A DNA stretch of 64,000 nt from Gammaproteobacteria bacterium (GTDB taxonomy: Bacteria; Gemmatimonadota; Gemmatimonadetes; Longimicrobiales; Gaopeijiaceae), in assembly GCA_028819075.1 (NCBI GenBank), contig JAPPMM010000045.1, positions 62,001-126,000 on the forward strand. The letters are read 5' to 3'. Below, piece after piece: positions 1 to 64,000 of this stretch. Position numbers and translations under genes: made by a program. The number at the start of each line of letters is the position of its first letter. The first letter of the stretch is position 1. Below the pieces are notes generated by a model. That model was given only the letters and a program-made list of their open reading frames with translations, had not been told where the DNA came from and searched no databases.

Positions 1-1171
1 CGTTGTCCCACACTTCCAGCCCGTAGGTCACGCCGCTCCGGCCATCGCCGTGTATCGCCTGCCCCTGGACGTCCAGTGCAACCGAACGCACGTCGTCGGA
101 GACGTAGCGGACGCGGTCCGAGGGCATGACGATGTCATCCCTGAGCGATTGGCTCCTGATCGAGCGTCCCTCGCGCTGCACCTGCCACGATACCTGAACG
201 TCCAGAGTGGACATCCAGGGCCGGCTCGTGGCCACGGTTCCCTTCATGCGCGCGAGCGACCGGTCCTGGGGCTCGAAGAGGTAGAGCGCGTTTCGTCCCA
301 CTCCTCCCCCGGCCACTCCCGGAGCCCGGAAGTCGACGTAGCGATCGTAGCGCGGGACGTCGCTCTGCTCGGCATGCTGGCCGGCCATCTCGATGCGGAA
401 CCGCCGGGTGGCCTGCAGGTCGAGGCGGAGGTCGCCACTCCACTGGTCGTAGCCGGTCGGATCCTGGGGCGGGAGGCCCCCGCCCGGCTTCAGGTGCGAC
501 CAGGTGCCGAAGCCGGCGCCGCCGAAGAGCTCCAGACCCGACAGAAAGTCCGGCACGGCCGTTGCCGCCGAGAGCCGCGCACGACTCCCGCTGGTGGCTC
601 CGTCGAAGGTATAGGAGCCCTCCGTCACCCAGTTCTCGCCCGGCTCGAGCAGGTCTCCGGCACGCCGGGTGATCACGTTGATCACCCCGCCCATGGCATC
701 GGAGCCGTAGAGCGCCGACGAGGCTCCGCGCACCACCTCCATGCGCTCCATGATCTCCGGATCCACCGAGGACAGATACTGGCTCGGACCTTGACGGAAA
801 GTGCCGTTGTTGAGGCGCACCCCATCGACCATCAGGAGCACCTGGCTGCCGGTGAGGGCGCGCACGAAGGCGGCCCCCTGCCCCGCGGTGGTCTGCTGGA
901 CCAGCACGCCGGGCTCGGCGACAAGGGCATCGAGGAGGAGGCGGTTGGGCTGTTCGCGCAGTTCGGCCCGCCCCACCAGGCTAACCGACACGGCGAGTTC
1001 GTCGGTGGTGGTCGCCAGGCGGGTCGCGGTCACCACCAGGGGATCCAGCAGGAACGCCGTCGAGTCCGGATCCGTCTCGTCCGGCGGCGCCTGCGCCAGG
1101 GCGGGCAAGGCAGCGGCGAGAAGGGTGGCCGCGCAAACCAGGACGCAGACCCGGCAAGGCAACTTCGGCAT
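1..1171 (-). CDS. TonB-dependent receptor, N-terminal part (cut by window edge)
   Basis: This is an outer-membrane TonB-dependent receptor that imports an unidentified ligand. Reading leftwards from 1171, the protein starts MPKLPCRVCV with a hydrophobic stretch ending ALPALA, which is a signal peptide. A TonB-box-like segment LDPLVVTATR follows, then a plug domain with LMVDGVRLNN and a VVRGASSALYGSDAMGGVINVIT motif split typical of these plugs. Beta-barrel-like sequence then continues to base 1, so the C-terminal barrel lies outside the window. The start at 1171 is chosen because a good Shine-Dalgarno sequence (AGGAAGAGG) lies 8 nt upstream; an in-frame ATG at 1192 has a weaker site. The gene is divergent from the aminotransferase at 1482. 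The ligand cannot be told from sequence. Confidence 0.88.
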   Translation of the reverse strand, partial: MPKLPCRVCVLVCAATLLAAALPALAQAPPDETDPDSTAFLLDPLVVTATRLATTTDELAVSVSLVGRAELREQPNRLLLDALVAEPGVLVQQTTAGQGAAFVRALTGSQVLLMVDGVRLNNGTFRQGPSQYLSSVDPEIMERMEVVRGASSALYGSDAMGGVINVITRRAGDLLEPGENWVTEGSYTFDGATSGSRARLSAATAVPDFLSGLELFGGAGFGTWSHLKPGGGLPPQDPTGYDQWSGDLRLDLQATRRFRIEMAGQHAEQSDVPRYDRYVDFRAPGVAGGGVGRNALYLFEPQDRSLARMKGTVATSRPWMSTLDVQVSWQVQREGRSIRSQSLRDDIVMPSDRVRYVSDDVRSVALDVQGQAIHGDGRSGVTYGLEVWDN

Positions 1172-1481
1172 CGCAATCCTCTTCCTGTTCATGCCTTGGT
1201 TGCCCGGCGCCGCGCGGGGCGGGCGAGGTTTTCGAGGGATCGGCCGCGTTGGACTGGATGAGCTCCGAAAGCACGGAGACGACGCCGGAATAGCCCGTCC
1301 ACCGACGAAATGTTCCCGGTTGCGGGACGCCCGTGGAGACGCGCAAGGCAGGCATCCCTCCACGCGTGAGGTCGTCCTCATGCCGCCGGCCGGCTGCCTC
1401 CACGGGCAGGTGACATTCGATCCCGCTCGTCGTATCGTGCCTGCAACGGAGCGAGCCACCATCCTCTGCAGGAGAGACCCG
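1172..1481. other. Divergent intergenic region
   Basis: About 310 bases separate the TonB receptor (leftward) from the Tat-tagged aminotransferase (rightward). I see no convincing gene in it. It must hold the promoters of both genes, but no clear -35/-10 pair or operator stands out. Confidence 0.5.
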
Positions 1482-2792
1482 ATGATGCCCAGTCGCCGCC
1501 AGTTTCTCGGTTCCATGGCCGTGCCCGCCGTGGCCGCCGCCGGACTCCCCCTATTGCCCGCCCGCCTTTCCGCGGACGCCCGCAAGGTCGCTGACGAGCT
1601 GGGCAACTGGTCCGGGTCACCCGCGCAGATCGCGCGCGACGAGGACTTCTGGGTCGAGGTTGCGCGCGCGTTCACCGTGGACCGGAGCCTCATCAACCTG
1701 AACAACGGAGGGGTGAGCCCCTCGCCGCGCTGGGTGCAGGAGGCGATGAAGCGCCACCTCGACTACTCCAACGAGGCGCCCACCTACACGATGTGGCAGA
1801 TTCTCGAGCCGCAGCGGGAGACGGTGCGCGCGCGCCTGGCACGCGAGTGGGGCGTGGATGCGGAGGAGATCGCCCTGACGCGAAACGCGTCGGAGGGTCT
1901 GCAGATCCTGCAGCATGGCTTCGACCTGCAGCCGGGCGACGAAGTCCTGACCACAACCCAGGACTACGGGCGCATGATCACCACCTTCCGGCAGCGGGAG
2001 CGGCGCCACGGCATCGTCCTGAAGCAGATCCGCATTCCCGTGCCCGCCGAGGATCCCGCCGAGATCGTGCGCTTGTTCGAGGAGGCCATCACGCCGCGCA
2101 CACGCATGATCCTGTGCTGCCACATGATCAACCTCACCGGCCAGATCCTGCCGGTGAAGGAACTCACCGCCCTGGGGCGCCGCCACGGGATTCCGGTGCT
2201 GGTGGACGGGGCCCACGCGCTCGCCCACTTCGACTTCGATCTGGGCGAGCTGGACGTGGACTTCTACGCCACCTCCCTGCACAAATGGCTGTTCGCGCCC
2301 CACGGCACGGGGCTGCTCTACGTCCGCCGGGAGAGGATCCCGGAGGTGTGGCCGCTGACCGCCGCCCCCGAGAGCAGGGACAGCGACATCCGCAAGTTCG
2401 AGGAGATCGGCACGCACCCGGCGGCGAACTACCTGGCCATCGCGGAGGCGCTGACCTTCCACCAGGGAATCGGCGGGGCGCGCAAGGAGGCGCGCATGGT
2501 CTACCTGCGCGACTACTGGGCGGACCGGCTCCTGCAGCACGACCGCGTGCGCCTGCACACCAGCCGCAAGGCGAGGTTCGCCTGCGGGCTGGCCAACGTC
2601 CAGATCGACGGCGTCGATCCCGGTCCCCTGAATCAGTACCTCTGGAACGAGCACCGCATCATCGCGGTCGGCATCGGCCACGAGGAGTGCACCGGTTCGC
2701 GCATCACCCCCAGCGTCTACACGACCCTGGAGGAGCTCGACCGCTTCGGCGACGCGATGGAGCACGTGATCCGGCACGGCCTGCCGGCCTGA
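1482..2792 (+). CDS. Tat-exported class V aminotransferase (isopenicillin N epimerase-like)
   Basis: This is a PLP-dependent class V aminotransferase-fold enzyme of 436 residues, probably exported folded by the Tat system. The N-terminus has SRRQFLGS followed by a hydrophobic run ending LPARLSA, a twin-arginine signal. The core shows NNGGVSPSP near the start, the PLP region TRNASEGLQ, the aspartate motif VDGAHALAHFDFDL, and the Schiff-base lysine in ATSLHKWLFAPHGTG. This pattern matches the isopenicillin N epimerase/cysteine desulfurase-like group; the substrate cannot be assigned. Two adjacent ATG codons (1482, 1485) follow GGAGAG at 1471. The gene converges on another Tat-tagged PLP enzyme, with a bidirectional hairpin terminator between them. 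Confidence 0.9.
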   Translation: MMPSRRQFLGSMAVPAVAAAGLPLLPARLSADARKVADELGNWSGSPAQIARDEDFWVEVARAFTVDRSLINLNNGGVSPSPRWVQEAMKRHLDYSNEAPTYTMWQILEPQRETVRARLAREWGVDAEEIALTRNASEGLQILQHGFDLQPGDEVLTTTQDYGRMITTFRQRERRHGIVLKQIRIPVPAEDPAEIVRLFEEAITPRTRMILCCHMINLTGQILPVKELTALGRRHGIPVLVDGAHALAHFDFDLGELDVDFYATSLHKWLFAPHGTGLLYVRRERIPEVWPLTAAPESRDSDIRKFEEIGTHPAANYLAIAEALTFHQGIGGARKEARMVYLRDYWADRLLQHDRVRLHTSRKARFACGLANVQIDGVDPGPLNQYLWNEHRIIAVGIGHEECTGSRITPSVYTTLEELDRFGDAMEHVIRHGLPA

Positions 2793-2890
2793 CGAGCGAC
2801 TCTGCCGGGCACCGACGGGCCTGGAGCGGTGTCGATATTGTCAGCAATATACAGTAGACGCCAGTAAACGTCAGAGGAGCAGTTCCGAAA

Positions 2891-2934
2891 AAGAACGGCG
2901 GCGGGCCCGGTGATCGCGACCCGCCGCCGTTCTT
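2891..2934. terminator. Bidirectional hairpin terminator between convergent genes
   Basis: AAGAACGGCGGCGGG (2891-2905) pairs perfectly with its complement at 2920-2934 across a 14-nt loop, giving a 15-bp GC-rich stem with A and T at the base. It sits between the stop codons of the two convergent PLP-enzyme genes (2792 and 2974), so it can serve both strands. A smaller inverted repeat (ATATTG/CAATAT, 2835-2850) lies just upstream. Confidence 0.8.
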
Positions 2935-2973
2935 GCGTTCGGCCGGCAGACCCGGCCGTCCCGCGGTGTCGCC

Positions 2974-4323
2974 CTACGCGTTCGCCACCGCCTCGCCGAG
3001 GTTGTCGAGCGCCTTCTTCACCAGCACGCGCGAGGTGGCCAGGTTCATGCGCATGCGGCCGCTGCCGCCGGTGCCGTAGGAGTGCCCGGGATTCAGATAG
3101 ATCCGGGCGTTCTCGGCGAACCAGCGCTGCATGATCTGCTCGGGCGTGACCACGGACTCGGAGGTCTCGTTCTCCTCCGCCGCCTTCTCGCGGGCGCCCA
3201 CCTTGTCCATCAGCCCGTTCACGTCCAGCCAGGCCAGGTAGGTGCCCTGGGCCTTGGTGTAGTTCACGCCGGGGACGTTCTTCAGGTAGGACTCGGCGAG
3301 GTCGTGGTTGCCGTCGAGGTAGACCAGGAGCTGGTCGAGCCACTCGTCGCCGTCGGTGAGCGCGGCCCGGTTGGCCTCCATTCCCAGCGTGCTCAGGTCG
3401 GCCCGGGTGAAGGCGCGGGCGCGCGCCATCAGGTTGCGGTTGGTGGAGAAGTACCAGGCGGCCTTCATCGCGGCGAGGCTGAAGGTCTTGCTGGCCGCCT
3501 TGAAGGTGAGGCTGTTGTCGACGATTTCCTTGTCGGGCAGGCTCGCGAAGGGCGTGTACTTGTTGTCCGCGGTCACGAAGTCGCAGTGGATCTCGTCGGC
3601 GAGCACGATGACCCGGTTGCGGAGACAGATCTCCCCCATGCGCAGCAGATCCTCCTCCGACCAGCAGTTGCCGGTGGGGTTCTGCGGATTGCACAGCAGG
3701 AAGGTGTTCACCCGGGTGGCGCGCCGCTCGAAGTCGTCCCAGTCGACCTCGTAACGGCCGTTCACCACGAACATCTCGCTGTCTTCGGCGATCGTGCGGG
3801 TGAAGCGCAGGTCGCTGTAGAAACCGTTGTAGGTGGGGGTGTTCATGAGCACCCGCGACCCCGGGGGCGAGAAGGCGTGCAGGGCTGCGATGAGCCCGGG
3901 GTGCACGCCCGTGGTCAGCTCGATGGTGGAGGGGTCGACCTCGAGACCGTAGCGCCTGTGGTTCCAGTCGGCGATGGCCTGCGTGTAGGAGGCGGGCCGG
4001 GCCAGATAGCCCCAGTTCTCATGGTCGCAGCGCTTGGCGAGTGCCTCGGTGATGCAGGGGGCGGCGCGGAAGTCCATGTCCGCGATGCCCATCCCGACCT
4101 CGATGTCCTCGCCGAAGGCCGCGATGGCCCGGTCCCACTTGGTACAGTCGGTGCCGCGGCGGTCGTAGATCTCATCGAAGTCGAAGCTCTGCCGGGATGT
4201 CGAGGCCATGAGATCGGCGGCCCCCCCGATGCCGCCCGGCCGGGCCCCCACCGCGCCGAGAACCGCCGTCGCTCCGGCGCCTCTCAAAAAGGTTCTGCGG
4301 CTGAACTGATGCTTCTGCGACAT
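2974..4323 (-). CDS. Tat-exported PatB/MalY-type PLP enzyme (C-S lyase / class I-II aminotransferase)
   Basis: This is a 449-residue fold-type I PLP enzyme of the MalY/PatB (cystathionine beta-lyase-like) group, which cleaves C-S bonds or transaminates. Features seen are GIADMDFRAAPCITEAL near the start of the mature enzyme, TTGVHPGLIAAL, LLCNPQNPTGNCWSEEDL, and VLADEIHCDF before the PLP lysine region (FKAASKTFSLA). The C-terminus has GRMRMNLATSR. The N-terminus SRRTFLRGAGATAVLGAVGA is a twin-arginine signal, so the enzyme is probably periplasmic, which is unusual for this group. The start is set by GAGGAGG just upstream of the ATG at 4323. The downstream region shares the hairpin at 2891-2934. 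Confidence 0.9.
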   Translation of the reverse strand: MSQKHQFSRRTFLRGAGATAVLGAVGARPGGIGGAADLMASTSRQSFDFDEIYDRRGTDCTKWDRAIAAFGEDIEVGMGIADMDFRAAPCITEALAKRCDHENWGYLARPASYTQAIADWNHRRYGLEVDPSTIELTTGVHPGLIAALHAFSPPGSRVLMNTPTYNGFYSDLRFTRTIAEDSEMFVVNGRYEVDWDDFERRATRVNTFLLCNPQNPTGNCWSEEDLLRMGEICLRNRVIVLADEIHCDFVTADNKYTPFASLPDKEIVDNSLTFKAASKTFSLAAMKAAWYFSTNRNLMARARAFTRADLSTLGMEANRAALTDGDEWLDQLLVYLDGNHDLAESYLKNVPGVNYTKAQGTYLAWLDVNGLMDKVGAREKAAEENETSESVVTPEQIMQRWFAENARIYLNPGHSYGTGGSGRMRMNLATSRVLVKKALDNLGEAVANA

Positions 4324-4477
4324 GGGGCCTCCTCGCCGTTGTGTTCCTGGGAAACGGTTCTCGTTTCCAGATCGTTGTCGGGGTTCGACGGGCATAGTAA
4401 CGTCTCGCGCCGGGTTTTTCACGCACGCGCGCAGTTCGCGCGATCGGGCACCGACATGAGCCCCGCCGCGAACCGAG

Positions 4478-4560
4478 TGCCGGGAGTGGGATTCGAACCC
4501 ACACAGGCCTGAGCCTGGGGGATTTTAAGTCCCCTGCGTCTACCGTTCCGCCATCCCGGC
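4478..4560 (-). tRNA. tRNA-Leu (anticodon TAA)
   Basis: The minus strand from 4560 folds as a class II tRNA. The acceptor stem GCCGGGA pairs with TCCCGGC, the anticodon stem GGGGA/TCCCC encloses the loop CTTAAAA (anticodon TAA), there is a long variable arm, and the T arm is GTGGG-TTCGAAT-CCCAC. CCA is not encoded. The 5' end overlaps the island attachment repeat (4550-4567), so everything upstream of this tRNA is now island DNA. Confidence 0.95.
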
Positions 4561-4567
4561 AAGATGT
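4550..4567. repeat. attL candidate: tRNA-Leu 5' end core repeat
   Basis: This 18-nt segment begins GCCATCCCGGCA and recurs at 26816-26833 in the same orientation with one mismatch (A at 4562, G at 26828). It covers the first 11 nt of the tRNA-Leu gene plus 7 nt of 5' flank. An integrase gene starts reading 83 nt away. I read it as the left junction of an integrative element inserted at the 5' end of the tRNA. Confidence 0.75.
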
Positions 4568-4649
4568 CGTAGATCGGCAGCCTTCAGTGGGTATTGAACT
4601 TACGAGTTTGGCTGGCCGGATTCCAGCCATTTGGTTCCCGCTGATTGCG

Positions 4650-5810
4650 TCAGGTGCCGACTCTCTGACGCTTGGCAAGCGCCTTCCGAAGCTGAGCCTC
4701 GTCCGCCTTCTGATAGCACTGGAGCACCGTCTTGGCCGTCTGCCAGCCCCCGAGCTCGCAGAGCACCTTCAGCGGCTGGTTCATCAGATCCGAAGCGAAC
4801 TTCCGCCTCAGCGAGTGCCAGCCCCGGCCACGCTTCGGCTCCAACCCCGCACGTGTTTCGGCCTTTTGCCACCAGTCACGGACCAGCCAACGGCTGACGC
4901 ATGTGGAGGGATCCGTGGAAGTAGGTAGCACAGGTGTGTCTCCCGAGCCGGAGTTCCTTCGCCGCGCCTCTTCGAGGACCGCGAGCGCTTCGTCGGTCAG
5001 CGGCGTGATGTGCTCGTAGCCGGACTTGTCGTGCTCGCCCCGCCACCGGACGGTCTTCATCTCCATGTCAATGTCGGACCATCTGAGTTGCCGAATAGCC
5101 CCGATGCGATGTCCCGTCTCGTGTGCGAGGACGAGGGCTACGCGGAAGCGCCAGTCCGTATCCGCCGACACCCCGAGCAGGGCTTCGTATTCCGCCTGTG
5201 CCAGAAGCACCCGGGTCGGATTCTTCTCCTTCGGCGTCCTGAGGCCTCTCAGGGGATTCGAGTCGAGCAGGAGTTTTCCGTGCTCGTCCCTCGATTTCGC
5301 GGCCCAGTTGAGCACCGCGATCAGGAACTTGAGGTCATGTTCGATCGTTCGATCGGACACGGGCTTGCCGCTCGGTCCGACTGCGCCCGTCCCCCGCGCC
5401 CGGATGAACCGGTCCCAGTCCCTCCGGGACAGCGTAGCCGGATCTCGGTTCCGTCCGAGGAAGCCCAGAAACATCTTCATCGCGGCTCTGTCGTGGCACC
5501 GCGACTGCCAACCCTTGGTGGGCGTCACCTCATCGACGTAAATGTCAAAAAGCCTTTCCAAGGTGAGCGGTTCGGGCTCGGCTTCCGCCTTGCCGTTCAG
5601 GTCCGGGCCGACGAACCCGGCGGCGAATTCGTCCGCCTGCCGTTTCGCCCTCGCCCAATCGCGGTGTCCAAGCGACCGGGTGAGCCTCCGCCCGTTCTCG
5701 CGCCACTCAATCTGGAAGTTGCCGGTCTTCGGGTCCGGGAAGATCCGGACCCGGTTGCGGCCCCATTCGCCAGCGCCGTACGAGCGCCGACTTCGTTTCG
5801 TGCGTGCCAT
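4650..5810 (-). CDS. int: Tyrosine recombinase / phage-type integrase
   Basis: This 386-residue site-specific tyrosine recombinase presumably integrates and excises the island at tRNA-Leu. An N-terminal arm-binding region (roughly 20-65) and a core-binding SAM-like domain (about 84-185) precede the catalytic domain. The catalytic residues visible are Arg235 (ETGHRIGAIRQL), Lys262, His332 and Arg335 (HSLRRKF), Trp356 (GGWQ, in the usual H/W position) and Tyr366 (LQCYQK). All are present, so it looks active. The gene reads toward the tRNA and stops 83 nt from the att core, the usual arrangement. A diverged copy of its 5' end lies at about 25150-25245. Confidence 0.92.
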   Translation of the reverse strand: MARTKRSRRSYGAGEWGRNRVRIFPDPKTGNFQIEWRENGRRLTRSLGHRDWARAKRQADEFAAGFVGPDLNGKAEAEPEPLTLERLFDIYVDEVTPTKGWQSRCHDRAAMKMFLGFLGRNRDPATLSRRDWDRFIRARGTGAVGPSGKPVSDRTIEHDLKFLIAVLNWAAKSRDEHGKLLLDSNPLRGLRTPKEKNPTRVLLAQAEYEALLGVSADTDWRFRVALVLAHETGHRIGAIRQLRWSDIDMEMKTVRWRGEHDKSGYEHITPLTDEALAVLEEARRRNSGSGDTPVLPTSTDPSTCVSRWLVRDWWQKAETRAGLEPKRGRGWHSLRRKFASDLMNQPLKVLCELGGWQTAKTVLQCYQKADEAQLRKALAKRQRVGT

Positions 5811-6169
5811 CGTTCGATTCCTCTCGATTCGATGGACTGCACGATCTGCGCAACGTAATCTCGCTGGACGACGGTCGCTTGACCAGTGCAGCGCCAGCGC
5901 CGTTCGCGCCTCGAAACGAGCCGCCAGCACCTTGGGATCTAAGGGGAGCGATGGAGCAGCGGCTGCCGGAAGCCGTCCCGCGTCCGGGACCGCACCGGAC
6001 GGCTCGGGACGATTGCCCGCAGCTGCGGCTTGACGCCGCCGAACGCGGTCTCCCGATTCCCACCGGAGGTGACACGTTCACCGCACTCGATAACCGCTGC
6101 GGAGTCCGGATCCTATCGTTGGAGCAGAACCTTAATGTACGGCAGAGCCTCCGACCGAAGGCGGCCAGG
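5811..6169. other. Intergenic stretch upstream of integrase
   Basis: About 360 bases lie between the divergent integrase and the broken gene at 6170. The first ~80 bases resemble the segment at 25190-25250, which supports duplication of the integrase leader. Open frames exist, but none shows codon structure or a start signal that I trust. Confidence 0.4.
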
Positions 6170-7059
6170 TTGATTGACCATCTGAAGGGGCGCGAGAAGG
6201 CGCTGGAGCCGTTCGGCCTGACGGGCCGCCGCGCCGAGTGGATCGCTTTGGCGAGCCTGCATGGCGGCGTGTTCACCCGCTCCCAGCTCTCGGACTGGTT
6301 CGGCATGGACCGCTTCAAGACGCTCCGGTCGGAGACCTGAAGGTCTGCCGGGTCTGCGCGCGCGGCATCTACCGGGCGCTCGGGGCCGAAGGTATCCGCC
6401 TTCGGAGGATCACCGCGACGGAGGTGGCCATGCGCCGCCTGCTCTCGTTCGACTACGTGATCGAGCACCCGGACCTGCCCTGGCTCCCGACCGAAGCTGA
6501 GAAGGTCGCCGCGTTCGAGGCGATGGGCATCGGACGCTCGGCCATGCCCGTCCGGGTCTACCGGGGCGCGGCCGGAGGTGCGCGGCGCTACTTCCCGCGC
6601 GGGATGCCCGTGGCGCTTGACTCCCGCCGCGCCGTGTTCGTCCACGCCGATCCCGGCTGGGACACCTCGACCCCGCTCCGTTCGTGGCGGGACCGCCACC
6701 TGAAGCTCTGGGAGGCGCTGAGGGAACTGGGCCGGTCGGTCGAGGTCGCCGGGGTCGCGTGCGCCCGGAGGCCGCTTGAGCGGGCGCGGACGATCCTCGG
6801 GAACTGGACCAATGCGGACGCGGACGCGCGCACCGTCCACTCGCCCGGAACCGCCGTTGCGGCCCGGCGCGAGATCACGCGCATCGAGAATGCCATCCTC
6901 GGCATGGACGACGCGGCGGTCGAGGCGATGGGCGGCTTCCAAGCCTGCCTCCAGCGGATCGCCGAGATGAAGGAACTGCTCCGATCGGGCCTCCCCGGAG
7001 GAACGATCGACGGCCATTCGGTGTGGCGTTCGAGCCGCCTCGCCGGAGGCGGGATTTGA
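6170..7059 (+). pseudogene. Broken paralogue of the winged-helix protein at 16830-17789
   Basis: The first piece (to 6340) reads LTGRRAEWIALASLHGGVFTR and stops. The homology resumes in another frame (about 6341-7059) with RGIYRALG, TEVAMRRLLSFDYVIEHPDLPWLP and RVYRGAAGG. Aligned by eye with the intact protein at 16830-17789, about 25 residues are missing at the junction near 6338 and the frame changes, so a deletion plus frameshift inactivated it. The upstream region resembles winged-helix N-termini of replication-relaxation-type proteins. That family assignment is weak, but the paralogy is clear. The gene lies on the opposite strand from its intact relative. Confidence 0.75.
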
Positions 7060-7415
7060 CCGCCCGTGGACATGGCCCGTTGCCGATCCGGAAGTGCACA
7101 TTGACATCGGGGCCGTTGTGCACGGGAAACGCGCTCGGATGTGACACGCCGCCGAGGACGCAAGCTGCTGGTGCAATTGCGTTTGTGCCGCAGCCGCAGG
7201 GGCGGCGGTGACGCGCGGGCACTTGCGCCCGTTGACGGGAGCGACCCACGTGTTCGGCATGCCTCACACGCCACGGCGGCGGTTGGGATGTGCATGGCCA
7301 TCCCACCCTCGCCTGGGTCGCTCCCGTACCAGCAATCCCATGCGGGAAGGCGAAACGGCGAGCCGAAACGGAACGCGCTTCCGGCCCTGATTGTCCCGCG
7401 CCCTCGGTGCCCGCG
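7060..7415. other. Gap without recognisable gene
   Basis: About 355 bases lie between two convergent pseudogenes. I see no start signal, coding pattern or strong hairpin. It is probably degraded sequence. Confidence 0.4.
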
Positions 7416-9076
7416 CTACCGCTGCGTGCGCCCCGCGGCCTCGCCTAAGAGGCTCGGTTTCCTCTGGTGCATGCCGACGAATCCGACGATGACGCGTTCG
7501 TTCGGCTCGTCCCAAGCGAAGGCGATCCGGATCGTGTGGTGGGGGTCGTGGCTGGTCCCCTTGCCGAGATGGGCGGCCAGCTTCCACGTGGTTCCGTTCA
7601 CGTGGGTCCGGTACCAGTCCCGGAACCGTCCCATCGTGGGAGCCGACTGGTTCGACTTGTAGAACTAGCCGGGGCAGGTCTCCCCGATCCGGTCGGTTGG
7701 TCCCTTCCGGTTAACGAAGGGCGCGTCCTCGTTCGAGCGCGAGTTGAGCTTGATGAGCAGCCGGTCGGGGAACATCCGCCGCGCCTGGGCGATGGCCTCG
7801 CGAACGCTCCCCACCGGCTCTGCCGCCACCGGCTCGCCATCGCCCGCCCGGGCTTGCCTACGCTCTTCGATGTAGGCGCGCCTCCAGTGCTCCTCCATCC
7901 TCCGGATCCGCGCAACCTCCTCGCGGAGCCGTCCGGCCTCCTCGTCTCCCAGCGCCTTCTCCTCCCGGAGCGTCCGGTTGTCCGCTTCGAGGCGCTCGCG
8001 GTCCTCGCGAAGGGCCTCGATCTCGCGGCGCGTGGAACCGTCCCCGTTCACGGACGCCAACGAGGGAGGTCGGGTTTCCGCAACGGAGCGGTTCGCCGCC
8101 CCCGAAGCCGCGCGCGCCTCTCCCCCGGCGTCGGCCTCCTTCCCGGAGCCGTCCTCGTCCGGCGGGTCGAGCTTGGCGACACGCTCCCGCCACGCATCGA
8201 CCGCGGCGAGAATCGCGTCCTCGCACTCGGCGCGCTGTATGGCCCGCTCAAGCTCGTCTTCGCGCGAGGGAGCCTGGGGCCGAATCGGCTCGTACGCCTC
8301 GAAGCTGACTTCCAGGAAGATGAGGAGCGGGAGCGCCGACCCGGTCAGCGCGGGCCGCTCCTCGACCAGTCCGGGCCATGGATCCGGGTCGATCCCGAGG
8401 TAGCGCAGTTCCTCGCCGAACCGCTCGCGAAGGGTGCGGCAAAAGCCCGCCATCTGCTCGCGGCACCATCCGACGAGTTCGCGCTCCTTGTCTCGCCGGA
8501 TGTCGTCCATCCACTTGACGAGGGTGCCGGCCTCGTCCCAATCGGGCGCGTCGGGCCGGAGGTCTTGCAGGATGTCGAGCCAATCCTGAAAGAGCGGGGA
8601 CCCGAGGGGCGGCGGTGCGGGAAAGCGCCGGGCGAGGAGGACAGCATCAGCCCGGCGGACTCGCGGTCTACCGCGTCGTCGGCCGCTGCCAGCGCCTCGC
8701 GCTCGCCACGCCATTCCTCGCGCGTCCAAGAACGAATCGAAGCGTGACCCCTGCTTGCAAGATGCTCGGCGGTCCGGTCGCGAAGCTCGCCGTGCGAGTC
8801 GATCCAGGCATTGAGAACGGCGCGGGCGAGGTCGTGGTCGTGGTGCTGGATCGCCCCCAGGACGGGCTGGAGAAGCTTGGGCCGGGGCGCCCGGCTGGCG
8901 TCCCGATATCCGTCCACGCGAAGACGCCGCAAGGCGGCTCCGCGCTGGCGCCGCAGAGCCTTGGACTCGGAACGGTGCCTGAGGGCGCGCTTGACCACGC
9001 GGCGGCGGAAGTCCTCGCTCAGGATGGGAAAGATCTCGCTGGGCGTTCTCGGTTTGGTCGCGGGCTCGTCAATCAC
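7416..9076 (-). pseudogene. Large conserved hypothetical protein, broken in three pieces
   Basis: Read leftwards, a GTG at 9076 follows AAGGAG and opens a basic, helical region (SEIFPILSEDFRRRVVKRALRHR). The frame shifts near 8640 into a long acidic/coiled-coil stretch (about 8640-7665) that ends with FPDRLLIKLNSRS and a stop. The C-terminal end of the same type of protein then continues in another frame at 7634-7416 (HTIRIAFAWDE, RVIVGFVGMHQRK). I infer one ancestral gene with two frame changes and an internal deletion. Function is unknown. The fully open central part makes a single sequencing error possible for the first shift, but not for the missing block before the C-terminus. Confidence 0.62.
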
Positions 9077-9149
9077 GGCGGTTGCTCCTTGCAGGAATGG
9101 GTCTCTCGCCATCCACCCGGGGTGAGAGGTGCGCCACGACCTTGTTCTG

Positions 9150-9226
9150 GACCAAATTGATGCCCAGGAGAACGTCTGGGTTGTCGCCGGTCCAGACGGT
9201 GCGGTTGTGCGAATTCGGCTTAGGCG
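9150..9226 (-). pseudogene. Remnant of DNA methyltransferase N-terminus
   Basis: On the minus strand a short frame reads NRTVWTGDNPDVLLGIN. This matches the opening WTGDN.DVL.G.N of many site-specific DNA adenine methyltransferases, where the DPPFN catalytic motif should follow within about 20 residues. Here the frame runs into unrelated sequence and the catalytic motif is absent. I take it as the stub of a deleted methyltransferase gene. The identification rests on a single motif. Confidence 0.45.
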
Positions 9227-9858
9227 TCTGGTTCCCTGGGCTCAGGATTTGAGGAGGTGACCGACGCGAAGCTCTGGTCAGCCCATGAGACCAAATCGGC
9301 CTGAGCGTATTCGGTAACGATGTCACCGTAACGATTCGCCAGCATCTTGGTGCTGCTAGGGAATTCCAGCGCGAACTCCTCTAGCACCATCTCGGCCACT
9401 TGATGGGTAGCCCCAACCAAGCCAGCTTCACCGGCCTCATGCATACCCTTCGCAATGCTGGTAACCAGGAGATGACCGCGTAGCAACGCAAGTGCCTTAT
9501 CCTCGTCGACCCAGGTGGGGTGGGGATCAACGGGCGGCGCGTCCACTCGGGGATCCGGCGAGCCACCACCTGGTTCGGCATCAGCCGACGGCAGTGGCAC
9601 TGCCTTTCCGACCTTCTTCGGGTCGTTTCGCCCAATTGCCACGCCTAGCAAGAGCAACCCTGTGCCCCCCAGCCCGCAGAGCAAGTAGGTAAGGTTGATC
9701 CATCCGACCATCAACTGGAACCACCCGACTAGGGTCGCCCAGAACAACGCTGGTCGATCCAAAACGGCACTGACACCCGCCTCTACGACGGTGGCTAATA
9801 CCGTCGCACCGATTATGCCCGCCACGATCCGGCTCCAACGCCCTCGCGCCTTTGTCAC
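9220..9858 (-). CDS. Two-TM membrane protein with cytoplasmic tail, unknown function
   Basis: This is a 212-residue hypothetical protein. The N-terminal third has two hydrophobic segments (about 10-30, VAGIIGATVLATVVEAGVSA; and 45-78, which includes YLLCGLGGTGLLLLGVAIG). A Pro/Asp-rich linker and a soluble alpha-helical tail with LLRGHLLVTSIAKGMHEAG follow. The start is GTG at 9858, preceded by an AAGGGG-type ribosome site. The codon pattern looks real and the frame is intact, unlike its neighbours on both sides. No family recognised. Confidence 0.62.
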   Translation of the reverse strand: MTKARGRWSRIVAGIIGATVLATVVEAGVSAVLDRPALFWATLVGWFQLMVGWINLTYLLCGLGGTGLLLLGVAIGRNDPKKVGKAVPLPSADAEPGGGSPDPRVDAPPVDPHPTWVDEDKALALLRGHLLVTSIAKGMHEAGEAGLVGATHQVAEMVLEEFALEFPSSTKMLANRYGDIVTEYAQADLVSWADQSFASVTSSNPEPREPDA

Positions 9859-10000
9859 ACACCCACCCCTTGCCTCTGCGCTTGCCCCTAGAATGAGCTC
9901 GCCCTAACAGAACCTTTTGGGCGTTACGGGATCAAGGGCTAGCCCCGCGATGGCCTTGGCCTAGAGACCTTGCCTGAGCGTAACGCCTCAGTCCGCGCCC

Positions 10001-10438
10001 CTACCAATCCTCGCAGAAGTGCTTCTCAGCGATCCGACCATCGCCGTCGAACTCAACGCCCTCCCTCTCCAGGATGACGCGCCACTCCTTGGGGAAGACC
10101 GGCCGAATGGAATGCGCGTGAGGGTGTGGGATCATCCGCGTCTTCCGCAAAACGCGCCACCGAGGGACTTCAGGGTCCTTCGAGGACAACTCATGAAGCG
10201 CATTGCCAACCGCCAGCGCGGCCCTGTTCCGCCCGATCTTGCGTGCGACGGCAGCATAACTGGTGACCTTGCCGCTTGGAATCGTGTCGATTTCACACGC
10301 CGGTGCGGTCGTAAGCCGAAGCACAGGGGTCGTGGCCAACGCGCTCCAGCCCACCGGGTAGATCCGCCCTCGAACGCGACTGCCCGCCTCCTCTACGCCG
10401 TCCTCCCGATCCGGGTTTCGGCAGACGCGGCCCTCCAA
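10001..10438 (-). CDS. Alkyltransferase-like (ATL/MGMT C-domain) DNA-binding protein
   Basis: The C-terminal ~95 residues match the DNA-binding domain of O6-alkylguanine alkyltransferases: IPSGKVTSYAAVARKIGR, then AVGNALHEL, then VPRWRVLRK in place of the catalytic PCHRV motif. Loss of the acceptor Cys is the hallmark of alkyltransferase-like proteins, which flag alkylated bases for nucleotide excision repair. Here the motif is PRWRV rather than the usual PWHRV. The first ~50 residues do not resemble the family, so the true start may be internal (a GTG near residue 39) or the 5' end may have been replaced. It lies inside the island. Confidence 0.6.
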   Translation of the reverse strand: MEGRVCRNPDREDGVEEAGSRVRGRIYPVGWSALATTPVLRLTTAPACEIDTIPSGKVTSYAAVARKIGRNRAALAVGNALHELSSKDPEVPRWRVLRKTRMIPHPHAHSIRPVFPKEWRVILEREGVEFDGDGRIAEKHFCEDW

Positions 10439-10698
10439 GCCGCCGATGTGGCCATCCGCGGCGATCTGGACATCGCCTTCGTGGATCGTCGTTTCTGTGT
10501 CTTCGGCGGTGCTGATGGGGGGTCGCCGTTTGGGCTATTCGTCGCTTCGTAGAGCGCCGCCAAGTGCCACCCGCTCGCGCTCCTGTACTTCCTCAAAATC
10601 CGTCGTTCGCACAGCTTGGAGTTGGGGCACCCTCGCCGCCGCCAGCACCACGCCTACCCCGCAAACCTCTTACCCATGCTTTCGCGCTCACCCCCCTT
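10439..10698. other. Gap with possible LRR-protein remnant
   Basis: This 260-base stretch separates the ATL gene from the stop of the LRR-metallopeptidase lipoprotein. Around 10538-10562 the sequence closely resembles the segment near 24178-24205 that encodes ALYEATDG in the second LRR lipoprotein. A short LRR-gene remnant may therefore be present; otherwise I see nothing. Confidence 0.3.
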
Positions 10699-13059
10699 CT
10701 ACTCCGGAACCGGACGCCGTACGATCCGAACCTCCACCCGCTCCCGGAAGGGCTCGGCGGCCCTGGAGGCCGCCGCGTTGTCCCGCATCCGCCAAGGGGT
10801 CGCCTTTGTCATATCCACCGTGTAGCCCGCGTCCGCCAGCGCCGCGAGGGAAAGGCCGTCGCCGCCGGGGCCGCCCCCCCGTCCCATAAGCTCCGGAACA
10901 TCCCAATGGCACCTGCACCCGTCTTCCTGAAGGGGGACGCCGGGCAGGCCTGAATCGCCGCCGCCCGCTCGGTACGCCTCCACGGCGCTGGGGCCCGTGA
11001 AATGCGCCCGGTCTAGCGTCGTCAATCCGGTACGCACCGGCCACTTCACCAAGCCGAGAATGTGGCCGATCTCATGACGCATCAGCCCCTCAACACCAGC
11101 AAATCTGGGGTGTGCCCGTACCTCTCCGCCTGCAGGCTCGTAGGTCGTGGAATCCTCTTCGCCGGGAGGGAAAAAGCATGCAACGGCATACCCTGCGTAC
11201 CCCGTCTCCGCATCGATCCCGGCGTGAATCAGAAGCTCATCCGCCAGCGCCGTTGCCTCGTCGTTGAAGCATCCGGGCCGCCGATCCTTCCACTCCGTGC
11301 CGCCCAACACGGAAGACCACCAGTCGGCAGCCGCTACCATGGTTTCCTCGAAGGCCAGCGGGGCGGGTTGCTCCATCACAATGTCGATCCCGAACGTTCC
11401 CACGGCCCTCCGCACTGACACGCCCGCGACGGCAAGGTAACCGCCGCCGGAAGGCACTAGCTCCACATCCGCACGGCCGATGCTCCGGGGAATCAGTTCA
11501 AGCCAGCCGTCCGCGAAGGACGCGGCCACAACGCCGGGGTCCGAGACACTCACCGCCGGGGCGTGAAGATCATCCGGCAACGCCAGCGACAGGCCGTTTC
11601 CATCCGCGCGCATCAGCGCGAGAGGCAACAGCCGAACATCGGGGTTGGATCGGCAGGGGTACGGGTAGTTTCTCCGTTCGATCAGCCATGCCCGAAGCTG
11701 GGGATCGTTGGGCACGCAAAGCTTGGGATTGCCCGAAAGAAGGATACTCCCCGTCGGCAAATGGAAGCCGCTGGTAGTGGGCAAGCTCGGTATCAACGCG
11801 AGGTTGACAAGTTCCGGAGGGATCGGGCCGGACAGGTCGTTGTCGTGGAGCCACAGGTCTTTCAAGCTGGAGAGGCCGCCCAACTCCGGGGGGATCGGGC
11901 CGGACAGGTTGTTGTCGTTGAGCAACAGGGCTTCCAAGCTGGGGAGGCCGCCCAACTCCGGGGGGATCGAGCCGGACAGGTCGTTGTCTTGGAGCCACAA
12001 TGTTTCCAGGCTGGCAAGGTTGCCAAGCTCCGGGGGGATCGGGCCAGTCAGGACGTTGTCGTGGAGCAACAGTTGTTCCAAACTGGCGAGGTTACCGATC
12101 TCCGGAGGGATTCGCCCAGTCAGGGCGCGGTTTTCGGTGAACGCCAAGCTTACAAGGCTGGCGAGGTTGCCGATCTCCGGGGGAATGGAGCCGGACAGGG
12201 CATTGCCATCGAGGTACAGGCTCGACACCCTGCCATCGTCCCACACCGACACCCCGTGCCATTCCGCAAGCGGAGCGTCTGTCAGCCAGTTTTCGTTGTT
12301 CGTCCAGTTCGGCCCGTCCGTCGCCTCGAACAGGGCCGCCAACGCCGCCCGGTCGGGATGCTCCGTCACTTCCACCGCAAACGCCGCCCGCGCCTCCAGT
12401 CCGTCGGGATCGCGGGCGGTTACGGTCACGGTTGCCCCGCCATGGGCGACCGGACGAAGCCACACCATCCAAGGGCCTCCGGATCGGGCAGAGCAGCAGC
12501 CAGCCTCGACAACGGACGTGTCGGAGCTTTCCGCATCGAACCACAACGAGTCTCCGTCCGGATCGGTGAACGTGCCCGCCAGCACGTCCACCAGTACTTG
12601 TCCCACTTCATCGATCACGGTTTGCGCCGGGATGTCGTCCCCCGCCGCCACCGGAGCCCGGTTCACCGTCACCGCCACCGCAGCCCGCGCCAACTGTCCG
12701 GACGGGTCCGTTGCTGTCACCGTCACCGTTCCCGCCCCCCCGGTTCCGCCGCCCGTCAGGCGCAACGTGTCCCCGGCCACCACCGCCAACACAACCGCCG
12801 TGTCCGTACTGGACGCCGCGAAGGTGAGCGCGTCCCCGTCCGGATCGGTGAAGTACGTCCCCAAAGCCACCGTCACGGGCTCTGCCGGTCCTGGAAGGCG
12901 TTGCGCGGGAATGTCCCCCGTCACCTCTGGAGGCCGATTAACGGGAGGGGGCGGACGATTTGGGTCCGGGGCAGATGGGGTCGGATCGGGGGCCGTCGCG
13001 TCACCGGAGCACGCGGCCACCAGCAGGACTACCGCTAGTCTGCGCTGGTGTCTCGCCAT
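10699..13059 (-). CDS. Lipoprotein with cadherin-like domains, LRRs and leishmanolysin-like (M8) metallopeptidase
   Basis: This is a 786-residue surface lipoprotein. The lipobox LVAAC puts the lipid on Cys17. Two cadherin/Ig-like repeats with FTDPDGD motifs follow (about 42-133 and 137-233), then plant-type leucine-rich repeats of ~24 residues (276-425; consensus L.G.IPPELGNLASL). The C-terminal part carries HEIGHILGL (His662, Glu663, His666), then FTGPSAVEAY, then CHWDVPELMG. His718 and the Met-turn Met725 match the distal third zinc ligand and Met of leishmanolysin-type peptidases. A secreted, membrane-anchored zinc protease is inferred. The C-terminal tail FRERVEVRI is shared with the paralogue at 22297-24921. 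ATG 13059 is chosen because it begins a proper signal peptide. Confidence 0.85.
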   Translation of the reverse strand: MARHQRRLAVVLLVAACSGDATAPDPTPSAPDPNRPPPPVNRPPEVTGDIPAQRLPGPAEPVTVALGTYFTDPDGDALTFAASSTDTAVVLAVVAGDTLRLTGGGTGGAGTVTVTATDPSGQLARAAVAVTVNRAPVAAGDDIPAQTVIDEVGQVLVDVLAGTFTDPDGDSLWFDAESSDTSVVEAGCCSARSGGPWMVWLRPVAHGGATVTVTARDPDGLEARAAFAVEVTEHPDRAALAALFEATDGPNWTNNENWLTDAPLAEWHGVSVWDDGRVSSLYLDGNALSGSIPPEIGNLASLVSLAFTENRALTGRIPPEIGNLASLEQLLLHDNVLTGPIPPELGNLASLETLWLQDNDLSGSIPPELGGLPSLEALLLNDNNLSGPIPPELGGLSSLKDLWLHDNDLSGPIPPELVNLALIPSLPTTSGFHLPTGSILLSGNPKLCVPNDPQLRAWLIERRNYPYPCRSNPDVRLLPLALMRADGNGLSLALPDDLHAPAVSVSDPGVVAASFADGWLELIPRSIGRADVELVPSGGGYLAVAGVSVRRAVGTFGIDIVMEQPAPLAFEETMVAAADWWSSVLGGTEWKDRRPGCFNDEATALADELLIHAGIDAETGYAGYAVACFFPPGEEDSTTYEPAGGEVRAHPRFAGVEGLMRHEIGHILGLVKWPVRTGLTTLDRAHFTGPSAVEAYRAGGGDSGLPGVPLQEDGCRCHWDVPELMGRGGGPGGDGLSLAALADAGYTVDMTKATPWRMRDNAAASRAAEPFRERVEVRIVRRPVPE
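11785..12234 (-). repeat. Plant-type LRR array in lipoprotein 1
   Basis: About six tandem 72-nt units encode ~24-residue repeats of the form LTGPIPPELGNLASLE.L.L. The units are nearly identical at the IPPELG part and diverge at the exposed positions, as expected for a binding surface. Confidence 0.85.
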
Positions 13060-13114
13060 GGTTTCGAGGCCTGGGGAGCTTCGCGGTCGACGGGAGTAGT
13101 TGGCTTCCGCTTGG

Positions 13115-13825
13115 CTAGGCTTGAGAGTCCTCACGCGAGTGCTCCAAGTGCTTGATCCGTTCCTGGGCATCGCGCGGTAGAAACCGAATATCCTTCTCTC
13201 GGACGCGCTTGAACGTGTAGACGTGAACCCGGCCGTCCGAACTCGCGTTCATCAGAGTCCAGAGCTGGATGTCCGGGTTGGACAACTGGATCTGGTGGTG
13301 ATTCAGAAGCGTGATGATCCTATTCAACCACCGGGGAGCCGCGTCCAGAAACGAGAGAGGATCGGCAGTTGGCCCCAGCGTATGAAGCATGTTGCTACAC
13401 CTCCCGTATAGCCTCGGGCACTCATTTCTGGTCAGGAAGCCCGACTCGACCGAAACCGTCTCGATCACCCTGCCGTCCGCGTCCAAGACCTGTCTGGTGG
13501 GGACCGGGTAGTAGTCCTTGTTGGCCGCATCCATGGTCTTCATCAGCAGGGACATCCTCCTCGTCTTCCTGATGTCGGTCCTTCGCTTCTCGTACTCGGA
13601 GAGATCCGACACGAGGGAACCGAGAACGATGGTCTCGAGGATGTTGCGAAGCTGCAGAGCGACAGATTCCGCCATAACCTGTGCGTACATACCATGCATG
13701 CGCAGAAAGAAGTTCACCGCTTCCGTGCGCTTCTTCACCTGCTCCATCAAGTCGCGGTACGAATCCGCGGCGGTGCGGGGCAGTTCCTTGCCGGCGACCG
13801 TCACGGCACCTTCCCGCTGCGCCAT
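13115..13825 (-). CDS. Conserved hypothetical, possibly HEPN-like
   Basis: This 236-residue soluble, mostly helical protein starts at ATG 13825 behind GGAGAAG. It contains KKRTEAVNFFLRMHGMY, a helical stretch LRNILETIVLGSLVSDLSEYEKRR, and YGRCSNMLH, an R-x5-H pattern reminiscent of HEPN-type ribonucleases and related defence proteins. That resemblance is only suggestive. The C-terminus is basic (FKRVREKDIRFLPRDAQERIKHLEHS). It lies upstream of the LRR-metallopeptidase gene on the same strand, 55 nt away, so the two may be co-transcribed. Function is unknown. Confidence 0.6.
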   Translation of the reverse strand: MAQREGAVTVAGKELPRTAADSYRDLMEQVKKRTEAVNFFLRMHGMYAQVMAESVALQLRNILETIVLGSLVSDLSEYEKRRTDIRKTRRMSLLMKTMDAANKDYYPVPTRQVLDADGRVIETVSVESGFLTRNECPRLYGRCSNMLHTLGPTADPLSFLDAAPRWLNRIITLLNHHQIQLSNPDIQLWTLMNASSDGRVHVYTFKRVREKDIRFLPRDAQERIKHLEHSREDSQA

Positions 13826-14077
13826 GGATTGAGCTTCTCCTCGATTCTGGCCACCCGTTCTCTGAGGTCGCCCACATCGTGCATTACCTTGAGCTGGAAC
13901 GCGAGGATGGGTACGCCGATGCCGATAATGGACCATGCTTCGACCGTCATCTGTTTTCTCCGTCCCGCCGTCTTGCTCTACGTTCTTGTTTTTCCCCGAT
14001 ACCTCCGTTCGCCTCCGGGCGACTCCGCAAGGGCACCAGGGCCTTTCGGCGCGTCACCGCCAGCAACAGCCGCAAGT

Positions 14078-14473
14078 TTAGGGCTTCACCGGGTTCGGCT
14101 TCCGCTCCGAGGGCTCGGGAGTCGGGGCGTCTTCGCGCCGTTGCGATCTCTCCGCGAGCAAGGCCACGGTTCGCCGTACGTCTTCAACGGCTGCGCCAAT
14201 CCCGCGCACTTCCGAAAGCGCGTCCCGCAAGCGCCCGTCCATGCGGCCCACCCGCTCACCAATGGCCTTCATTCCGTCTTCGACGTGCCGGAAGTCATTC
14301 CCCCGCAGCCGCTCGTACAGGCGATCCGCCGCCGCTTCGGCGGCCTTCTCGGCCTCCCGCCCCGCCTTCTCCACCGCCCGCGAAACCGTGCGGTCGGACA
14401 GCTTCGCCCACGACCACGCCGCCCCGATCAGCGCGAGCATCGGGAGCACGTCGCCCCATCCCGGCCAGTTCAT
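14078..14473 (-). CDS. Small membrane-anchored coiled-coil protein
   Basis: This is a 131-residue protein. A short N-terminal hydrophobic segment (GWGDVLPMLALIGAAWSWA) is followed by an Ala/Glu/Lys-rich helix (EKAGREAEKAAEAAADRLYERL) and an amphipathic coiled-coil (VEDGMKAIGERVGRMDGRL). GGGGGAGGAACC just upstream of ATG 14473 is a strong ribosome site. Its size and layout resemble small phage accessory or holin-like proteins, but no family is certain. A decayed second copy lies at about 24945-25150 next to the second LRR lipoprotein, so coiled-coil gene and LRR gene seem to travel together. Confidence 0.65.
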   Translation of the reverse strand: MNWPGWGDVLPMLALIGAAWSWAKLSDRTVSRAVEKAGREAEKAAEAAADRLYERLRGNDFRHVEDGMKAIGERVGRMDGRLRDALSEVRGIGAAVEDVRRTVALLAERSQRREDAPTPEPSERKPNPVKP

Positions 14474-14649
14474 GGTTCCTCCCCCTCTATGGGGTCGTGT
14501 GTGTTTAACTCGCGGTCTTCCTGTCAGGTGTTCCGCCAGCGTCACAGCAACATGTTTCAGGGCTTCTGGTGCGTCACGGGTGTGGGAGTCGGTGGCCGGC
14601 CTGTCGGCCAGCGCCATCACTACGGCGCGTACGTCATCCGCCGCATCCG

Positions 14650-15721
14650 GCACCCGAGGGAGAAAGATGCACTCTAGGAGGCACGTGACGCAATTTCCGC
14701 TTCATCCGGTAGTACAGCGCCCGGTAGTAGCTTCCTTTCGTCCGGGCCGCCGCCCACGCCACCTGCGACAACGCATCCCTAAGAGCCACGCGTCCCCCTT
14801 CCTGTCTTCGCGGGACTTTCGCTTCCCGGCGCTCTCGTGGTTGCCCGGGCAGACCCGGGCCCAGGACGCGAGATGCGCGGCGGTCGGGAATCTCGACATG
14901 TCATCGCCGATCTCTGCCAGAAATCGCCTCCGCCGACCGCCGCGCCACCCCCGGAACGCTCTCCAGAAGGGCGAGGGCCGCCCCGAAAGGGCCGGTCGTC
15001 TCCGCGAGGATCCGCGCCTCGATCGTCGCGATCTGGCGGTCCAGCTCGTCGATCATGTCCAGATGTCGGCGAAGCAGGAAGCGGTGGTGGTCGCGAACCA
15101 GCCCGAGAACGACTTCCGCCAGCTCCCGGCGCTTGCACGCAGGCTCCCCTTCGCCAGGCCGGCCGACGGATCGCCCTCGCCCGCGATCATCGCCTCCAGG
15201 ATCGCCCGCCCGGTCGCACCGATGACGTGCGACACCACGGAGCCCAGCTTGACGTTCGTCATTTCCAAGACCTTGCCCACCCGGTTGACCTGCGAACTCC
15301 GCTCCCGCACCAGCGTCTTGCGCAGCCGCGTCAGGTCCCGAGGGTCGCGGATCTCCGCGGGGGGCACGAAGCTTCCCCTGAGCAGCTCACACTCCAGAAG
15401 CTGGGGAACCCATTCACAGTCTCTCACGTCCGTCTTGCGTACGGGAACGTGCTTGACGTGCCGAGCGTTAACCAGCAGCAACCGGAAGCGGTCCTCCAAC
15501 ACGGCCCACACCGGACGCCAGTACACCCCCGTCGACTCCAATGCCGCGTCCGTCACGCCGCGCGACAGCAGCCACGCCCCCAGCCCCTCCAAGCCCTTCA
15601 TCGTCGTCTTGAAGGTCCGCGTCTCCTTCCGGCGAGACCTCTCCCCACCCGGCCGCGGCGTCCGTACGAACGCCACCACCGTCCTCTTATGCACTTCGAG
15701 GCTCGCGCACCGCTCGATCAC
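14650..15721 (-). pseudogene. IS110-family transposase remnant
   Basis: The N-terminal DEDD half (15721 to ~15130) reads LEVHKRTVVAFVR, ALESTGVYWRPVW and NARHVKHVPVRKTDVRDCEWV, typical of IS110 transposases; the usual first Asp (LDVHK) is Glu here. The frame then breaks. FLLRRHLDMIDELDRQIATIEARI and LALLESVPGVARR continue in another frame around 15085-14950. SRFPTAAHLASWARVCPGN continues in a third frame (14899-14770), followed by AAARTKGSYYRALYYR. At least three frame changes make it non-functional. It interrupts the island between the coiled-coil gene and the small gene at 16155. Confidence 0.85.
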
Positions 15722-16154
15722 TACCCTTCATGGCTCCCTCCCTTGGTCTGATGGTGGCCGGGCGGAGACGGGGCGCATTTTCGATTGCGATTTTTCCGTC
15801 CGCGATGTCGGCCCTCGCGGGCCTTCTCAGCACTGCGGGGTTCCCCGAAGCGCCCCTGGTTCTGCCATTACGGCAGCAGCGGCGACCGGGTGCAAGTGTT
15901 TCGGACTGTCCGCCCCGGACGCGCAAGTTCGGCCTCGCCTTTACGGACGGACCCTTTCGGCCCGTTGGATGTAGGAGGCGAACCCCCAACGCCACTCAGG
16001 AGGAGAGCCTAACCCGCAACCGTCAGAATCATCCGCGTAAGCTGGAGGCTGCCATGTGCGATTTCGCCAGAGCCCCGGAAGCGTCCGATCGGTCCCCGGG
16101 GCTCGCACGACCGAGGAAGCGGTTGAGACTAACACGGTAGAGGAGGGTGGCACC
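15722..16154. other. Non-coding region upstream of IS110 remnant
   Basis: About 430 bases show no credible gene. In intact IS110-group elements the region upstream of the recombinase gene encodes the structured bridge RNA, so about 15722-16000 could be its remains. I cannot delimit the element ends or fold the RNA by eye. Confidence 0.35.
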
Positions 16155-16508
16155 ATGCGCGGGAGCAGAGTTGCTCAGAGCAAGGCTCGGCAGCAGACGG
16201 ACGTTAGGCGTAGGGCATCGGATATGTGGATGGGCGCCAGCACGATGTGCGGCGAAACCTCCATGGTGCTTGGAATCACCGTTGGCGAACGGACCTCCGT
16301 TTTCCTGGCGGCACCTGCGGTGATCGAGAGGTTGGCGGATCAGATCGCGACGATGCTCGCGGTACCCGGGGCTGGTGTGCCCGACGGGCTGGCCCAACAT
16401 CGGCTCCCGGGGAATGAAGCCCCCCGCGAGAACGAACGGGCGGGCGTCAGGTCCGTAAAGGCGGGGCGTGGCGCTGCTGGCGGGACTGCTTCGGCGAAAC
16501 GGTGGTGA
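16155..16508 (+). CDS. Small hypothetical protein
   Basis: This 117-residue frame starts at ATG 16155 with GAGGAGG nine bases upstream, a strong ribosome site. The middle reads MVLGITVGERTSVFLAAPAVIERLADQIATMLAVPGAG, a plausible small folded domain. The ends are basic and low in complexity. No family recognised. It is on the opposite strand from most island genes, downstream of the IS110 remnant. Confidence 0.5.
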   Translation: MRGSRVAQSKARQQTDVRRRASDMWMGASTMCGETSMVLGITVGERTSVFLAAPAVIERLADQIATMLAVPGAGVPDGLAQHRLPGNEAPRENERAGVRSVKAGRGAAGGTASAKRW

Positions 16509-16829
16509 GCCGGACGATTTAACCGATCTTTCTTCGGCATCCAACAGCCTTCCCGCAGGGATAATTGGTGGGGGAGCGGACCCCAGAAGGGGGCGGGGAC
16601 GAGCCTGTGAAAACGCGCACGGCCCCGCGCCCGAACCGGGCACCTGTGCCCCTGGGGTCGCTCCCCACCAAGCCCCAAGCGGCTCCTGCGCCCCGGCCGA
16701 CCGTGCGGTGAAGCCGCAAGACGTTCCCGCGCCAGCGGATATGCAGGCCGGGTGGTGCGGATCACCGGAGCGCCAAAATGTGCATCGACCCTCCATGTCG
16801 CTTGCACACCTCCGGTACGGCCCAGCACA
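16509..16829. other. Gap without recognisable gene
   Basis: About 320 bases lie between convergent genes. Open frames exist on both strands, but none has a ribosome site or plausible protein. No strong hairpin is evident. Confidence 0.4.
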
Positions 16830-17789
16830 TCAGGACTCCCACCAGATTCGAGCCCCCGCCAGCCGGTCCGAACTCCATGTCTTGACGCGTTCCGTCAGCC
16901 CCCGGCCCGCACGCCTGCGCGCCCGGTTCTCAAGGGCGATGGCGTGCTTCAGGGCGGCGTTCAGGCCACCGTATTCGTCGAGCGTGCGGACATCTCCCCC
17001 GAGGATGGCCTGCTCGATGCGGGCGAGATCGCGCCGGGTCTCCTCGTCGATTTCGGACGGGCGCGGATACCGCGACCAGTTGGCCAGCACCCGGCTCGTC
17101 CTCCCGTACTCCTTCCATCTCCGGACGACCGCCACCACCTCGATCTTGAGGCCGAGGTCCCAGAGCCCCTTCCAGAGATCGCCGTGCTTCGCGCCCCACG
17201 AGCGGATCGCCGTCGCGGTCTCGTAACCCGGTTCGGCGTAGACGAAGACGGCGCGCTCCGTGTCCAGCGCGATGGGCAGCCCGAGCGGGAAGAAGCGCCG
17301 GAGACCCCCGAGCGCGCCCCGGTAGACCCGTTGGGGAAGAAGCCCCCGCTCGATCCCGAGCGCCTCGAAGGCGGCCACCCGGTCGGCTTCGGTGGGAAGC
17401 CACGGCAGGCGGGGATGTTCGAGCACGTAGTCGAGCCCGAGCAGGCGCCGCATCGTCACCTCCGGCGACGTGATCCTCCGGCGGCGGCGGTCCCCCAAGC
17501 CGAGCGCCTTGTAGATCGGGCGACCGTGGATACGGCAGATCCGGCCGATGCCCTTGATGCCGGGCGGCTTCTCCTCGATCGCCACGCCCTGGGCGACGAG
17601 CTTGCGGACGGCGCGGCCCACCTTTTCGTGGTGGCACCCGAGGAAGCTCGTCCACTGCGCACGGGTGAACACGCCGCCGTGGCGGCAGGCGAGCGCGATC
17701 CATTCGGCCCGGTGCCCCGTCCAGCCCAAAGACCTCAGCGCAGCTGCGCGTTCGCTTGGGTCTGGTAGAGCCTCGCCAGTTCCGCCCAT
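16830..17789 (-). CDS. Winged-helix, replication-relaxation-like protein
   Basis: This 319-residue protein is intact here, and a broken paralogue lies at 6170-7059. The N-terminal ~90 residues (GHRAEWIALACRHGGVFTRAQW...VGRAVRKLVAQGVAIEE) look like a winged-helix domain of the kind seen in plasmid or phage replication-relaxation proteins. The remainder has TMRRLLGLDYVLEH, WLPTEADRVAAFEALGI and LDTERAVFVYAEPG, with a basic tail. A role in replication or regulation of the element is plausible but unproven. The start at 17789 has no clear ribosome site. It follows the small holin-like gene on the same strand by 18 nt. Confidence 0.65.
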   Translation of the reverse strand: MGGTGEALPDPSERAAALRSLGWTGHRAEWIALACRHGGVFTRAQWTSFLGCHHEKVGRAVRKLVAQGVAIEEKPPGIKGIGRICRIHGRPIYKALGLGDRRRRRITSPEVTMRRLLGLDYVLEHPRLPWLPTEADRVAAFEALGIERGLLPQRVYRGALGGLRRFFPLGLPIALDTERAVFVYAEPGYETATAIRSWGAKHGDLWKGLWDLGLKIEVVAVVRRWKEYGRTSRVLANWSRYPRPSEIDEETRRDLARIEQAILGGDVRTLDEYGGLNAALKHAIALENRARRRAGRGLTERVKTWSSDRLAGARIWWES

Positions 17790-17807
17790 CCGGCTAGGCT
17801 GGCGACA

Positions 17808-18038
17808 TCACGAGCCGCGCCCAAGGACGCCGAGAAGCTCGTCGGCCTTGCCGGATTCCACCCTGGCCCGCTCCTTCCCGTGGTCGGCGATGCCTTGGCC
17901 TACGATGTACGCTACGAGAGGCAGCAGCGCCTCTTCCGAGATTGGGAGACCGAGATCTTCGAGGACGACCACTGCCACCCCCGTGAGGGCGGTCAGGAAC
18001 TTCTTCGAACCAAACATCGTTGCGAATGCGTTTCGCAC
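17808..18038 (-). CDS. Small holin-like membrane protein
   Basis: This 76-residue protein reads FGSKKFLTALTGVAVVVLEDLG, then LPLVAYIVGQGIADHGKERA. Two short hydrophobic segments are followed by a charged helical tail. The GQGIADHGKE ending is common in small phage-encoded membrane proteins found near lysis or tail genes. It lies just upstream of the winged-helix gene. A holin-like role is inferred from size and layout only. Confidence 0.6.
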   Translation of the reverse strand: MRNAFATMFGSKKFLTALTGVAVVVLEDLGLPISEEALLPLVAYIVGQGIADHGKERARVESGKADELLGVLGRGS

Positions 18039-18316
18039 AGGTCCTCCTCCTGTAGGGTTTGCACCATTTGCAAACTACGCCCTCGCAGGGCCTTGGACAC
18101 CCTTATCGGGCATGAGCGGGGTGTTGTCGAAAGTCGCCGGACGGCCTTCGTGCGACGCCAGCCTACCCTGTACCCCTGATGTACCCATTCGAGCGTGTTT
18201 CACGTTAGATCGAAGGATTGCAACAAGAGCGACAGGCTACCGGGCCGGGAGTAACCACAGCCTACCTGTGCCACCGAGCACCTACACGGGAGTTGTACCC
18301 CGATCCGGAAGCCGCG
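18039..18316. other. Gap without recognisable gene
   Basis: This is the intergenic region between the divergent holin-like gene and the small plus-strand frames that follow. It presumably holds promoters. No distinct motif is recognised. Confidence 0.35.
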
Positions 18317-18459
18317 ATGGATGCCCAGTGGGGAGTTCGCGCCATCGAGCGCCAGTACAGAGCAGCGGGGACCGGTACGTGTCGCTGCCGGCCGGCACGG
18401 TGGTCCGTCCGGCCTTCATCATCGACGGGCGGCCCTACTTGAAGCTGTCGAGGGATTGA
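18317..18459 (+). pseudogene. Short frameshifted gene (VSLPAGTVVRPAFIIDG)
   Basis: An ATG-initiated frame at 18317 reads MDAQWGVRAIERQYRAAG. A different frame then gives YVSLPAGTVVRPAFIIDGRP and a stop at 18459, 12 nt before the GTG of the next gene. The second part looks like a genuine protein end. A one-base frameshift near 18370 would join them. Alternatively a 26-residue peptide could start at the GTG near 18379. Confidence 0.35.
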
Positions 18460-18471
18460 GGAGGGAGTTGC

Positions 18472-18663
18472 GTGACCGATTTGGAGCGGCGGCTGACGGC
18501 CGCATTGGAAAAGTTGTCCGGGCAGTACGAAACGGAACAGCGGCGGCAATCCGGACGGATCGAAGCCTTGCAGCGGCAAGTCGAGCGGCTGAGCGCGCGG
18601 GTGATGGACTTGACCGGCTACTCCGGGACGTACGGCGCAGGGCCAGGCAGCGGGTGGCGATGA
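18472..18663 (+). CDS. Small coiled-coil protein
   Basis: This is a 63-residue protein starting at GTG 18472 after GGAGG. Almost the whole sequence is a charged amphipathic helix (LERRLTAALEKLSGQYETEQ, then RIEALQRQVERLSARV), ending in a Gly-rich tail. Small coiled-coil proteins of this kind are common next to mobilisation and phage genes. No specific function can be given. Confidence 0.55.
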   Translation: MTDLERRLTAALEKLSGQYETEQRRQSGRIEALQRQVERLSARVMDLTGYSGTYGAGPGSGWR

Positions 18664-18884
18664 CGAGGCAACTGCTGGAAAGGATCAGGAGTCCCGGACC
18701 GGACCGGGACTCCGCGCCGAGCCGGTGAGTTCTCGGGGAAGGACCTCCGTCAAACCCTCCAGAGGCGGCGCAGGACCGCTCCCACGCTGGCTCAAGTCGC
18801 CCGTATGAACGTGCTTCAGCGCCCGTCCTGCGCGCCCCAGCACTCGCCCCTCACCTCTAGTCCGGGATCCGGCCGGGATCGGCG

Positions 18885-18986
18885 TCAAAGCCGGGATACT
18901 CGCGTCGGATCGCCTCGCTGTAGCACTTGAGCCGAGGCCGGGGCTGCTACTGCCAACGCCACGAACGTTGCTGCCATGCGAGTCAT
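18885..18986 (-). CDS. Very short exported peptide or truncated gene
   Basis: AAGGAGGT precedes ATG 18986, a near-ideal ribosome site. The 33-residue frame begins with a clear signal peptide (TFVALAVAAPASAQ) and stops soon after. A neighbouring frame continues with YSEAIRREYPGFDADPG and a stop just beyond, so a one-base frameshift may have truncated a slightly longer secreted protein. Confidence 0.4.
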   Translation of the reverse strand: MTRMAATFVALAVAAPASAQVLQRGDPTRVSRL

Positions 18987-19009
18987 TTCAGTTACCTCCT
19001 TATGCGCCT

Positions 19010-19318
19010 TCACCGTTTGTGCTCTCGCTTGGGTGAGTGCGCCGGAAGGACGCGTGCGCGCATCCCGACCACGTCGCCTGCTTCCATGAACACCAGATTC
19101 CTCACCAACTGGATTTGCGTTTCGAGCGAGTCGCGCAACTCCGCGTCATCGAACTCGGCGAGGCACTCTGCGGCGCACTCGTCGAACTTGTCGCGCACGA
19201 CGGCGGACTCTTGCTCACCTGACACCAACGGTGCCAGAACCTCGGCCAGCATGGTCCAAACCTTCGCCAGTTTACGGGGTGCTCTTTGGGCACGGTCATT
19301 TGACTCCATCACGCTCAT
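19010..19318 (-). CDS. Small alpha-helical hypothetical protein
   Basis: This 102-residue, acidic and highly helical protein (APRKLAKVWTMLAEVLAPLV, then DECAAECLAEFDDAELRDSL) ends in a basic tail. ATG 19318 is preceded by GAGGGA. No family is recognised. It lies 24 nt upstream of the short exported-peptide gene (18885-18986) on the same strand, and downstream of the putative restriction endonuclease gene. Confidence 0.5.
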   Translation of the reverse strand: MSVMESNDRAQRAPRKLAKVWTMLAEVLAPLVSGEQESAVVRDKFDECAAECLAEFDDAELRDSLETQIQLVRNLVFMEAGDVVGMRARVLPAHSPKREHKR

Positions 19319-19512
19319 GGCCAGTCCCTCGGAGAATACTCGAAGGTGGAGGGTTCCGACACGAGCCCTTGTTGCCGGAGCGCGGCCCCTCTAGAGCGTC
19401 CGATCTTCGCTCGCAGTTGGCAACTGGACACGCCGAGATCACGGTCACAAAGACAATGAAGATCGAGTAACACGCCCAACCTCACAGAGGGGAATCCCCG
19501 GCGTGCTCGAGT

Positions 19513-20130
19513 TCACTCTGAAACCTCTCCGTTGACCGGCACCGGCTTACCGCCCTTTAGACGGATTCCGGGATACCGGTACGCGGCGCAGGTACGCAGC
19601 TTGCTGGCTGGCCTTCGGACACCAAAGGTGTGCGTCCGCCCCCCTCGGCCCGATCTGGCCTTGCTTCCTTCGTACTTCCAATCCGACTTGTCCAGGAAGA
19701 CCACGTCCACTCGCCAGATCACCACATACGCGCCCGGCTTGATGGTGCGCGTCGGGTCCACGAGATACCGCCACACGACGTACCAGCCGGGATGGTTATA
19801 GTGTGATTGGATCGACCAAGGTCGCTTGCTGGCCTTACTCTCCAAACAATCCGCAGGGCGCAAGGGCATGGGCGCACCCCGCTTCCGCAGGTCGGGGAAT
19901 CGCGTCTGCGCCTCGAAGCTGTGTCGGTGCTTCTCGTAGTTGCTCACGCTGTCGAGCGCCTTGGTACCGAACATCCCGACGATGGCGCTGAATACGTTCG
20001 CTTGCTCGAAGTACAGATCGATGAAGTCCCGGTCGTTCAGGGACTCCTCGATGAACTGAATGGCCCGACGGATGGCTGCTATGTCCAGCCCCGAAGGCAA
20101 GGCCACACCCGAATCAAACCCGTCAGACAT
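19513..20130 (-). CDS. Putative type II restriction endonuclease (ApaLI-like)
   Basis: This is a 205-residue protein whose start overlaps the end of a DNA methyltransferase gene by 8 nt, the classic layout of a restriction-modification operon. The sequence contains SHYNHPGWYVVWRYLVDPTR, then AYVVIWRVDVVFLDKSDWKYEGSKA, then GGRTHTFGVRRP. From memory this resembles the ApaLI family of endonucleases, but I could not verify it. A catalytic D...(D/E)xK arrangement may lie in DVVFLDKSDWKYE. The C-terminus is basic. If ApaLI-like, the site would be related to GTGCAC; this is conjecture. Confidence 0.6.
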   Translation of the reverse strand: MSDGFDSGVALPSGLDIAAIRRAIQFIEESLNDRDFIDLYFEQANVFSAIVGMFGTKALDSVSNYEKHRHSFEAQTRFPDLRKRGAPMPLRPADCLESKASKRPWSIQSHYNHPGWYVVWRYLVDPTRTIKPGAYVVIWRVDVVFLDKSDWKYEGSKARSGRGGRTHTFGVRRPASKLRTCAAYRYPGIRLKGGKPVPVNGEVSE

Positions 20131-21067
20131 CCAGTGCGGCCAGCTTGGGGATCGCTGCGACGCCCATTGCGTGGTACTCGGGATTCCACTCGATCCCGAC
20201 ACTATGGATGCCCCACGCGGCGGCGGCTGCCAACGTTGATCCAGACCCCGCAAACGGATCAAGCACGATTCCCTTGCCGAGCGGCAAGCTGGACCTCACC
20301 AGTGGGCGAAGGAAGGCCTGTGGCTTCAGTGAAGGGTGTGGGGCGATGGCCCGCTCTCGCCGGGGAGCGCGGCAGGACTTGATCAAGTCCCGAAACGGCT
20401 CGGTCTTGGAGAGTCTTCGCAAGCCCCCGGTACCCCACGCTCGCAGATTGTCCTGAACCCGCCCCTCTATTGGCCGCCTGAAGATCCCCCACGGCTCGAA
20501 GCACGATTTCGGCATGACAGTCACGTCCGGAAACTCCTCGTGCGCGTTCTTCGGACGGTCCCCACCCCTCAACGTATGGACTTCGCGAATCAGCACTCCC
20601 CGCTTCTCGAAACCGGAAGCCAGGAACGGACCAAAAACGAAATCAGATAGCAGCGGGTTCGTGGCAACGAAGACGTGAGCGCCGGGAACGAGCACGGGAA
20701 GGAGCAACCGGGAGAATCTCCCAAAGAACAGCCGGATTGCTTCCTTGTCCTTGTCGCCCAAGACCGTGAAGCGTGGTACGGGTTGACGCTTGCAACCGTC
20801 GAACGAGGGCGGCTGCCTCCAGACGCCGCCCTTCCCGTTCCGGCGCTTCTTCAGTTCCTCCGAAGTGTATTCCACCAACCCGTAGGGTGGGTCCGTGACG
20901 ACGGCGTGAATCGACTTGGGCTTCGCGCTCTTGAGCCACTCGAAAGCATCGCCGTGGATAAGCTCGTAATGAGCAGCAATCGAGGGAGAGGGCTGTGGCA
21001 CCTCCCTCGGTGAGCCCAACGGTAGCCGATTCTGGGCGGGGCGGATGGTGGCCTTCACGACCTTCAC
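20123..21067 (-). CDS. DNA methyltransferase (beta class, N6-adenine or N4-cytosine)
   Basis: This 314-residue SAM-dependent DNA methyltransferase is presumably the protective partner of the endonuclease downstream. Motif IV DPPYGL occurs early (IHAVVTDPPYGLVEY) and motif I with the FxGxG loop near the C-terminus (GIVLDPFAGSGSTLAAAAAWG), so the order is IV-then-I, the beta class. DPPY usually indicates adenine N6 methylation. A central segment (CFEPWGIFRRPIEGRV) and HPSLKPQAFLRPLVR (motif X region) are typical. The start is set at GTG 21067 behind GGAAG; the upstream frame is open but has no further start with a ribosome site. Confidence 0.85.
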   Translation of the reverse strand: MKVVKATIRPAQNRLPLGSPREVPQPSPSIAAHYELIHGDAFEWLKSAKPKSIHAVVTDPPYGLVEYTSEELKKRRNGKGGVWRQPPSFDGCKRQPVPRFTVLGDKDKEAIRLFFGRFSRLLLPVLVPGAHVFVATNPLLSDFVFGPFLASGFEKRGVLIREVHTLRGGDRPKNAHEEFPDVTVMPKSCFEPWGIFRRPIEGRVQDNLRAWGTGGLRRLSKTEPFRDLIKSCRAPRRERAIAPHPSLKPQAFLRPLVRSSLPLGKGIVLDPFAGSGSTLAAAAAWGIHSVGIEWNPEYHAMGVAAIPKLAALDV

Positions 21068-21577
21068 GCTCCGCTTCCTTCCCTTTTGGTTCGCGCCGGG
21101 TGAACTGGCGCAGGAGGTCGATTCGCAGCGTGGCCCGACGCCGCAACGGTGCGGGGGCCTAGGCGGCTCGGTGAAACCGCTCGTGAGGTTCTCGTCGTTT
21201 GCTGTTTTCGGCTCATTTTCTCCGAACGTGGCCTCCACGCCCCGTTTCGTAGCATGGTAGCCACAGCGGCTCGTCCGCCGCAAGGCGTGGGCGTCACGCG
21301 CCGTTCAGTATCTCGTCTGAGTCAGACGACTCGACACCCGCCGCCGGTCCAGTGCTAGGCGGTCAGTGAGCCGTGGTCTCGAACTCCTGACGGCGTTCGC
21401 CCTCGAAAGCAAATCGAGCAACTGACCCTTGGCTGGCTTATCCAAGTGTGGCCCTCCGGCTACCCAGTGGACCGAAAAGGCACAAGTCAGGAACGGTTCT
21501 TCGAGAGCCATCGCAAGAACTCGCCCCTGAACCCAAGACGGAAGCCTGTGAGCATCGGCCCGCAGAGCATCTTCGCA
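21068..21577. other. 510-base gap upstream of the R-M operon
   Basis: Apart from the palindrome at 21313-21329, I find no gene here that I can support. Plus-strand open frames run through but read as the complement of the neighbouring gene. Confidence 0.4.
21313..21329. promoter_or_regulatory. Perfect 8-bp palindrome upstream of the methyltransferase
   Basis: TCGTCTGA and TCAGACGA flank a single G (21313-21329), a perfect inverted repeat about 245 nt upstream of the methyltransferase start. It could be an operator for the restriction-modification operon. No controller gene is visible nearby. Confidence 0.35.
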
Positions 21578-22300
21578 TCAAGGCTTGGACGACTTGGTAC
21601 GCGGTTGTTGCGGGCCGACGAGAGCTTGTGCTCTGGCTACGCGATGGGCTGCCATGAAGACCCGCCCCCCCAAGAGGTCGTGCTCGGCAAGTTCCATTTC
21701 TACCGCGATCTTCTGTCGCACCACGTCATCTCCCGGGTGGTCTAGCTTTGCCGCCGCAATCACGGAGCACCCGTCGAAGATCACGGCCTTCGCGACGACT
21801 ACAAGTGCACGCTCAGACACGATCCGTCCGCTTGCGAGATGAGCTTTCTCGGCAGCCACGGCTGCCGACTTATGGGTCAGGGCGCGAAACTTCATAACGG
21901 CCCCATCCCAAGTTGCGGCGTTGCGGACGGACTTCCAATCGTTGGGCCTCCGGTGCCACTCGTTGCGAGTGCCTCCGTGCCGGGGCGGCAGGGCGGCGTA
22001 GAAGCGCTCACCGTGGCGACCGAGGAGAGCACGTGCTTCGGCCACGAGTTGTTCTGCCATGAAGACCGGGCCATTCGATAACTCAGGTTTGCCGAGTTCC
22101 TTCTTTATCTCCTCTCGAACCCTGGCGGCCTTGGCGGGGGTCACCCGCCCGAGGCCGGGTCTAGAAGGTGGCGCGCCGTCTGCGGGGTAGGCTTCATTTG
22201 CCGCGTCGTAGACTAGTCTTGCTGCATGCCTCACGCGACGGAGAATCTCTTTAGCCGGCACGGTTGATTCCTCGCCGTTCCCCCAGCCGGCGGGGCTCAT
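21578..22300 (-). CDS. Hypothetical protein with internal duplication, coupled to LRR lipoprotein 2
   Basis: This is a 240-residue soluble protein. ATG 22300 overlaps the TGA of the LRR lipoprotein gene (ATGA), so translation is probably coupled. Two segments are related: VREEIKKELG...GPVFMAEQLVAEARALLG and VRQKIAVEMELAEHDLLGGRVFMAAHRVARAQALVG, so the protein is an ancient duplication of a ~75-residue unit. Between them is an acidic/aromatic stretch with TRNEWHRRPNDWKSVRNAATW. No family is recognised. The coupling suggests it works with, or is made in proportion to, the lipoprotein. Confidence 0.6.
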   Translation of the reverse strand: MSPAGWGNGEESTVPAKEILRRVRHAARLVYDAANEAYPADGAPPSRPGLGRVTPAKAARVREEIKKELGKPELSNGPVFMAEQLVAEARALLGRHGERFYAALPPRHGGTRNEWHRRPNDWKSVRNAATWDGAVMKFRALTHKSAAVAAEKAHLASGRIVSERALVVVAKAVIFDGCSVIAAAKLDHPGDDVVRQKIAVEMELAEHDLLGGRVFMAAHRVARAQALVGPQQPRTKSSKP

Positions 22301-24921
22301 CGTCGGGGCTCCGGAACCGGAACCGGCATGATCCGAACCTCCACCGCTTCCCGGAAGCGCTCCCCGGCCATGGCGGCGGCCGCACAGTTGGCTACTTCGC
22401 GGCGTGGAACGGTACGTAGCCACGATTGAAACGCCTCGTCCGTGGGAGCGCATAGGCCGGTGCCCTCCGCTCTGAGCACCCGCAGCCGCCGGAGTTGCGT
22501 CAAACTGCTCGGCAACGGGCCGGTCAGCTCCCTATTCCGCCGGAGGTCCAGCGTTTCCAGGCTGGCGAGGTTGCCCAACTCCGGCGGGATCGGCCCGGTC
22601 AGGCCGGTGCTTCTGAGGTCCAGCCGTACCAGGCTGGTGAAGTTGCCCAACTCTGGAGGAATCGGGCCGGTGAGGCTGTCGTTGCCGCTGAGGTTCAGCG
22701 TTTGCAATCTGGCGAGATCGCCCAACTCCGGCGGGATCGGGCCGGTGAGGTCTCTGCTGACGAGGTTCAGCCCCGTTACCCGCAGCCCGCGTCCTGGCAC
22801 CGGTCTTGTGGCGATCACCCCATGCCATTCCCAAAGCGGGGCGTCCGTCAGCCAGTTCCGGTTGCCCGGTCTATGCCAGTTCGGGTTTGTCCAGTTCGGC
22901 CCGTCCGTCGCATGGTACAGCGCCGCTAGCGCAACCACGTCACAGGTAGGAGCTACACCCGTCCCTCGCGGACCTGACTCGATCCCGGGTCCCCCCAGAT
23001 CGCTCAGCCACGATTGCAACGCCTCATCATCCCAGGGGACGCAAAGAAGGGTGCCCCGCGCGCTGAGCCATCGCAGCCGGAGTTGCGAAAAGCTGTTCGG
23101 CAACGGGCCGGTCAGCCCCTCGTTCCGGTCGAGGTCCAGCGTTTCTAGGCTGGCGAGGTTGCCCAACTCCAGAGGGATCGGGCCGGTGAGTTCGTTCCTG
23201 CCGAGATCCAGCCATTTCAGGCTGGCGAGATCGCCCAACTCTGGAGGGATCGGGCCGGTCAGGCCGTTGGCGCCGAGGTCCAGCCGTTCCAAGCTGGCGA
23301 GGCCGCCCAACTCCGGCGGGATCGAGCCGGTCAGACCGGGGCTATCCTCCCGGCAACACTGTCCATATCGCGAGGCGTTGTATCCGAGGCGCAGCCTTTC
23401 CAGGCTGGCGAGGTTGCCCAGCTCCGACGGGATCGGACCGTCGAGACGGTTGTCTCTGAGGTCCAGCCATACCAAGCTGGCGAGGCCGCCCAACTCCGGC
23501 GGGATCGGGCCGGTGAGGTTGTTGTTTTCGAGGTCCAGTGATCGCAGCCTGGCGAGGTTGCCCAGCTCCGGCGGGATCGAGCCGGTCAGACCGCCCAGTT
23601 CCGACCGATATGGGGTGATCGAGACGTTCCGGCCGAGGTGCAGCGTTTCCAGGCTGGCGAGGTTGCCCAGCTCCGGCGGGATCGGACCGTCGAGGCCGTT
23701 CCAGCTGAGATCCAGCGTTTTAAGGCTGGCGAGATCGCCCAACTCCGGCGGGATCGGACCGGTCAGGCCCTTGCCGCTGATGTTGCCCCTGAGGATCAGC
23801 GTTTCCAAGCTGGCGAGGCCGCCCAGCTCCGGCGGGATCGAGCCGCGGAGGACGTTCCCGCTGAGGTCCAGCGTTCGCAAGCTGGCGAGGCCGCCCAACT
23901 CCGGGGGGATCGGACCGGTGAGGTAGTTCAGCTCGCCCCGGCTTCCCCAATCCATATCCGGACAACTTGGCCATGTCAGGCAGACTTCCAAGCTGATGCC
24001 GAGATGCAGCGTTTCCAAGCTGGTGAGGTTGCCCAGCTCCGGAGGAATCGGACCACCGAGGCCGTTGTCTCTGAGGTCCAGCGATTCTACCCTTCCATCG
24101 GCATCGACCGTCACCCCATGCCATTCCCCAAGCGGGGCGTCCGTCAGCCAGTTTCCGTTGTTCCTCCAGTTCTGGCCGTCTGTCGCTTCGTAGAGCGCCG
24201 TCAGCGCGGCCCGCTCGTCCACTTCCGCCACTTCCGCCGCAAACACGGCCAGCGCCGAGAGTCCGTCCGGATCGCTGGCCGTGACCACCACCGCTCCCGC
24301 GCTGCCGGCGCTCCCGCCCACCAGGCGCAGCGTGTCGCCGTCCACGGCCACCGAGACAACCGCCGTGTCCGCACTGGAGGCCGCGAACGCCAGCGCGTCC
24401 CCGTCCGGATCCGCGAAGTACGCCGACACCTCCACCGCCACCGCCGCCCCCGGTCCCGGAAGCCGTTGCGCCGGGATGCCGCCGCCCACCGCCTCCGGAG
24501 CCCGGTTTACCGTCACCGCCACGGCAGCCACCGCCGACAGCCCGGACGGGTCCGTTGCCGCGACCGCCACCGCTCCCGCGCCCCCGGTCCCGCCGCCCGT
24601 CAGGCGCAGCGTGTCGCCGTCCACGGCCGCCGAGACAACCGCCGTGTCCGCACTGGAGGCCGCGAACGCCAGCGCATCCCCATCCGGATCCGCGAAGTAC
24701 GCCGACACGTCCACCGCCGCCGCCGCCCCCGGTCCCGGAAGCCGTTGCGCCGGGATGCCGCCGCCCACCGCCTCCGGAGCCCGGTTCGCCGCCCCCGCCA
24801 CGCCAGCTCGCGCCGACAGCCCGGACGGTTCCGGATCGGCCGGGGAAGGATCGGGGGCCGTCGCGTCGCCCGAACACCCGGCCGCCAGCAACAGCGCCGC
24901 CAGTTTCAGATAAGGCTTCAT
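22297..24921 (-). CDS. Lipoprotein with cadherin-like domains and long LRR array (paralogue)
   Basis: This 874-residue surface lipoprotein carries the lipobox LLAAGC (Cys16). Two almost identical cadherin-like domains (NRAPEAVGGGIPAQRLPGPG start, FADPDGDALAFAASS core) follow. The remainder is a long plant-type LRR array (LTGPIPPELGNLASLETLDL) in two blocks, each introduced by an ALYEATDGxNW-type cap and a WLTDAPLxEWHGV segment. It lacks the metallopeptidase domain of its paralogue at 10699-13059 but ends with the same kind of tail (FREAVEVRI...PVPEP). It is probably an adhesin or surface recognition protein; the ligand is unknown. Start ATG 24921 gives the signal peptide. Confidence 0.82.
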   Translation of the reverse strand: MKPYLKLAALLLAAGCSGDATAPDPSPADPEPSGLSARAGVAGAANRAPEAVGGGIPAQRLPGPGAAAAVDVSAYFADPDGDALAFAASSADTAVVSAAVDGDTLRLTGGGTGGAGAVAVAATDPSGLSAVAAVAVTVNRAPEAVGGGIPAQRLPGPGAAVAVEVSAYFADPDGDALAFAASSADTAVVSVAVDGDTLRLVGGSAGSAGAVVVTASDPDGLSALAVFAAEVAEVDERAALTALYEATDGQNWRNNGNWLTDAPLGEWHGVTVDADGRVESLDLRDNGLGGPIPPELGNLTSLETLHLGISLEVCLTWPSCPDMDWGSRGELNYLTGPIPPELGGLASLRTLDLSGNVLRGSIPPELGGLASLETLILRGNISGKGLTGPIPPELGDLASLKTLDLSWNGLDGPIPPELGNLASLETLHLGRNVSITPYRSELGGLTGSIPPELGNLARLRSLDLENNNLTGPIPPELGGLASLVWLDLRDNRLDGPIPSELGNLASLERLRLGYNASRYGQCCREDSPGLTGSIPPELGGLASLERLDLGANGLTGPIPPELGDLASLKWLDLGRNELTGPIPLELGNLASLETLDLDRNEGLTGPLPNSFSQLRLRWLSARGTLLCVPWDDEALQSWLSDLGGPGIESGPRGTGVAPTCDVVALAALYHATDGPNWTNPNWHRPGNRNWLTDAPLWEWHGVIATRPVPGRGLRVTGLNLVSRDLTGPIPPELGDLARLQTLNLSGNDSLTGPIPPELGNFTSLVRLDLRSTGLTGPIPPELGNLASLETLDLRRNRELTGPLPSSLTQLRRLRVLRAEGTGLCAPTDEAFQSWLRTVPRREVANCAAAAMAGERFREAVEVRIMPVPVPEPRR
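24322..24786 (-). repeat. Recent tandem duplication of a cadherin-like domain (279-bp period)
   Basis: Positions 24322-24507 and 24601-24786 are nearly identical over 186 bases with an offset of exactly 279 bases (93 codons), so the reading frame is kept. The identity at silent positions indicates a recent in-frame duplication of one domain. Confidence 0.85.
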
Positions 24922-24944
24922 GGGTTGGGTCTCCGTTTCGTAAC

Positions 24945-25150
24945 GTTCGGGGCGTCTTCGCGCCGTTGCGACCGATCCGCAAGCACGGCCACGGTTCTCC
25001 GCACGGCCTTCCACGACCGCCGTGATCCCGCGCCGTTCCGCTCGTGCTTCCCGCAACCGCCCGTCCATGCGGTCCATCCGCTACCGGATGTCCTTCATCC
25101 CGTCTTCGACGTCGCGGAAATCGTTGCTCTTCAACTGCTCGTACGGGTCT
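24945..25150 (-). pseudogene. Decayed second copy of the coiled-coil membrane protein gene
   Basis: The minus strand reads YEQLKSNDFRDVEDGMKDIR and a stop, then RMDGRLREARAERRGITAVV before the frame is lost. This parallels YERLRGNDFRHVEDGMKAIG...RMDGRLRDALSEVRGIGAAV in the gene at 14078-14473, and the DNA is visibly similar as well. A nonsense change and at least one frameshift mark it as a pseudogene. It sits directly upstream of LRR lipoprotein 2. Confidence 0.75.
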
Positions 25151-25467
25151 TGCTGCCGGCACCATAGCGCCGCCCGCTTCGTTTCGTGTATGTCATCATT
25201 CGATTCCTCGGCGATGGACCCCACGACCTGCACGATTGCAAGTTCGCGGAGACAAGCCATCTCCGCCATCCGGTCGCTGCCCGTGCGGCCCGAGACGCGT
25301 GCTCTCTTAGGACCGAGGTCAAACAGGATCGACATCGGGAGCACACCAGCTACGCCAGCGATCCCGCTGCGAATGGGACACGATACCGCGTCCGTCCCGA
25401 CCAAGACCGCCAGCAAGTAACCGAATGCGAACGCATAGAGCCAAGGCCAAGCCACGCCCCCCATCAT
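25081..25467 (-). CDS. Small membrane protein running into remnant sequence
   Basis: This is a 128-residue open frame. The N-terminal half has two hydrophobic segments (AWPWLYAFAFGYLLAVLVG and SGIAGVAGVLPMSILFDLG) and a plausible helical region. The last ~40 residues are translated from the integrase-like and coiled-coil remnants, so the gene is probably a chimera or truncated at its 3' end. The ribosome site is weak. Confidence 0.38.
   Translation of the reverse strand: MMGGVAWPWLYAFAFGYLLAVLVGTDAVSCPIRSGIAGVAGVLPMSILFDLGPKRARVSGRTGSDRMAEMACLRELAIVQVVGSIAEESNDDIHETKRAALWCRQQDPYEQLKSNDFRDVEDGMKDIR
25150..25245 (-). repeat. Diverged copy of the integrase 5' end
   Basis: A minus-strand frame here reads YTKRSGRRYGAG, close to the integrase N-terminus RTKRSRRSYGAGEWG (5810-5760). 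The DNA upstream is also similar to 5811-5860. This suggests a partial duplication of the integrase leader, or the scar of a second related element. Confidence 0.6.
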
Positions 25468-25562
25468 CGTTACCGGACCAACAGGATCACGGACGCCAGT
25501 AAGACGCCCGCCACCGCAATTATTGCATTTGAGTCAAGCGGGGGCGGGCGTTAGCATGGGGT

Positions 25563-26210
25563 ATGAACAAGCTAGATCGGGTACGGCGATTCGTCGTCCG
25601 AGAAGGCATTGCCGAGGGCTTGGCCCTCCTGGGGCATAAGATTTTCGGCGCTCTCGCTTTTATCGCGGGGCTCTCGGCACTCGCCGTAGTGTTGGTATCC
25701 GGGAAGTGGGTGTGGGAATACTTGAAGCGCTACACCCTGATAGACTTGGAACGAGCGCTGGCGCTTCCCCCCGCGCCCATCGACGCGGAAGTCGTCCGTG
25801 GCGCCACACGCCCGCAGCCGATCCTGCGGCCCTCCGGCATATACACCATGCCGGAAGAGGATCGGGGGATTGATGAGCGGGCGGCGCTGGGGATGCTCGA
25901 TGCGTCATCGCTCATTCCGTCCGCGATTCACGGAGAGCGCCGCCGCGAGATAGTCCGCGAACTGCTGAGGGATTTCGCGGGTGGTGGCTGCGATGTCTAT
26001 GACGGGAAGACCTACAGCGAAACGCTGTTGCGGGAGTGGATCGACCGGCGCGCCTACAACTTGTTGACGCCGAGTGGCGGGAGGGGAAATGGAACTGACG
26101 CTGGCGCAGCCGCCGGCAATTCGTCGAAACCATCCCCGCCGCAAGGGTATTTGCACTTCTTAAACTTCCGTCCAGAGCAACCGGGCGCCGGCTTGCGAGC
26201 CCGCGCTTGA
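25563..26210 (+). CDS. Single-TM hypothetical membrane protein
   Basis: This is a 215-residue protein. A basic N-terminus (MNKLDRVRRFVV) is followed by one transmembrane helix (ALAFIAGLSALAVVLVSGKWVW, about 29-50) and a soluble region with IYTMPEEDRGIDERAALGML and EIVRELLRDFAGGG. A possible promoter (TTGAGT, 17-nt spacer, TAGCAT) ends only 5 nt before the ATG, so the mRNA may be leaderless; no ribosome site is seen. Function is unknown. It is the last sizeable gene before the right island end. Confidence 0.6.
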   Translation: MNKLDRVRRFVVREGIAEGLALLGHKIFGALAFIAGLSALAVVLVSGKWVWEYLKRYTLIDLERALALPPAPIDAEVVRGATRPQPILRPSGIYTMPEEDRGIDERAALGMLDASSLIPSAIHGERRREIVRELLRDFAGGGCDVYDGKTYSETLLREWIDRRAYNLLTPSGGRGNGTDAGAAAGNSSKPSPPQGYLHFLNFRPEQPGAGLRARA

Positions 26211-26815
26211 GGCGGTTACTCTGGGGTTACAGGGAAGCGGTGTAGTCATCGAGTCTTCGTTGAATCGGGTTCCGCTTCATGCGATCACCTCCTTTGGAAA
26301 TCACGATTTCCTTGCGACGGGGACGGTGACCTTAGCCCTTGGCGGGACTTCCGACCGCCAAGGACCTTCTCTCAACAGCTGACGCTGACGGAGCGCCTAC
26401 GCGACCACGTCGCGGTACTCGACCCACCTGTGGCATAGGCTCTCCGGATCCGGCAGCTACACAGCAATCTCGCCGCTCTCTCTCCGGTTCGGCAATGCAT
26501 GGCAGGAGCCTCAGCCAACGTCCATCCAAAGACGTGAGCTGCCGTATTGGCACGTCTGTTCATGACGGCAAACCTCTCCGGTCAATTGACTCAACACTGG
26601 TGGTGACAGGTGAGGTCGCGTTGACGACAGGCGCTAAGACGCCGAATGCCTTCGGCAAGGAGGTGGGGCGGGTGAGAGTCCCGCTATTCAGGTCCAGCTT
26701 TCCCGCTTCCCCGGCACGATCTAGCAGGGTACAGCCCGATGGCAAGAAACGCAGATCGTGCAGTCCTGATTGAACTTAGACGATTCCTTGCCGCGATTCA
26801 TAGCATCCATATCCT
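26211..26815. other. Right end of island, mostly non-coding
   Basis: About 600 bases hold only the 17-codon frame at 26227-26280, a 9-bp inverted repeat CCTTGGCGG/CCGCCAAGG (26337-26363) and the 10-mer ATTGAACTTA (26769-26778), which is shared with the left end. A plus-strand frame starting at 26739 runs through the att site and is not credible. Confidence 0.45.
26227..26280 (-). CDS. 17-residue mini-ORF with perfect ribosome site
   Basis: ATG 26280 is preceded by AAAGGAGGTGATC, the full complement of the 16S rRNA 3' end, at near-ideal distance. The frame encodes MKRNPIQRRLDDYTASL and stops. It is either a genuine short peptide gene or a leader/decoy; no family is known to me. Confidence 0.4.
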   Translation of the reverse strand: MKRNPIQRRLDDYTASL

Positions 26816-26833
26816 GCCATCCCGGCAGGATGT
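26816..26833. repeat. attR candidate
   Basis: This is the 18-nt partner of 4550-4567 (17 of 18 identical, same orientation). It lies two bases from the stop codon of the MBL gene at 26836, which suggests that before insertion tRNA-Leu directly followed that gene. Confidence 0.75.
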
Positions 26834-26835
26834 GA

Positions 26836-27798
26836 TTATCGCGGCCCTGGCCGCTCTCTGCGAATCCTGGCCATCAGCGCGAACGGATCGCCGGGCTGCT
26901 CGGCCGAGCCGAACTCCCGATACAGCGTCGCGACGTTGATAACGATCCGTTCGGCATCGCCCCAGGAATCGAAGTCGGCGAGCGAGATGTCCATTGCCGC
27001 ATCATGGACGCTCAAACCCGCGTCGAAGCGGATCCTGGCCTCGTCCCGCACATACACCAGGTAGTCCCGCACCGCCCGGATGCCGCGCTTGTCGGTGACC
27101 GGACCGTGGCCCGGGACCACGACTTCAACAGGCAACCCGAGCATGTAGTCGCACGCAGCGATCCAGTTCGCAACGGGTCCGGCCCACAGGATCGGGTGGC
27201 CCTCGATGAACAGAATATCGCCCGTGAAGACGACCCGATCGTCCGGTACGTAGACCAGGATGTCACCCGTCGTATGGCACGGGCCGAACTGCTTCAGGAC
27301 GATGCTCTTGTCTCCGACGCGCGTCCGGTGATGGCCTTCGAAGGTGGTTGTCGGAAGGACCTGTGTGATTCCTTCGAAGTCAAAGGCGCCGAACGCCTCG
27401 ATGAGGAATCGGCCCGTCTCGCCCATGCCCGGGGCCGCGTCCATGAGCATTGCGAGCCGCTCAGGACTCTGGGCGGTCATCTCCTCGGCTGCGGCCCGTG
27501 AGGCGATGATCTCCGCCCCGGCCACCAACTCGTTGCCGTTGCAGTGGTCGGGGTTGGCGTGCGTGTTGACGGGCTTGTCGACGTTGCGCGCGGCCACGGG
27601 CTCGGCGTCGCGCATGCCAGCGAGCATGGCACGGGTCAGCTTGAGGTCGAACAGGGTGTCCACGAGCAGACTCTCGTCGCCGTCAACGACGAGCCCGGCA
27701 TTGCTCCAACCCCAACCGCCATCGGGCTGGATCCACGCATAGCATCGGGACCCGAGTTCGTGCAGGCCGTGCGTGAAGGGCCGAACGCCAAGTGTCAT
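26836..27798 (-). CDS. MBL-fold metallo-hydrolase
   Basis: This 320-residue metallo-beta-lactamase-fold hydrolase carries the metal motif NTHANPDHCNGNEL (the H-x-N-x-D-H variant common in this family), LKQFGPCHTTGDILVYVPDDRVVFTGDILF (third His and bridging Asp) and VVVPGHGPVTD (last His). No signal peptide is seen, so it is cytoplasmic. The substrate is unknown. ATG 27798 overlaps the TGA of the upstream NhaC-type antiporter gene (ATGA), so the two form an operon. The stop codon lies right beside the island's attR repeat and appears natural. Confidence 0.88.
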   Translation of the reverse strand: MTLGVRPFTHGLHELGSRCYAWIQPDGGWGWSNAGLVVDGDESLLVDTLFDLKLTRAMLAGMRDAEPVAARNVDKPVNTHANPDHCNGNELVAGAEIIASRAAAEEMTAQSPERLAMLMDAAPGMGETGRFLIEAFGAFDFEGITQVLPTTTFEGHHRTRVGDKSIVLKQFGPCHTTGDILVYVPDDRVVFTGDILFIEGHPILWAGPVANWIAACDYMLGLPVEVVVPGHGPVTDKRGIRAVRDYLVYVRDEARIRFDAGLSVHDAAMDISLADFDSWGDAERIVINVATLYREFGSAEQPGDPFALMARIRRERPGPR

Positions 27799-29267
27799 AT
27801 AGCCGGATCCGTGTCGGCTTCGGACCTCCCCAGTCCCGTCCAGATCGCCGCCAGCATCACGGCGAGGAGCGCCCAGGAATATGTGTTGGCCAGACCGGCT
27901 TCGAGGGCCGACACCCGCGCGATCCCGAACGATTCGCCGGATGCCGTGGCCGAGGCCGCCAGGATGGTGGGAATGAAGAACGGGAGGAGAAACGGGTAGG
28001 TGCACACGGTCATGTCGAGCAGGTTGGCGCGCCTGAAACGGCCGATGCCGGCGCGCCTGCCCGAGTCCCGGACCAGGTCGCCCACGGCGAGGATCGCCAT
28101 AACCGAATGCGTTGTCAGCAGGACCGCCACGCTGGTCACGCCGAAGATGCGCAGCTCCGCGGCGCGCGCGGTTTCGGCCGCCGACCGGGAACTCTGTGCA
28201 AAGCGGTCCAGGATGCCCGCCTCCTGCGCGGCCCCCACGATGCCCATCAACAGGATGGTGAACACGACGATCCCCACGGCTCCCTCCATCCCGTCGAGGA
28301 TGAGCCCGCGGGCCTGGAAGGCCTCCCGGTCGATGTAGACGAGGTCGGCCGGCACAACGAGCCCGAGCGCCAGGGCCAGGACCACAGCCGCGGCCACACC
28401 GGAGAAGAGGCTCTCCACCAGGCCACGCCCCCGCCACAGCATCACGAAGGCGGCCAGAGGGGCCAGCAGCATGGGGAGCGCGGCCGGGCTGCCTTCGAGC
28501 GTCGCGCCCTGTCCCGGCGTCTGCGTGACCGCGGTTTGCGCGCCTCCCAGCAAGGTCAGGACGACAGCCGCGACCACCGCGGCAGGAAGCGCGTAGCGGA
28601 GGCGGCTGCGCACCACGCCCCCCATGGGCGCCCCCTGGCTGCTCGCAGAGGCGATGGTGGTGTCGGATACCGGCGAGACGTTGTCGCCGAAGGTGGCCCC
28701 GGCCAGGATGGCCCCGATGAGGACGACCGGACTTGCCTCCAGGACGCCCGCGGCGGGATAGAGGAGCGGAGCGCAGATCAGGATCGTGCCCAGGCTCGTC
28801 CCCGTGGCCGTGGAGAACAGCACCGCGATCAGGAACGACATGAGGACGAAGCCTCCGCCACGTACACCGAGTTCGCTCCCTGCCCAGACGAGGGCATGTA
28901 CGAGCCCCGCCTCGCGCAGCACGACCGAGAAGACGCCCGCCAGCAGCCACGCGGCGACCATGAGCATCACGATGGGGCGGGACATGCCCCGGAGCGCGGC
29001 CGCGCTGTATGCGGAGGCGCTGCGGGCGACCAGCAGTCCGACCCCGAGGGCCGCCAGGAGGACCGGCCACAGCCCGCGCTCGTCGGGAGCCCCGGAGAAG
29101 CCCAGCCAGGCTGCGCCGGCGGCGAAAACCAGGATGGGAGCCGCCGCCCCGGCAAGGCCGAGGTGGAAGCCGAGCGGCGCCGGCGGCTGCGCGTGCGAGC
29201 GCGAGGACGGTGTCGGATCGGGTGCGGAGTTCACGGTGCGGGGCGGGTTTTCCGGGTGACGGGACAC
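27795..29267 (-). CDS. Na+/H+ antiporter, NhaC family
   Basis: This 490-residue polytopic membrane protein has about a dozen hydrophobic segments. The signature GATFGDNVSPVSDTTIASAS (ion-binding region) and the earlier FSTATGTSLGTILICAPLL are typical of NhaC-type antiporters, which exchange Na+ (or an organic substrate such as malate) for H+. The start is GTG 29267 with a weak ribosome site. It is translationally coupled to the MBL hydrolase downstream. The substrate cannot be fixed from sequence. Confidence 0.86.
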   Translation of the reverse strand: MSRHPENPPRTVNSAPDPTPSSRSHAQPPAPLGFHLGLAGAAAPILVFAAGAAWLGFSGAPDERGLWPVLLAALGVGLLVARSASAYSAAALRGMSRPIVMLMVAAWLLAGVFSVVLREAGLVHALVWAGSELGVRGGGFVLMSFLIAVLFSTATGTSLGTILICAPLLYPAAGVLEASPVVLIGAILAGATFGDNVSPVSDTTIASASSQGAPMGGVVRSRLRYALPAAVVAAVVLTLLGGAQTAVTQTPGQGATLEGSPAALPMLLAPLAAFVMLWRGRGLVESLFSGVAAAVVLALALGLVVPADLVYIDREAFQARGLILDGMEGAVGIVVFTILLMGIVGAAQEAGILDRFAQSSRSAAETARAAELRIFGVTSVAVLLTTHSVMAILAVGDLVRDSGRRAGIGRFRRANLLDMTVCTYPFLLPFFIPTILAASATASGESFGIARVSALEAGLANTYSWALLAVMLAAIWTGLGRSEADTDPAI

Positions 29268-29350
29268 GCCCTATGATCGAGGATCGGCTCCGGATGGGCC
29301 AGCTTGGCAGCCATCGTTACAGCCTCCACGTTCGCTCGCCTCCAGGCCCG

Positions 29351-29380
29351 TTGCCGCCAAGTGCTCGGCGCGCGTATACT
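29351..29380 (+). promoter_or_regulatory. Sigma70-type promoter
   Basis: TTGCCG (29351-29356) and TATACT (29375-29380) are separated by 18 nt, a good vegetative promoter upstream of the two small plus-strand genes that follow. Confidence 0.5.
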
Positions 29381-29459
29381 CTGCTCATGGAACGATGCCA
29401 TGCGGCCTCCGTATGGGGAGCCGTAACAGACGGCCACGGACACATAAGGAACATGAGAA

Positions 29460-29705
29460 TTGGGCTCGACGGCTAAGCGAAGAACCCGAGGTGCCAGCCA
29501 TCACTTGGCGTGGAACCTGGGGTCGATGGTAGAGATTTGGCCACGGACGCCCCCCACTGAAACGCTGATCGCCGAAGCATGGCAGTCTACCGGAGACATC
29601 CTCAAGGATGCCATCACGGAGGTCGAGCGTGGCCAGAGGAAAGCGCCGTCAAGAGAGGTCCGGGCTCGCGAGAACAGACGAGCCATCCCCTCTCCCAGCT
29701 CCTGA
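29460..29705 (+). CDS. Small hypothetical protein upstream of DUF2335 gene
   Basis: This 81-residue frame starts at TTG 29460 with AAGGAA 13 nt upstream. It contains ETLIAEAWQSTGDILKDAI, a helical stretch with a charged basic tail, and overlaps the following gene by 77 nt in another frame. The long overlap and rare start codon keep confidence low, but the helix pattern and the promoter at 29351 favour a real gene. Confidence 0.4.
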   Translation: MGSTAKRRTRGASHHLAWNLGSMVEIWPRTPPTETLIAEAWQSTGDILKDAITEVERGQRKAPSREVRARENRRAIPSPSS

Positions 29706-30117
29706 CTCATCGGACGACGATCCCAGATCCGCAGCTGCCGCTGACGCAAAGGAACCAGTAGCGGAGCAACGGACGGTTGTCACGCGGCGATCCCAGACCT
29801 ACCAAGGCCCTCTGCCACCCCCGCAGATGATGGCCGGATACGAAGAGGTCCTGCCGGGACTCGCCGACCGGATCATGGCCATGGCAGAGGAAACCTCTGC
29901 GCACATCAGGAAGGTCAGGGAAAGAGGGCAGTGGTTTTCGCTATGGATCTCCACGCTCGTGATCGTTGTCGGCGCCTGGCGCGGCAACGCGGAGGTGAGC
30001 ATTCAAGCCCTCTATCTCCTGGCGGCCATCTATGTCTTCTCAAGGCTTCCCGACTGGTGGCACAGCTGGAAGCGGCCTCCGGACGAGGCTCCCCCGGAGT
30101 CGGATGAAGACGATTAG
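29629..30117 (+). CDS. DUF2335 family membrane protein
   Basis: This is a 162-residue protein. After a basic, Pro-rich N-terminus comes the family signature GPLPPPQMMAGYEEVLPGLADRIMAMAEE, then a helix HIRKVRERGQWFS and two closely spaced transmembrane segments (LWISTLVIVVGAW and IQALYLLAAIYVF), ending in an acidic tail. This is the DUF2335 pattern; its function is not known. GTG 29629 is preceded by GGAGG and is preferred to an ATG further upstream. Confidence 0.8.
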   Translation: MARGKRRQERSGLARTDEPSPLPAPDSSDDDPRSAAAADAKEPVAEQRTVVTRRSQTYQGPLPPPQMMAGYEEVLPGLADRIMAMAEETSAHIRKVRERGQWFSLWISTLVIVVGAWRGNAEVSIQALYLLAAIYVFSRLPDWWHSWKRPPDEAPPESDEDD

Positions 30118-30195
30118 ATGGAGTTTAAGACAACCCTGGGCGTGACCGGTAAGACAAAAGCCCGATAGCATCGCTCCCACAAGTCGAACGAGGGT

Positions 30196-30537
30196 ATGCG
30201 CATGAGCGTCGATGACGTCTTCGAACTCTACGACCTGCGGGTCGAGGTGGTCGCCGGCGAGCGCGACATGGTGTGCAACCACAAGGTGGGCGACTACTTC
30301 GAGCTCAGCGGGGAGAACCTGTCCTTTCCCGCCGGCCAGACCTTTCCGCTCTACCCCCTGGCCGCCCTTCTTCCCCTCCTCCCCGCGAAGCAGCGCGAAA
30401 CCCATTCCCACGACTGGATGACCACGGACACGGAGATCGCCTGCCCCGACCCGCACTGCGGCGCCCGCTTCCGCATCACCCGGACCGGCAGGTCGACGTT
30501 CCGCCACAGCGAGGTCACGCGTGTTCCGCTGGACTGA
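30196..30537 (+). CDS. TIGR04076 family protein
   Basis: This 113-residue protein matches the TIGR04076 pattern: YDLRVEVVAGERDMVCNHKVGDYFEL, then FPLYPLAALLPLLPAKQRET, then a Cys-containing motif ACPDPHCGARFRI. The conserved Cys residues suggest metal or cofactor binding, but the role is unknown. Start ATG 30196 (or 30202) follows GAGGG. The aldo-keto reductase gene begins 25 nt downstream on the same strand, suggesting an operon. Confidence 0.82.
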   Translation: MRMSVDDVFELYDLRVEVVAGERDMVCNHKVGDYFELSGENLSFPAGQTFPLYPLAALLPLLPAKQRETHSHDWMTTDTEIACPDPHCGARFRITRTGRSTFRHSEVTRVPLD

Positions 30538-30561
30538 CGGCTTCCGCTGGACTGACCGCCC

Positions 30562-31620
30562 GTGGACGACATGCCCCCGGCGCACGGGCCGCGAAGCGTC
30601 CACGGACTCCCCGCTGTGAATCCAGTTCAGCCACCCCTCCGACTGCCTCCGTCCGGGGTGATCCGGGGGTGCTGGCAGCTCTCCGAGGGCCACAGCGACG
30701 GTTGGAGCAGGGAGCGCGCGTTCGCGGCCCTGGACGCGGCGGCCGCGGCTGAAAGCCCCCTCGTGCTGGACTGCGCCGACATCTACACCGGCGTGGAGCG
30801 CGTCATCGGGGACTGGCTGGCCGGACGGCCGGACATCGCCGACGACGTCGCCGTCCATACCAAGTTCGTGCCCGACCTCGACGCACTGTCGGCCATCGAC
30901 CGCAACTACGTCCGCCGCGTCGTGCAGCGGTCACGGGACCGCCTCCGGCTCGACGCACTCGAGTTGGTGCAGTTCGCGTGGTGGGACCTCACGCAACCGA
31001 AGTGGGTGCATGCCGCAGAGTGGCTCGCGGAACTCCGGCAGGAGGGGATCATCCGCCACCTGGGGGTCACCAACTTCGACCGGGCCGCGCTCGGCACCCT
31101 CCTGGACGCGGGCATCCCGGTGGTGTCCAGCCAGGTCCAGCTCTCCCTTCTCGACCGTCGTCCCCTGAAGGGCCTGACGGAGGTCTGCGGGGAGCGGGGT
31201 GTCACCGTGTTCGCCTACGGGGCGCTGGCGGGCGGGCTCCTTTCGGACGCCGGCGGCACGGCGCTGGAGTCCCGGTCGCTGACCAAGTACCGCCTGATCG
31301 TCGAGGAGGTGGGCGGCCGGGAGGTGCTCGGCCGGGCTCGGGGGGCGCTCGCGGAGCTGGCCGCGCGGCACGGGGCCACCATGGCGGACGCGGCGGTGGC
31401 CTACGTGCTCAACCAACAGGGTGTCGGGGCCGCGATCGTCGGGTTGAGCCGAAGAGGCCTGATGGTGGACGGGCGCCGCGTGCATCTCTCCCCGTCCGAT
31501 GTGGCGCACCTCGAGGCAATGGTGCCGCAGACCGTCAAGGGAGAAGTGTTCGAGGTCGAGCGCGACCGGCAGGGCCCGCACGGCCGTATCATGCGCTACA
31601 ATCTGAACCTGGAGCACTGA
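30562..31620 (+). CDS. Aldo-keto reductase family protein
   Basis: This 352-residue AKR-superfamily (beta/alpha)8 oxidoreductase has FVLD-type LDCADIYTGVERVIGDWL with the catalytic Asp/Tyr pair, VHTKFVPDLDA, LELVQFAWWD, the RHLGVTNFD segment and a C-terminal NADPH-region pattern AVAYVLNQQGVGAAIVGLSRR. It presumably reduces an aldehyde or ketone with NAD(P)H; the substrate is unknown. The start is GTG 30562. It follows the TIGR04076 gene closely. Confidence 0.88.
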   Translation: MDDMPPAHGPRSVHGLPAVNPVQPPLRLPPSGVIRGCWQLSEGHSDGWSRERAFAALDAAAAAESPLVLDCADIYTGVERVIGDWLAGRPDIADDVAVHTKFVPDLDALSAIDRNYVRRVVQRSRDRLRLDALELVQFAWWDLTQPKWVHAAEWLAELRQEGIIRHLGVTNFDRAALGTLLDAGIPVVSSQVQLSLLDRRPLKGLTEVCGERGVTVFAYGALAGGLLSDAGGTALESRSLTKYRLIVEEVGGREVLGRARGALAELAARHGATMADAAVAYVLNQQGVGAAIVGLSRRGLMVDGRRVHLSPSDVAHLEAMVPQTVKGEVFEVERDRQGPHGRIMRYNLNLEH

Positions 31621-31750
31621 CGGGCTCGGTTGCCGACTCCGGCGCATCGTCCCAATTTGCCAGGTCCATCCCGTCCATTCCCCGTGAGAGTCGAACCTGC
31701 GCGCAGGAATGGCGGGATATTCTGCAGGTAACAGTTCCGGGGAGGGGGCC

Positions 31751-34700
31751 GTGCGACGCACGATCAACGCAGGGTCGGCGGTCGACGGCGGCCTGCCGGC
31801 TGCCCGCGGGCTGTACAGTCCCCGCTACGAGCACGACAGCTGCGGTGTCGGCTTCGTGTGCGACATCAAGGGGCGCGCGAGCCGGGCGATCCTCGACGAT
31901 GCCAACCGCATCAACTGCCGCATGGGGCATCGAGGCGGGATCGGCTGCGAACCCGGGACCGGGGACGGCGCCGGCATCCTGACGGGGCTGCCGCACTTTC
32001 TGCTCGACCGGGTGGCCCGGGACCAACTGGGCATCGCCCTTCCCCCTCCCGGCCAGTACGGGGTCGGCATCGCCTTCCTCCCGCGCGACCGCCGGGAGCG
32101 GCAGATCTGCAAGGAGCGCACCGAGGCCATCATCGCCGAACAGGGACAGCGCCTTCTCGGGTGGCGCAGGCTCCCGCACAGCGCCGAGCGCGCCGGGCTG
32201 ACCCCGACCGCGCTCGGGTCGATGCCGCACCTCGAACAGCTCTTCGTCGGGGCCGGCGACGGGTTCGCCGACTCCGCCTTCGAGCGCCAGCTCTACATCA
32301 TCCGCAAGTACGCAAGCCACTGCCTTCGGGGCGATCCGCGCCTCTCGGGGCGGGAGCTTCCCTACTTCTGCTCGCTCTCGGCCAACACCGTCATCTACAA
32401 GGGGATGCTGACGCCCCATCAGCTCTTCGAGTTCTTCGACGATCTCCGGGCCGCCGACTACGAGTCGCACATGGCGATGGTGCACTCCCGCTTCTCCACG
32501 AACACGTTCCCGTCGTGGGACCGAGCCCAGCCCAACCGCGCCATGTGCCACAACGGCGAGATCAACACGCTGCTGGGCAACTGCAACTGGATGAACGCCC
32601 GCGAAGGCGTCCTGCGCTCGGAGCTGTTCGGGGATGAACTGGAGAAACTCTTCCCGATCATCGAGCCCAACTGCTCGGACTCGGGCAATTTCGACAACGT
32701 CCTCGAGTTCCTGCTCATGACCGGACGCAGCCTGCCGGAGTCGGTCATGACAATGATCCCGGAGGCATGGCAGCAGCGGCCCGGCATGCCGGCCGACAAG
32801 CGCGCCTTCTACGAGTTCCAGTCGTGCCTGATGGAGCCCTGGGACGGCCCGGCCCTCATCCCCTTCACCGACGGCCACTGCATCGGGGCCGTGCTCGACC
32901 GCAACGGGCTGCGCCCGAGCCGCTACTACGTGACCGACGACGACCGCTGCGTGATGGCTTCCGAGGTGGGCGTGCTGCCGGTCGCGCCCGAGCGCGTGGT
33001 GAAGAAAGGGCGGCTGCACCCGGGGCGCCTCTTCCTGATCGACTTCGATGCGGGGTGCCTGGTGCCGGACCACGAGATCAAGGCGGAATGGGCGAGGCGG
33101 CGGCCCTATGGGGAGTGGCTGGCGCGACAGCGCCTCGAACTGGGCGAGGCCGACGATACGCACGGCTACGACGAAGCGACCGTCCTCCGGCGCATGCGAG
33201 CGTTCGGCTATACCGCCGAGACCGTGCAGTTCATGCTGCTGAGCCTGGTGCGCGACCGGCGCGACCCGCTCGGCTCCATGGGCAACGACGCGGAGCTGGC
33301 GGCGCTCGCCGACCGGCCGCGCATGCTCTACGACTACTTCAAGCAGCGCTTCGCGCAGGTGACCAATCCCGCCATCGATTCGATCCGCGAGGAAGTGGTC
33401 ATGTCGCTCGAGTGCTACATCGGGCCCGAGGGCAACCTGCTCGAGGTCACCGAGCAGCACGCGCACCGGCTGCGCCTTCCTCATCCGATCCTCTCGAACC
33501 GGCAGTTTGCAGCACTCTCGCAACTCGAGGAGCGCGGATGGCGGAGCCGGACGCTCGACACCACCTTCGCGCGCGGCTCCGGGAAGCGCGGTTTGCTTGC
33601 CGCCCTCACCCGCCTCGAGAAGGAGGCCGACCGGGCGGTCGAGGAGGGCTATCGGGTGCTCGTGCTCTCGGACCGCGCGATCGGCCCCGACCGCCTCGCC
33701 ATCAGCTCCCTGCTCGCCGTCGGCTGCGTGCATCACCACCTGGTGCGCACGCATCAGCGCACCCGCATCGCCCTTGTCGTCGAGACCGGCGAGGCGCGCG
33801 AAGTGCACCATCACTGTCTTCTGCTCGGCTACGGTGCGGACGCCATCAATCCCTATCTCACCTACGAATGCCTCTGGCACGTCCGGCGCACCGGGCGGAT
33901 GGGCGACTTCGCCCACATCGCCTCCGACGACGACGTGGTCGCCGCATACCGCAAGGGGGTCGGCAAGGGCATCCTCAAGGTGATGGCCAAGATGGGCATC
34001 TCGACGCTGCAGTCCTACAAGGGGGCGCAGATCTTCGAGGCGGTGGGGCTCGGAGCCGAGGTGGTGAACCGCTGTTTCACCGATACCGAGAGCCGCGTGG
34101 GCGGGATCGGGTTCGGGGTACTGGCGGAAGAGATCGAGCGTCGCCACGAGCTGGGCTTTGCTGGCGAGGGGCGCCGCAACGGACGCGCGTTGCCCAATCC
34201 CGGCGACTTCCACTGGCGCAAGGGTGGGGCGCGCCACATGTGGGACCCCGTGTCGGTGCGCGGCCTCCGAGTCGCCGCGCGCACCAACTCGCCGGAGGCC
34301 TACTGGCGCTTCGCCCGCCACGCCAACGAAGAGAACACGCGCAAGGCGACGCTGCGCGGCCTGCTCCGGTTCCATCCCACCGGTCCGCCCGTGGATCTGG
34401 ACCACGTCGAGCCCGAGGCCGAGATCGTGAAGCGCTTCGCGACCGGCGCGATGAGCTTCGGCTCCATCTCGAAGGAAGCCCACGAGTCGCTCGCCCTGGC
34501 CATGAACCGCATCGGCGCCAAGTCCAATTCCGGCGAGGGCGGCGAGGATCCGGCGCGCAACGTCCCGGACGCGGACGGGGGGCTGCGCCGCTCCGGGATC
34601 AAGCAGGTGGCCAGCGGACGCTTCGGCGTGACGATCGAGTACCTGACCGCGGCCGAGGAACTGCAGATCAAGATCGTGCAGGGAGCCAAGCCCGGGGAGG

Positions 34701-36343
34701 GCGGCGAGCTGCCGGGGCGCAAGGTGGACGACTACATCGCGTCGATCCGGCATTCCACGCCCGGCGTGGGCCTGATCAGCCCGCCCCCGCACCACGACAT
34801 CTACTCCATCGAGGACATCGCCCAGCTCATCCACGACCTGAAGAACGCCAACCCGCAGGCGCGCATCAGCGTGAAGCTGTGCGCCGAGATCGGCGTGGGC
34901 ACGGTGGCCGCGGGGGTGGTCAAGGCGCGCGCCGACCACCTGGTCATCTCGGGCGACAGCGGGGGGACGGGCGCCTCGCCCCTCACCTCCATCAAGCACG
35001 CAGGCCTGCCGTGGGAGCTGGGGATCGCGGAAGTCCACCAGACCCTGGTGATGAACAACCTGCGCTCGCGGGTCATCGTGCAGACCGACGGGCAGCTCAA
35101 GACGGGCCGCGACGTGGCCATCGCCGCGCTGCTGGGCGCGGAGGAGTTCGGCTTCTCCACCGCCCCGCTGATCACGCTGGGCTGCGTCATGATGCGCAAG
35201 TGCCACCTGAACACCTGTCCGGTGGGCGTGGCGACCCAGGACCCGGAGCTGCGCAAGAAGTTCTCCGGCAAGCCGGAATACATCATCAACTACCTGTTCA
35301 TGGTCGCGCGCGAGCTGCGTGAGATCATGGCCCGCCTCGGCTTCCGCACGGTGAACGAGATGATCGGGCGCGTGGACGCGCTGGAAGCCGCGCCCCGGCC
35401 CGACCACTGGAAGGCCCGGAGCGTGAACGTGGACGCGCTCCTGATGCCGGCGCTCGAGCCGGAAGACTGTCTGGGGGTGTATTGCCGGCACGAACAGGAT
35501 CACGGGCTGGAGGGCGCCCTCGACCACACCCTCATCCGCCTGGCCGGGCCCGCCATCGAGGAGGGCCGGCCGGTGCGCCACGACATGGCCATCTCCAATG
35601 CAAACCGGGTGGTGGGGGGCATGCTGTCCAACCACATCATCCGCCGCGTGGGACCGGCCATGCTTCCCGACGACTCCATTCACTTCCGCTTCCGCGGCAG
35701 CGCGGGACAGAGCTTCGGCGCCTGGCTGGCGCGCGGGGTCACGCTGGAAGTCGAGGGCGACGCCAACGACTACGTCGGCAAGGGGCTCTCCGGCGGCAGG
35801 ATCATCCTGTATCCGCCGAGGGCATCCCGGTTCAAGGCCGAAGAGAACATCCTGATCGGAAACGTGGTGTTCTACGGCGCCATCAGCGGCGAGGGCTTCT
35901 TCCGGGGCATCGCGGCCGAGCGCTTCTGTGTCCGCAACAGCGGCGCCACCGCCGTGGTGGAAGGAATCGGCGACCACGGCTGCGAGTACATGACGGGCGG
36001 ACGCGTCGTTGTGCTCGGCCAGACCGGGATCAACTTCGGGGCCGGAATGTCGGGGGGGATCGCCTACGTGTGGGATCCCCGCGGGACCTTCGAGCCCCGC
36101 TGCAACATGGATCTGGTGGTGCTCGAACGCCTCGTCGACGCGGAAGAGTGCGAGGAGATTCGCCGTCTCATCGAACGGCACCGCGAGTACACGGGATCCA
36201 CCGTCGCGGCCGCGATCCTCCGCGATTGGGAGGCTCCCCACCCGGAATTCGTCAAGGTGGTGCCCATCGACTACAAGCGGGCGCTTGAGGAGCGCGCCGC
36301 CGCGGGCCGTTCCGAGGCGCTGCCCGTCGCCGCAGGCACCTGA
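31751..36343 (+). CDS. gltB: Glutamate synthase (NADPH) large subunit
   Basis: This is the large subunit (1530 residues) of GOGAT, converting glutamine plus 2-oxoglutarate to two glutamates. The N-terminal class II amidotransferase domain begins at the nucleophile Cys31 ([10 protein letters not shown]) after a short propeptide. The central region and FMN/2-oxoglutarate domain include [17 protein letters not shown] and [10 protein letters not shown]. The 3Fe-4S cysteines are Cys1145, Cys1151 and Cys1156 ([15 protein letters not shown]). The C-terminal beta-helix GXGXG domain is present. GTG 31751 is chosen because GGGGAGGGG lies just upstream; ATG 31709 is an alternative. It forms an operon with gltD, 11 nt away. 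Confidence 0.97.
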
Positions 36344-36354
36344 CGGCGGGCTGC

Positions 36355-37806
36355 ATGGGCAAGGTCACCGGCTTCAAGGAGTTCGCGCGCGAGGCGGCCC
36401 CCTACCGCGACCCGGCCACGCGCATCCGGGATTTCGACGAGATCTACACCCCGCATGCCGATGAGCGCCTGCAGACCCAGGGGGCGCGCTGCATGGATTG
36501 CGGCGTGCCGTTCTGCCAGTCGGACGACGGCTGCCCGGTCTACAACCTGATCCCGGAGTGGAACGACCTCGTCTACCGGGGGCGCTGGCGCGAGGCGCTC
36601 GATCGCCTGCACCGGACCAACAACTTCCCGGAGGTCACGGGCCGGGTGTGTCCCGCTCCCTGCGAAGGCTCCTGCGTCCTCGGCATCGCCGATCCCCCCG
36701 TCACCATCAAGAACATCGAGATGGCGATCGCCGACCGGGGCTTCGACGAGGGGTGGGTGCGGGCTCACCCGCCGTCCGCGCGCACCGGCAAGAGCGTGGC
36801 GGTCGTGGGTTCGGGCCCGGCGGGTTTGGCGGCGGCGGCCCAACTCAACTCCGCGGGGCACCGGGTGACGGTCTACGAACGCGATGACCGCATCGGCGGC
36901 CTGCTCATGTACGGAATCCCCAACATGAAGCTCGACAAGGGAATCGTGGAGCGCCGCGTTTCGCTCCTGCGCGAGGAGGGAGTCGAATTCGTGACCAACG
37001 CGAACGTGGCCGATGGCGGCGGCGGGTCGCTGGACGTCCGTCAACTGAGGAGGCGCTTCGACGCCCTGCTCCTGGCCACGGGCGCCACTCGCGCGCGCGA
37101 TCTGCCGGTGGGCGGACGCGAGCTGCCCGGCATCCACTTCGCCATGGAGTACCTCACCGACAGCATACAGGCGGGGCTTGGCGATCATCCGCCCAGAATC
37201 CCCGCGAACGGCCTTGATGTCGTCGTCATCGGCGGGGGCGATACCGGCACCGACTGCATCGGGACCTCCCTGCGCCAGTCGTGCCGCCGCCTGATCAACT
37301 TCGAACTCCTGGCGAGGCCGCCCGCTGAACGCGCCCCCGACAATCCCTGGCCTGCCTGGCCGCTCATCTTCCGCGTGGAATACGGGCACGAGGAGTCGAT
37401 CGCACATCTCGGACACGATCCGCGGGTCTACGCGATCTCGGCGGAGAGCTTTTTCGCGGGACCGGACGGCAAGGTCGCGGGCGTACGCACGCTCGACGTC
37501 ACCTTCCATGGCGGCCGCCTGCGCAAGATTCCAGGGAGCCAGCGCGAGTGGAGCGCGGATCTCGTCCTTCTTTCGATGGGGTTTCTGGGCCCCGAGCACG
37601 CGCCTGCGGAGCCACTGGGCATCGAATACGACGAGCACTCCAACTACGCCGCCGAGTTCGGTGCCTACGCGACGAACGTGGACGGCGTGTTCGCCGCCGG
37701 GGACTGCCGACGCGGACAGTCGCTGGTGGTGTGGGCCATCCGCGAAGGACGCGAGGCCGCGCGCGAAATCGACCGCTGGCTGATGGGCGAGACGCGGCTG
37801 CCCTGA
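36355..37806 (+). CDS. gltD: Glutamate synthase small subunit
   Basis: This 483-residue NADPH-dependent beta subunit of glutamate synthase passes electrons to GltB. The N-terminal Cys clusters (ARCMDCGVPFC, GCPVYNLIPEW, GRVCPAPCEGSC) bind 4Fe-4S clusters. The FAD dinucleotide fold is VAVVGSGPAGLAAAAQL and the NADPH fold is VVVIGGGDTGTDCIG. The C-terminus has VFAAGDCRRGQSLVVWAI. The length is normal. It follows gltB directly and completes the ammonia-assimilation operon. Confidence 0.97.
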   Translation: MGKVTGFKEFAREAAPYRDPATRIRDFDEIYTPHADERLQTQGARCMDCGVPFCQSDDGCPVYNLIPEWNDLVYRGRWREALDRLHRTNNFPEVTGRVCPAPCEGSCVLGIADPPVTIKNIEMAIADRGFDEGWVRAHPPSARTGKSVAVVGSGPAGLAAAAQLNSAGHRVTVYERDDRIGGLLMYGIPNMKLDKGIVERRVSLLREEGVEFVTNANVADGGGGSLDVRQLRRRFDALLLATGATRARDLPVGGRELPGIHFAMEYLTDSIQAGLGDHPPRIPANGLDVVVIGGGDTGTDCIGTSLRQSCRRLINFELLARPPAERAPDNPWPAWPLIFRVEYGHEESIAHLGHDPRVYAISAESFFAGPDGKVAGVRTLDVTFHGGRLRKIPGSQREWSADLVLLSMGFLGPEHAPAEPLGIEYDEHSNYAAEFGAYATNVDGVFAAGDCRRGQSLVVWAIREGREAAREIDRWLMGETRLP

Positions 37807-37948
37807 ACGTGGTCTCCTGACTGCCGTCTACCCTTGTCGCGACGGGCACCGACAGCGCACTTTGTCCGTGGCCGCGGGCGTGGTCTCGCGACGCCTTCCA
37901 ACCCGCTCATCGACTCCAACTGTTCACCGACTCCAGGGAGGATCAGAC

Positions 37949-38515
37949 ATGCGCAGGTTCGCCGCCCTATTCCTGCTTGCCGGGGTACTCGGGCTCGGGG
38001 CCCCCGCGGAGGCCGATGCCCAGCTCCTCGAAGTGGGAGAGATGGCTCCCGACTTCGAGCTGCCTGGGGCCACCCGCTTCGGCGTGCTGCAGGACCCGGT
38101 TCGACTCAGCGACTACCGGGGAGAAACCGTCGTCCTCGCCTTCTTCTTCCGCGTTCGAACACGTGGCTGAACGGTGCAGATGACAGCGTACCGTGATCAG
38201 TACGCAAGCTTGTTCAACGAAGGCCGGAACGTCGTCGTCGTCGGCATCTCCAACGACAGTCCCGAAGAGCTGGGCTCCTGGCTCAAGGACGAGGACTTCC
38301 CCTTCCTGTTCCTCAGCGATGCCGGAACCGAAGGCGCCACATACGAGGCGTTCGGCGGCGGCAAGCGCGACAACAACATGGTCGACAGCCGCTCGGTCAT
38401 CGTGGTCGGGCCGGACGGCCGCATCGCCGGGGTGATCCCCCAGTTCGCCCAGGTGGACCCGACCGCCTACGAGGAGCTGGCGGCCATGGTCGACGAGGCC
38501 ACGCCCGAGCCGTAG
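37949..38515 (+). CDS. Exported peroxiredoxin-like selenoprotein (in-frame TGA = Sec74)
   Basis: This is a thioredoxin-fold peroxiredoxin (AhpC/TSA type) of 188 residues if TGA at 38168-38170 is read as selenocysteine. The N-terminus is a signal peptide (MRRFAALFLLAGVLGLG...ADA). APDFELPG and VVLAFFFRVRTRG lead exactly to the TGA, which occupies the peroxidatic Cys of the TxxC motif. TVQMTAYRDQY then continues in the same frame, followed by the rest of the fold (VVVVGISNDSPEEL, FLFLSDAG). There is no other Cys. Immediately after the TGA, ACGGT (38171-38175) pairs with ACCGT (38190-38194), with a GC/GC inner pairing and an 8-nt loop: a SECIS-like hairpin. The start is set by GGGAGG upstream of ATG 37949. 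The alternative is a recent nonsense mutation. Confidence 0.75.
38168..38194 (+). promoter_or_regulatory. Candidate bacterial SECIS element at the Sec codon
   Basis: The hairpin ACGGT-GC-(AGATGACA)-GC-GT-ACCGT starts at the base after the TGA, the position where bacterial SECIS elements lie. The 5-bp outer stem is perfect, and two unpaired bases (GT) form a bulge on the 3' side. Confidence 0.5.
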
Positions 38516-38622
38516 GCGAAGCTCGATAGCCGACTCATCTCCCGGGCCCGGGGTTCGGGTCCGGGGGGTGGGGGCTTCCTGCGGGCGCACCTACCCTGTC
38601 CCCCTTCCTGGACCTCGTTCCG

Positions 38623-39024
38623 ATGCTGATGTGCGCCGACGTGCGGGCATCGGTGCGCTTCTATCGCGATGTGCTCGGGTTCGAGGTGGTTGACCGCATG
38701 GACGATGTGGGCGCCACCGGCTTCGCGTCGTTGCGCAACGGTGCTGCGCAGATCATGCTGGCGAGCCCGACCTACATCCCGCGGGCTCCGAGGGTCGAGG
38801 GACGTTATCCGCAGGCGGCCTACTACTTCTACGTGGAGGATGCGGATGCGTTGAGAGCGGCAGTCGTGGATGCCGGATGGCCGGCGACCGAATGCGTCGA
38901 CCGGTTCTACGGGTTGCGAGAGTTCGAGGTGGCGGATCCGGAGGGACATGTGCTGCTGTTCGGGCAGGACATCGGTCCGGTGCGGGAGGGGGCCCATGCA
39001 GGTCAGCACAGTCCGGCGACCTGA
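38623..39024 (+). CDS. VOC family (glyoxalase/bleomycin-resistance fold) protein
   Basis: This 133-residue vicinal-oxygen-chelate fold protein has a typical beta-alpha-beta opening (CADVRASVRFYRDVLGFEVVD), YYFYVEDADALRAAVVDAGW in the middle and LREFEVADPEGHVLLFGQ at the end, with the metal-ligand Glu in the usual position. Such proteins include dioxygenases, isomerases and resistance proteins; no substrate is apparent. Upstream, LVP precedes the ATG in frame, so the real start may be slightly earlier. Its stop codon lies within the 28-nt repeat at 39010-39037. Confidence 0.85.
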   Translation: MLMCADVRASVRFYRDVLGFEVVDRMDDVGATGFASLRNGAAQIMLASPTYIPRAPRVEGRYPQAAYYFYVEDADALRAAVVDAGWPATECVDRFYGLREFEVADPEGHVLLFGQDIGPVREGAHAGQHSPAT

Positions 39025-39037
39025 CAAAATGGCAGAC
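39010..39037. repeat. 28-nt direct repeat, left copy
   Basis: This 28-base stretch, from AGTCCGGCGAC to ATGGCAGAC, is exactly repeated at 45183-45210 in the same orientation. It includes the near-palindrome CTGACAAAATGGCAG. A second, perfect version CTGCCAAAATGGCAG lies about 30 nt downstream (39051-39065). The two 28-mers bracket the accessory block between them. Confidence 0.85.
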
Positions 39038-39065
39038 AATCAGGTATGCGTCTGCCAAAATGGCA

Positions 39066-39658
39066 GGGTGAAGGGTGATGCGACCTTGCAGCAAAGAACC
39101 GTCTAAGTTCAACTGGGGCTGCACGATCTACTGCACCCGCCTTTGAACCGCGCCTGACTGCACCGTGTCGCGATCGCGGGAACAGGCATCGTTTGGCGGG
39201 AACCAATAAGCCTCGTCTTCCGCACCCGACGGCGCCTCGCCTCCAGCGCGATCCGCAAGTACTCGACCACATTACATACCGCGAGACCCGCACCCGTCGG
39301 CGGGCAGAGAGGCGGCTGCGGTGTCGGCTATCTGACGAAGACCTGAAACAGGCCAACGAGTGTGGCCCATCCCTCCCGATTCTGTTTGTCCATCGGGCTC
39401 CCGCTCCCACTTGGTGGATGGAAATCCTCGCAACCGAGGTTGGTAGGAATCAGATGGGGGGCGCACCGTGACTCTGGTCAAGGAGGACGGCACCGGCGGG
39501 GTGCCCGCCAGAGCGGGACAACCACGACGTAACCCACGGGTGTGAGTGTTTGTCGAAAAGGGACGCCTCGGCCTGACGACGGGGGCTCCGGGAGAGTGGC
39601 GGACGGGCTGTGTAAAATCCTACCTTGTCTGAGCAAGCATTCATTTCGATTCTAGCGG
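39066..39658. other. 590-base gap at left end of accessory block
   Basis: I find no supportable gene. A minus-strand fragment reading VVEYLRIALEARRRRVRKTRLIG (around 39270-39200) looks protein-like but has neither start nor continuation. It may be degraded coding sequence. Confidence 0.4.
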
Positions 39659-40210
39659 ATGGTGGATGAGATTGTCATGTCGTCCTTCGCGTGGCCGTTG
39701 GCCGTACTCGCCCTCAGTGTGGTCTTCATGTTCGTGTTTAGGCGTTCGATCAGCCGATTCATTGATCGCACCAGGAGCGTCAGCAGGGATGGTGTCCGTG
39801 CCTACGAAGATCCGCAGCCGTTAGCGAAGAAGCCGGACGCTCTCGCCGAGTTTCTGGGGACCTACCATAGTCCGATGCTCCTTGAGGTGGAGAGCGCCCT
39901 CGAGGGAGAGATCGAGAACCTGGGACTCACCGATCCGGCCGATATCCGGAAGGCCTTGTCTAAGGGCTTGGCGGCGAACCGCATCGTGCGGTGGTTCGAG
40001 GCGGCTCAACACCAAATCTTCGCGAGTCAGGTAGCAGCGCTAACCTACCTCAACGCACAACCCGGCCCGATCCTCAAGGATGGTCTCCAAGGTTTCTACA
40101 AGAAGGCGGCGGCTGACTTCCCACACCTGTATGTTGGACGAACGTTTGATCAGTGGTTTGCGTTCCTCACGGGGCGCAACGGTTCGTTGTCGAGGGAGAT
40201 GCGGGCGTAG
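39659..40210 (+). CDS. Single-TM hypothetical protein
   Basis: This 183-residue protein has an N-terminal transmembrane helix (FAWPLAVLALSVVFMFVF, about 10-27) followed by a cytoplasmic helical domain with FLGTYHSPMLLEVESALEGEIE and a conserved-looking end FPHLYVGRTFDQWFAFLTG. No family is recognised. It is the first gene inside the block bounded by the 28-nt repeats, so a defence-related role is possible but unsupported. Confidence 0.62.
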   Translation: MVDEIVMSSFAWPLAVLALSVVFMFVFRRSISRFIDRTRSVSRDGVRAYEDPQPLAKKPDALAEFLGTYHSPMLLEVESALEGEIENLGLTDPADIRKALSKGLAANRIVRWFEAAQHQIFASQVAALTYLNAQPGPILKDGLQGFYKKAAADFPHLYVGRTFDQWFAFLTGRNGSLSREMRA

Positions 40211-40500
40211 GCATCTCCGTTGCTGGTCGAGAGTTCTTGCAGTGGCGTGTGAATCAGGGACACTCAGGTCCGTGGCACGGCTGACGGTCGTTTCCATGTC
40301 AAAACGTCGACGAGGGGGTGCTGCGCCCGCTTGCCGATCAAGAGGGCCGTCCGGCTATTCGGTTGGGAGAAAATCCCGACAACGACGGTCGGTACTACCG
40401 ACTGGTCACACGCCTTGCCCGATGAGTGCAGCCGCTCCCATGCCCGAGGACTGATGCAGATGTCTGTTCAACCGTTCTCCGGTGAGTCTGCGCGCGACGA
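40211..40500. other. Gap upstream of the GIY-YIG gene
   Basis: This is 290 bases without a convincing gene or distinct motif. It presumably carries the promoter of the two overlapping genes that follow. Confidence 0.35.
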
Positions 40501-40872
40501 GTGGAACGCGCGATCATCTCCGCTCGCGGCCGTCCCCGGCTATCGGGACCGGGGTCGTCGGCTCCCGGCATCTACGCTCTGTATCAGGGCGGTGTGCTGA
40601 AGTACGTTGGCCAGAGCCGCGATTGCGCCGCGCGCATCCATCATCACCGCACGCAAGCCCGTGCCTGGCTCGAAGCAAAACCCGATTGGGAATCGGGTAT
40701 GGACTTCACCGCACGCATCCTGCCGCTCCCGGGATTGTCCGGCGGACGCCGTTCCCCCGACGGACGGACGCGCCGACAGTGGGCACAGTACTGGGTTTAC
40801 CACCTGTGTCCGCCATGCAACCGACATCCCTCGACCGAACCCACGCGTCCCTTGACGCCTTACCCGAATTGA
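40501..40872 (+). CDS. GIY-YIG nuclease-domain protein
   Basis: This is a 123-residue protein with the GIY-YIG core: GIYALYQGGVLKYVGQS (GIY...YVG), then CAARIHHHRT containing the conserved Arg. The expected acidic metal ligand further on is not obvious. GIY-YIG domains cleave DNA in homing, repair and defence systems. The start is GTG 40501 with a weak ribosome site. The 3' end overlaps the next gene by 58 nt in another frame, so the two are probably co-expressed. Confidence 0.68.
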   Translation: MERAIISARGRPRLSGPGSSAPGIYALYQGGVLKYVGQSRDCAARIHHHRTQARAWLEAKPDWESGMDFTARILPLPGLSGGRRSPDGRTRRQWAQYWVYHLCPPCNRHPSTEPTRPLTPYPN

Positions 40873-41477
40873 CCGAACCGTTGGCTAAGAGGAAGAGCGG
40901 CCGGCCGGGAAGACCCGATCGACGGAGAGGTACGACCCAGCAGTCCTACAGGGATCGCGGTTATTCCGAAATATCGCTGAGCATGCTGGAGTCGGAAGAG
41001 GGCCAGCTGAATGCGGTGTTCGCATGCTACGGGTCGGCGGCCCAGCACGGACAGTTCTTCGAGGAGTCGGTCACCAGATTGATCGTCGCCCTCAACGAGA
41101 TGTCGGGTTCTGAGGGAGGGGCCGAAAAGATGGAGAAGTGGACGCTCGGCCGACTGCTGAATTACTTTCAAGAGAAGTTCGTGCACCAGATCGACGAGTG
41201 GGTGCCGGAGCACCTCGAAGAGGGGAGAAGACTCCGCAACTTCCTGATTCACGACTACTTCCTTGAGCGCAAGGGGAAGTTCCGCACGCGGAAGGGGCGG
41301 ATGGCGATGCTGACGGAGTTGTTGGACATCGAACAGCACCTAAAGCGTGGCGCGGATTTGCTGAACGGCCTGCGCGTCGCGGTCGGTGAGGCGTTGGACG
41401 GGCGTACCGGAAGGGCCAGCGAGGGCGAAGAGGTAGTGTTCTCTGTCGAGCTGGATGTCCGGACGAGAGACGCGTAG
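40815..41477 (+). CDS. HEPN-like helical protein
   Basis: This 220-residue protein has a basic, disordered N-terminus (KRKSGRPGRPDRRRG) and a helical core with FFEESVTRLIVALNEM, NYFQEKFVHQIDEWVPEHL and RRLRNFLIHDYFL. Arg141 to His146 form the R-x4-H motif (RNFLIH) of HEPN ribonucleases. The assignment is from the motif and all-helical pattern only. Its overlap with the GIY-YIG gene and its position next to an AbiE pair suggest an anti-phage module. The start at 40815 is tentative; an ATG at residue 57 is another option. Confidence 0.6.
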   Translation: MQPTSLDRTHASLDALPELTEPLAKRKSGRPGRPDRRRGTTQQSYRDRGYSEISLSMLESEEGQLNAVFACYGSAAQHGQFFEESVTRLIVALNEMSGSEGGAEKMEKWTLGRLLNYFQEKFVHQIDEWVPEHLEEGRRLRNFLIHDYFLERKGKFRTRKGRMAMLTELLDIEQHLKRGADLLNGLRVAVGEALDGRTGRASEGEEVVFSVELDVRTRDA

Positions 41478-41638
41478 GGCGATAACACCGGGCGGATGGT
41501 GCGGGATATCAGAAGCTGAAGGCGGTGGCGCGGATCTGACCCTTGGGGGGGAGATCCGTCTTCCCAAACGGAGTCCACGGGCGGACCAAGTTCAGGTTTC
41601 GACCAATCGCTCTCTGACAGTTGCGCGGCGATCCTGCA

Positions 41639-42539
41639 CTACCGCAACCGCGACGGAACAAAGTCCCCCAGCGCCTTCACCTTCACCTCGTCGACCGCAC
41701 TCCTCAAGGTGGCCTTCACGCTCTCCTTTTCCTCGTCCACCAACGCGGTCAGCGCCTGCTCGAGCTCGTCCCGGTTGAGCAACTCGTCCAACTCCCGGAG
41801 TGCGATGTCGATACCGACTCCCGCGGCGGCGGCCACGATAAACCCCGCCGCACGGCCCAGGACGGGCCCCTGCCACCCGGAGCGCCACGCCCCCTGCCAA
41901 TTTCTCGGCCAACCCCCTTGTGAGGGTCGTCACACCGACCGAGGTCCCGACGCCAGCTGTCGCGGCCGCGACAGCCGTCGGACCGATGGCCATGACGAAG
42001 TGACGTCTGGCGTCCCTTAGGAGGGCTTCCATGGCCCGCCCGCCCCACCTCTCAACCCCGGTGGAAGCGCCTCCGCGTCCCGGCCGACTAAAGCGCTGGA
42101 TTTCCGTGAGCATCTCCTCTTGCATCACCCGGCCAACATCCGCAACGCCGAGGCTAATGCGCTGGTCCAGTGCCCCGAACAGCCGCGACTCGATCTCTTC
42201 TTCCAGTCTTCCAGTCAGCGCCAGACCCAGCTCGGCATACTGTCCAATGAACGAGTAGTGCCAGTCCAGCAGCGACGGCATCGCGGCGTAGACTGGCGCG
42301 AAGGCCTCGTCGACCCCTACGTCGATGGCCTGGCGCGTTTCCGGCAACGGGGCCCGGCGAAGCGCCTCGGAGAACTCTCGCCAGCGTTCCTCGGCCCGCA
42401 ACTGCAGCATCTGATCGCCCGTAGCCACCAGCACAGCCAGCGGAACCAGTGCGAGCATCACCCGCCCGGCCCACGCCGTCCGTCCCGCGCGCGACGTCCC
42501 CCGGCCCGCGTCCACATCACTCGCGTGCTTATTCGACAT
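41639..42539 (-). pseudogene. Membrane protein gene with one frameshift
   Basis: The first frame (from 42539) encodes a basic N-terminus, a transmembrane helix (VMLALVPLAVLVATGDQ), a soluble region and TLTRGLAEKLAGGVALRVAG. It then turns into Arg/Gly-rich nonsense. Another frame picks up with GFIVAAAAGVGIDIALRELDELLN and runs to a natural end at 41639 (KVKALGDFVPSRLR). A single-base change near 41850-41880, in a GC run, separates them, so a sequencing error is possible. The gene overlaps the upstream membrane-protein gene by 11 nt. Confidence 0.65.
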
Positions 42540-43434
42540 CCGTCAAATCCCTTCTTGATTTCGGGCGACGACGATTCCGGGCGCCTATTCGCCAAGCCGC
42601 CAGCATGCATCCCTCAAGCCCACGAACGAATCCTGCGATCGCCAGCGCGGCGTTCAGGAAGAACCCGATCCATACAGCCAACCGGATCCCGTCCGGCGTC
42701 CACCACGCAGTCGCCGCGCCCGTCACCACGTACCACGAGGAGCCCTCGAGCGCGGCCGCCGCACGCAGCCCGTCGTCCACCATCGGGCACGCCGACTGGA
42801 CGCCCGCCGTGAAGGCCTCCACCGTCAGCTGAAGGGAATCAGGATAGATGTACGGCGGACCGCCAATCACCATGTAGTTGAAGTAGACGTAGGCGACGGC
42901 AACCAGCGCCAGCAGGACCCAGCCCGCAAGCCGCGCACTAAGGATGTCCGCGACCGCAACGCCCCGGCCGCCCTCGTCAGCGTCACGCCTGAAGTGCCGC
43001 CCCGGCCACCGCGAGATGCGGTTGAACAGGAAGGGCGCCGCCACAGCCGCCGCCGCTAGAAACAGCCAGTCGCTGGGCCGCGAGAGAGCCGCGAAGATGA
43101 CCAGAAAGACGGCCAGAGGCAGCGCCGCCACCATGCTGATCACCACCGGCAGCCAAGTCCCCCGCAACCGCCTCCGCCAAGAGGACCGGCCATCCAGGTA
43201 GTAGTCCACAGCGAAGCGCTTGCGCTCCAACCGGTACTCCAGGAGCCCGTAGAATATTGCGACATAGACAAGCCCGGGAGACGTCAGCGCCACGCACGAG
43301 TGGTCGTAGGTGCGTTGCCAGAGGAGCAGGAGCCCCAAGAGGAGCGTGGTGCCTACTAGGGGTTGGAGGAGCCGGTCGACCCGAGCGATCTCAGGGAGGT
43401 TCACGGGTTCGGGTCGGAGTCCACCGGGCGGCAC
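42529..43434 (-). CDS. Polytopic membrane protein, unknown function
   Basis: This is a 301-residue protein with about six hydrophobic segments, among them LVGTTLLLGLLLLW, WLPVVISMVAALPLAVFLVIFAAL, WLFLAAAAVAAPFLF, GWVLLALVAVAYVYFNYMV and IRLAVWIGFFLNAALAIAGFV. The C-terminus is strongly basic. The start is GTG 43434. It is coupled to the frameshifted membrane gene downstream (11-nt overlap). Together with the HEPN-like and AbiE genes it belongs to the accessory block, but no family is recognised. Confidence 0.65.
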   Translation of the reverse strand: MPPGGLRPEPVNLPEIARVDRLLQPLVGTTLLLGLLLLWQRTYDHSCVALTSPGLVYVAIFYGLLEYRLERKRFAVDYYLDGRSSWRRRLRGTWLPVVISMVAALPLAVFLVIFAALSRPSDWLFLAAAAVAAPFLFNRISRWPGRHFRRDADEGGRGVAVADILSARLAGWVLLALVAVAYVYFNYMVIGGPPYIYPDSLQLTVEAFTAGVQSACPMVDDGLRAAAALEGSSWYVVTGAATAWWTPDGIRLAVWIGFFLNAALAIAGFVRGLEGCMLAAWRIGARNRRRPKSRRDLTDVE

Positions 43435-43464
43435 TCCCGGGCCTTGCGCTCCAGCCGTCGCACC

Positions 43465-44511
43465 TCAGTCATTCGGTGCGGGCGGCTGTGATGGCCAGCG
43501 AGCGTTGGCCATCTCCTCGATCAGCGCACACCGCTGCATGAGCGTCTCAAACGGATCGTCCTCGTCCACCAACATCCCAGCGGCAAGCATGCTGGTGTAG
43601 TCTTCGGCAAGCGACTCCTGGGCGGCACCCGAGGGAACAAGCCTGAGGTTGCCCGAGACGGCGGCCTCGTAGTCGATCCTCCGGCGATTGGAATCGTTCT
43701 CCCGGAAGAACATCGCCTTGTGGCGCGCAACCGACAGAGCGAGTTCGCGGTCCGTCAGAGCCCGGGCCGCGATTCCGGCATCGCCAAGCCGAGCGAGGTC
43801 GTGCCAGTGCCTCGACCAACGCTGGCCTCGCACGCGCCCCTGAAGGCAGTAGACATGCATTGAGGTGGCCTTCTCCCAGAATGTTCGCTCCGCCAGCATG
43901 ACGGCTGCCCGGGCCATCGGGAATCCGAGGTCGGGCAGCACGGCGGCGGCATCGCACACCACGGACTGAACGGTGTGAGGCTCGCCAGTCGAGCGCGCTC
44001 CGAAGTCGACTCGAACCTCCGGTCGGACGGGCCCGATCGGTTTGAACAGCGGATCGTACGCGACGTAGAGTTGCTCGGCCTCGGCTCGAACGCTTGCGGC
44101 AAAGCCAGCCTCGTCGAGTTCCCTTTCGACGAGAGGATGCGCGGTGTCTCGAACCCACTCAGCGAGGCGGGGGCGGATCGCCCGCGTCCAGCGCCTCTCC
44201 TGGCTGCGTGTGGGTGGCAGTGCCTCCTCGTCGCCGCCTGCGACGAGATCGGGTGCGAATCCGCGAATGTCGTAGGTGATGTCGATGTCTTCGGAGAAGC
44301 GGCGAATCGCTCGCCACACCTTGGAGAGCGACGTGCCTCCCTTGAATACCAGATGTCGTCCGAACGGTGCTTCGAACAGGACTCGAAGGGTTGCCACGAC
44401 CCAGGTGTCCTTCTCCAGGAGGTAGGTCCTATGCCCGCCTCGCTGCTCCGCCACCTCCAATGCGTCGCGCTTCTCGGTAGCCGAGAGCATTGCGTAACGG
44501 ACCTCAGCCAT
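43465..44511 (-). CDS. abiEii: AbiEii-type nucleotidyltransferase toxin
   Basis: This is the 348-residue toxin of a type IV (AbiE) toxin-antitoxin/abortive-infection pair. The nucleotidyltransferase signature is LVFKGGTSLSKVW followed by FSEDIDITYDI, whose Asp residues bind metal and nucleotide. A later PEVRVDFGA and FWEKATSMHVY are usual for the AbiEii group. Relatives transfer nucleotides onto tRNA or other targets to stop growth. ATG 44511 overlaps the end of the antitoxin gene by 8 nt, the standard arrangement. Confidence 0.9.
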   Translation of the reverse strand: MAEVRYAMLSATEKRDALEVAEQRGGHRTYLLEKDTWVVATLRVLFEAPFGRHLVFKGGTSLSKVWRAIRRFSEDIDITYDIRGFAPDLVAGGDEEALPPTRSQERRWTRAIRPRLAEWVRDTAHPLVERELDEAGFAASVRAEAEQLYVAYDPLFKPIGPVRPEVRVDFGARSTGEPHTVQSVVCDAAAVLPDLGFPMARAAVMLAERTFWEKATSMHVYCLQGRVRGQRWSRHWHDLARLGDAGIAARALTDRELALSVARHKAMFFRENDSNRRRIDYEAAVSGNLRLVPSGAAQESLAEDYTSMLAAGMLVDEDDPFETLMQRCALIEEMANARWPSQPPAPND

Positions 44512-45100
44512 GTGCCAAGCGCCTGACGAGTGGCTCCGCCATCCATGCGGGCATGAGCGCCCGCGCGGCGACAAGCTCGCTCACGTCCTCCCTCGATAGC
44601 TTGGGAAGCACAGCGTCCAGGCTATCCTCGACTTCGTTGGGACCGAGCCATGCGATCGCACGGATGACTGTGCCGACCGTGCGGTCTGGTGCCGTCAGTT
44701 GCCACTCCGGAGCGTGGCGCAACTCGACCCGATGAGCCCCGAAGTGCAGGAAACGGTCGGGTCCGGAGGTGAGATAGACCGAGCGAACCGTATTCTGAGT
44801 CGTCAGCCCAAGCCAGTTGGCGGCATCGCCGCCGTTGGGAACGATGGTCTCGCCCCAGAGTTCGGACAAGGCCGCGAGCGCCTTCTCGCGACGCGGTGCG
44901 CGAAGGCCGAAGCGAGTCGGGATCGGTCGCATGTAGATGCCACGGCAGATCCGTAGGAGTCGCTCCGAACGGGCAAGGCGGGAGAGAGCCCTGGCCACTG
45001 CGGCCCGGTCGTCGAGATGCAGCAGGTCCTCCGCTTGTATCGGTGTGGCCTCCGGCATGTCCTCGGCGTATTGCATGATCCGTTTGGGCAGGCTGCTCAT
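44504..45100 (-). CDS. abiEi: AbiEi-type antitoxin / transcriptional regulator
   Basis: This is the 198-residue partner of the nucleotidyltransferase. The N-terminal winged-helix region (KRIMQYAEDMPEATPIQAED, then VARALSRLARSERLLRICRGIY) binds the promoter for autoregulation, and the C-terminal domain (GLTTQNTVRSVYLTSGPDRFL) is typical of AbiEi_4-like proteins. Start ATG 45100 has GGAGG about 11 nt upstream; ATG 45118 is an alternative. It is the last gene before the right 28-nt repeat. Confidence 0.87.
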   Translation of the reverse strand: MSSLPKRIMQYAEDMPEATPIQAEDLLHLDDRAAVARALSRLARSERLLRICRGIYMRPIPTRFGLRAPRREKALAALSELWGETIVPNGGDAANWLGLTTQNTVRSVYLTSGPDRFLHFGAHRVELRHAPEWQLTAPDRTVGTVIRAIAWLGPNEVEDSLDAVLPKLSREDVSELVAARALMPAWMAEPLVRRLAHG

Positions 45101-45182
45101 GGCGTCCGTGTCCTCCATCGGAAGTCGGTCACTGCACCCAATATAGGCACAGGCCATGCGGGAGCGACTCTGACCCGTTGTG

Positions 45183-45210
45183 AGTCCGGCGACCTGACAA
45201 AATGGCAGAC
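45183..45210. repeat. 28-nt direct repeat, right copy
   Basis: This is an exact duplicate of 39010-39037, same orientation, 6173 bases apart, containing CTGACAAAATGGCAG. It lies between the antitoxin gene and a chromosomal lipoprotein gene. Confidence 0.85.
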
Positions 45211-45255
45211 TCCGGCGCCTCCCCCGTCAGCGTCTCGACCGCCGGGGGCAGAGCG

Positions 45256-45843
45256 TCAGGGACATAGATCCGCGCACTCGTCAGGGTGTACCCGCCAGAC
45301 GGTCAGCCAGAGTGCTTCGCCAGCGTAGTTGACGGCGTCTGCCCTGATGTCGAAACGCCAGACCCCGTGGCACCACCACCAGCCGCATCGCGGGCGCGGT
45401 TCGTTGATCTCGGCCTCATCAATGAAGGCACCTATCGGATAAGGCGAGCGTTCGAGTTCGACTTCCCACTCGACCTCCGGTTCGAGGACCCAACTGGTGG
45501 CCCCTTCCGCCACGATGTCACCCTGCTGTTTGAGCTGGACGGTGACATGGATCCTCCCGGAGCCCGGGACACCAAAGCGCTCCACTCCAGCCTTGAAATC
45601 GCGGGCATCAAGGGTCACCGACTGCCCGATCCCCGTGATCTCGACCTCGATGCCAGCCATGTCGGTTGGATCGTCCAGCGAGTTGTCGAGCGTGATGATG
45701 TTGTCAGATCCTGTCGGCCAATCGAAGGTGGCCCGGCTGTCTGACGGAACTGTGACCGTCAGCGATGCGCTGGAGCCGAAGATGGTCGAGCATGAGACGC
45801 TCACCAGGGCGAGGGCGAAGACGGAAAGCACCCATTCCTTCAT
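45256..45843 (-). CDS. Lipoprotein, unknown function
   Basis: This is a 195-residue lipoprotein. The signal sequence ends in VSVSC, the lipobox Cys. A beta-rich domain (SLTVTVPSDSRATFDWPTG, GIEVEITGIGQSVTLDARD, GRIHVTVQLKQQGDIV) follows, and a Trp/Cys-rich C-terminus (RPRCGWWWCHGVWRFDI, DECADLCP) may contain disulfides. ATG 45843 starts the signal peptide. It lies 41 nt downstream of the ABC permease gene on the same strand and could be the tail of that operon. Confidence 0.7.
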   Translation of the reverse strand: MKEWVLSVFALALVSVSCSTIFGSSASLTVTVPSDSRATFDWPTGSDNIITLDNSLDDPTDMAGIEVEITGIGQSVTLDARDFKAGVERFGVPGSGRIHVTVQLKQQGDIVAEGATSWVLEPEVEWEVELERSPYPIGAFIDEAEINEPRPRCGWWWCHGVWRFDIRADAVNYAGEALWLTVWRVHPDECADLCP

Positions 45844-45884
45844 GATGTCTCGCTCTTCTTGCCATCCCATGTCCCTCTCACAGC

Positions 45885-46709
45885 CTACCTCCCCGCCGCC
45901 CTCCTCCTCAGCCACCCCACCGTAAGCAGCAGCGCCGCCGCGAACACGATCAGGAAGGTCGCGACGGCCAGAATGGCGGGGCTGATCTCCTCGCGGATAC
46001 CCGCCCACATCTGGCGCGGGATGGTGTTCTGCTCCACTCCGCCCAGGAAGAGCACGACCACCACTTCATCGAACGAAGTGGCGAAGGCGAAGAGCGCCCC
46101 CGAAAGCACCCCCGGAGCGATCAGCGGCAACTGCACGCGGGTGAAGGTCCGGAGTGGTCCGGCCCCCAGCGACGCGGCGGCGCGGTTCAGGGTGGTGTTG
46201 TAGGCGGTCAGGGTGGCGGTCACCGTGATGACCACAAACGGCGTCCCCAGCGCGGCGTGCGCCAGGATCAGCCCCAGGTGGGTCTGGCCCAGGCCCATGC
46301 GGGAGTAGAAGAAGAACATCCCCGCGGCCGAGATGATCACCGGGGTCACCAGCGGCGAGACCAGGAAGCCCATCAGGAAGCGGCGAGCGGGCATGTCGGG
46401 GCTCGAGAGCCCGAGCGCGGCCAGAGTACCCAGGAAGGTGGCCAGCGCCGTGGCGGCGGTGCCGACCACCAGGCTGTTGACCAGCGCGCTCCGCCAGACG
46501 TCGCTGGTCGCGATCTCCTGGTACCAGCGAAGCGACCAGGCTTCCGGGTCCAGCCTCAGCATGCCCTCCGTGAAGGTGAAGTAGGGCTCCGCGTTGAAGC
46601 TCAGCGGCACGATCACGAGGATGGGAGCCATCAGGAAAAACAGCACCGCCGCGCAGAACGCGACGTGCATCGTCCTTCCTGCCCGCTCCGCCCGGCTCAG
46701 CGCGCGCAC
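45885..46709 (-). CDS. Spermidine/putrescine-type ABC transporter permease (PotC-like)
   Basis: This 274-residue inner-membrane permease has six transmembrane segments. The coupling (EAA) loop reads NRAAASLGAGPLRTFTRVQLPLIAPGV, which contacts the ATPase. The sequence resembles PotC/YdcV-type permeases of polyamine transporters (SFDEVVVVLFL near the end is typical). It starts at GTG 46709, one base after the stop of the other permease gene, so the two are co-translated. Confidence 0.9.
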   Translation of the reverse strand: MRALSRAERAGRTMHVAFCAAVLFFLMAPILVIVPLSFNAEPYFTFTEGMLRLDPEAWSLRWYQEIATSDVWRSALVNSLVVGTAATALATFLGTLAALGLSSPDMPARRFLMGFLVSPLVTPVIISAAGMFFFYSRMGLGQTHLGLILAHAALGTPFVVITVTATLTAYNTTLNRAAASLGAGPLRTFTRVQLPLIAPGVLSGALFAFATSFDEVVVVLFLGGVEQNTIPRQMWAGIREEISPAILAVATFLIVFAAALLLTVGWLRRRAAGR

Positions 46710-46710
46710 G

Positions 46711-47925
46711 TCAGGCGACCCTCACGCCCGCGGTCCCGGCCAACCGCTCGTACAGCAGGTAGAGGCCAATCACGCACGCCAGGATGATCGCGCCCAGCGC
46801 GGACGCCAGCCCCCAGTTGAGGGAGGTCTGCATGTGGTACGCGACCATGTTGGAGATCAGCTGGCCGGTGCTCCCTCCCACCAGCGCCGGGGTGATGTAG
46901 TACCCTATGGCCAGGATGAACACGAGCAGGCTGCCCGCCCCCACCCCGGGGAGCGTCTGGGGCCAGTAGACCCGCAGGAACCCCTGCGCCGGGCCGGCTC
47001 CGAGCGAAGCGGCCGCGTCCATGTGCGAGCGGGGAATCCCGCGCATGACCGAGTACAGCGGCAATACCATGAACGGCAGCAGAACGTGCGTCATCGCGAC
47101 GAACGTGCCCGTCATGTTGTAGATGAGCGCGAGTCGTCCGCCATCGGGCACCAGCCCCAGCGCGACCAGGATGTCGTTGATCACGCCCTGGCCCTGGAGC
47201 AGGACGATCCAGGATGTCGTGCGCACCAGCAGCGAGGTCCAGAACGGGACCAGCACCAGTGCCAGGAGCAGGCCGGCGCGGCGTGGCGGCGCATGGGCGA
47301 TGAAATGCGCGAGCGGGTAGCCGAACAGGAGGCACAACCCGGTGATGGACAGGCTGACCAGGAAGGTGCGCGCGAACAGACGCAGGTAGATGCGGCGGTC
47401 CTCCTCCTGGCGAGCGATCGATCCGTCGGGAAGTCGCCGCAGATCGACCGCGGCCAGGTAGTGACGGCTGGTATAGCGCTCGCCGGCTGTGCGCAGCGCG
47501 TGCCAGGTGCTCACCTCGCCCCAGGCAGCGTCGATCTCGACGAAGGTCTCGCGCCAGGAGCCGTCGGGGGCCGCGGCAAGCCGCCGGCCCGTCACCGCGA
47601 CGATGCTCCGCATCCCCCCCTGCACCCGGTTGACCCGGCCGGCCACCCGGCCGATCACCCGCTCCTCCTGCGCCTCCATCAGCTCGCGCGCGGCCGCCGC
47701 GAAGACCTCCTCGCCGGGCACGCTCTCCCCGTCCCATCCCTCCAGCAGGGCGAGCGTCTCGGGCAGCGCGTCCGCCACCACCGCGTCATAGACGCTGCGG
47801 CTGAACATCGTGGCGAGAGGCGCCACAAAGGTCACGCCGACGAAGGCTACAAGCGGTAGCGCGAGCCCGGCCGCCCGCAGTTGCGGCCGCCAGTCGCGCC
47901 CTCGCGGCATCGATTCGGAGCTCAC
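46711..47925 (-). CDS. Spermidine/putrescine-type ABC transporter permease (PotB-like) with large periplasmic insert
   Basis: This 404-residue permease is longer than usual because about 110 extra residues lie between the first and second transmembrane segments (roughly 50-160; EEVFAAAARELMEAQEERVIG, ETFVEIDAAWGEV). The remaining segments follow the PotB pattern, with the coupling loop DAAASLGAGPAQGFLRVYWPQTLPGV. The insert is predicted to face the periplasm and may contact the binding protein. It is part of the four-gene transporter operon. Confidence 0.9.
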   Translation of the reverse strand: MSSESMPRGRDWRPQLRAAGLALPLVAFVGVTFVAPLATMFSRSVYDAVVADALPETLALLEGWDGESVPGEEVFAAAARELMEAQEERVIGRVAGRVNRVQGGMRSIVAVTGRRLAAAPDGSWRETFVEIDAAWGEVSTWHALRTAGERYTSRHYLAAVDLRRLPDGSIARQEEDRRIYLRLFARTFLVSLSITGLCLLFGYPLAHFIAHAPPRRAGLLLALVLVPFWTSLLVRTTSWIVLLQGQGVINDILVALGLVPDGGRLALIYNMTGTFVAMTHVLLPFMVLPLYSVMRGIPRSHMDAAASLGAGPAQGFLRVYWPQTLPGVGAGSLLVFILAIGYYITPALVGGSTGQLISNMVAYHMQTSLNWGLASALGAIILACVIGLYLLYERLAGTAGVRVA

Positions 47926-47983
47926 CGTCGCGTACCGCGGTGAGCGGCGTCGCTGTCGGGTCCTCCCGCCATCGAGCCTTCCC

Positions 47984-49063
47984 TCATCGGGCCAGCCACG
48001 AGCTGAAGCGCTCGTTCATCTCGTCCGTGTGGTTCACCCACCACTCCCAGTCGTTGCGCAGCGCCCGCTCCAGGTTCTCCGGATAGGTAGGCATGTGCGG
48101 CAGCATGTCGACCCCCGCCTCCGCGTGCGTTCCCACGAGCGGCAGTCCGGAGTAGCGCGTCGGGCTGTACGAGATGTTGGCGCTGACCCGGGCCATGGAC
48201 CGGGGGGTGGTCGCGAAGGCCAGGAACTCGAGCGCCGCTTCCAGATTCGGCGTCCCGGCCACGACGACCAGTTGGCCGAAATCCAGCAGCTGCCCGTCCC
48301 AGATGATCTCGAAGGGCTGGTCTTCCAGCACCTGGGCGTTGAAGATGCGGCCGTTGTACGCCGTCGTCATGGTCACTTCGCCGTCGGCGAGGAGCTGGGG
48401 CGGCTGGGCGCCCGCCTCCCACCACACGATCTGGTCCTTGATGGTGTCCAGCTTGCGGAACGCGCGTTCGATCCCCTCGGGGGTGTCCAGCAACTGGTAC
48501 ACCTCTGCCGGCGGCACGCCGTCGGCCATGAGCGCGAACTCCATGTTGCCCATCGGCTTGCGGCGCATTCCGCGGCGTCCCGGAAAGGCTTCCAGATCGA
48601 AGAAGTCCTGCATGGTCCGGGGCTCGGGGCTGGCAATGTTCTCCCGGTTGTAGGCGATTACGGTCGCGTAGAACTCGGCGCCGACGCCGCACTCGGTCAG
48701 GGTGCCGGGGAAGAAATCCTCCCCGGGTGGCGTTCCGTCCGCGCCGGGAGCCCACATCGCCGGATCGAGCGGCTCGAGCAACCCCTCGTCGCAGCCGCGC
48801 ACGGCGTCGGCGATCTCCATGGGCACCACGTCCCAGTGAATCCGTCCCACGTCGACCTGCGCCCGGACTTCGGCCAGGCCACCGTTGTATTGGGCGTCGC
48901 GGATGACGATGCCCGTCTCGGCAATGAACGGCTCGTAGTAGGCGAGCTTGCAGGCGCGCGTATAGGCCCCGCCCCACGCACCGACGGTCAGGGAATCGCC
49001 GCTGTCGCCCCCACAGGCAGCGACCAGGGCGGCGAGCCCCAGCACCGCGAATCGGCGAGCCAT
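47984..49063 (-). CDS. Extracellular solute-binding lipoprotein (PotD-like)
   Basis: This 359-residue substrate-binding protein is anchored by the lipobox VAACGG. It begins SLTVGAWGGAYTRACKLAYYEPFIAETG, followed by VDVGRIHWDVVPMEIADAVRGC, the usual first lobe of PotD/iron-type group binding proteins. EFYATVIAYNREN and the late segment NISYSPTRYSGL continue the fold. The family binds polyamines or related small cations; the specificity here is unknown. ATG 49063 follows GAGAGG. The order ATPase, binding protein, permease, permease fits a polyamine-type importer. Confidence 0.9.
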   Translation of the reverse strand: MARRFAVLGLAALVAACGGDSGDSLTVGAWGGAYTRACKLAYYEPFIAETGIVIRDAQYNGGLAEVRAQVDVGRIHWDVVPMEIADAVRGCDEGLLEPLDPAMWAPGADGTPPGEDFFPGTLTECGVGAEFYATVIAYNRENIASPEPRTMQDFFDLEAFPGRRGMRRKPMGNMEFALMADGVPPAEVYQLLDTPEGIERAFRKLDTIKDQIVWWEAGAQPPQLLADGEVTMTTAYNGRIFNAQVLEDQPFEIIWDGQLLDFGQLVVVAGTPNLEAALEFLAFATTPRSMARVSANISYSPTRYSGLPLVGTHAEAGVDMLPHMPTYPENLERALRNDWEWWVNHTDEMNERFSSWLAR

Positions 49064-49107
49064 GGGAGCCTCTCGCTGGCGCGACGGGCGCGCGCTGCAA
49101 CACTCGT

Positions 49108-50217
49108 TCACACCGCGCCCTCCGCGCCGCCGTAGTCCAGGACCCGGCAGTCCGCAGCCGTCCATCCCACGCGGATTTCGTCGCCCTCCAGCACCGCGCC
49201 CTGTCCCACCACGTTCGAGATCTTCGCGACGAAGTCGGCCCGCCCGCAGGTCTCCATGTGGATGCGCAGGTGATCGCCCACGAAGGTGATGTGCTCGATG
49301 ACCGCCTCGAACTGGTTCGAAAACAGCCCCGGCTCGGGATGCAGCGTGATTCGCTCGGGCCGGATGGAGAGCGTGACCGGGTCCCCCGGCCGGCAGTCCA
49401 CTACCCGATACCCGCGCACCACCTGGCCGCCCACCACCACGTCGCACACGTCCCCATTTACCGTGGCGACACGCCCGTGCAGGCGGTTGTTCTCGCCGAT
49501 GAAGCGCGCGACGAACGAGCGCTCGGGTTCCTCGTACAGGGCTTCGGGCGCGGCCACCTGCTCCACCATGCCGTCGCGCAGCACGGCGATGCGGTCCGAC
49601 ATGACCATGGCCTCCTGCTGGTCATGGGTCACGTAGACGATGGTCACGCCGAGCGTCCGGTGGATGCGCCGGATCTCGTACTGCAACTCTTCGCGCAGAT
49701 GGCGGTCGAGGGCGCCGAGGGGTTCATCCATCAGCACGAGTTCGGGCTCGAAGACCAGCGCGCGCGCGATCGCCACCCGCTGCTGCTGCCCGCCCGAGAG
49801 CTGCCCGGGCCGACGCTTCTCGAATCCCTCCAGCCGGACCAGCTTGAGTGCCCGGTCCACCAGCTCCCGCCGCCGGTCGCGCTCGATGCCGCGCACGTCC
49901 AGCGGAAAGGCCAGGTTGTCCTCCACGGTCATGTGGGGAAAGAGCGCGTAGTCCTGAAACACCATGCCGATGCCCCGCTTGCGCGGCGGCAGGGCGTGCA
50001 CCGATCGGCCGTCGATGCGGATGGCTCCCGCGGTCGGAGTCTCGAATCCCGCAAGCATCATGAGGCATGTCGTCTTCCCCGAGCCGGATGGCCCGAGCAG
50101 GCTCAGGAACTCGCCCCGGCGCACGCTGAGGTTCAATCCCTGGACGGCCATCACCCGGCCATCGTAGCTCTTGGCGATGTCCTCGAACTCGACGTGGGGG
50201 TCTGCTTGAGTCGTCAC
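49108..50217 (-). CDS. ABC transporter ATPase (PotA-like)
   Basis: This 369-residue nucleotide-binding subunit has Walker A LLGPSGSGKTT, Q-loop MVFQDYALFPHM, signature LSGGQQQRVAIARAL, Walker B LVLMDEPLGALD and H-loop YVTHDQQEA. The C-terminal ~120 residues form a TOBE/OB-fold regulatory domain (VTLSIRPERITL). The layout is that of PotA/FbpC-type importers. The start is GTG 50217; the upstream frame is open further but lacks family resemblance. It is first in the operon. Confidence 0.93.
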   Translation of the reverse strand: MTTQADPHVEFEDIAKSYDGRVMAVQGLNLSVRRGEFLSLLGPSGSGKTTCLMMLAGFETPTAGAIRIDGRSVHALPPRKRGIGMVFQDYALFPHMTVEDNLAFPLDVRGIERDRRRELVDRALKLVRLEGFEKRRPGQLSGGQQQRVAIARALVFEPELVLMDEPLGALDRHLREELQYEIRRIHRTLGVTIVYVTHDQQEAMVMSDRIAVLRDGMVEQVAAPEALYEEPERSFVARFIGENNRLHGRVATVNGDVCDVVVGGQVVRGYRVVDCRPGDPVTLSIRPERITLHPEPGLFSNQFEAVIEHITFVGDHLRIHMETCGRADFVAKISNVVGQGAVLEGDEIRVGWTAADCRVLDYGGAEGAV

Positions 50218-50471
50218 CCGCTGGTCCTGTTCCGTGTAGACGAAGGGCTGCACGCCGAAAAGGCGCGGGCAATGTAGAGTCAAAAGCGTTGGCGGCAAAC
50301 CGGCAAATCGCCCCATTGGGCCATCCGCAGCCTGTTCTGGTGAGAACCCCCGGCCACCAATAGGTTATCAAGGGTGTTGCGCTGGTTCCGGGCACGTCCG
50401 GTGCGCGGTGAGCACGTGCCGCCACGGCTCGTCGGATCGTTGGTGTCGGTCCCGTCAACAGCGAGAAAGCA

Positions 50472-50936
50472 ATGCTCCGTTCCAGGTCACCCCGACTCTT
50501 TCCCCTCCTCGTCGCCATTCTGGCGCTCGCGGCCTGCGGCGGGGGTGAGGATCCGGTGGAACCCGAGCCGGAACGACCGCCCGATCTCACGGGCACCTAC
50601 ACGCTGGAGTCGCTGTCCTCAATCGTAACCGGCGGGCAGACCTTCACGCCGCCGATCGTGTCGGGTACCTTCACGGCGCAACAGACATCGGTAACGGGTC
50701 CCGAAGCGTCGGGCACAACGATGTTAAGCGTCACACTTCCGGTCGGTACGCCGGGGGGCGAGACCACCACCATTGAGGATGAGGGCACCTACGTCAACCG
50801 TCTTGACGGAACCTGGGAGCAAAACGGCCGGATCCTTCAGGGCATCGGGACGTATACCTTCCGCAATAACGTCCTGACCGTTGAAGTGACCGAACCCGCG
50901 CTCAACGTCTCGACCACGGTCTGGCGGAAGAACTGA
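50472..50936 (+). CDS. Small lipoprotein, lipocalin-like
   Basis: This 154-residue lipoprotein has the lipobox LALAACGG, a Pro/Glu-rich linker, and then a beta-rich domain beginning PDLTGTYTLESLSS and ending TYTFRNNVLTVEVTEP, a pattern seen in small lipocalin-like Gemmatimonadota lipoproteins. Function is unknown. The TonB-dependent receptor gene starts 5 nt after its stop, so they form an operon, and the lipoprotein may help the receptor capture its ligand. Confidence 0.75.
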   Translation: MLRSRSPRLFPLLVAILALAACGGGEDPVEPEPERPPDLTGTYTLESLSSIVTGGQTFTPPIVSGTFTAQQTSVTGPEASGTTMLSVTLPVGTPGGETTTIEDEGTYVNRLDGTWEQNGRILQGIGTYTFRNNVLTVEVTEPALNVSTTVWRKN

Positions 50937-50941
50937 CCGTG

Positions 50942-53113
50942 ATGAGCGGCCGTCGCATGCGCGGTGCTCCCCTGGCCGTGGCCGCACTCTTCGCTCCCTT
51001 CATGCTGCTCGCCGGCGCACCCCTGACCGCCCAGGCCGTGGCCACCATCCGGGGCGTGGTGGTGGACGACGAAGACGGCAACCCCGTCATGGGCGCCGAG
51101 GTGCTCGTGCAGTCGACCCCGCTGCGCGCGCTTACGGGCGACGACGGGAGCTTCGAGATTCCCGTGCCGAACGGCGGCACGTACACGCTCTTCGTCATCG
51201 CCGACGGCTACGGGAGCGCGGAGTTCGCAGCCGATCCCGCCGCCACCGCATCCGCGCCGCTTCGAATCCCGCTCGAACCGCAACTCTTCGACGTCCCGGG
51301 CGTGACCGTCACCGCGAGCCGGACCACCGTGCGTCCCGGCGACGCGCCGGTGAGCGTCGCGATCCTGAGCGCGGACGAACTCCAGCGCCGCGACGTAACC
51401 AACCTCAAGGAGGCGCTCCCGTTCGCCCAGGGCGTGACCTTCAACGCGGGTCACATGGATATCCGCGGCTCCAGCGGTATCGCCCGCGGCGTCGGCAGCC
51501 GGGTCCTGATGCTGCTGGATGGCCATCGGGCGCTTACGGGCGTGGAATCGAGGATCGACTTCAGCATCCTGCCACTGCTCGACGTGGACCGCGTCGAGAT
51601 CGTCAAGGGCCCCAACTCCACCCTGTGGGGCACGAACGCCATGGCCGGCGTGGTCAACGTGATCACGCGCCCGCCCCTGGGCCCCCCGCGCACCGCCGTG
51701 CGCGGCTACTACGGCGTATTCGACACCCCGGGCAACCTGGACTTCACCGACGAGCGCCTGAGCATGCGCGGGCTCCAGATTCAGCATTCGCGGCAGATCG
51801 GGGGCGCGGGCGTCACCGTGTTCGCCGGACGAGAGGGATCCGACGGCTTTCGCCAGAACGGAGGCCAGGAGCGCTGGCAGTGGCGCGCCAAGGCCGTCTT
51901 CGGGGCCGAGTCGTCCAAACCGCTGGAGGTGTTCGCCAGCGGGAAGCGCGAGGACCTGGAGGAGTTCTTCACCTGGCTCTCCCCCGAGCGCCGTCTCGAG
52001 GTGGATCCCGCGGACCTGGGCGACTGGAAGCGCAATTCCGATCTCGTCTTCGGAATGACGGCCACCCCGGTGGTCACCTCGACGCTCAAGCTGCAGCTGC
52101 GGCCGCAGGTGCAGCATGTCCGCAACCAGAACTACTTCCACGACAACGAGGACTTCCACCGTTCCACGCGCTACGGCACCGACGTCCAGCTCTCGTTCTT
52201 CTCCGGCGGACGGCACGCGGTCACGGCAGGAGGAGAAGCGTCCCGAACCGACGTGAGCTCCAACTTCCTCAGCCCGACGCCGGACGTCACCGATCTGGCC
52301 CTGTTCGTCCAGGATGAAATCGATTTCTCGGATCGGCTGCGCGGTTCGGCGGGCATCCGGCTGGATTCGCACAAGGCCTCGGTAGTGGAAGGCGATCTGA
52401 CGCTCAATCCCAAGATCGGTCTCGTCTTCGAGGCCACGCCGGACGTGAGCCTGAGGACATCCCTGAGCCGGGGATACCGGTCACCCAGCGTCTCCGAACA
52501 GTTCACCAGAACCACCACCTTCGGTTTTCGCGTCGTGCCCAATCTCGAGTTGCGCGGCGAATCGGCGTGGGCCGGGGAAGTGGGCACCACCATCACCCCG
52601 ACCGAACGGCTCTGGCTCGACGCAGGGCTGTTCTGGAGCGAGTACTCCGGCCTGATCGAGGTCACCGGCGCCCCGAACCAGCCCCTCACCTTCCAGTTCC
52701 GCAACGTGGCCGAGGCCCGGGTGCGCGGGCTCGACGCCGGCGTGCGCTTCGGCGTCGTGCCCCAGAAGCTCAACCTCCACGCGAACTACCTCTTCATCGA
52801 CTCGCAGGATCTCGACACCGGCCGGCCGCTCGCGTACCGGTCGCGCCACAACATCACAACGACCCTTTCCGGCTGGGCCGATCTGCTGGCGCTGGACGTG
52901 CGTCACCGGAGCGAGGCGGAAACCGTTCTCGCCTATCCTCTGGATGAACGCGGCCCCATCACGCTGCTGGACCTGCGGCTCGCCCTCGAAGTCATGGACA
53001 TGGATGTGCGGGCGAAGGTCGAGAACCTTCTGCAGGCGGAGTACGTAGACGTTCAGGAGCGCAATCCGGGAGCCACCCGGAGCTTCCGGGTCACCGTGAC
53101 CTCCCGCTTCTGA
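50942..53113 (+). CDS. TonB-dependent receptor with carboxypeptidase-like domain
   Basis: This is a 723-residue outer-membrane receptor. After the signal peptide (LLAGAPLTAQA), a carboxypeptidase-regulatory-like beta domain (TIRGVVVDDEDGNPVMGAEVLV, DGSFEIPV) precedes the plug (VTVTASRTTVRPG, GSRVLMLLDGHRAL, VDRVEIVKGPNSTLWGTNAM). The barrel ends at the aromatic RSFRVTVTSRF, so the protein is complete. ATG 50942 or the GTG just before it is the start. The ligand cannot be deduced. Confidence 0.93.
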   Translation: MSGRRMRGAPLAVAALFAPFMLLAGAPLTAQAVATIRGVVVDDEDGNPVMGAEVLVQSTPLRALTGDDGSFEIPVPNGGTYTLFVIADGYGSAEFAADPAATASAPLRIPLEPQLFDVPGVTVTASRTTVRPGDAPVSVAILSADELQRRDVTNLKEALPFAQGVTFNAGHMDIRGSSGIARGVGSRVLMLLDGHRALTGVESRIDFSILPLLDVDRVEIVKGPNSTLWGTNAMAGVVNVITRPPLGPPRTAVRGYYGVFDTPGNLDFTDERLSMRGLQIQHSRQIGGAGVTVFAGREGSDGFRQNGGQERWQWRAKAVFGAESSKPLEVFASGKREDLEEFFTWLSPERRLEVDPADLGDWKRNSDLVFGMTATPVVTSTLKLQLRPQVQHVRNQNYFHDNEDFHRSTRYGTDVQLSFFSGGRHAVTAGGEASRTDVSSNFLSPTPDVTDLALFVQDEIDFSDRLRGSAGIRLDSHKASVVEGDLTLNPKIGLVFEATPDVSLRTSLSRGYRSPSVSEQFTRTTTFGFRVVPNLELRGESAWAGEVGTTITPTERLWLDAGLFWSEYSGLIEVTGAPNQPLTFQFRNVAEARVRGLDAGVRFGVVPQKLNLHANYLFIDSQDLDTGRPLAYRSRHNITTTLSGWADLLALDVRHRSEAETVLAYPLDERGPITLLDLRLALEVMDMDVRAKVENLLQAEYVDVQERNPGATRSFRVTVTSRF

Positions 53114-53183
53114 GGCGGGCTCCGGGGCAACTCCAGGATATGCGCGGGTGTCCAACGGATACCACCGCCCAGCGAGGAAGTCC

Positions 53184-53639
53184 GTGACCCCATCCGATCC
53201 AATGAGCCTGGAGCAGTGCGCGGCGGGCGACGGCCCCGCGGAGTCGGCTCTCGTCCGCTTCCTCTATCCCGCCCCGGCCGAACGCAAGGTCGGCGGCATC
53301 ATCAAGTGGTGGGAGAAGCGGCGCCTTGCCTACAACGCGGTGCTGGCGGGGTCCGGGATCGGCACCATCTTCATGGCGCTCCTCACCCTGAATCCGCTAT
53401 CGGAGGTGGTGCAGGCGCTCCCGGCGATCCTGCCCTTCGGGATCATGGCGAACCTCTGTTACACGCTCGGGTGGATGGTCGAGAGCGTTCTGCACAGGAT
53501 CTGGGGGCGCAGCCTGCGCCCGGTCGGGCCGGCGCTCTTCCGGGCAGGGCTGACCCTCGGGGTGGGCGTCGCCTTCGTCATCCCCACGATCATGCTCATG
53601 GTCGCGTTCGTGGTGAGGCTGGTGACGGGCAATCTGTAG
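53184..53639 (+). CDS. Small membrane protein, unknown function
   Basis: This 151-residue protein has three hydrophobic segments (AYNAVLAGSGIGTIFMALL, LPAILPFGIMANLCYTLGW and LTLGVGVAFVIPTIMLMVAF). A short motif FLYPAPAERKVGGIIKWWEKRRL precedes the first. GTG 53184 has AGGAAG five bases upstream; an open frame extends back to 53148. It follows the TonB receptor gene by 70 nt. No family is named with confidence. Confidence 0.65.
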   Translation: MTPSDPMSLEQCAAGDGPAESALVRFLYPAPAERKVGGIIKWWEKRRLAYNAVLAGSGIGTIFMALLTLNPLSEVVQALPAILPFGIMANLCYTLGWMVESVLHRIWGRSLRPVGPALFRAGLTLGVGVAFVIPTIMLMVAFVVRLVTGNL

Positions 53640-53680
53640 GGTCGGGGGCAACCGGCGCCTCGCAACGTCCCGCTACTCCG

Positions 53681-54094
53681 CTATCTCCCGACGATCTCCA
53701 GCAGTTCGATCTCGAAGATCAGCGTCGCGTTGGCCCCGATCAGCGAACCCGCGCCGGCTTCGCCGTACGCCAGCTCCGACGGGATCGTGACGCGGATGTG
53801 GCTGCCGACCGACATCAACTGGAGCGCCTCGCTGAATCCCGCGATAAGGCCGTTCACCGGGAAGGTGTTTGGCTCGCCCCTGTCATAGGAGGCGTCGAAC
53901 TGGGTTCCGTCGGTGAGCGTGCCGCGGTAGTGGACGACGACCTCGTCATTCATGGTCGGCATCGGGCCGTCACCCTCTCGCAGCACCTCGTACTGAAGGC
54001 CGCTTTCGGTTGTGATCACTCCGGCTCCATCGCCCGCGCAGGCGACGCTGGTCAGCGCCAGCAGGGCGAGCACACCGCGAGATGGATTGCGCAT
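53681..54094 (-). CDS. FKBP-type peptidyl-prolyl isomerase lipoprotein
   Basis: This is a 137-residue FKBP domain protein exported as a lipoprotein (lipobox SVACAG). The domain runs from TTESGLQYEVLREGDG through VVVHYRGTLTDGTQFDASYDRG and FPVNGLIAGFSEAL to IPSELAYGEAGAG and TLIFEIELLEI, a complete single FKBP fold that catalyses proline isomerisation during periplasmic folding. The start is ATG 54094. Confidence 0.93.
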   Translation of the reverse strand: MRNPSRGVLALLALTSVACAGDGAGVITTESGLQYEVLREGDGPMPTMNDEVVVHYRGTLTDGTQFDASYDRGEPNTFPVNGLIAGFSEALQLMSVGSHIRVTIPSELAYGEAGAGSLIGANATLIFEIELLEIVGR

Positions 54095-54149
54095 CTTGGT
54101 CTCCCTGGATGGTGGATGCTCCCTGGATGGTGGAAGCGTGTGCAGGAAG

Positions 54150-54713
54150 CTAACGCTCAGACCCCTGAGGCAGGGACTCGCCACCGCTGCCACGCAGGGC
54201 CCGGCGCACGAATTCCACCGCTTCATCTACGCTCTCGGCGGTCGGCACGGAGCCCGGGAGTCGATCCGCGCGGGCCGTGTTTCCCAGCAGGATGAGGGGC
54301 CGGCGGTAACGGATCGCCAAGTCGACCTCCGAAGCCGTACCCGAGGATCCCGGCAACGCGATGACGACATCGGACGACAGGATGTTGATGTGGTTGCGGG
54401 AGCGTAGCCCGGAACCATCGTCGCCGCGGGCGTCGAGGTGAGTGCGGATGGCGAGTTCAACCCGGGGATTGGGATAGCCGGGGGGAGTGCCCGGGTCTGC
54501 ATCGGCTCGATCAGGGGGCGTGTCGCCGGCCGGGAGGATCCCGATGACCAGTCCGGCCCGATCCGGCACCGCGCCGAAGGCCCGCGAGACCGACTCCATG
54601 ACTCCGGCCCCGCCCCCCGTCAGCAGGTGCACGCCCAACCGCGCCAGTGCGCGGCCCAGCGGCTCGGCGAGATGGGCGTGGCGGGCGGAGCCGGAGCCCA
54701 TCACCCCGACCAC
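54150..54713 (-). CDS. LOG-like Rossmann-fold nucleotide-binding protein
   Basis: This is a 187-residue protein of the LOG/TIGR00725-like SLOG superfamily. It begins VVGVMGSGSARHAHLAEPLG, has LLTGGGAGVMESVSRAF (the GGGxGxM nucleotide loop), and later VIALPGSSGTASEVDLAIR in place of the PGGxGTxxE motif. Some relatives are cytokinin-activating phosphoribohydrolases and others sense nucleotides. The start is taken at GTG 54713; no ribosome site is obvious. It lies downstream of the carbonic anhydrase gene. Confidence 0.8.
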   Translation of the reverse strand: MVGVMGSGSARHAHLAEPLGRALARLGVHLLTGGGAGVMESVSRAFGAVPDRAGLVIGILPAGDTPPDRADADPGTPPGYPNPRVELAIRTHLDARGDDGSGLRSRNHINILSSDVVIALPGSSGTASEVDLAIRYRRPLILLGNTARADRLPGSVPTAESVDEAVEFVRRALRGSGGESLPQGSER

Positions 54714-54757
54714 GGGGCGCCCCAGCGGCCTTCTGCTCGGCGAGAGGAGCTCCCGGT

Positions 54758-55576
54758 CTACTTCAGCAGAATGAACCGCCGATGGAGCGGCTGCACCGGA
54801 CGCGCGTTCATCGGATACAGGGCCGCGAAGGCGTCGACCTGCTCCTGCGAGACCGCAATCGACTCGGTCATGACCACCCAGCTCACCACCTCGGAGCAGG
54901 GCGGCGTGGTGAGAGAACCGGCGTAGCGGAAGAAGGCGCGTCCCTCGGGCAGGAAAGCGTTCAGGTCGATCCCGGCCAGCGGCGCGGGCGCCTCGTCGAC
55001 GCCGGGTATGGCATCCCATATGGCCTGGGTGGCCGCATGGGCCTGGCCAGCATCCATGAAGACCCCGACCACCGCCAGGTCCCCCTCCTCGGCCTGATGC
55101 ACGAAGTGCACTTCCATCGGGTAGACCCCTCCCTCGACGGTGTGCTCGCTGGGCAGGTGGAAGTGGAACTGCAGCATGGAGAACTGTCGGCCCTCCAGGG
55201 TGATCGTATTCCCTTCGGCCATGTTGACCTGGATGGTGTGCCCGTTGTCCACGACTTCTCCGTCGGTGGGCTGCCACTGGATTTCGAGCCCGCCGCCGCC
55301 CGCCGGAATCGCGCCCGCCAGGTCGATCGGGGACTGCTGCACGCCGGTGTCGCAGACCGCGAACGACGGGTCCAGCCCGCCCCACATGTCGGCACCGGTC
55401 GCGCCCTCGTAGCTCCAGTGAACCTCGCCGCCCTCCGCCTCCTGCTCTGCGCCCATTTGCTCCTCCGCATCCGTCTGGCCCGGTGCCTCCGCCTGGCAGG
55501 CGTACTGGGCGCCCAGGAGGCAGGCCATCGCGAGGCCGGCGGCGAGTGTCTTCGGGAATGAATGATGATGGCTCAT
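54758..55576 (-). CDS. Alpha-type carbonic anhydrase
   Basis: This 272-residue periplasmic alpha carbonic anhydrase hydrates CO2. A signal peptide (TLAAGLAMACLLGAQYAC) is followed by an acidic linker and the catalytic domain: VQQSPIDLAGA, FSMLQFHFHLPSEH (two zinc His residues), MEVHFVHQAEEGDLAVVGVF (third His) and LTTPPCSEVVSWVVM with the substrate-pocket Thr. A Cys in the signal-peptide end may act as a lipobox. GGAGG precedes ATG 55576. Confidence 0.93.
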   Translation of the reverse strand: MSHHHSFPKTLAAGLAMACLLGAQYACQAEAPGQTDAEEQMGAEQEAEGGEVHWSYEGATGADMWGGLDPSFAVCDTGVQQSPIDLAGAIPAGGGGLEIQWQPTDGEVVDNGHTIQVNMAEGNTITLEGRQFSMLQFHFHLPSEHTVEGGVYPMEVHFVHQAEEGDLAVVGVFMDAGQAHAATQAIWDAIPGVDEAPAPLAGIDLNAFLPEGRAFFRYAGSLTTPPCSEVVSWVVMTESIAVSQEQVDAFAALYPMNARPVQPLHRRFILLK

Positions 55577-55708
55577 AAGTTCCTCCGTGCTGTCTTCGGC
55601 ACAGCCGATCTGCGACAGGCGGATTTTACTGCCGAGCGGGTCGCCGGTCCAATCCAGGGGCGTATAATGGATGGTCGGATTGACAGGGAATCCAGGCCCA
55701 GGCACTCC

Positions 55709-57019
55709 ATGCGACCCACTTCAACGAACACGCGCGGGTACGGCTTCCACGCGGCGGCGGCGGTCGTGGTCGCCAACATGATCGGCACGGGGGTGTTCAC
55801 CAGCCTGGGATTCCAGGTGGAGACCATCCAGTCCACCTTCCCGCTCCTGCTGCTCTGGGTGGTCGGGGGCGTGGCGGCCTTCTGCGGCGCGATCACCTAC
55901 GCGGAACTGGGCGCGACGCTACGGCGTTCGGGCGGCGAGTACACCTTTCTGGGACGCATCTACCACCCCGCCGCAGGCTTCGTGTCGGGGTGGATTTCGG
56001 CCACGGTCGGGTTCGCCGCCCCCACCGCGCTGGCCGCGATCACCTTCGGCACCTACCTGGCCTCGGTCTTCCCCGCCCTCTCGCCCACCTGGCTGGCCGC
56101 CGGCCTGGTCGCGGCGGCGGCGTGGGTGCACTCGGCCACCTACGGCGCCTCGTCCTTCTTCCAGCGCAGCTTCACGACCGTCAAGGTGATCCTGATCGCC
56201 GCCTTCTGCGCCGCCGCGCTGGCCATGGTGGACGCCCCGGAGCCCGTCGCGCTCCTCCCTTCGGCGGGCGATGCCGAACTCGTCTTCGGCGGCGCCTTCG
56301 CGGTATCGCTCATCTACGTCTCGTACGCGTACACCGGCTGGAACGCGGCCACCTACCTGACCGGCGAGCTCGAGAACCCGGGGCGCACGCTGCCCGGCGT
56401 CCTCGCGGGCGGCACCCTGCTGGTCATGGTTCTCTACCTGGCCCTCAACTACACCTTCCTGAGGGCGGCGCCGATGTCGGAACTGGAAGGAAGGCTCGAG
56501 GTGGGACACATCGCCGCCATGCACATCTTCGGGCCCCTGGGCGCCGACATCATGGGCGTGACCTTGGCCGTGCTGCTCGTCTCCACCGTGAGCGCCATGG
56601 TGCTGGCCGGCCCGCGCGTGCTGCAAGTCATCGGCGAGGATTATCCCGTCTTTCGATTCCTGGAGAAGAGGACGCCGTCCGGCATCCCCAGGGTCGCGAT
56701 TCTCACCCAGGCGGCGCTCGCCCTCTTCTTCATCTTCAGCGCGTCCTTCGAGGCGATCCTGGTGTTCTCCGGGTTCACGCTGGGGCTGAACAGCCTGCTC
56801 GCGGTGGCGGGAATCTTCGTGCTGCGGAGGCGCGAGCCGGAGCTCGAGCGCCCCTACCGCGCCTGGGGATATCCGGTCACGCCACTGGTCTACCTGGCGC
56901 TGACCTCCTGGACGCTCGCCTTTATCCTTGTCGACCGCCCGGCGCAGGGCCTTATCGGCCTGGGACTGATCGCGGCCGGACTGCTGTTCTACTGGGTGGC
57001 GGGCCGCCGGACGGCGTAA
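55709..57019 (+). CDS. APC-superfamily amino acid/amine permease
   Basis: This is a 436-residue transporter with about twelve transmembrane segments. The APC signature VVVANMIGTGVFTSLGF starts helix 1, ITYAELGATLRRSGGEYTFLGRIYHP is the helix 2-3 region, and SYAYTGWNAATYLTGEL is helix 6. The family moves amino acids, ethanolamine or similar amines with H+ or by exchange. Start ATG 55709 is chosen by homology pattern. Its 3' end overlaps the convergent qhpE gene by 31 nt. Confidence 0.88.
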   Translation: MRPTSTNTRGYGFHAAAAVVVANMIGTGVFTSLGFQVETIQSTFPLLLLWVVGGVAAFCGAITYAELGATLRRSGGEYTFLGRIYHPAAGFVSGWISATVGFAAPTALAAITFGTYLASVFPALSPTWLAAGLVAAAAWVHSATYGASSFFQRSFTTVKVILIAAFCAAALAMVDAPEPVALLPSAGDAELVFGGAFAVSLIYVSYAYTGWNAATYLTGELENPGRTLPGVLAGGTLLVMVLYLALNYTFLRAAPMSELEGRLEVGHIAAMHIFGPLGADIMGVTLAVLLVSTVSAMVLAGPRVLQVIGEDYPVFRFLEKRTPSGIPRVAILTQAALALFFIFSASFEAILVFSGFTLGLNSLLAVAGIFVLRRREPELERPYRAWGYPVTPLVYLALTSWTLAFILVDRPAQGLIGLGLIAAGLLFYWVAGRRTA

Positions 57020-57753
57020 CGGCGGGCCTGTTCGAAGACCTGACCGGCGCTGCCCACCTCCGGCTCTGCTTCCAGCAGCCGGGCAAGAACACCCGTCACG
57101 TTGGCCACCGCGAAGCTGATTCCGCCCAGGTTGCGCGCCGGGGAAACGCCAGGAATCGGTCGGGGGAAACCCGAGGCGAGGAACGCCGGATCTCCCTGAT
57201 GGTCGATGCCCACCCGCACCGAATGGCGGGAGCAGCTCCAGTCCAGCAGTACCCCGATGGCGCCGTGAATCGACCCCGGAAGCCAGCGCACGCCATCACT
57301 CTGCCGGGCCGAGACTACGAGCGCTCCCTGCTCCGCCGCCCGTGTCACGGCCGCGGCCAGCCTGGCTTCGTGCGCCGGATTCGACGTGCCCAGACTGAGG
57401 TTTACCAGCCGCGCCTCATGCTCGGCCGCCCACTCGATGGCCCGCACCAAGGCGCCGCAACTGGTGGCCAGCCGGTCGCCGAACACCTTCACGGCGAACA
57501 ACTCGGCTGCGGGCGCCTTCTCCTTGATGGCGGCGGTGACGGCCGTCCCGTGGCCGAGCCAGTCGACGTAGTCGTCGGCTTCCGATCCGTCCGACCCAAT
57601 GGCCACGCCGCCGGCCACTCCACCCACGTGGGGATGCGCCGCGTGAACGCCGCTGTCCACCACCGCGATGCGCACACCCTCACCTCGAAGTTCGCCCGGC
57701 GGCGGGGCGTCCAGCCGCAGCTCGAGGTCTTCCCATTCTGCCATTGGTCCCAT
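56989..57753 (-). CDS. qhpE: QhpE: subtilisin-like protease processing the gamma-subunit leader
   Basis: This is a 254-residue S8-family serine protease without a signal peptide. The triad is Asp33 (AVVDSGVH), His68 (GHGTAV) and Ser213 (GGISFAVANVTG, replacing the usual GTSMATPHVTG). In Paracoccus, QhpE removes the leader of the cross-linked gamma subunit (QhpC) of quinohemoprotein amine dehydrogenase. The position at the end of a qhpA-D-C-B-F-E operon supports that role. The start is uncertain (57753 or 57744). The gene's end overlaps the convergent permease gene. Confidence 0.85.
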   Translation of the reverse strand: MGPMAEWEDLELRLDAPPPGELRGEGVRIAVVDSGVHAAHPHVGGVAGGVAIGSDGSEADDYVDWLGHGTAVTAAIKEKAPAAELFAVKVFGDRLATSCGALVRAIEWAAEHEARLVNLSLGTSNPAHEARLAAAVTRAAEQGALVVSARQSDGVRWLPGSIHGAIGVLLDWSCSRHSVRVGIDHQGDPAFLASGFPRPIPGVSPARNLGGISFAVANVTGVLARLLEAEPEVGSAGQVFEQARRYAVRRPATQ

Positions 57754-57837
57754 GAGATCGATGATACAGGCTGGAAGCTCCCGCCACCAAGCGCAACGGA
57801 TCGCCGCGTGGCATCGGAGGCCTGTCGCATTCTGCGT

Positions 57838-57917
57838 GAGCACCCCTCTGCACGGCGTTGCAAATCACCAGATGCAACAAATTGTTGCCTTCTCACTTTT
57901 GCAACAGTCTGCAGACG
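57838..57917. promoter_or_regulatory. TTGCAAC-rich inverted repeats between qhpF and qhpE
   Basis: GCAACA-AAT-TGTTGC (an inverted repeat) is flanked on both sides by further TTGCAA/TTGCAAC half-sites within about 60 bases. The cluster lies between the qhpF stop and the qhpE start and may be an operator for separate control of qhpE. Confidence 0.4.
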
Positions 57918-59765
57918 CTAACCCTCCTCCCCCCCGAACAACCGGGCGAACGTACCGCGCCGACCCAGCAGCTCCGTCGCCGTGCCCTCCTCGACGATGC
58001 GGCCGCGCTCCAGCACCACCACGCGGTCGGCCCGCCGGGCGAGCGCGAGACGGTGGGACACCAGGATGGTCGTGCGGTCCCGCATCACGGCCTGGTAGCC
58101 CTCCATCAGCGCGCGCTCAGAGGCCGGGTCGAGCGAGGAGGTGGGTTCGTCGAGCACGAGCACCCGCGGGTCGGCCAGGAAGGCGCGCGCGACCGCGACC
58201 CGCTGCCGCTGCCCCGCCGACAGCTCCCGCCCCTGCTCGCCCACCTGCGTCTCCAGGCCGACCGGCAGGGTCGCGAGGAAGGCGTCCAGCCCCACCGCGC
58301 GCGCGGCCGCCGCCACCTCCGCGTCGGACGCGTCCGGCCGGCCGTAGCGGATGTTCTCCGCGATGGTGGTGTTGAACAGGAACGGCTCCTGCTCCACCGG
58401 CACCACTGCGGCGCGCACGTCCGCGAGCCGAAGCGCGCGCAGGTCGCGGCCGCCCAGCAGGATCCGGCCCGCGTCCGGGTCGAGCTGCCGCGACAGCAGG
58501 TCCACGATGGTGGACTTGCCGCTCCCGCTCGCACCCACGACCGCCACCACCTCCCCCTCCGCCACCACCAGGTCGACCCCGTCCAGCACCGGCTCCCCGC
58601 GCCCGAACGAGAAGCTCACTCCCTCCAGCCGCATCTCCCCGCCCAGCCTCTCCCCGGGGACCGGTGCGCCCGGCTTCCGCGCCTCCCCCTGCTTCTCGCC
58701 CGGCAGCCCGTCAACGTGGACAGGCGCCTCAGGCTCCCGCACCTCGACCGGGGTGTCCAGAATCACATGCACACGCCCAAGCGAGACCCGCGCGGTGGCG
58801 AGGCTCGCGTACAGTCCCATCAACCCCTGGATGGGTCCCAGCAGCCGCATCTGGTAGGCCATGAAGGCGACGAACGTCCCCATCGTGATCGCCTCCGCGA
58901 TCACCCGCTGGCCCCCGTACAGGAAGATGACCGCCACCCCGCCCGCCAGGATCAGCCCGGGCAGCCCGCCCGCGAGGTAGGTCAGCAGCCGCATCGACAT
59001 CAGGGTGTGGATGAAGGCGTCGTTCTTCCTCCGGAACCGCCTCTGCTCCCGCCGCTGCGCGTTCGACGCCACGGTGAGCTTGAGCCCGAGAATGGTCTCG
59101 ATCAGGAAGCTGCCGATCCCGGCGCTCCGCTCGCGCAGCTCCGCGGTAACGCTCTCAAGGCGCCTCCGGTAACGCACCAGCGCCCACAGGCACGGCGGCA
59201 GGATCGCGAGGCTCACCAGGAAGAGCCGGGCATCCAGCCAGAGCAGGATCCCGACCGTCCCCAGCAGGTACGCGATGTTGCCCAGCCACGACAGCAGGCT
59301 CTCGGAAACCACGCGCTGGATCTCGCCGATGTCGTTGTTGATGCGCGACATGATGTCGCCGATGGGGGTGCGCGCGTAGAAGCGGGGCGAGAGCCGCTGC
59401 AGGTGCCGGTACAGCGCCAGGCGCATGTCGAAGAGGATGTCCGCCGACGTGCGCGTGTAGCGCATCCCGGAGACCACGTTCAGCCCGAACGATACCACGG
59501 TGATCCCCGCGAACAGCGCGACGATGCGGGTGAGCGCGGCGCCGTCCTGCCCCAGCAGGGCGGTGTCCACCAGGTCCTTGGAGAGGTAGGGGATGTAGAG
59601 CGAGAGCGCCGTGCTTGCCAGGCTCAGCGCGAGGATCAGGACGAGCCACTTCGCGTACGGACGGACGAAGCCGAGGGCCCAGCGGACCTCGCGATCGAAC
59701 AGGGCTCGCGAGCGACGACTCACGGGCCCCGCGGGGGAAGGACGTCTATCCCTCGGAACCGCCAT
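57918..59765 (-). CDS. qhpF: QhpF: ABC transporter exporting the gamma subunit
   Basis: This is a 615-residue half-size ABC exporter. An N-terminal six-helix membrane domain (WLVLILALSLASTALSLYIP, IVALFAGITVVSFGLNVV, IAYLLGTVGILLWL, LVSLAILPPCLWALV, GLPGLILAGGVAVIFL) is followed by an ATPase domain with Walker A VVGASGSGKSTIV, signature ELSAGQRQRVAVARAF and Walker B VLVLDEPTSSLDP. There is no C39 peptidase domain. In the qhp system, QhpF moves the processed gamma subunit to the periplasm. Its start overlaps the end of qhpB by 20 nt. Confidence 0.9.
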   Translation of the reverse strand: MAVPRDRRPSPAGPVSRRSRALFDREVRWALGFVRPYAKWLVLILALSLASTALSLYIPYLSKDLVDTALLGQDGAALTRIVALFAGITVVSFGLNVVSGMRYTRTSADILFDMRLALYRHLQRLSPRFYARTPIGDIMSRINNDIGEIQRVVSESLLSWLGNIAYLLGTVGILLWLDARLFLVSLAILPPCLWALVRYRRRLESVTAELRERSAGIGSFLIETILGLKLTVASNAQRREQRRFRRKNDAFIHTLMSMRLLTYLAGGLPGLILAGGVAVIFLYGGQRVIAEAITMGTFVAFMAYQMRLLGPIQGLMGLYASLATARVSLGRVHVILDTPVEVREPEAPVHVDGLPGEKQGEARKPGAPVPGERLGGEMRLEGVSFSFGRGEPVLDGVDLVVAEGEVVAVVGASGSGKSTIVDLLSRQLDPDAGRILLGGRDLRALRLADVRAAVVPVEQEPFLFNTTIAENIRYGRPDASDAEVAAAARAVGLDAFLATLPVGLETQVGEQGRELSAGQRQRVAVARAFLADPRVLVLDEPTSSLDPASERALMEGYQAVMRDRTTILVSHRLALARRADRVVVLERGRIVEEGTATELLGRRGTFARLFGGEEG

Positions 59766-60864
59766 TGGTGGCAGCGTCCCCGGGCACCAGCAGGAAGCGC
59801 GTCATGTCGGCGTCGAGCCACACCGTGCGCAGCAGTTCGTGGGTGTCGGCGTCGTAGACGTCGATGGTGTTGCCGGCGTTGTAGATGTAGAGCAGCTCGC
59901 CGTTGGAGCTCGGCACCAGCGACATGCGGGGACGCCCCGGGAACTCGACCCGGCTCTCGACCCGGCGCCCCTCCAGATCGAAGGTCCAGAACTCGTAGAA
60001 GCCGATTTCCGAACGCAGCCCGTAGCCCTTGCGTCCCCCCGGAGCCAGCGCGAAGCTCACCCGCTCGCTGGGCCCGAGGGTGTAGAAGTCGACATCCTGC
60101 TCCGCGAGGTTCACGCGCGCGATGCCCATCATCTGACGGCCCTGCACCGGATCGGTCATCCGGAAGAGGTTCGTGAAGATGCCCTCGTCGTCGTAGGGAC
60201 TGCGCTGGAAGCTCATGTTCATGCGTCCGAGCCCTTCCTCCAGCGGCTGCGACAGCTCCCAGCGGTCGACCTCGGTGAAGTTCTCGGTCTCCACGGCGAT
60301 GATGTCGCGGCCGAAGAAGTAGAGGAGATCGCCGTCCGGCGAGAACATGAGGTTGGCGCCCTGGCGCTGCTCGCCCACCGCCGTCGGCACGGTGTCGGTC
60401 ACCTCGTGCGAGTCGAGGTCGACGCGAAGGATCGCGAATTCGCCGATCTCGAAGCGGTCGAGCAGCTTGGTGTAGCTGCGCGCGCCGAGCAGGATGTACT
60501 CCCCGCCCGGCTCCACCACCATCGAGCGGATGCGCACCCTGGTGTTGCCCTCGCTCAGGGTGAAGGAGTCGACCGAGCGCCCCTCGGCCAGATCGACCAC
60601 CTCGATGTGCTCCATGGCCGCGTCGCGCACGTACATGGTCCGGTTGTCCGGGGAGAGCTGCATCAGGTTGGGGATGCCGGTGGTGACCGGGATGCGCTCC
60701 GTGACCTCGAGGGTCGCCTCGTCGATGACGTAGACGGCCTCGTTGTAGGCCCCCATGTAGATCGTGCCGTTGCCGCCCGAGCGCACCTCCTGGGCGGCCA
60801 GGGCCGCGGGGAGGAGGGCGATCAGCACCGCCAGGTATGACATTTTGTCAGACATGTCTGCCAT
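59746..60864 (-). CDS. qhpB: QhpB: quinohemoprotein amine dehydrogenase beta subunit
   Basis: This 372-residue periplasmic beta-propeller subunit forms the heterotrimer with QhpA and QhpC. A signal peptide (YLAVLIALLPAALAAQ) precedes repeating propeller blades, for example IYMGAYNEAVYVIDEATLEVTERI, LSPDNRTMYVRDAAMEHIEVVD and NGELLYIYNAGNTIDVYDADT. The start region holds three in-frame ATG codons (60864, 60855, 60843) embedded in the palindromic CTGACAAAATGGCAG-type motif, and no ordinary Shine-Dalgarno sequence is seen. Confidence 0.9.
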   Translation of the reverse strand: MADMSDKMSYLAVLIALLPAALAAQEVRSGGNGTIYMGAYNEAVYVIDEATLEVTERIPVTTGIPNLMQLSPDNRTMYVRDAAMEHIEVVDLAEGRSVDSFTLSEGNTRVRIRSMVVEPGGEYILLGARSYTKLLDRFEIGEFAILRVDLDSHEVTDTVPTAVGEQRQGANLMFSPDGDLLYFFGRDIIAVETENFTEVDRWELSQPLEEGLGRMNMSFQRSPYDDEGIFTNLFRMTDPVQGRQMMGIARVNLAEQDVDFYTLGPSERVSFALAPGGRKGYGLRSEIGFYEFWTFDLEGRRVESRVEFPGRPRMSLVPSSNGELLYIYNAGNTIDVYDADTHELLRTVWLDADMTRFLLVPGDAATNGGSEG

Positions 60865-60872
60865 TTTGTCAG
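60838..60872. promoter_or_regulatory. Tandem palindromes overlapping the qhpB start
   Basis: TGACATTTTGTCA (60838-60850, a perfect palindrome around TTT) and CTGCCATTTTGTCAG (60858-60872) lie side by side across the qhpB start codons. The same motif family occurs in both copies of the 28-nt repeat (39010-39037, 45183-45210) and at 39051-39065, so a common DNA-binding protein is likely. Confidence 0.5.
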
Positions 60873-60900
60873 GTTTCGTGGAGGAAAGGAGGCTCCCGGC

Positions 60901-61323
60901 CTACGGGAAGATCATCTCCAGCTTGCGCCAGTCGTTCTGAGCGGCCGCGCACTTGCCGGTCCAGTCCGGGCTGTGGTTCAGCTGGTCCGGGACGTGGGCG
61001 GGCCAGAAGCAGGCCAGGTGGCAGTCGAAGAGGTCGCGCTCCACCGGCTGGCAGAGCCCCGCGGTGCCGCCCGCCTCGTCGACCTCCCAGCCGGGCGCGA
61101 AGACCAGCGAGCACCCCAGCGGGATGTGCGGGATCTCCGGCACCTCCGGGAGCCGTCCCCCGAGCGCGACGACGTCCTCGGCGTTCTCGTCGGCGCCGCC
61201 CTCGACCGCGCCGGCGGCCGGCCCCACGGGACCCGCCATCTGCTCGGCCGGGGGCACGTCGCCCTGGTTCGCCAGGTAGGTCACCATCCGGTCCGCTTTG
61301 CGGTTGATCGGTTTCAGTGCCAA
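60901..61323 (-). CDS. qhpC: QhpC: quinohemoprotein amine dehydrogenase gamma subunit (CTQ-bearing)
   Basis: This is the 140-residue precursor of the small subunit carrying the cysteine tryptophylquinone cofactor. Using the Paracoccus numbering (offset 64), every modified residue is at its exact position: Cys71-Glu80 (7-16), Cys91-Asp97 (27-33), Cys105-Asp113 (41-49), and Cys101-Trp107 (37-43), which become the CTQ. Key segments are GCSLVFAPGWE, LCQPVERD and CHLACFWPAHVPD. The leader is about 64 residues, roughly twice the usual length, with a Gly/Ala/Glu-rich insert. The start is TTG 61323 after GAGGAGAGA. Confidence 0.95.
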   Translation of the reverse strand: MALKPINRKADRMVTYLANQGDVPPAEQMAGPVGPAAGAVEGGADENAEDVVALGGRLPEVPEIPHIPLGCSLVFAPGWEVDEAGGTAGLCQPVERDLFDCHLACFWPAHVPDQLNHSPDWTGKCAAAQNDWRKLEMIFP

Positions 61324-61363
61324 GGGTCTCTCTCCTCGTTGACTCGGTCGCGGTGGAGCCGGC

Positions 61364-62950
61364 TCAGGCGTCGAACCGCGCCAGGAAGGCGGGGTTGCGC
61401 TCCGAGATGGCTCCGTAGACTCGAAGACAGGTGTCGGTCCAGCTCCGAACCCACTCGCAGAAGTGGAGGTTCGGGGTTGCAGTGGTGCCGTACCGCGTGT
61501 GGGCCTCGTGGTAGCATCCGCCGGCGCAGATGGGACGGGCCCAGCAGGTGCGGCAGTCGGTCTTGCTGTTGATGTGGTGCTTCTTCAGGTAGTCGTACTG
61601 CACGTCGACGTCGACGCCCTCCGACACCGACCCGATCTTGTGCTCGTCCGAGCCGGCGAAACGATGGCAGAGCGCGACGTCGCCGTCGGTCGCCACCCCC
61701 ATGAGCCCGAGCCCGGCGCCGCAGGGGTACGCCTTGCTCACGCCCTTGTGGATCTCCTCCAGCGTGTCCTTCACGTTGGAGAAGCCGTGATGGCGGTCGG
61801 CGCAGGCGTGCTCGAGGAAGTCGTGGGCGAGCTCCTCGAACTGGCCGAGCATCTTGTCGTAGCCGGCGTCCGAGATGGAGAAGTCGCGGCACGACGAACT
61901 GGTCACCGGCGCGAAGCCGACCTCCCAGAATCCGATCTCCTCGGTCAGGTGCCTGAAGATGTGCTTGACGTCCAGGTTCTGGCTGGTCAGGGTAACGCGC
62001 GCGCCGATGGGGCGGGTCCGGTGGCGCGCAAGCAGATCCTTGATCCTGGGCAGGATGATGTCGTAGCTGCCCATGCCGTTGGAGAAGACGCGCAGGCCGT
62101 CCTGGACTTCGCGAGGGCCGTCGATGGAGACGGTCACGCCCACCCGGTTCTCCGCCAGCCAGTCGACGATCTCGGGCTTGAGCAGCGTGGCGTTGGTGGT
62201 GAGGCTGAAGTCGACCTCCTTGCCCACCTCGCGTGCGCGCTGGCGGGCGTAGGCGGTGGTGCTCTTGAGCAGCTTGAAGTTGAGGAGGGTCTCGCCGCCG
62301 AAGAAGGTCAGGTGCACCAGCCGGTTCGACCCGCCCTGCTCGAACATGAAGTCGACGCTCTCGCGGGCGGTTTCGAGGTCCATGTAGCGGGGCTTGGAGT
62401 CGGCTTCGACGATGCGGTCGTCGCCGTACTCGTAGCAGTAGGTGCAGGCCAGATTGCACTTGCTGGTGACGTTCAGGACCATCGTGGTGAGCGGGAAGCC
62501 CTTGGGCGGCAGCATGTCGGGAGGGGCCGGCGCGGGCTTGCCGAGGAGGCCGATGGCGCGCACCCCCAGCAGTTCATCGATGCGGTTGGTGACTTCTTCC
62601 GGCGGGAAACGGCTCTCCAGCCGCTGCACCAGCTCGGCGGGCGTGCGGTTGGCCGTCTCAAGCGCCCGGAGCACCGCGAGCGACGCATCGTCCATGCGGA
62701 AGATCGCCGCGCTCGGCACCAGGTAGAGGAACGTCGCGCCGTCCGCCTGGAAGGCGTGGAACTCCCTCGGAGTGAGGAGACCCGGGGCTGCCGGCGAAGC
62801 GCCGGACGAGAGGGGCGGCGCGGGCGCCGGAGCTCCGTTGGCTCGCACAGCGGCCCCGTTCGCAGCCTCGGTGGCTGCAGCAATAACCGGTGTCGCGGTC
62901 GCGGCGCTCACCGACAAACCGCCTGGCGAAGTGATGCCTGCGTTGCTCAT
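61364..62950 (-). CDS. qhpD: QhpD: radical SAM/SPASM maturase of the gamma subunit
   Basis: This is a 528-residue radical SAM enzyme that forms the Cys-to-Asp/Glu thioether cross-links in QhpC. An N-terminal extension of about 60 Ala/Pro-rich residues and a RRE-like region precede the 4Fe-4S motif CNLACTYC (Cys165, 169, 172). The C-terminal SPASM domain contains the extra Cys ligands (YPCGAGLG, ALCHRF, DCRTCWARPICAGGC). The ATG overlaps the qhpA stop (ATGA) and GAAGGAG lies upstream, indicating translational coupling. Confidence 0.95.
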   Translation of the reverse strand: MSNAGITSPGGLSVSAATATPVIAAATEAANGAAVRANGAPAPAPPLSSGASPAAPGLLTPREFHAFQADGATFLYLVPSAAIFRMDDASLAVLRALETANRTPAELVQRLESRFPPEEVTNRIDELLGVRAIGLLGKPAPAPPDMLPPKGFPLTTMVLNVTSKCNLACTYCYEYGDDRIVEADSKPRYMDLETARESVDFMFEQGGSNRLVHLTFFGGETLLNFKLLKSTTAYARQRAREVGKEVDFSLTTNATLLKPEIVDWLAENRVGVTVSIDGPREVQDGLRVFSNGMGSYDIILPRIKDLLARHRTRPIGARVTLTSQNLDVKHIFRHLTEEIGFWEVGFAPVTSSSCRDFSISDAGYDKMLGQFEELAHDFLEHACADRHHGFSNVKDTLEEIHKGVSKAYPCGAGLGLMGVATDGDVALCHRFAGSDEHKIGSVSEGVDVDVQYDYLKKHHINSKTDCRTCWARPICAGGCYHEAHTRYGTTATPNLHFCEWVRSWTDTCLRVYGAISERNPAFLARFDA

Positions 62951-64000
62951 TTAGGGCTCCTTCCCATTCCGGGATTCGGTCCGGGGGTTCGGCTTCCTCG
63001 TCCGTTCGAGCTTGCCGCCGGATCCGGGCTCGCTCCCGTGCTCACGTTGGCTCCCGGGTCGAAAAGGAGGTAGAGCGGGACGGTCACGACCAGGTGGGCG
63101 CGGGCCCGCAGGGGACGGTCGCCGTTGTCGTCCTGTGCGAGGGTCGCCACCACCCACACGTCGCCGACGTTGTTGCGGTTTCGGTCGCGGTCCGGGTTGG
63201 GGCCGTCGGCCGCGGGCACGAAAAGTCCGGTCTGGTCGATCGCGCCGACGAACTCGATGTCGTTGTCGTCGAAGGTCGCCGCGTATTCCTCGAGGCTCCA
63301 GTCGACCTCGATCGGCCCCAGCTCCAGATCGTCGTCGGAGCTTGGGCGCCCGTCGGGTCCGTCGTCGAAGGCGACCGCCTCGAACTGCTGGTACCCCTTC
63401 GGGAAGACGATGCCGCCCACGCGGGCCATGCCCGTGCGCGGCAGCACCTGGATGCGGTCGACGCCGTCGTGGACGATCACGGCTCCCGCCAGGCTCGCGC
63501 CCCCGACGAAAACGTCGCGCCCGCCGGGGACCGCGTCGGGCGCCAGGGTCACATTGAGGGCGATCTCTTCGGAGGAGGCGCTGACCACCCTGTTGACGGT
63601 CAGCCCGGGGCCCAGATCCACATCTCCGGGCCCGACGCCGTCCGCGAAGCCGGCGCCGAAGATGCGCACCTCGCGCTCGCCGCCACCCAGTTGGAGGGCG
63701 CGGGGATGCACGCCCGCTACGACCGGGGAGCCAGCCAGGCGCGTGAGGCGCACATCCATGCCGATCTCATCGTAATCGCCCCGGAACCAGCGGCCGCTGA
63801 TCTCGTTCATGCCGCGCTCCACCAACATCACCTCGCGCATCGCCCCATCGGCTTCATCGGACTCGAAGGAGCGCCCCCGCCACTGGTATCCCGTGTACAC
63901 CAGCCCGCGGCTCCGCCGGGTGACGGTCTCGCCGGTACCCGGAAAGGTGTAGCTGGCACGGGTGACGAACGCGTCCTGTTCGCCGCCGCCCCCCATGGTC
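62947..64000 (-). CDS. qhpA: QhpA: quinohemoprotein amine dehydrogenase alpha subunit (C-terminal part, cut by window edge)
   Basis: This is the last ~350 residues of the dihaem alpha subunit, which passes electrons from the CTQ cofactor to periplasmic acceptors. Visible are the later beta-rich domains: TFPGTGETVTRRSRGLVYTGYQW, RGMNEISGRWFRGDYDEIGMDV, and Ig-like sequence HPRALQLGGGEREVRIFGAGF and HDGVDRIQVLPRTGMARVGG. The N-terminal cytochrome domain with the two haem motifs lies outside the window. The coupled qhpD gene identifies it firmly. Confidence 0.9.
   Translation of the reverse strand, partial: TMGGGGEQDAFVTRASYTFPGTGETVTRRSRGLVYTGYQWRGRSFESDEADGAMREVMLVERGMNEISGRWFRGDYDEIGMDVRLTRLAGSPVVAGVHPRALQLGGGEREVRIFGAGFADGVGPGDVDLGPGLTVNRVVSASSEEIALNVTLAPDAVPGGRDVFVGGASLAGAVIVHDGVDRIQVLPRTGMARVGGIVFPKGYQQFEAVAFDDGPDGRPSSDDDLELGPIEVDWSLEEYAATFDDNDIEFVGAIDQTGLFVPAADGPNPDRDRNRNNVGDVWVVATLAQDDNGDRPLRARAHLVVTVPLYLLFDPGANVSTGASPDPAASSNGRGSRTPGPNPGMGRSPK

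What the first reader, a model, noticed from the sequence alone, without database searches (positions are those of the whole stretch)
10699..13059. Membrane-anchored LRR protein fused to a leishmanolysin-like protease
One polypeptide joins a lipid anchor, two cadherin-like domains, a plant-type LRR array and an M8-like metallopeptidase (HEIGH, distal His718 in CHWD, Met-turn). This is a recognition module fused to a cutting module on the cell surface, carried on a mobile island. It could act on host (for example sponge) or competitor surface proteins.
Basis: partly seen in the sequence, partly recalled or inferred. Interest (0 to 1): 0.62.

Follow-up and report, generated by a model that had tools for sequence, protein, structure and literature searches.

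The report
Island-borne LRR lipoprotein with leishmanolysin-like protease
A probably sponge-associated bacterium carries, on a mobile DNA island, a lipid-anchored protein that joins plant-style leucine-rich repeats to a zinc protease built like the Leishmania surface protease GP63, one of at least 18 such repeat-plus-protease proteins in its genome.

Summary
Window 10702-13059 (-) is one open 786-aa frame: lipobox Cys17, two Big_9 domains, six plant-type LRRs, an Ig-like domain and a C-terminal metalloprotease (HEIGH 662-666, His718, Met725). The catalytic domain is leishmanolysin-like. Its model matches 1LML at Z 17.0 over 204 of 211 residues (next best: an MMP at 8.2), and a profile of 47 relatives finds 1LML at 7.6e-16 with the third His and Met-turn aligned. 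Pfam M8 does not detect this protein alone, so it is a divergent M8-like protease. I could not measure the His718-zinc distance.

The island is real: a 22.3-kb element (4568-26833) with a tyrosine integrase at tRNA-Leu, an 18-bp direct repeat, and empty sites in two congeners. A congener carries an LRR-M8 homologue in the same site.

The protein is not unique. This 4.4-Mb genome has at least 4 LRR+M8 and 14 LRR+M66-like proteins, and M66-like genes are expanded across the genus. LRRs occur in four separate M8 clades.

Best reading: an outer-membrane lipoprotein whose LRRs select targets for adjacent proteolysis. Substrate, surface exposure and the role of a sponge host are inferred. New variant of a known kind; interest about 0.5.

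The parts
13012..13059 (-). Lipoprotein signal peptide, residues 1-16 (MARHQRRLAVVLLVAA), followed by lipobox Cys17 at 13009-13011
   Evidence: Read directly; a lipobox-type Cys is also seen by eye in the four close relatives L072-L075. Ser at +2 would predict the outer membrane under the rule known from Gram-negative bacteria (my knowledge).
12667..12936 (-). First Big_9 (Ig/cadherin-like) domain, about residues 42-131
   Evidence: Pfam Big_9: two stretches; the limits of the first are estimated from the sequence
12379..12663 (-). Second Big_9 (Ig/cadherin-like) domain, residues 133-227
   Evidence: Pfam Big_9 best stretch 133-227
11692..12366 (-). LRR region, about residues 232-456: N-cap of the W..NWL....W.GV type, six plant-type repeats (..L..L.L..N.LSG.IPPELG.L.S), Cys-containing C-cap
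   Evidence: Pfam LRR_1 2.9e-16; repeat positions
11401..11649 (-). Ig-like (Big_2-type) domain, residues 471-553, between LRRs and protease
   Evidence: AlphaFold model pLDDT about 90 here; matches to Big_2 and S-layer Ig-like domains
10777..11400 (-). M8-like (leishmanolysin-like) catalytic domain, residues 554-761
   Evidence: Model pLDDT 86.8, pTM 0.87; 1LML Z 17.0, 204/211 residues; profile to 1LML 7.6e-16
11062..11076 (-). HEIGH zinc-binding and catalytic motif, residues 662-666 (HEIGHILG)
   Evidence: H, E, H and the following G invariant in 47 relatives
10885..10908 (-). Third zinc His718 to Met-turn Met725 (HWDVPELM)
   Evidence: H, W and M invariant in 47 relatives; aligned with 1LML SHIKMRNAQDELM
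10702..10776 (-). C-terminal tail (FRERVEVRIVRRPVPE), shared with the protease-less paralogue at 22309-22383
   Evidence: 75-nt repeat, 81% identical
22300..24904 (-). Paralogous lipoprotein: same kind of signal peptide, Big_9-type domains, LRRs and tail, no protease
   Evidence: coordinates by its lipoprotein Met (MKPYLKL...)
4650..5930 (-). Tyrosine recombinase (integrase) of the island
   Evidence: PF00589 5.9e-20; about 20 long copies in the genome at 69-78% identity
4477..4560 (-). tRNA-Leu (taa), integration target at its 5' end
   Evidence: the same integrase-tRNA-Leu order in G008
4550..4567 (.). Direct repeat, left (GCCATCCCGGCAAGATGT)
   Evidence: 17/18 to the right copy; next best place in the window 13/18
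26816..26833 (.). Direct repeat, right (GCCATCCCGGCAGGATGT); the island is 4568-26833
   Evidence: Single copy at the empty sites of G009 and G003

Best explanation
The gene encodes a lipid-anchored, probably outer-membrane, zinc protease of the leishmanolysin type, displayed on a stalk of Ig-like domains and an LRR array. Shown by computation: one polypeptide, lipobox, domain order, leishmanolysin-like fold, conserved catalytic residues, purifying selection, and carriage on an integrase-tRNA-Leu island. Inferred: the protein sits on or near the cell surface, the LRR array binds a protein or glycan partner, and the protease then cuts that partner or its neighbours. Because the probable habitat is a sponge and the repeat-plus-protease repertoire is expanded in this genus, the likeliest use is processing host matrix or defence proteins, or neighbouring microbes' surface proteins, with different front ends giving different targets.
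For: Fold: 1LML Z 17.0 against 8.2 for the next match; profile E 7.6e-16 with the zinc and Met-turn motifs aligned. Catalytic H, E, H, H and M invariant in 47 relatives. Purifying selection in the subfamily: dN/dS 0.22-0.47, rough because dS is high. Front-end swapping: within one well-supported clade (100/99) the same protease sits behind Ig-like domains without LRRs (L072), a short LRR set after many Big_2-type domains (L073), or long LRR arrays (L074, L075). LRRs in four separate M8 clades, 5-6 label changes. Repertoire of at least 18 LRR-protease proteins by pattern count; M66-like genes 8-18 per same-genus genome at least 85% complete, against 0 in 10 of the 11 other genera of the family searched. 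Island.
Against: No activity, localisation, expression or binding data. This protein alone scores nothing against Pfam M8 even at E 1. The loop from His718 to the Met-turn is four residues shorter than in most relatives, although close relatives vary (L074, L075, L073). The LRRs could serve only as a spacer, and the protease could act in the periplasm. The sponge habitat rests on MAG names and prior knowledge.
Confidence: 0.55

Rival explanations
1. A general nutrient-scavenging surface protease. It degrades bulk protein such as sponge collagen or detritus, and the LRR and Ig-like parts only hold the enzyme away from the membrane or give loose adhesion.
For: L072 and most M8-like relatives lack LRRs, so the protease works or worked without them. 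M8-like genes without LRRs also occur in other genera of the order.
Against: LRRs occur with four M8 clades and also with M66-like proteases, which suggests that the combination is useful; the plant-type LRR surface is a common protein-binding scaffold (established knowledge).
Confidence: 0.25
2. A weapon or shield between microbes: the enzyme trims surface proteins or secreted factors of competing bacteria, phages or protists, and island carriage reflects that arms race.
For: Carried on an island that is present or absent between congeners; the island also holds a Type II-like DNA methyltransferase and proteins of unknown function.
Against: Apart from the methyltransferase, none of the island proteins tested matched a PADLOC defence family; no immunity gene was identified; not found in viral contigs or plasmids.
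Confidence: 0.12
3. A protease that is no longer active or is degenerating in a decaying island, with the catalytic motif kept by recency alone.
For: The island contains an IS110-type transposase matching only the N-terminal domain model, a stray LRR-like remnant just downstream (10528-10562) and a protease-less paralogue.
Against: Intact frame; catalytic residues kept in all five clade members at about 60% identity; dN/dS well under 1.
Confidence: 0.08

Closest known systems
Leishmanolysin (GP63, MEROPS M8, PDB 1LML)
   Same: Metzincin fold with HExxHxxG, a distant third His and Met-turn; membrane-anchored surface protease; Z 17.0 over nearly the whole domain
   Different: Bacterial lipid anchor instead of GPI; aligned only to 1LML residues 104-405, so the C-terminal domain of leishmanolysin has no counterpart in the model; shorter spacing between second and third His (52 residues here); fused behind Ig-like domains and LRRs
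Bacterial M8-like proteins of the same order (for example L030, L096)
   Same: Same catalytic motif set, most detected by PF01457
   Different: Mostly without LRRs; the window clade sits on a long branch
LRR + M66-like lipoproteins of the same genome (for example L034, L045)
   Same: Plant-type LRRs joined to an HExxH protease on large ORFs, sometimes with a lipobox
   Different: Protease of another family (PF10462, HELGHN type)
Plant LRR receptor ectodomains and bacterial internalins
   Same: LRR consensus (plant type here) and the idea of an LRR array as binding module
   Different: Those lack a metalloprotease; resemblance of function is from general knowledge
tRNA-targeted integrative islands with tyrosine recombinases
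   Same: Integrase next to a tRNA gene, short direct repeat, empty sites in relatives
   Different: The repeat lies at the 5' end of tRNA-Leu, whereas the 3' end is the usual target (my knowledge)

Membership tests
Leishmanolysin-type (M8) peptidase | HExxHxxG zinc and catalytic motif | tested here: met
   HEIGHILG at 662-669; invariant positions in 47 relatives
Leishmanolysin-type (M8) peptidase | Third zinc His far downstream after an insertion, followed by a Met-turn | tested here: met
   His718, 52 residues after His666, and Met725; aligned with 1LML by profile
Leishmanolysin-type (M8) peptidase | Overall leishmanolysin fold | tested here: met
   1LML Z 17.0, rmsd 3.0, 204/211 residues; next best Z 8.2. 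Foldseek alone gave only weak metzincin matches
Leishmanolysin-type (M8) peptidase | His718 within zinc-binding distance of HEIGH | tested here: inconclusive
Leishmanolysin-type (M8) peptidase | Detection of this protein by Pfam PF01457 (a detection threshold, not a structural trait) | tested here: not met
   No match at E up to 1, though 22 of 26 aligned relatives match at E up to 1 and several exceed the cut-off. I therefore call it M8-like, not a Pfam M8 member
Leishmanolysin-type (M8) peptidase | Zinc-dependent endopeptidase activity | not testable with these tools
   Needs purified protein
Bacterial lipoprotein | Signal peptide with lipobox ending in Cys | tested here: met
   Read in the sequence: MARHQRRLAVVLLVAAC; a lipobox-type Cys also read by eye in four close relatives. 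No signal-peptide predictor was available
Plant-type LRR protein | Repeats of 24 residues with the LxGxIPxxL core | tested here: met
   Spacing 24 and consensus
Integrative island | Integrase, tRNA, flanking direct repeat and empty site in relatives | tested here: met
Integrative island | Excision or transfer observed | not testable with these tools
   Needs reads or experiments

The most novel reading that the evidence does not exclude
A bacterial genus, probably sponge-associated, carries a combinatorial set of anchored, LRR-guided proteases: exchangeable LRR and Ig-like front ends joined repeatedly to two unrelated zinc protease families, partly spread by a tRNA-Leu island family, giving many target specificities at the contact with the host or with other microbes.
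Probability: 0.3. Interest if true: 0.75.

Novelty: new variant of a known kind. Interest (0 to 1): 0.5.

Why it matters
If the LRRs steer the protease, these would be natural programmable proteases, and a large family of related front ends in one genome would give a data set for learning which LRR surface goes with which target. It would also offer a concrete mechanism for the LRR and cadherin-type proteins reported as enriched in sponge symbionts (PMC8163846), whose function is unknown. Even if the LRRs only anchor, the finding extends the leishmanolysin fold to a divergent bacterial subfamily that Pfam misses.

Tried and rejected
Foldseek with the Ig+protease model was filled by Ig-like folds, so the catalytic domain was modelled alone. 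Foldseek with that model gave only weak metzincin matches, best E 0.017; the clear match came from the second aligner. NCBIfam matches to Xanthomonas effectors and internalins are far below their cut-offs and reflect LRRs only; the PHROG match covers only the LRR part. ARAGORN's tRNA-Trp at 10711-10802 lies inside the coding 3' end and was set aside as probably spurious. No relatives were found in plasmids or viral contigs. Literature searches found no paper in the held library on LRR-M8 fusions or leishmanolysin in sponge symbionts; absence there is not proof. A formal link between the integrase copies and LRR genes across the genome was not tested, because contigs are short.

Full report
Observation. 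The frame 10702-13059 (-) is open over 786 residues. It has a signal peptide ending in a lipobox (VAA-Cys17), two Big_9 domains and a plant-type LRR array, and at its C-terminus HEIGH (662-666), His718 and Met725. I count six LRRs by eye; a strict pattern finds five. The motif combination is rare by chance: 6 of 20,000 shuffles. Pfam and NCBIfam see no protease in the protein.

The protease. Relatives from the genome itself and from related genomes were aligned: A1, 26 sequences, and A2, 47 sequences for the catalytic domain. H, E, H and G of HExxHxxG, the third His with the following Trp, and the Met are invariant. A profile of A2 finds leishmanolysin 1LML with E 7.6e-16, far ahead of other chains, and pairs the third His and the Met-turn. 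An AlphaFold model of residues 551-761 (pLDDT 86.8, pTM 0.87) aligns to 1LML with Z 17.0, rmsd 3.0 over 204 of 211 residues; the next chain, an MMP, has Z 8.2. Foldseek by itself ranked only weak metzincin matches, so the fold claim rests on the second aligner plus the profile. Model coordinates could not be read, so the distance from His718 to the zinc site is inferred. Pfam M8 does not detect this protein even at E 1, while 22 of the 26 aligned relatives match at that limit and several genomes hold matches above the cut-off. I therefore call it a divergent M8-like protease.

Other domains. Residues 471-553 form an Ig-like domain with Big_2 and S-layer-type matches. In the nearest relatives the front end changes: no LRR in L072, many Big_2-type domains and few LRRs in L073, long LRR arrays in L074 and L075, always with the same protease and a lipobox-type Cys. 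Their catalytic domains are under purifying selection by a simple pairwise count, dN/dS 0.22-0.47, with high dS.

Repertoire. In the 4.4-Mb genome, 119 stretches match the protein, mainly through Ig-like and LRR parts. In the stretches fetched, a pattern count gives 4 ORFs with LRRs and an M8-like motif, 14 with LRRs and an M66-like HELGHN motif, and about ten with LRRs only. Pfam M66 has 18 matches in this genome, 8-15 in same-genus genomes of at least 85% completeness, and none in 10 of the 11 other genera of the family that were searched. On a tree of 43 M8-like domains, LRR presence needs 5-6 changes and occurs in four separate clades; repeated gain is likely, but some changes may be losses, and the window clade lies on a long branch.

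The island. A tyrosine recombinase at 4650-5930 (PF00589, 5.9e-20) lies beside tRNA-Leu(taa) at 4477-4560. An 18-bp sequence at the 5' end of the tRNA recurs at 26816-26833 with one mismatch; the next best place in the window has 13 of 18. In two congeners, G009 and G003, the sequences left and right of the island meet at a single copy of this repeat. The island is thus 4568-26833. A third congener, G008, has about 24 kb in the same site, including an LRR-M8 homologue (L074) next to its own integrase and tRNA-Leu. Other congeners have short inserts or none. About 20 long copies of the integrase, 69-78% identical, occur in the genome.

Origin. The M8 module is 100% identical in a contig titled RHO2_bin_50 and has congeneric relatives in RHO1_bin_70 and in a MAG titled Gemmatimonadetes. 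RHO probably stands for the sponge Rhopaloeides odorabile; this is my inference, and a paper search did not confirm it. The titles of the RHO bins say Gammaproteobacteria, but the 16S of a congener is only 79.6% identical to E. coli, which fits Gemmatimonadota better. Sponge symbionts are reported to be enriched in LRR and cadherin-type proteins (PMC8163846).

Mechanism. Shown: domain order, fold, conserved catalytic site, lipobox, island. Inferred: outer-membrane placement (Ser after Cys), exposure, LRR binding, and cutting of a bound or neighbouring protein. I put 0.55 on LRR-guided surface proteolysis as a whole and much more on an M8-like zinc protease being present. Rivals are a general nutrient protease, a weapon between microbes, and an inactive relic.

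Verdict. Its fusion is one case of a genus-wide pattern that it could not have seen. New variant of a known kind.

Noticed in passing
G000 contigs C2, C10, C16, C17, C24, C28, C43, C45, C50, C54, C58, C62: Large LRR ORFs with M66-like (HELGHN) proteases; M66-like genes are expanded in this genus and nearly absent from other genera of the family searched.
   Followed up: partly
window 22300-24904 (-): Protease-less paralogue with the same signal-peptide type, LRRs and C-terminal tail; G008 carries a 93%-identical copy in the same island site (L141).
   Followed up: partly
window 26852-27798: About 900 bp beside the right island end are missing at the empty sites of G009 and G003 and occur elsewhere in congeners at 81-82% identity, so this looks like a second insertion.
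   Followed up: partly
window 14057-14653 and 24947-25147: Repeated stretch upstream of the two lipoprotein genes, coding for a coiled-coil-like small protein; also upstream of both LRR-protease genes in L074.
   Followed up: no
window 10528-10562: Short LRR N-cap-like remnant downstream of the gene, a trace of rearrangement.
   Followed up: no
window 10711-10802 (-): ARAGORN tRNA-Trp call inside the coding 3' end, probably spurious.
   Followed up: no
window 13115-13936 (-): Protein of PHROG 13799, unknown function (4.2e-24), directly upstream of the finding.
   Followed up: no
window 20123-21283 (-): Type II-like DNA methyltransferase in the island.
   Followed up: no
G000, 20 or so places: About 20 long copies of the island integrase at 69-78% identity, suggesting a family of related islands.
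   Followed up: no
L092, L093: MAG titles say Gammaproteobacteria although congeners are titled Gemmatimonadetes and a congener's 16S is 79.6% to E. coli.
   Followed up: partly
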